A stretch of DNA of 13,916 nt, from positions 1 through 13,916 of the forward strand of contig PCBE01000047.1 in assembly GCA_002731295.1 (NCBI GenBank), read 5' to 3'. The notes under the pieces were generated by a model. That model did no database searches and was not told where the DNA came from. It saw only the letters and a list, made by a program, of their open reading frames with translations. This DNA comes from Acidiferrobacteraceae bacterium (GTDB lineage Bacteria; Pseudomonadota; Gammaproteobacteria; Arenicellales; UBA868). Shown here piece by piece: positions 1 through 13,916 of the stretch. Every line of letters begins with the position of its first letter. The first letter of the stretch is position 1. A program made the position numbers and the translations under genes.

Positions 1-29
1 GAACACACCGGTGTTTAGACTGTTATGCG

Positions 30-49
30 ACGTAAGAATGTCGTTACGT
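30..49. repeat. Short inverted repeat at the window edge
   Basis: Six-base perfect arms (ACGTAA at 30-35 and TTACGT at 44-49) surround an 8-base loop. No T-run follows, so it is not a convincing terminator. It lies about 75 bases upstream of the small gene starting at 125 and could be an operator or chance. A separate 10-base palindrome (ACACCGGTGT) sits at 5-14. Confidence 0.2.
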
Positions 50-124
50 TTAGAATGCCCTAGCTGATTTCAATGCAACGGCGGCACCAGTGATTCACTG
101 GAGTGAACAGCCTTGGAGTAATCC

Positions 125-430
125 ATGGAACTTGACGAACCCCCCCTGGAGTTTGACGACGCGGCTGAGCGTATGATTGAGCTTGGCAACCGATTGATTG
201 ATGCAGATGATGAGACGGACCGCTGGGAGGTGGCATCGGGTCTTTTGGCCGGTGCTGTGCATTTCTGGCTCTATACTCGACAGCCTTGTGGGGAACCCTA
301 CTGCGAGAGTTGTCCCGATATCGATACTGCGGATAAACGTGTGCGGCTGTTGATTGAGGAAGTCAGGCGTTTTGCCCAGGAAAGTGAGTATTTTCACACC
401 CCGCTGGATGCCGATGCAGGATCGGCTTAG
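125..430 (+). CDS. Small conserved-type protein with a C-x4-C-x2-C motif
   Basis: This 101-residue acidic protein has no signal peptide or membrane segment and I cannot assign it a function. The ATG at 125 is preceded by GGAG at 115-118 with 6-base spacing, which supports the start. Cys55, Cys60 and Cys63 form a compact cluster (CGEPYCESC) after a hydrophobic helix around residues 37-50, and an arginine- and glutamate-rich helix follows at about 72-86. The cysteines could bind zinc or form a redox site; this is inference from spacing only. The C-terminal pattern SEYFHTPLDAD resembles, from memory, the tail of uncharacterised gammaproteobacterial proteins that end in a similar S-E-Y-[FY]-H-[TS]-P stretch. 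It converges on the ACP phosphodiesterase gene with a gap of only 17 bases. Confidence 0.75.
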   Translation: MELDEPPLEFDDAAERMIELGNRLIDADDETDRWEVASGLLAGAVHFWLYTRQPCGEPYCESCPDIDTADKRVRLLIEEVRRFAQESEYFHTPLDADAGSA

Positions 431-447
431 GCGCCCGCGCGAAATGG

Positions 448-1044
448 TTATTTTCCCTGCGTAATCTCCACCTGCCGGGTCTGAACGAAAGTGCACAACT
501 CGGGGAAGAACGACCGGAAGTCCTGACGATAGGCTTCGTAGCATCGACTGAGTTCGGCTGCACCGTGTTCCATGTGTGATTCAAATCGGGCTCGCTGGGC
601 CATCTGTGTCAGGACTTTCCCCGTGCCGATTATGCTGGCGTAGCTCAACAGTACCCGGTTTTGGATCATGTAATCGAAAAACCGGCGAGAGCGCTCGGGG
701 AATTCAGCCAGCCGGGGTCGCAGCATCAACTCGACCGAGCCCGCGTAGACCTCAAGAGACTGCGGATGATACGTGTCCCAATCCCGGGCCAGGAAATGAT
801 CGAGGAAAACATCTGCCACGACACTTGAGTATCGGCCAAACACATGCCACATCCGCTTTTTGGAGCGGCGTACAGTGTCATGGGTATCGGTAAAACGGTC
901 GATTTCCCGATGTAAGCGGACACCGGCCTGAACAGCTGGTTTTAATCGTTTGTACTGGTCTCCACGGACCGCATCGCCGATGAAATTACCGATCACTAAG
1001 TCTTCAACATCGCCCGACAGATAAAGATGGGCCAGATAATTCAC
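448..1044 (-). CDS. acpH: Acyl carrier protein phosphodiesterase (AcpH, DUF479 family)
   Basis: The 198-residue product matches the cytosolic AcpH family, which hydrolyses the 4'-phosphopantetheine arm from holo-ACP to give apo-ACP, using a divalent metal in an HD-like helical fold. Visible family marks are the N-terminal NYLAHL (residues 2-7), GNFIGD (19-24, with Asp24), HREIDRFTD (45-53, with His45, Asp49 and Asp53) and DVFLDHFLARDW (78-89). Length is normal for the family (about 190-200). The start codon is GTG at 1044. It overlaps the TGA stop of the upstream HAD gene in a GTGA arrangement, so the two are probably translated from one message. Nothing appears broken. The family call is firm; the in vivo substrate is assumed from the family. 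Confidence 0.88.
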   Translation of the reverse strand: MNYLAHLYLSGDVEDLVIGNFIGDAVRGDQYKRLKPAVQAGVRLHREIDRFTDTHDTVRRSKKRMWHVFGRYSSVVADVFLDHFLARDWDTYHPQSLEVYAGSVELMLRPRLAEFPERSRRFFDYMIQNRVLLSYASIIGTGKVLTQMAQRARFESHMEHGAAELSRCYEAYRQDFRSFFPELCTFVQTRQVEITQGK

Positions 1045-1730
1045 CGCGGAATACCTGTCTTGGCTGTTGTCTGTTGCCAGGTATTCTTGAAGTAGTCGTG
1101 CAGCGCCTGCGGTTTTTCGAACATAAGGTCAGGTGCTTTGCTTTTAAGCCTTGTAGATGATTGCCAGCCCCAGGTTGCAGCTACCGCGTTAACACCGGCA
1201 TTCTGCGCGGCTTCAATATCGCCTACGGTATCGCCAATCATCCAGGTGGAGGTGGGCTGTGCACGGTTCGCTTCAAGTGCGTTGACAATGTTTTCGACTT
1301 TACCGCCGGGCTGTTCGTTTCCATAGATACAGTCCATCAGGCTGGTTAGTTGAGCAGCATCCAGTCGTTGCCGAACAATCGCCGAATGATTAGCCGTAAC
1401 AACACAAAGCGTGTAGTGCCGGGCCAGGCCCCTTAGCATTTCGGGTATACCTTTAAACAGCGGCACTTTCAGTGGGTCGCGATTCAGGGCCTGGAACAGA
1501 TGCCGCGCGTAGTCCCTAACATAGGCTTGACTGATGCCCGCGGCCTCAATAAGACCCGACAGCGTCGCCGATTCCATCGCATCGACATCTGTTTTGTTCA
1601 GCCCTTCTCCGAGACCGTGCTCACGACAGAAGGCGGTCGTATATTCACTGAGAATATTCAGAGAATCGACCAGTACACCGTCATAGTCGAATAAGAGCAG
1701 ACCCCGATTGCGGGGTGATTTTGAATTCAA
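1041..1730 (-). CDS. HAD-superfamily hydrolase, phosphoglycolate-phosphatase-like
   Basis: The 229-residue protein has all four HAD phosphatase motifs. Motif I is FDYDGVLVDS with nucleophile Asp15 and general acid Asp17. Motif II is the Thr of VVTAN (Thr112), motif III is Lys144 (GGKVEN), and motif IV is IGDTVGDIEAA with Asp167 and Asp171. Residues 24-95 form the helical C1 cap typical of Gph/beta-phosphoglucomutase-type enzymes. The likely reaction is hydrolysis of a small phosphate ester such as phosphoglycolate, but the substrate cannot be read from sequence. The start is a TTG at 1730, which places motif I close to the N-terminus as usual. A GGGGAG sequence at 1740-1745 (minus strand) lies about 9 bases upstream. 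It is the first gene of a two-gene unit with acpH, overlapping it by 4 bases. Confidence 0.85.
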   Translation of the reverse strand: MNSKSPRNRGLLLFDYDGVLVDSLNILSEYTTAFCREHGLGEGLNKTDVDAMESATLSGLIEAAGISQAYVRDYARHLFQALNRDPLKVPLFKGIPEMLRGLARHYTLCVVTANHSAIVRQRLDAAQLTSLMDCIYGNEQPGGKVENIVNALEANRAQPTSTWMIGDTVGDIEAAQNAGVNAVAATWGWQSSTRLKSKAPDLMFEKPQALHDYFKNTWQQTTAKTGIPR

Positions 1731-1853
1731 CAGGGTATCTCCCCATCGTTCGTTAGCGAGCCAAGTTAAACATCCTAGCGGTCATTGTCGCATTACTGCC
1801 AATCGATCGGTGCATAATCCGGTGACAGACTTCTGAATAGACCTGTACAACAG

Positions 1854-1956
1854 ATGACTTCGATCGATCCATCCTGCCTGATTGACACTAAACGGTACCC
1901 GCTGGACGAACAATTTTCTGTCGAGGGCCAGCTGTTCATTGCCCGAAGCAGGGCAC
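1854..1956 (+). pseudogene. Possible 5' fragment of a 2-oxoglutarate/Fe(II) oxygenase-like gene
   Basis: An ATG at 1854 opens a frame whose first 34 residues read plausibly as protein. The segment IDTKRYPLDEQF (residues 10-21), followed by a helix ending LFIARSRA, resembles the N-terminal signature of HalD-like 2OG-Fe(II) oxygenases, which from memory begin with a D-x-x-R-Y-P-[IL]-D pattern and a downstream R-x-R-A/CRA motif. After about residue 34 the frame turns arginine-rich and loses any family look, and it stops at 2085-2087. If real, it is a remnant left by a deletion. The evidence is one short recalled motif with no clear ribosome binding site, so chance is a serious alternative. Confidence 0.25.
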
Positions 1957-2023
1957 GTTCTCTACACCGTGTGCCTGATGTCAGCCGAACCCGCTCTCGC
2001 TTGGTACCAGAATTGTGTTTCAG

Positions 2024-2037
2024 TACCCGACCGGGTA
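2024..2037. promoter_or_regulatory. Perfect inverted repeat upstream of the GMC gene
   Basis: TACCCG (2024-2029) and CGGGTA (2032-2037) form perfect 6-base arms around a 2-base centre, with extra GGTAC-type half-sites nearby (2003-2008 and 2038-2042). The position, about 50 bases before the GTG start at 2089, suits an operator for a dimeric repressor or activator. No matching regulator gene is in the window. Confidence 0.3.
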
Positions 2038-2088
2038 GGTACAACAGCCAACCCGTGTGGACTTATTTCTGGAGTCGGGTCGGTTGAG

Positions 2089-3606
2089 GTGAACGGCGCG
2101 GATCTGATTATCGTTGGTGGTGGATCCGCGGGTGCGGCACTGGCTGGACTGATTGCCCGGGATCAGAGCGTTAGTGTGCTGTTACTTGAGGCGGGCCCGG
2201 ACTACGGTCACCAGCGTGCAGGTCAATGGCCATCTGATCTGTTGGATGCCCGGGAAATACCTCAGAGCCACCAATGGGGTTATCGGGGACGCAATCACGC
2301 AACACATACGGAACTGTCCACCTATGATCGGGCCCGGGTGATAGGCGGATGTTCTGCACACAATGGTTGTGTCGAGCTCTATGGCCACCGGCGTGATTAC
2401 GATGCTTGGGCAGAACTGGGTAACCCTGGTTGGGACTGGCTGTCGATTGAACCTGCCATAAAGCGAGCCATTGAAATGTTGCGTGTCCGTATACCCGACA
2501 CTGCCGAGCTGACGCCCTTCCAGGCGGCGTTTCTTGAAGGAGCGCAATCATCGGGTGTTCCGCGGGTAGCCGATCTTAACGATCCTGATGACGCGCAGGG
2601 GGTTGCTCCATCGCCAACAAATATTGTGGAAGGAACACGATGGAATTCTGCTTTTGCCTACCTGGATCCGGTTCGCGATCAGTCGAACCTTACCGTGTTG
2701 GGTCATGCGACGGTCCGGCGCCTGCTGATCCATTCTGGGCGGGTGAGTGGGGTCCATGCGAGTGTCGATGGTACTGGTCAGGATATTCATGCGGAGCGAG
2801 TAATCCTTGCGGCCGGTGCGTATGGCTCGCCGACAATTCTGCTGCACTCTGGGATTGGCGATCCCATGGAGCTGGAATCTGCTGGCGTTGGCTGTCACCA
2901 CCCGCTGCCAGGTGTCGGCAAGCACCTAACCGATCACCCAATCATCGACCTCAAGTTGAAGCCGAGCCAAATTCTGATAGAGCAGATGAACGATTTTGCG
3001 GCTTCAGGTTGGTTGCCGGACGAACAGGTGTTGCTCAAAGCACGCAGTACCGGTTGTGTCGAGGCTTTTGACCTGCACCTGTTCGCGGTCAGTCGCCGGG
3101 ACCCGGAAACTGGGGAATGGTCTTTGGTGTTACCCGTCTCGTGCATGGATCCGCACAGTCGTGGCGCGCTCAGACTGTCGGCGTCTGGCCACGCGGATGA
3201 TGATGTGGTGATCGATCATGGATTTCTTTCGGATTCGTCAGGCCATGATCGGGCCGTGCTGGCGGACGGTGTTGAGTTGGGACGACAAATAGCGAGATCG
3301 ATGATGCGCCAGGGACTTATCAGTGACATCAGAAGTCCGCCTGATGACTGTACCGGGCAGGCTTTATTGGATCACATCGATCGGGGTGTCTCGATCTATT
3401 ATCACCCTTCGTCAACCTGTCGAATGGGTCCCGAACAAGATGCGTTGGCGGTCGTAGACGAGGTCGGGGCGGTACGCGGTCTGGATGGATTATTTGTCTG
3501 TGATGCATCGATCTTCCCGACCGTTATGCGTTCTAATACCAACCTACCCACGGTCGCTCTGGCAGAACATATGGCACCGATACTGGGGAATTGGAAAAAA
3601 GACTAA
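2089..3606 (+). CDS. GMC-family FAD-dependent alcohol oxidoreductase (choline-dehydrogenase-like)
   Basis: I start the protein at GTG 2089 (505 residues), because the FAD-binding beta strand and GGGSAGAALAG motif (from residue 10) then sit at the N-terminus as in the family. The longer reading from 1882 adds 69 residues with no family character. An Arg-V-I-G-G-C-S-A-H-N-G stretch (GMC signature 1) and YGHRRDYDAWA follow, then a Rossmann return strand ending AAGAYGSP. The C-terminal catalytic pair is present as HPSSTCRMG (His439) and the NTN motif at 483-485. GMC enzymes oxidise primary or secondary alcohols to aldehydes or ketones with electrons passing to FAD. The substrate here is unknown. 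Proximity to betaine genes makes a quaternary-amine or other osmolyte alcohol tempting, but the overall pattern also resembles MftG-type GMC proteins. Its stop overlaps that of the convergent ligase gene. Confidence 0.85.
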   Translation: MNGADLIIVGGGSAGAALAGLIARDQSVSVLLLEAGPDYGHQRAGQWPSDLLDAREIPQSHQWGYRGRNHATHTELSTYDRARVIGGCSAHNGCVELYGHRRDYDAWAELGNPGWDWLSIEPAIKRAIEMLRVRIPDTAELTPFQAAFLEGAQSSGVPRVADLNDPDDAQGVAPSPTNIVEGTRWNSAFAYLDPVRDQSNLTVLGHATVRRLLIHSGRVSGVHASVDGTGQDIHAERVILAAGAYGSPTILLHSGIGDPMELESAGVGCHHPLPGVGKHLTDHPIIDLKLKPSQILIEQMNDFAASGWLPDEQVLLKARSTGCVEAFDLHLFAVSRRDPETGEWSLVLPVSCMDPHSRGALRLSASGHADDDVVIDHGFLSDSSGHDRAVLADGVELGRQIARSMMRQGLISDIRSPPDDCTGQALLDHIDRGVSIYYHPSSTCRMGPEQDALAVVDEVGAVRGLDGLFVCDASIFPTVMRSNTNLPTVALAEHMAPILGNWKKD

Positions 3607-5705
3607 AGCGCCTCTGGATCCACGCAAAGCAACACATCGGCCGCAGTACAGCCGTCCGGGTGGACAATCAACGGGTTGATGTCGAGTTCATCGAGTTTGG
3701 CACCAAGCTGCTGGGCAAAGGCAACGATGGTACAGATGGCGTCTACAAGCCGGTCAAAGTCTGCGGCTGGCCGATTCCTGAACCCTCGCAGCAGTTTGGC
3801 CACCTGCAGTGAGTGCAATGCTGTAGTAATGTCTTCGCGTGGCGTCGGTAGAAGTACGGTCACACTGTCGGCTACCAGTTCTACCAGTGCACCGCCACTG
3901 GCCAGTGTTAGGGTGTGGCCGAATTGTCCGTCATTGTGAATACCAACCAGCAGTTCCGCGATTGAATTGGCCACCATCTTTTCAACCAGGAAGCACTCTT
4001 GCGATAGGTCTGCCGAATAGTCTTGAACAGCCCGCTGGATTGCCTTTGCTGCATCGCTCACCTGGGTTGCCGACTCAAGGTTTAGTCTCACTGCGCCCGC
4101 TTCGGTTTTATGCGGCAGGTCTGCACTGACTAGTTTCAGGGCCACAGGATAGCCCAGTCGATCAGCCGCAGCCGAGACACCGTCAACTGTGACCAGTTCT
4201 CCAGCCGGAATCGGGATGCCGGCGTTTTCCAGCAGTTTTTTGCCCTGCCATTCATCCAGGGTGATGCTGTTGGCAGTTCGACCCGCAATCGCAAAGGAAA
4301 TTGATCGTGCCTGAGTCAGATGTTTTTTGCGTTGCCTACCAAACACAGTTGCCGCGGCAATTGCCTGTACGGACTCACCAATACCCTGTAGCGGGGCCGT
4401 ATCGTGGTCTTTCAGGAATTGCTGGATCTGGGTATCAAGGTTCTCTGGCAGGCTGCTGCATACTGCGCCCGGGATGCCTGCCTCACGTGTGGCCTGCATA
4501 AATGCGCGCGCGTCGGCCTGGTACAGGTGGCGGTCTTCTTCAAGATGCGGTGGAGGATAATCCTGGACCAGCAACGCCGCATCGTAATCATCCCCGACCA
4601 GTGCGCTGAAGACCGGCTTGAGCTTTTCCTCGTGGCCCCACAGCGGAGTGGTGTAATCCAGGGGATTGGATACGGTTGCAATGGCCGGCAGTAGGCTCTT
4701 GAGCTTGTGACTGGCTGCAGGTGAAGGGGCTTTGAAGTCGATTCCGCACTCCTCTCCCCGGTCAGCCAGCATGGCAACGTCACCGCCGGAGCAGGTAAAA
4801 GCGGCCAGTCGCTGACCAGTTGGTGCCCCGGCGATCGTCAACAGGTTAAGTGTTTCTAGCATCAGGCTAGGTGTGGGTACCCGAACTACACCCAGTCGAT
4901 CGAACAGCGCCTGGTAAAGAGTATCGCTGCCGGCCAGGGACCCGGTGTGAGTCAGTGTAGTGCGGGCAGCAAGATCAGAGCTACCGACCTTGAGCACGAC
5001 CAGCGGTATGTTTCGGTCCAGTGCGTTCAGGGCGGCTTTCGCAAACTGCGGAATGTCTCGAAGCGATTCGAGATAGATACCGAAGGCGGTGACTTCTGAC
5101 CGTGTCAGTAATGCTTCAAGATAGTCTTCGACACCCAGGACAGACTGATTGCCTGCACCAATCACGTAGGAAAAATTTACCGATCGCCGGTTGGTGAGCA
5201 AATATCCAGAGAGCATTCCAGACTGCGAGATGATTGCCGGGCCTCGGGTTACCCGCTGACCACCGTGGCTGTAAGGCCACAGATGGGCACCTTGAATGTA
5301 ATTGAGCAGGCCAAACACATTGGGTCCAACGAGGGCCAAGTCACCGGACACTTCGATCAATTTTTGTTCCAACGCTTCACCATCGACCCCCAGTTCTCCG
5401 AAACCCGCGCTGTAACAGACAACACCACCAGCACCCCGCTGGTGCAGCTGGCTGACTACCGTGGGGACCACGGACCCGGGCACCGCAACAAATGCCGCAT
5501 CGGGTGCTTCCGGAAGATCATCCACACTGGCGAAACAGGGATGTTCGTCCAATTTACGGCGCTTCGGATTGACGCCCCAGATCTGACCGCTGAAGCCACC
5601 GGCTGCACATTGGCGAGAAGCATACAGCGCCTCACTCCCCCCGATAAATGCGATGTGCCTGGGGGCGAGCAGTCGCTGCAGGTTTTTTTTCTGGCTGGGA
5701 GTCAT
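3603..5705 (-). CDS. NDP-forming acyl-CoA ligase (acetate-CoA ligase family, fused alpha-beta)
   Basis: The 700-residue protein has the fused layout of ADP-forming acyl-CoA synthetases: a CoA-binding Rossmann domain (about 1-140), succinyl-CoA-ligase-like flavodoxin domains (about 150-460) and an ATP-grasp domain (about 480-700). The phosphorylated histidine site is intact as THTGSLAGSD (His253), and the second, ATP-grasp-side histidine is seen in LPHKTEAGAV (His532). Such enzymes reversibly couple acyl-CoA formation to NTP hydrolysis to NDP and phosphate. The ATG at 5705 overlaps the TGA of the acyl-CoA dehydrogenase gene (ATGA), implying coupled translation and a shared substrate. From the divergent carnitine genes I infer that it loads CoA onto gamma-butyrobetaine or a related acid, filling the role of AMP-forming CaiC. 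That substrate is unproven. Confidence 0.88.
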   Translation of the reverse strand: MTPSQKKNLQRLLAPRHIAFIGGSEALYASRQCAAGGFSGQIWGVNPKRRKLDEHPCFASVDDLPEAPDAAFVAVPGSVVPTVVSQLHQRGAGGVVCYSAGFGELGVDGEALEQKLIEVSGDLALVGPNVFGLLNYIQGAHLWPYSHGGQRVTRGPAIISQSGMLSGYLLTNRRSVNFSYVIGAGNQSVLGVEDYLEALLTRSEVTAFGIYLESLRDIPQFAKAALNALDRNIPLVVLKVGSSDLAARTTLTHTGSLAGSDTLYQALFDRLGVVRVPTPSLMLETLNLLTIAGAPTGQRLAAFTCSGGDVAMLADRGEECGIDFKAPSPAASHKLKSLLPAIATVSNPLDYTTPLWGHEEKLKPVFSALVGDDYDAALLVQDYPPPHLEEDRHLYQADARAFMQATREAGIPGAVCSSLPENLDTQIQQFLKDHDTAPLQGIGESVQAIAAATVFGRQRKKHLTQARSISFAIAGRTANSITLDEWQGKKLLENAGIPIPAGELVTVDGVSAAADRLGYPVALKLVSADLPHKTEAGAVRLNLESATQVSDAAKAIQRAVQDYSADLSQECFLVEKMVANSIAELLVGIHNDGQFGHTLTLASGGALVELVADSVTVLLPTPREDITTALHSLQVAKLLRGFRNRPAADFDRLVDAICTIVAFAQQLGAKLDELDINPLIVHPDGCTAADVLLCVDPEAL

Positions 5706-6862
5706 GCTCCAAGCGGACGCAATAGAGCGCGGCTGATGATATGCCGCTGAATTTCAGAGGTACCCTCCCAGATTCGCTCCAGACGGGAATCCCGCCACAG
5801 TCGTTCAACGGGCAGATCTTCCATCAGGCCCATGCCACCATAAATCTGAACGGCGTGGTCGGCCAGTCGGTGCAGCATTTCAGAAGCATACAGCTTGCAC
5901 ATGGCTGCATCTGTAGGTGTCATCCGGCCCTGATCTGCTTTGTGTGCAGCGTGCATGACCAGCAGGTCTGCGGCCTGCAGTTCGGTCGCCATATCAGCCA
6001 GTTTGAAAGATGTGCCCTGGAATTTGCCAATACTCTGGCCGAACTGTTTACGATTAGCCGCCCAGTCGATCGATAGTTCCAGCAGACGATCCGCCCGCCC
6101 GCAGCAACCGGCGCCCACCCAGACCCGCCCCATCTTGATCCACTTATCTGCCAGGATCAGACCTTCGCCTTCTTCTCCCAGTACTTGACCGGGTCCGACA
6201 CGGCAGTCATTGAAAGACAGTACAAAGTTCAGATAAGCACGCTGGCTGACACAGCGGGGTCCGCGGACGATATCAAAACCCGGATGTCCGCGGTCAACCA
6301 GAAACGCCGTGACCCGCTTGCGCGGACCGCGATCGGTTTGATCGATTCCAGTCACTGCAAAAACAATGGCGAAATCCGGCAGGATGTGACTGCTGACGAA
6401 ATGTTTTGAACCATTGATGACCCAGTCGTTCCCGACCTTTTCCGCCCGGGTTGCCATGGACAAGATGTCGGATCCGGCACCGGGTTCGGTGATGGCAAAA
6501 CATTCGGTTTTCTCCGCTCGAACGCAGGGGTCCAGATAACGCTCTATCTGGTTGCCCTCGCAGGCCATCAGCAGTTCCGTGGGGCGCCACGCAAAGCCGT
6601 TGAGAGCGTGCGAGACTTTACCGAATTCCCGTTCAATAACCGTAAGACTGGTGTAGTCAAGACCGCCGCCTCCAACCGATTCGGGCAGGTTGGCAGCATA
6701 GAAGCCCATTTCGATTGCTTTACGAGTGATCTGCTGCCCAAGATCAGGGGGTACTTCGCCTTGTTTTTCGACTTCGTTTTCGTGGGGCAGAAGTTCCTCA
6801 GAGACAAAAGCTCGTGCGGAATCAGCCAGCATGCGCTGTTCTTCAGTAAGTTCAAGATCCAT
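5702..6862 (-). CDS. Acyl-CoA dehydrogenase (candidate gamma-butyrobetainyl-CoA dehydrogenase)
   Basis: I choose ATG 6862 (386 residues) because MDLELTEEQ is the usual family beginning and AAGGTG lies 8 bases upstream. A TTG at 6898 would add 12 residues without a good ribosome site. The sequence shows the FAD/substrate motif CFAITEPGAGSD, the middle beta domain, and a C-terminal helical domain with NRKQFGQSIGKFQ and the IYGGMG loop. The catalytic Glu is in IWEGTSEIQ (Glu366). The enzyme class introduces an alpha,beta double bond into an acyl-CoA, passing electrons to ETF. It heads the minus-strand unit and overlaps the CoA ligase by 4 bases. Beside caiD- and cdhAB-like genes, conversion of gamma-butyrobetainyl-CoA to crotonobetainyl-CoA is the simplest inferred role, but sequence alone does not separate this from other short-chain acyl-CoA dehydrogenases. 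Confidence 0.88.
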   Translation of the reverse strand: MDLELTEEQRMLADSARAFVSEELLPHENEVEKQGEVPPDLGQQITRKAIEMGFYAANLPESVGGGGLDYTSLTVIEREFGKVSHALNGFAWRPTELLMACEGNQIERYLDPCVRAEKTECFAITEPGAGSDILSMATRAEKVGNDWVINGSKHFVSSHILPDFAIVFAVTGIDQTDRGPRKRVTAFLVDRGHPGFDIVRGPRCVSQRAYLNFVLSFNDCRVGPGQVLGEEGEGLILADKWIKMGRVWVGAGCCGRADRLLELSIDWAANRKQFGQSIGKFQGTSFKLADMATELQAADLLVMHAAHKADQGRMTPTDAAMCKLYASEMLHRLADHAVQIYGGMGLMEDLPVERLWRDSRLERIWEGTSEIQRHIISRALLRPLGA

Positions 6863-7117
6863 TTGCTTCGCACCTTGATTGTATGGCGCTGTTGACAACC
6901 GCCTCGGAATCAGCGGACAACGGCGCTTGAGAGTTGTGTTCAGTACACCATCTTATTGTGGGATAGCGTCAATTTCCATCGGAGTACAGACGATTTTACG
7001 TCGATGCCCTAGAATCAGCTGCCCCTAGATCAGACCCAGGCGCTATTATCGCGCTAGCTTTAAACTAGAGATACCAGGCTGAGCGACCCCTGAAGGCTGG
7101 TCGCAGTGAGGAAAAAA
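6863..7117. promoter_or_regulatory. Divergent promoter region with clustered CTAG sites
   Basis: This 255-base gap separates the acyl-CoA dehydrogenase/ligase unit from the hydratase-led unit, so it should hold both promoters. Four CTAG tetramers occur at 7009, 7025, 7054 and 7065. The first two lie in an imperfect direct repeat (GCCCTAGAATCAG at 7006-7018, CCCCTAGATCAG at 7022-7033). The last two bound an imperfect palindrome around TTTAAA at 7054-7068. I could not fix a convincing -35/-10 pair. The repeats are candidate binding sites for a shared regulator. Confidence 0.4.
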
Positions 7118-7930
7118 ATGACGGACCGAAGTGAAGAACTGATGGTAGAGCGACGTGGTGCGGTTCTGGAGATCACGTTGAACAGGCCCAAAGTTAACGC
7201 AATAGATTTTACCCTGAGCCGGATGCTCAACGATGCAATCGTGACTCTGCGCGATGATCCAGGTCTGCGCGTCGGCTTGCTGACCGCAGCGGGTGATCGG
7301 GTTTTTTCAGCCGGCTGGGACTTAAAAGCAGTAGACAGTGGCGAGCAGCAGCTGGATAACTGGTGGGAGGCCGATGTTGATCTGCCCGGCGGTTTTGCGG
7401 GCCTCACGGAAATGTGGGATCTCAACAAACCGGTGATCGTGGCTCTGAACGGACTGACCATAGGCGGCGGGTTTGAACTGGCGATGGCCTGCGACCTGAT
7501 CATTGCTGCTGATCACGTCGAGTTCGCGTTGCCTGAAATGCCGTTGGGCATGGTGCCGGATGCAGGGGCCATACAGCGCCTGCCCCGCCGACTCCCTTAC
7601 AACATAGCGATGGAGATGTTGCTTCTGGGTCGCCGGATGTCGGCTGAGGAGGCAGCCCAGCGCGGGCTGGTCAACGCAGTGGTTCCGGCTGACAAACTAA
7701 TGACACGTGCGCGTGAATGGGCGGATCAGATTGCTGATTCGGCACCACTGGCTGTCCAGACCGTAAAAGAAGTGCTGCGCGCGATCGAAGGCGATACGGT
7801 GGAGAATGCCTTTCAGACCATGCGTACCGGAGACTTGCCGGTTTATCGCAAAATGCTCAAGTCAGAGGATGCGAAAGAGGGTGTACGGGCTTTCGTAGAG
7901 AAGCGAAAACCGATTTTTCGGGGTGAATAG
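7118..7930 (+). CDS. caiD: CaiD-like crotonobetainyl-CoA hydratase (carnitinyl-CoA dehydratase)
   Basis: The 270-residue crotonase-fold protein resembles E. coli CaiD closely from memory, not just the superfamily. Shared blocks are RPKVNAID, FSAGWDLKA (oxyanion/CoA site, about 63-71), GGFAGLTE (91-98), GGGFELA (Glu120), FALPEMPLGMVPD (Glu140), GRRMSAEEA, and the tail with SEDAKEG and EKRKP. Glu120 and Glu140 match the two catalytic glutamates of the family. It would interconvert crotonobetainyl-CoA and L-carnitinyl-CoA in the cytosol. ATG 7118 has GAGGA six bases upstream; a GTG at 7106 in the same frame is less likely because it lies within that ribosome site. It is the first gene of the plus-strand unit and ends 13 bases before the carnitine dehydrogenase gene. 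A general enoyl-CoA hydratase is the alternative. Confidence 0.85.
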   Translation: MTDRSEELMVERRGAVLEITLNRPKVNAIDFTLSRMLNDAIVTLRDDPGLRVGLLTAAGDRVFSAGWDLKAVDSGEQQLDNWWEADVDLPGGFAGLTEMWDLNKPVIVALNGLTIGGGFELAMACDLIIAADHVEFALPEMPLGMVPDAGAIQRLPRRLPYNIAMEMLLLGRRMSAEEAAQRGLVNAVVPADKLMTRAREWADQIADSAPLAVQTVKEVLRAIEGDTVENAFQTMRTGDLPVYRKMLKSEDAKEGVRAFVEKRKPIFRGE

Positions 7931-7943
7931 GAATTGATGACAT

Positions 7944-8921
7944 ATGAAGGCTAAAAACATCCAACGCGTAGCGCTGATCGGGGGCGGGGTAATCGGTAGC
8001 GGATGGGCAACACGATGTCTTGTCCACGGGCTGTCGGTGGTCGTGACAGACCCCTCCCCTGCTGCGGCTGAGATGGTCTTGAAGACTGTCGACAGCGCCT
8101 GGCCGATACTCGAAGAGGCGGGCCTCGGCGAAAAAGCTGATCGCAGCAAACTGGAATTTTCCCCTGATATCGAGACGGCTGTTGCGGATGCGGATTTTGT
8201 TCAGGAAAACGTACCTGAGCGCGAGGATCTCAAGATTGCTGTGCACGAAGAGATCGGCCGGCACGCCAAAGGCGACATCGTGGTTGCCTCGAGTTCATCG
8301 GGTTTACTGCCCAGCCGTCTCCAGTCCCGCTGCCGGAGACCGGAGCGACTGGTAATCGGTCATCCCTTTGCCCCGGTCTATCTATTGCCGCTGGTTGAAG
8401 TCGTGGGCGGTGAGCAGACCAGCCTCGAGTTTGTGCGTGCCGCAGGTGCGTTCTACCGCAAGATCGGCATGCGCCCGTTGCATGTCCGAAAGGAAGTCGA
8501 GGCTTATATTGCCGATAGACTCCAGGAGTCGCTTTACCGAGAAGCACTTCACCTCATCAATGACGGTCTAGCGACTGTGCCCGAGATCGACGCCGCCGTT
8601 ACCGGGGGTCCGGGTTTGAGGTGGGCGTTCATGGGAACCTTTATGGCGTGGCATCTGGGTGGGGGGCCAGGCGGTATGCGTCATACTATCGAGCAGTTCG
8701 GGCCGGCCCTTGAACTACCGTGGTCACACATGAAGGCCCCCAAGCTGACTGAGGAACTCAAGAACAGGATTGTGGAGGGCTGCGAGGTCGAATCGGGCGA
8801 TCGAGATTTCAATGAACTGGAACGACGACGGGATCAGTGTCTGGCGGAAATCCAGAAAGTACTGGAGAAATACTGGTACCCACCCGGGCAGGATGGTTGG
8901 CCTGAGATGAGCACAGAATGA
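7944..8921 (+). CDS. cdhA: L-carnitine 3-dehydrogenase (3-hydroxyacyl-CoA dehydrogenase fold)
   Basis: The 325-residue protein has an N-terminal NAD-binding Rossmann domain with G13-x-G15-x-x-G18 (LIGGGVIGSGW) and the ADADFVQENVPER segment, then a helical 3-hydroxyacyl dehydrogenase C-terminal domain. It matches Pseudomonas carnitine dehydrogenase in long remembered blocks: PVYLLPLVEVVGGE, MRPLHVRKEV, REALHLINDG, PGLRWAFMGTF and the QFGPALELPW region. The reaction is NAD-dependent oxidation of L-carnitine to 3-dehydrocarnitine. The catalytic His140 is kept, but the following motif is HPFAPV where most relatives have HPFNPV. ATG 7944 has an AGGA at 7929-7932, rather far away. The gene lies directly between the CaiD-like hydratase and the BKACE enzyme that uses its product. 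Confidence 0.88.
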   Translation: MKAKNIQRVALIGGGVIGSGWATRCLVHGLSVVVTDPSPAAAEMVLKTVDSAWPILEEAGLGEKADRSKLEFSPDIETAVADADFVQENVPEREDLKIAVHEEIGRHAKGDIVVASSSSGLLPSRLQSRCRRPERLVIGHPFAPVYLLPLVEVVGGEQTSLEFVRAAGAFYRKIGMRPLHVRKEVEAYIADRLQESLYREALHLINDGLATVPEIDAAVTGGPGLRWAFMGTFMAWHLGGGPGGMRHTIEQFGPALELPWSHMKAPKLTEELKNRIVEGCEVESGDRDFNELERRRDQCLAEIQKVLEKYWYPPGQDGWPEMSTE

Positions 8922-8981
8922 AGATGCGAAAACAAGTGTTGTTAATGGAGCGGAACTGAAAGCAGTACTAAGGAGAACACC

Positions 8982-9866
8982 ATGGAGATGAACAGAGAAG
9001 TGGTCGTCACTTGTGCGGTGACAGGAGCAGGAGATACGGTTGGCAAGCACCCCGACGTGCCGGTCACGCCGGAACAGATTGCTAACGCGGCAATCGAGGC
9101 GGCGGATGCCGGGGCCGCGATCGTCCATATCCACGTACGTGACCCAGAAACGGGTATTGGCAGTCGTGACGTCGACCTGTTCAAAGATGCGGTGGAGCGG
9201 GTTCGGAACAGTGGTCGGGATGTATTGATCAACCTGACGGCAGGCATGGGGGGTGATCTTGTGGTGGATGATGATGACCCCACCATTGCAGGACCTGGCT
9301 CCGATATGGTCAATGCACAAACACGAATTGCTCATGTCGAATTACTGCGGCCGGATATTGCGACGCTCGATTGCGGCACCATCAATTTCAGCGACAGCAA
9401 CTACATCTACGTGCAGACCCCCAACATGCTCCGCAGTATGGCCGCGCGTTACCAGGAAATCGGTGTTAAGCCTGAGATGGAGGTGTTCGATCTGGGTCAC
9501 CTGAGGTTTGCCAACCAGATGTTGAGCGAGGGACTCATCAATTCCCCTGCCATGTTCCAGATATGTCTTGGAATTCCTTGGGGTGCAGGTGCTGATCCAG
9601 CGACCATGAACGCGATGGTCGGACACCTACCGCCCGATGTGTTCTGGTCTGGATTCGGCATCAGCCGTGCCCAGATGCCGATGGTGGCACAGGCGATGCT
9701 GCTCGGTGGCAACGTACGGGTCGGTTTGGAAGACAATCTCTATCTGGAGAAAGGTGTCTTCGCGAGTAACGGTGAACTGGTCGATAAAGCAGTTCGGATA
9801 ATTCGTGAGCTGGGCGGTCGACCCTGCAGCGCAGATGAAACCCGGGCTAAGCTGGGAATAAAGTAG
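8982..9866 (+). CDS. cdhB: 3-dehydrocarnitine cleavage enzyme (BKACE family, DUF849)
   Basis: The 294-residue protein belongs to the beta-keto acid cleavage enzymes, zinc-dependent TIM barrels that condense a beta-keto acid with acetyl-CoA and split it into acetoacetate and a shorter acyl-CoA. For dehydrocarnitine the products are acetoacetate and betainyl-CoA. The zinc ligands are visible as HIH (His49 and His51, in VHIHVRD) and Glu250 in [16 protein letters not shown] near the N-terminus, [10 protein letters not shown] (84-93), LDCGTINF and [18 protein letters not shown] agree with the Pseudomonas carnitine-pathway member. Neighbouring cdhA-like sequence fixes the substrate with fair confidence, since BKACE members vary. 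The ATG has AAGGAG at 8970-8975, 6 bases upstream; a second in-frame ATG at 8988 has poorer spacing. The 60-base gap from the dehydrogenase gene fits one operon. Confidence 0.88.
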
Positions 9867-9883
9867 GGGCTGGTTGCAAGTTC

Positions 9884-9900
9884 GGGAGACTCGGGTCCCC
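9884..9900. terminator. GC-rich hairpin after the BKACE gene
   Basis: GGG-A-GAC (9884-9890), loop TCGG and GTC-CCC (9895-9900) form a six-pair stem with one bulged A. No U-run follows on either strand, so it is at best a weak or Rho-assisted terminator. It stands between the BKACE stop and the stop of the minus-strand monooxygenase remnant, a natural place for a bidirectional terminator. It also encloses the only GGGAG that could serve the GTG at 9902. Confidence 0.3.
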
Positions 9901-9901
9901 C

Positions 9902-10636
9902 GTGGACAGCTCAGCTGGCCGTCTGTTGTTCGGCAGTAGCGGTCGCACTTTGGTCAAATGCTGGCATTACTTCGTTGATGAACAGTTCCAGCGAGCGTTT
10001 TTGTGCAGCCTGACCGAGGCCAAAACTTGCACAATAGGTGATTTTGTTGCCCAGTTGAAGGAATTGCTGGATTTTCTCGAAATCTCGAAACTGACCCTTG
10101 TCGGGTTGTCGATGGGTGGGGTCATTGCACAGGGGTTTGCGGCTGATGCACACGAGAGGCTTGAAAAGCTGATACTGATGAACACCATGTACCGGCGAAC
10201 GGATGCGGAGCTTAAAGGGGTTCGCAGCCGCCTCAAGATCACCGTCGATAAAGGACTCAAACCTGTTGCCGATTTGGCGCTTGACCGCTGGTTTGATGAC
10301 GCATTCAGGTGGGCTAACCCAGATGTTGTTAGCAGCATAAGAAATCGCTTGATATCCAACGACCTTACGGCTTACTCCACGGCTTACGGGATATTTGTGG
10401 AAGCGGACCGGGAAATCGGTGCAGCACTTAAGCAGGTGCGATGCCCCACACTGGTGATGACCGGTGAGCTCGACACGGGTTCGACCCCGGAACTGGCTTA
10501 TAGAATGGCCGCGGATCTAGGCGACGCACAGGTCGTCATCTTGCCCGGCTTGCGCCATTTGGCACCTCTTGAAGACCCGCCGCAGGTCAACCGGGTGTTA
10601 CTGGAGTTTCTCGGTATTGATTTACTACCTAGCTGA
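9902..10636 (+). CDS. Alpha/beta hydrolase, probably 5'-truncated (PcaD-like)
   Basis: The open frame of 244 codons has a good alpha/beta-hydrolase body from about residue 44. TIGDFVAQLKELLDFLEI leads into the nucleophile elbow GLSMGG (Ser70), then a helical cap, acid Asp191 (TGELDTGSTPE) and His219 (GLRHLAPLEDP). The catalytic triad is complete. The first 43 residues are not family-like. They lack the expected early strands, the HG oxyanion motif and the D-x-R-G-H-G loop, and they are encoded by DNA that reads on the other strand as a monooxygenase tail. The only start is a GTG at 9902 whose upstream GGGAG lies in a hairpin. I infer a pseudogene or a fusion with an overprinted N-terminus. 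Next to a PcaC-type gene, a beta-ketoadipate enol-lactonase-like or related ester hydrolase is a reasonable ancestor. Confidence 0.65.
   Translation: MDSSAGRLLFGSSGRTLVKCWHYFVDEQFQRAFLCSLTEAKTCTIGDFVAQLKELLDFLEISKLTLVGLSMGGVIAQGFAADAHERLEKLILMNTMYRRTDAELKGVRSRLKITVDKGLKPVADLALDRWFDDAFRWANPDVVSSIRNRLISNDLTAYSTAYGIFVEADREIGAALKQVRCPTLVMTGELDTGSTPELAYRMAADLGDAQVVILPGLRHLAPLEDPPQVNRVLLEFLGIDLLPS
9911..10030 (-). pseudogene. C-terminal remnant of a luciferase-like flavin monooxygenase
   Basis: Read on the minus strand, 10030 to 9911 encodes about 39 residues and a TGA stop. The core QKRSLELFINEVMPAF is the kind of C-terminal helix seen in LLM-class flavin-dependent oxidoreductases, where an R-S-[LM]-x-L-F-x-x-E-V-[MI]-P-x-[FL] pattern closes the protein. 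Codon choice is coding-like (GGC CTC GGT, CTG GAA CTG TTC ATC AAC GAA). Upstream of 10030 on this strand the frame becomes the antisense of the hydrolase gene, so the first roughly 300 residues expected for the family are missing. The join coincides within a few bases with the point where hydrolase similarity begins. The family call rests on a short recalled motif. Confidence 0.55.
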
Positions 10637-10664
10637 ACAATTTTAATTCCATCACAACGCCAAC

Positions 10665-10670
10665 AGGAGG
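10665..10670 (+). promoter_or_regulatory. Consensus ribosome binding site
   Basis: AGGAGG sits 5 bases before ATG 10676. It is the only full-consensus site in the window and fixes the start of the following gene. Confidence 0.8.
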
Positions 10671-10675
10671 CAGAT

Positions 10676-11056
10676 ATGGATAAAGCGCTATTTGACAAAG
10701 GACTGGCCACACGTCGGGACGTTCTCGGCAAAGAATACGTTGACAATGCACTGGCGAATGCCAGTGAGTTTGCCCAGGAGTTTCAGGAACTTCTCACGGA
10801 ATACTGCTGGGGTGCCGTATGGGGCGATGAAACGCTTGATCGAAAGACGCGCAGCATGCTTAACGTGGTGATGCTTGCGGCGCTTAACCGGATGCACGAG
10901 TGGGAGCTTCATTTTCGCGGGGCCATCGTCAATGGTGTGTCGCGTGACGAGCTCAAGGCCATTTTGAATCAGATCGCCATTTATTGCGGCGTGCCGGCCT
11001 CTGTTGAATGTCATCGAATTGCAAAGCGTGTTTTTGCCGAGCTCGATGGTGACTGA
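10676..11056 (+). CDS. Carboxymuconolactone decarboxylase family protein (PcaC-type)
   Basis: The 126-residue all-helical protein has the length and layout of 4-carboxymuconolactone decarboxylases. It has a leader with TRRDVLGKEYVDNAL, then FQELLTEYCWGAVWG, LDRKTRSMLNVVMLAALNR, the His79-containing ELHFRGAIVNG and the hallmark helix NQIAIYCGVPA (98-108). It lacks the CxxC peroxidatic pair of AhpD-type relatives, so a decarboxylase-like rather than redox role is favoured. In aromatic degraders pcaC often adjoins pcaD, which matches the hydrolase just upstream, yet no other protocatechuate gene is in view. A role on another lactone or beta-keto acid is therefore possible. The strong ribosome site suggests good expression. 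It is followed 14 bases later by the esterase gene. Confidence 0.85.
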   Translation: MDKALFDKGLATRRDVLGKEYVDNALANASEFAQEFQELLTEYCWGAVWGDETLDRKTRSMLNVVMLAALNRMHEWELHFRGAIVNGVSRDELKAILNQIAIYCGVPASVECHRIAKRVFAELDGD

Positions 11057-11070
11057 CGAGCTATGCTAGC

Positions 11071-12306
11071 GTGAAGACTATAGTTGCTGAGAATCCGGCC
11101 TCGCTTGGGTTTTCACAAGAAAGGCTGGAACGTATCAGTGTCTGGATGGATCGTTATGTTAATGCCGGTAAGCTGCCCTGTGCGTTGACACTGATCTGTC
11201 GTCATGGTGAGGTCGTGTTCGCCCGCAGTGTTGGCCAGCGACACCTGGATTCAGGTGGATCGATCGAGATGGATTCGATCTTTCGGATCTTCTCGATGTC
11301 CAAGCCACTGACCTCGGTTGCTGTGATGATGTTGTATGAGGAAGGAAATTTTCAACTCGATGACCCGATATCCCGATTCATTCCGTGCCTCGCCGATCCC
11401 AGGGTGATGGTTTCGAATGTCGACGGACAGTTACAGACTCGCCCGGCAAGCGGTCCAATTACGATCAAACAACTGTTGACGCATACCGCAGGATTTACCT
11501 ACGGCTGGAACGAAGAATTTTCACTGGGTGAAATCTACCAACAGGCCGCTGTCGATTTTTGGCCGAATAGCGGGGTGCTCGCCGACGTTGTGGAGCGGGT
11601 ATCGGAGTTGCCATTACTGTTTGAGCCGGGGAGCCGCTTCGGATACGGTATTTCAACCGATATATTAGGACGGTTCATCGAGGTGATTTCAGGACAGTCA
11701 CTGGCTGCCTTCATGCAGCAGCGCGTTTTTGAACCCTTAGGGATGACCGACACCGGGTTCTCAATCACGCCTGACAAGCTGGATCGTTTGACAACACTCT
11801 ATGAAGCAACAGGCGATAGCAGTACGCTCGTCCCAGTTGATACTCCCGGATCAACGCTTTTCGCTGCAGAAAACGTTACCACGTTTTCTGGCGGTGGCGG
11901 ATTATTGTCGACACCGGCGGACTACCTGCGATTTGCCGAGATGCTCCGCTGCCGGGGGGAGTTCAATGGTGTGCGTCTTCTGGGTTCACGGACTGTAGAT
12001 TTCATGACTCAGAATCACCTGCCCGGCGACCTGGCACAGATGGGTGATATAGACTTCGATGGCTGGAGTATTGCAGGTGAAGGTGTAGGCTTCGGCTTGG
12101 GATTTTCTGTGGTACTTGATTCGGTCCGGGCACGCACACTGTGCTCTGTGGGAGAATTCTCCTGGGGTGGCATAGCCAGTACCGTGTTTTGGGTCGATCC
12201 GATGGAAGATATCACCGCGATGTTTCTGACCCAGCTGACACCTTCGAGTACTTATACATTAAGACGCGAGCTTCGAGTACTGGTCTATCAGGCCCTGGTC
12301 GACTGA
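11071..12306 (+). CDS. Beta-lactamase-related serine hydrolase (family VIII esterase-like)
   Basis: This 411-residue protein has the class C beta-lactamase/penicillin-binding fold of family VIII esterases. The S-x-x-K motif is SMSK (nucleophile Ser75, Lys78), preceded by IFRIF. The tyrosine motif is FGYGISTDILGRFIEVISGQS (Tyr192), and the third motif is the WGG in FSWGGIASTVFWVDP rather than the KTG of true beta-lactamases. REPGM-type EPLGMTDTGF follows the Tyr motif as in the family. There is no signal peptide, so a cytosolic esterase is more likely than antibiotic resistance or cell-wall work. The substrate is unknown; a carboxylic ester or amide feeding the acyl-CoA genes is possible. The start is GTG at 11071 with only a weak GACGAG upstream. 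The ATG at 11064 closes after three codons. Confidence 0.85.
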   Translation: MKTIVAENPASLGFSQERLERISVWMDRYVNAGKLPCALTLICRHGEVVFARSVGQRHLDSGGSIEMDSIFRIFSMSKPLTSVAVMMLYEEGNFQLDDPISRFIPCLADPRVMVSNVDGQLQTRPASGPITIKQLLTHTAGFTYGWNEEFSLGEIYQQAAVDFWPNSGVLADVVERVSELPLLFEPGSRFGYGISTDILGRFIEVISGQSLAAFMQQRVFEPLGMTDTGFSITPDKLDRLTTLYEATGDSSTLVPVDTPGSTLFAAENVTTFSGGGGLLSTPADYLRFAEMLRCRGEFNGVRLLGSRTVDFMTQNHLPGDLAQMGDIDFDGWSIAGEGVGFGLGFSVVLDSVRARTLCSVGEFSWGGIASTVFWVDPMEDITAMFLTQLTPSSTYTLRRELRVLVYQALVD

Positions 12307-12358
12307 GGCTTAACGACTTGATGGCTACATGCGCTGGATCGGGGGCAAGAGACCAACG

Positions 12359-13531
12359 ATGAACAATCAGCAGAACCAGACCGACCCTGCAGCGCTGCCG
12401 CTGCAGGGCATCCGAGTCGTGGAACTGGGTACCAGTGTCGCCGCACCGTACGGTACCTGGATCCTGGCGAGCCTCGGCGCAGAAGTCGTCAAGGTGGAGC
12501 GTCCGGGCAAAGGAGATGACGCGCGCTACTGGGGGCCACCATTCTGGGAAGAGACCTCAACCATGTTTCATACCTACAATCGGGAAAAGCGCTCGTTAGA
12601 AGTAGACCTGAAGGATCCAGAGCAGGTTAAAAAGTTGCGGCGTTTCATTGCCGACGGCGTCGACGTGGTGGTCCAGAATCTCAGAGCGGGTGTTGCCGAC
12701 AGCGTAGGCCTAGGTGCTGAACAGTTGACAACAGAACTGCCTGGGTTGATCTATTGCAATATTCGGGCGTTTGGAGCCGCCGGGCCGATGCGGGAACAGC
12801 CTGGGTACGATCCTCTGATGCAGGCTTTTTCGGGGTTGATGAGTGTCAGTGGTGAAGCGGGTCGCAAGCCTGTGCGCGTGGGTACCTCAATAGTTGATAA
12901 GGGCGCCGGGATGTGGTGTGCGATTGGCGTGTTGTCCATGTTGAATGCCCGTCAGCAGACCGGTCGAGGCGGTGTCGTCGATACGTCATTGCTCGAAACT
13001 GCACTGGCATGGATGGGCTTTCATGTCGCCGATTTTCGTGCAACTGGGGAAGCACCCAAGCCGCAAGGATCCGGTGTCCGTGGAATTGCGCCTTACCAGG
13101 CCTATGAATGCGCTGATGGCTACCTCGTTGTCGGTGCAGCCAATGACCGATTGTTCAGGAAACTGGCTGAAGCACTGGGGCATCCCGAATGGTCGGAGGA
13201 CGAGCGGTTTGCAACCAACCCTGACAGGTTCGGCAATCTTGTTCAGCTCAACGAGTTGCTAGAACCACTGTTTCGCAATGCCGGCCGCGAACACTGGCAG
13301 ACGATGTTTAACGAACTTGGGATTCCCTGCGCGCCGCTACAGCAGCTCGATGAGGTGCTGGCACACGAGCAGGTTGAGGCGCTGGGCATTATTCAACGTG
13401 CCGATGAAGGCGCAATGCCACTCATCGGGCCGCCTGTAAGTTTTGACGGTCATCGCCCATCCGCCCGGCACCGGGCACCGGCGTTGGGTGAGTACAATGA
13501 TACCTATTCGGATGAGGTTTCTGACGAGTAA
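12359..13531 (+). CDS. CaiB/BaiF-family (type III) CoA-transferase
   Basis: The 390-residue protein shows the family layout: GIRVVELGTSVAAPYGTWILASLGAEVVKVERP (split here only as a landmark near residues 17-49), then DARYWGPPF, NREKRSLEVDL, and VQNLRAGVADSVGL. The catalytic Asp180 lies in GTSIVDKGAG, and GRGGVVDTSLLETAL follows. The C-terminal part (IAPYQAYECADGYLVVGAANDRLF) completes the ring-forming fold. Type III transferases move CoA between carboxylic acids through an aspartyl-CoA anhydride. In this setting it could exchange CoA between carnitinyl- or betainyl-CoA and gamma-butyrobetaine, as CaiB does between trimethylammonium acids, but the family includes many substrates. I choose ATG 12359 over ATG 12329 because the shorter form begins nearer the conserved GIRVVEL strand; neither has a strong ribosome site. 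Confidence 0.85.
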   Translation: MNNQQNQTDPAALPLQGIRVVELGTSVAAPYGTWILASLGAEVVKVERPGKGDDARYWGPPFWEETSTMFHTYNREKRSLEVDLKDPEQVKKLRRFIADGVDVVVQNLRAGVADSVGLGAEQLTTELPGLIYCNIRAFGAAGPMREQPGYDPLMQAFSGLMSVSGEAGRKPVRVGTSIVDKGAGMWCAIGVLSMLNARQQTGRGGVVDTSLLETALAWMGFHVADFRATGEAPKPQGSGVRGIAPYQAYECADGYLVVGAANDRLFRKLAEALGHPEWSEDERFATNPDRFGNLVQLNELLEPLFRNAGREHWQTMFNELGIPCAPLQQLDEVLAHEQVEALGIIQRADEGAMPLIGPPVSFDGHRPSARHRAPALGEYNDTYSDEVSDE

Positions 13532-13538
13532 AACAACC

Positions 13539-13916
13539 GTGCCTGAATTCCACACCATCGAGCTGTCGATCAGAGACGATATTGCGCTGTTGACCCTGAA
13601 TCGACCGGATTCAGCGAACGCGATGAATACGCAAATGGCCGAGGAAATGCTGGCCGTACTGACCGGTCCCGAGGCGCAAGCTACCGCCGCAAGGTGCATT
13701 ATTCTGACCGGTACCGGCGGCCGAGCGTTCTGCGCCGGTGCGGATCTTAAGGAACGAAAAGGAATGACCGATACGGTCTGGATACAACAGCATGCGGTAT
13801 TTGAAACACTCGGTTTGGCGCTGATGGACCTTCAAGTGCCTTTGATCGGGGCGATTAACGGCGCCGCATTTGGCGGCGGAATGGAGATGGTGCTGGCCTG
13901 TGATTTTGCGTATGCC
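13539..13916 (+). CDS. Enoyl-CoA hydratase/isomerase family protein (partial, runs off the window)
   Basis: An open frame from GTG 13539 continues without stop to the last base, giving 126 codons of a crotonase-fold enzyme. Visible are TLNRPDSANAMN (19-30), the oxyanion/CoA loop FCAGADLKERKGM (64-76) and GGGMEMVLACD with Glu116. FCAGADLKER is the wording typical of methylglutaconyl-CoA hydratase (AUH/LiuC) types, so it differs from the FSAGWDLK of the CaiD-like protein at 7118. The second half, including the usual second catalytic glutamate, lies outside the window. The GTG lies 7 bases after the transferase stop. An in-frame ATG at 13512, overlapping the transferase by 20 bases, is an alternative start. 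It is probably cotranscribed with the transferase. Confidence 0.8.
   Translation, partial: MPEFHTIELSIRDDIALLTLNRPDSANAMNTQMAEEMLAVLTGPEAQATAARCIILTGTGGRAFCAGADLKERKGMTDTVWIQQHAVFETLGLALMDLQVPLIGAINGAAFGGGMEMVLACDFAYA

Follow-up and report, generated by a model that had tools for sequence, protein, structure and literature searches.

A Conserved Carnitine-Like Beta-Oxidation and BKACE Locus in Arenicellales With a Possible Role in the Breakdown of Gamma-Butyrobetaine or a Close Cationic Analogue

Gene Content of the Locus

The window, meaning the whole stretch of 13,916 nucleotides that was analyzed, lies on contig C54 of a metagenome-assembled genome (G000; 2.5 Mb, 126 contigs, 81.5% complete). 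Among the matches listed, the closest protein relatives carry source names that include Arenicellales, Gammaproteobacteria and Proteobacteria metagenome-assembled genomes, some from Tara Oceans. The locus of interest consists of five genes (Table 1). All were called as long open frames at the coordinates given by an earlier note on this DNA, and the gene set and divergent layout described there were borne out. The ligase (ACDL) and acyl-CoA dehydrogenase (ACAD) genes on the minus strand, which had been read as coupled, overlap by 4 bp. The likely start of the ACAD (MDLEL) and the likely ATG of the CaiD-type crotonase are both common to relatives. A divergent promoter had also been proposed; the intergenic gap was confirmed but a sigma-70 consensus scan of it gave no site. 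A second acyl-CoA dehydrogenase follows the second crotonase on the contig, beyond the window. The open reading frame start listed at 9902 for the PcaD-like hydrolase is spurious.

Table 1. Features of the window and their coordinates.
Feature	Coordinates	Strand	Remarks
ADP-forming acyl-CoA ligase (ACDL)	3603..5705	-	700 aa; CoA-binding + Succ_CoA_lig + ATP-grasp_5
Acyl-CoA dehydrogenase (ACAD)	5702..6898	-	likely start ~6862
Divergent intergenic region	6863..7117 (approximate)	no strand	sigma-70 consensus scan
CaiD-type crotonase	7106..7930	+	likely start ~7118; NF002936 best equivalog
Carnitine-dehydrogenase-type 3-hydroxy acid dehydrogenase (CDH)	7944..8921	+	motif GHPFAPVY, not GHPFNPVY
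BKACE	8982..9866	+	PF05853
LLM flavin monooxygenase stub	9914..10081	-	residues 302-358 (last 57) of intact G081 gene
PcaD-like alpha/beta hydrolase, 3' part	10032..10636	+	5' part gone in same deletion as LLM
CMD/PcaC-like protein	10676..11056	+	conserved neighbor
Serine hydrolase, beta-lactamase fold	11071..12306	+	AcmB-like, 189 bits against cut-off of 550
Family III CoA-transferase	12329..13531	+	best match succinate-glutarate CoA-transferase, 257 bits against cut-off of 750
Second crotonase (ECH2), beginning only	13539..13916	+	start approximate

Family Assignment

Pfam and NCBIfam were concordant for the five genes at family level, and the Pfam family assignments appear firm. The BKACE matched PF05853 with 329 bits (gathering cut-off 24.8). 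The match to curated carnitine enzymes that the earlier note had proposed as a check stood for the families and failed at the equivalog cut-offs, where the CDH scored narrowly below that of the L-carnitine dehydrogenase model NF005471 (407.7 against 414 bits) and the CaiD-type crotonase below that of the crotonobetainyl-CoA hydratase model NF002936 (313 against 500 bits). The CaiD-type crotonase keeps both of what we take to be the crotonase Glu positions (GGGFELA and LPEMPLG). It also contains an insertion, QLDNWWE, that is common to the Aminobacter and Parasedimentitalea proteins and absent from most other CaiDs aligned. The CoA-transferase of the window scored 79 bits against L-carnitine CoA-transferase CaiB (cut-off 413), and its identification as an L-carnitine CoA-transferase was rejected. 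With no CaiB equivalog, membership of the locus in the Cai system was rejected as well.

Conservation Across the Order

A total of 109 genomes of the order were searched using a full-length CDH of at least 65% identity as the criterion. Twenty-eight genomes passed, the source genome included, and three further matches were fragments. The conserved synteny that the earlier note had proposed as a check was found, with the block ACDL-ACAD / CaiD-CDH-BKACE kept in the same arrangement in 24 of the 28. The block was cut by contig ends in G086 and G083, and in G037 and G040 the CDH lies in another context. An arrangement kept so widely is far from chance. Other conserved neighbors in the relatives were the PcaC-like CMD protein, a second crotonase, MmgE/PrpD and a DAO-type FAD oxidase.

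Comparison to Known Systems

The locus was compared to loci in named genomes. The sample is biased because 80 of 572 confirmed loci were kept and one of the two patterns used was GHPF[AN]PVY. Fifty-seven of these 80 (of 572) have BKACE, CDH and thioesterase without ACAD, ACDL or CaiD and belong mostly to Pseudomonas/Burkholderia kin. The Pseudomonas/Burkholderia CDHs are 52-58% and the BKACEs 58-65% identical to those of the window, and the BKACEs share the same GAGDT stretch. Unlike the window, the Pseudomonas/Burkholderia locus has no ligase, ACAD or CaiD, has a linked thioesterase and carries HPFN in the CDH.

All six genes were present in 8 of the 80 (of 572), in Kiloniella in the order BKACE-CDH-thioesterase-ACAD-ACDL-CaiD. 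The same gene set occurs on plasmids of Rhizobium sp. Kim5 and Paracoccus methylovorus with the thioesterase fused to the CDH; the C-terminal part of the Rhizobium fusion is 4HBT_2. These six-gene loci would act on gamma-butyrobetaine (gBB) and yield betaine. They share all five families with the window, the ADP-forming ligase included, whereas the window differs from them in its separate clades, HPFA motif and divergent order and in having no linked thioesterase and, in the ten proteins scanned, neither a GlxA-type regulator nor a transporter.

The plasmid loci of Aminobacter sp. SR38 and Parasedimentitalea marina, with the order ALDH-LLM-CaiD-HADH-BKACE-ABC-ACAD-ACDL and with RidA and a hydrolase, held the closest CaiD (69-71%), ACAD (59-63%) and ACDL (47-50%) among the named loci compared. 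Like relatives of the window they have LLM, ALDH and RidA, but their dehydrogenase is of another subfamily (44%) and their ABC transporter is of polyamine type. The Aminobacter locus also has flavin reductase, acetoacetate-CoA ligase and ETF genes, and the Parasedimentitalea locus is adjoined by sarcosine oxidase genes.

The enterobacterial Cai system resembles the window in its CaiD-type hydratase (51.6% identity to Escherichia coli CaiD) and in having an ACAD. CaiC is an AMP-forming ligase. The window has an ADP-forming ligase in its place, possesses CDH and BKACE and lacks a CaiB equivalog. A marine CDH and BKACE pair like that of the window is described for a SAR11 island in passages of PMC12421898, where a gBB dioxygenase stands instead of the CoA-dependent set.

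Proposed Chemistry

The order of chemistry was inferred from the enzyme families. The ACDL would activate a four-carbon acid whose C4 bears a cationic (methylated) amine, giving its CoA ester. The ACAD would put in a 2,3 double bond and the CaiD-type hydratase would then yield the 3-hydroxyacyl-CoA. Following CoA release, the CDH would oxidize the free 3-hydroxy acid to the 3-keto acid, and the BKACE would convert this and acetyl-CoA to acetoacetate and an N-methylated glycyl-CoA. The kinship of the BKACE points to a cationic substrate.

The oxidative direction proposed in the earlier note is the natural reading. Loci composed of this gene set plus a thioesterase occur, among others, in Kiloniella, Rhizobium and Paracoccus. 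An oxidative chain from gBB to betaine is plausible at this locus. A precedent for the route is found in the passages on strain HK4 in a 2007 review (PMC2131755), which describe aerobic growth on L-carnitine, a gBB to L-carnitine route "analogous but not identical to fatty acid degradation" and an L-carnitine dehydrogenase mutant of HK4, named HK13. These passages are inconsistent, with HK4 placed under gBB hydroxylase in Table 2 of the review and given the route resembling fatty acid degradation in its text. The six-gene loci of named genomes are a probable second precedent. The central inference of the earlier note is therefore right in kind and not new.

On balance we lean toward predicting that the five genes form a carnitine-like beta-oxidation and BKACE module which is paralogous to the gBB-to-betaine module and acts on a close cationic analogue of gBB or, less probably, on gBB itself. 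A plain aerobic pathway from gBB via L-carnitine to glycine betaine, with drifted sequences and a relocated thioesterase, is a possible but less probable explanation. It accounts for the gene set and for a CDH that lies just 6 bits below the NF005471 cut-off, and the evidence in the following sections bears on it in both directions.

Dehydrogenase Motif and Phylogeny

The CDH motif is GHPFAPVY in all 28 genomes. HPFN has become HPFA, so that the Asn three residues past the catalytic His is gone. HPFA was also found in 119 of the best 120 of 7,890 protein matches, the remaining one being without the motif. Asn occupies this place in all five solved relatives aligned and in the thioesterase-type CDHs wherever the motif was recognized by script. 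The exceptions, some of which were spotted by eye, were His in a Staphylococcus CDH and one paralogue, Ser in L089 and L090 and Val in a relative of 46% identity. An HxxN criterion, set in this analysis and outside the NF005471 model, excludes the window-type CDH. The substrate domain reads GGPGGMRH, compared to GG[DEN]xGMRH in most others aligned.

Phylogenetic trees were constructed for the CDH, BKACE and CaiD. The CDH tree of 84 rows omitted duplicates (L033, L049, L052 and L088), sequences shorter than 280 residues and many Pseudomonas/Burkholderia loci. In it the window-type CDHs formed one clade (support 100/99) of 30 rows including two basal relatives. The clade was recovered in a second sample of 58 chosen CDHs (99/97, 14 rows). 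The window-type CaiDs likewise formed one clade (100/96, 13 rows) among 33 chosen CaiDs, sister (98/95) to those of Aminobacter and Parasedimentitalea, whose loci also have LLM, ALDH and RidA. The Dongia CaiD was placed at the base of this combined group (95/99) and most other CaiDs fell in another group (92/92). In the tree of 51 chosen BKACEs the window-type proteins formed one clade (100/100, 13 rows) among those from carnitine-type loci. Support for the exact position of this clade was weak (82/72), and an out-group landed in the same unresolved fork as the pairing of window-type and canonical proteins. By the clustering test that the earlier note had set, CDH and CaiD do not group with most enzymes of the canonical loci and stand in clades of their own, and the BKACE clade is placed, with weak support, among BKACEs from carnitine-type loci.

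The separate clades and the HPFA change weigh against the plain gBB pathway, which is favored by the position of the BKACE. The motif also has a bearing on a further explanation, a beta-oxidation and BKACE route whose acid substrate has no permanently charged amine, in which the likeness of CaiD, CDH and BKACE would reflect ancestry only: the replacement of a conserved Asn close to the catalytic His, the altered substrate-domain residues of the CDH and the variation in substrate charge between BKACE groups noted in part of PMC4922564 speak for it, but the BKACE both retains a stretch of the Pseudomonas/Burkholderia carnitine-locus enzymes and branches among them, and we consider this explanation improbable.

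CoA Release

The product of CaiD is a CoA ester, and the substrates of CDH and BKACE are free acids. The description of the path as continuous was too strong, as CoA must be released between these steps and the 28 window-type loci, of which several are short, contain no linked thioesterase. In the named-genome sample a thioesterase was present within the stretch in 72 of the 80 loci (80 of 572 confirmed). Candidates for CoA release are the ADP-forming ligase run in reverse, the CoA-transferase of the window or an unlinked thioesterase. The reversed ligase, which would recover ATP, is an attractive candidate.

In favor of a relocated enzyme and the plain gBB pathway, an unlinked 4HBT_2 thioesterase that is 45% identical to one of a canonical locus was found in G000 (contig C49), and 22 of the 23 genomes searched contained a match with 35% identity or more. 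Against it, the G000 gene adjoins parA, parB and gidA, a housekeeping setting, and was rejected as proof of the last step on this ground. The same setting was seen in five of nine thioesterase stretches (L187, L189, L191, L193 and L194; gene names in the last four were assigned by reading the sequences). Stretches L188, L192 and L195 had other settings.

Second Loci in Relatives

A second, more canonical-looking CDH-ACAD locus with HPFN was found in 11 of the 28 genomes (G077, G078, G086, G087, G089, G090, G097, G099, G101, G105 and G107). ACDL was seen in nine of the 11 and CaiD in nine of the 11. Other carnitine-type second loci were present in seven more genomes, comprising a fused CDH-thioesterase with ACAD (G083 and G084), BKACE with a rhizobial-type CDH (G088, G092 and G103) and BKACE with CDH (G037 and G040). 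The counts exclude second matches in G098, G100 and G102.

The second CDH-ACAD loci argue against the window-type module being the plain gBB pathway. They are no proof that gBB is handled elsewhere, because their CDHs form their own clade (100/100), joined among canonical rows by L138 only (97/99), and no BKACE was present in the stretches read. Their identification as a plainly canonical gBB locus was rejected for the reason of this clade. No second CDH-ACAD or other canonical-looking locus was found in the genus of the window (G000 and G079-G081; genomes incomplete). The module could therefore simply serve gBB there.

LLM Neighborhood and Deletion

LLM status was called in 25 of the 28 genomes. 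In 17 an LLM-class flavin monooxygenase gene lies beside the BKACE on the opposite strand, two have a stub (the window and G090) and it is absent from six. ALDH accompanies the LLM gene in 16 of the 17 and RidA in 12, and in the remaining loci contig ends truncate the stretch. The ALDH is betaine-aldehyde-dehydrogenase-like (498 bits to TIGR01804, cut-off 669). Two of the six genomes without the LLM gene, G083 and G084, retain ALDH.

Compared to G081, the window is missing 3,321 bp beside the BKACE, with at most 13 bp common to both edges. The LLM stub continues into the remaining 3' portion of the hydrolase gene. The stub and deletion had been passed over in the earlier note. An assembly error is a possible cause of the apparent deletion. 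In G090 the stub is another one, of 71 residues, and its stretch lacks ALDH, RidA and hydrolase; the differing endpoints argue for separate, real losses.

The association of the core with the LLM module counts against the plain gBB pathway. In most relatives the LLM enzyme, usually with ALDH and RidA, would probably convert a larger nitrogen compound to the acid used by the core; the source genome would have lost this feeder by deletion. With more reserve, we propose an Arenicellales-type pathway of two modules, in which LLM, ALDH, RidA and hydrolases might break a nitrogen compound down to a cationic four-carbon acid and the core might yield acetoacetate plus an N-methylated glycyl-CoA from it. 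The first module would have been lost repeatedly. The proposal is doubtful; if true, the intermediate by itself sustains some strains. The LLM link is no proof of one pathway because the Aminobacter-type loci use another dehydrogenase.

A Baeyer-Villiger role is possible for the candidate LLM enzyme by analogy with a precedent in part of PMC12239570. A role in trigonelline or pyridine ring cleavage is a guess, prompted by known pathways and rhizobial operons, for which the literature search gave no usable support. Plasmids of Rhizobium, Agrobacterium, Shinella, Azospirillum and Thalassospira carry LLM with flavin reductase, ALDH, hydrolase and CMD, and the carnitine-like core is absent from the stretches shown around LLM on these plasmids. 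A class-wide LLM search gave three of 274 genomes; L202 resembles the rhizobial operon and L201 is short.

In G077 and G078, which have the core without LLM, the core adjoins a family-5 ABC binding protein that shares 41% identity with the one in the Rhizobium locus. This fits gBB uptake. It was rejected as proof because other genomes have equally similar binding proteins at positions unlinked to the locus.

Substrate of the Module

The earlier reading of the whole locus as a gBB-to-betaine pathway holds for the gene set and the BKACE kinship and is weakened by the CDH and CaiD clades and by the second loci in 11 of 28 genomes. Judged from sequence comparison, a close cationic analogue of gBB is a somewhat more likely substrate than gBB itself, given the separate clades, the switch to HPFA and the presence of second loci. 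The substrate question lends itself to direct testing through the clade, its one-residue mark HPFA and the contrast between loci that have the LLM gene and loci that lack it.

The variant was not found described in the open-access literature, as judged by titles and the beginnings of abstracts in a search mostly outside subscription journals. Metagenome collections readily yield relatives of the window-type CDH (at least 120 of 7,890 matches). Among the matches listed, some carry source names such as carnitine 3-dehydrogenase or L-carnitine dehydrogenase. Such carnitine labels misassign a flux of carbon and nitrogen if the substrate of the window-type module is another compound.

Genes flanking the module

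The flavin monooxygenase (LLM) gene beside BKACE is reduced to a stub in the window, where 3,321 bp are absent at the LLM/hydrolase site relative to G081, a relative in the same genus. A stub was also present in G090 (locus L046), of a different form, and the gene was missing from six more genomes. The different stub and these further absences suggest that the LLM gene has been lost repeatedly.

LLM operons were also found on plasmids of Rhizobium, Agrobacterium, Shinella, Azospirillum and Thalassospira (loci L078-L082), in the order flavin reductase, aldehyde dehydrogenase, LLM, hydrolase and CMD. AA_synth and transporter genes accompany the operon. SSADH and aminotransferase genes adjoin it in Rhizobium and Agrobacterium.

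The GMC oxidoreductase gene of the window takes the place that a HalD-like 2OG-Fe oxygenase gene has in G081, and at its 5' end 54 residues of HalD (67%) are left as a remnant.

Coordinates of features in the window and in other loci
Feature	Locus	Position	Basis
GMC oxidoreductase gene	Window	1882-3606	
LLM stub joined to beheaded alpha/beta hydrolase	Window	9914-10636	Comparison with G081
Second CDH-type gene, acyl-CoA dehydrogenase and FadB-like gene in a row	L010 (G000:C21)	12842-17229	
Further BKACE, adjoining 3-hydroxyacyl-CoA dehydrogenase	L011 (G000:C79)	9069-11049	
4HBT_2 thioesterase, beside parA/parB/gidA	L187 (G000:C49)	7380-7880	
Basal CDH (GHPFSPVY), then directly 4HBT_2 thioesterase gene	L090 (Rhodospirillaceae MAG)	576-2031	

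Further CDH, BKACE and thioesterase genes

The second CDH-type enzyme of the window's genome (L010) is 52% identical to that of the window, and its stretch contained no BKACE. The further BKACE scored above the 3,5-dioxohexanoate:acetyl-CoA acetone transferase cut-off (554 bits compared to 430). Among the relatives, no BKACE gene was found within the stretches read around the second CDH-ACAD(-ACDL-CaiD) loci (L165-L174, L179), and their CDHs formed a clade of their own in the tree.

The 4HBT_2 thioesterase of L187 is a candidate for releasing CoA in trans. Similar neighbors were seen in four of the other stretches read.
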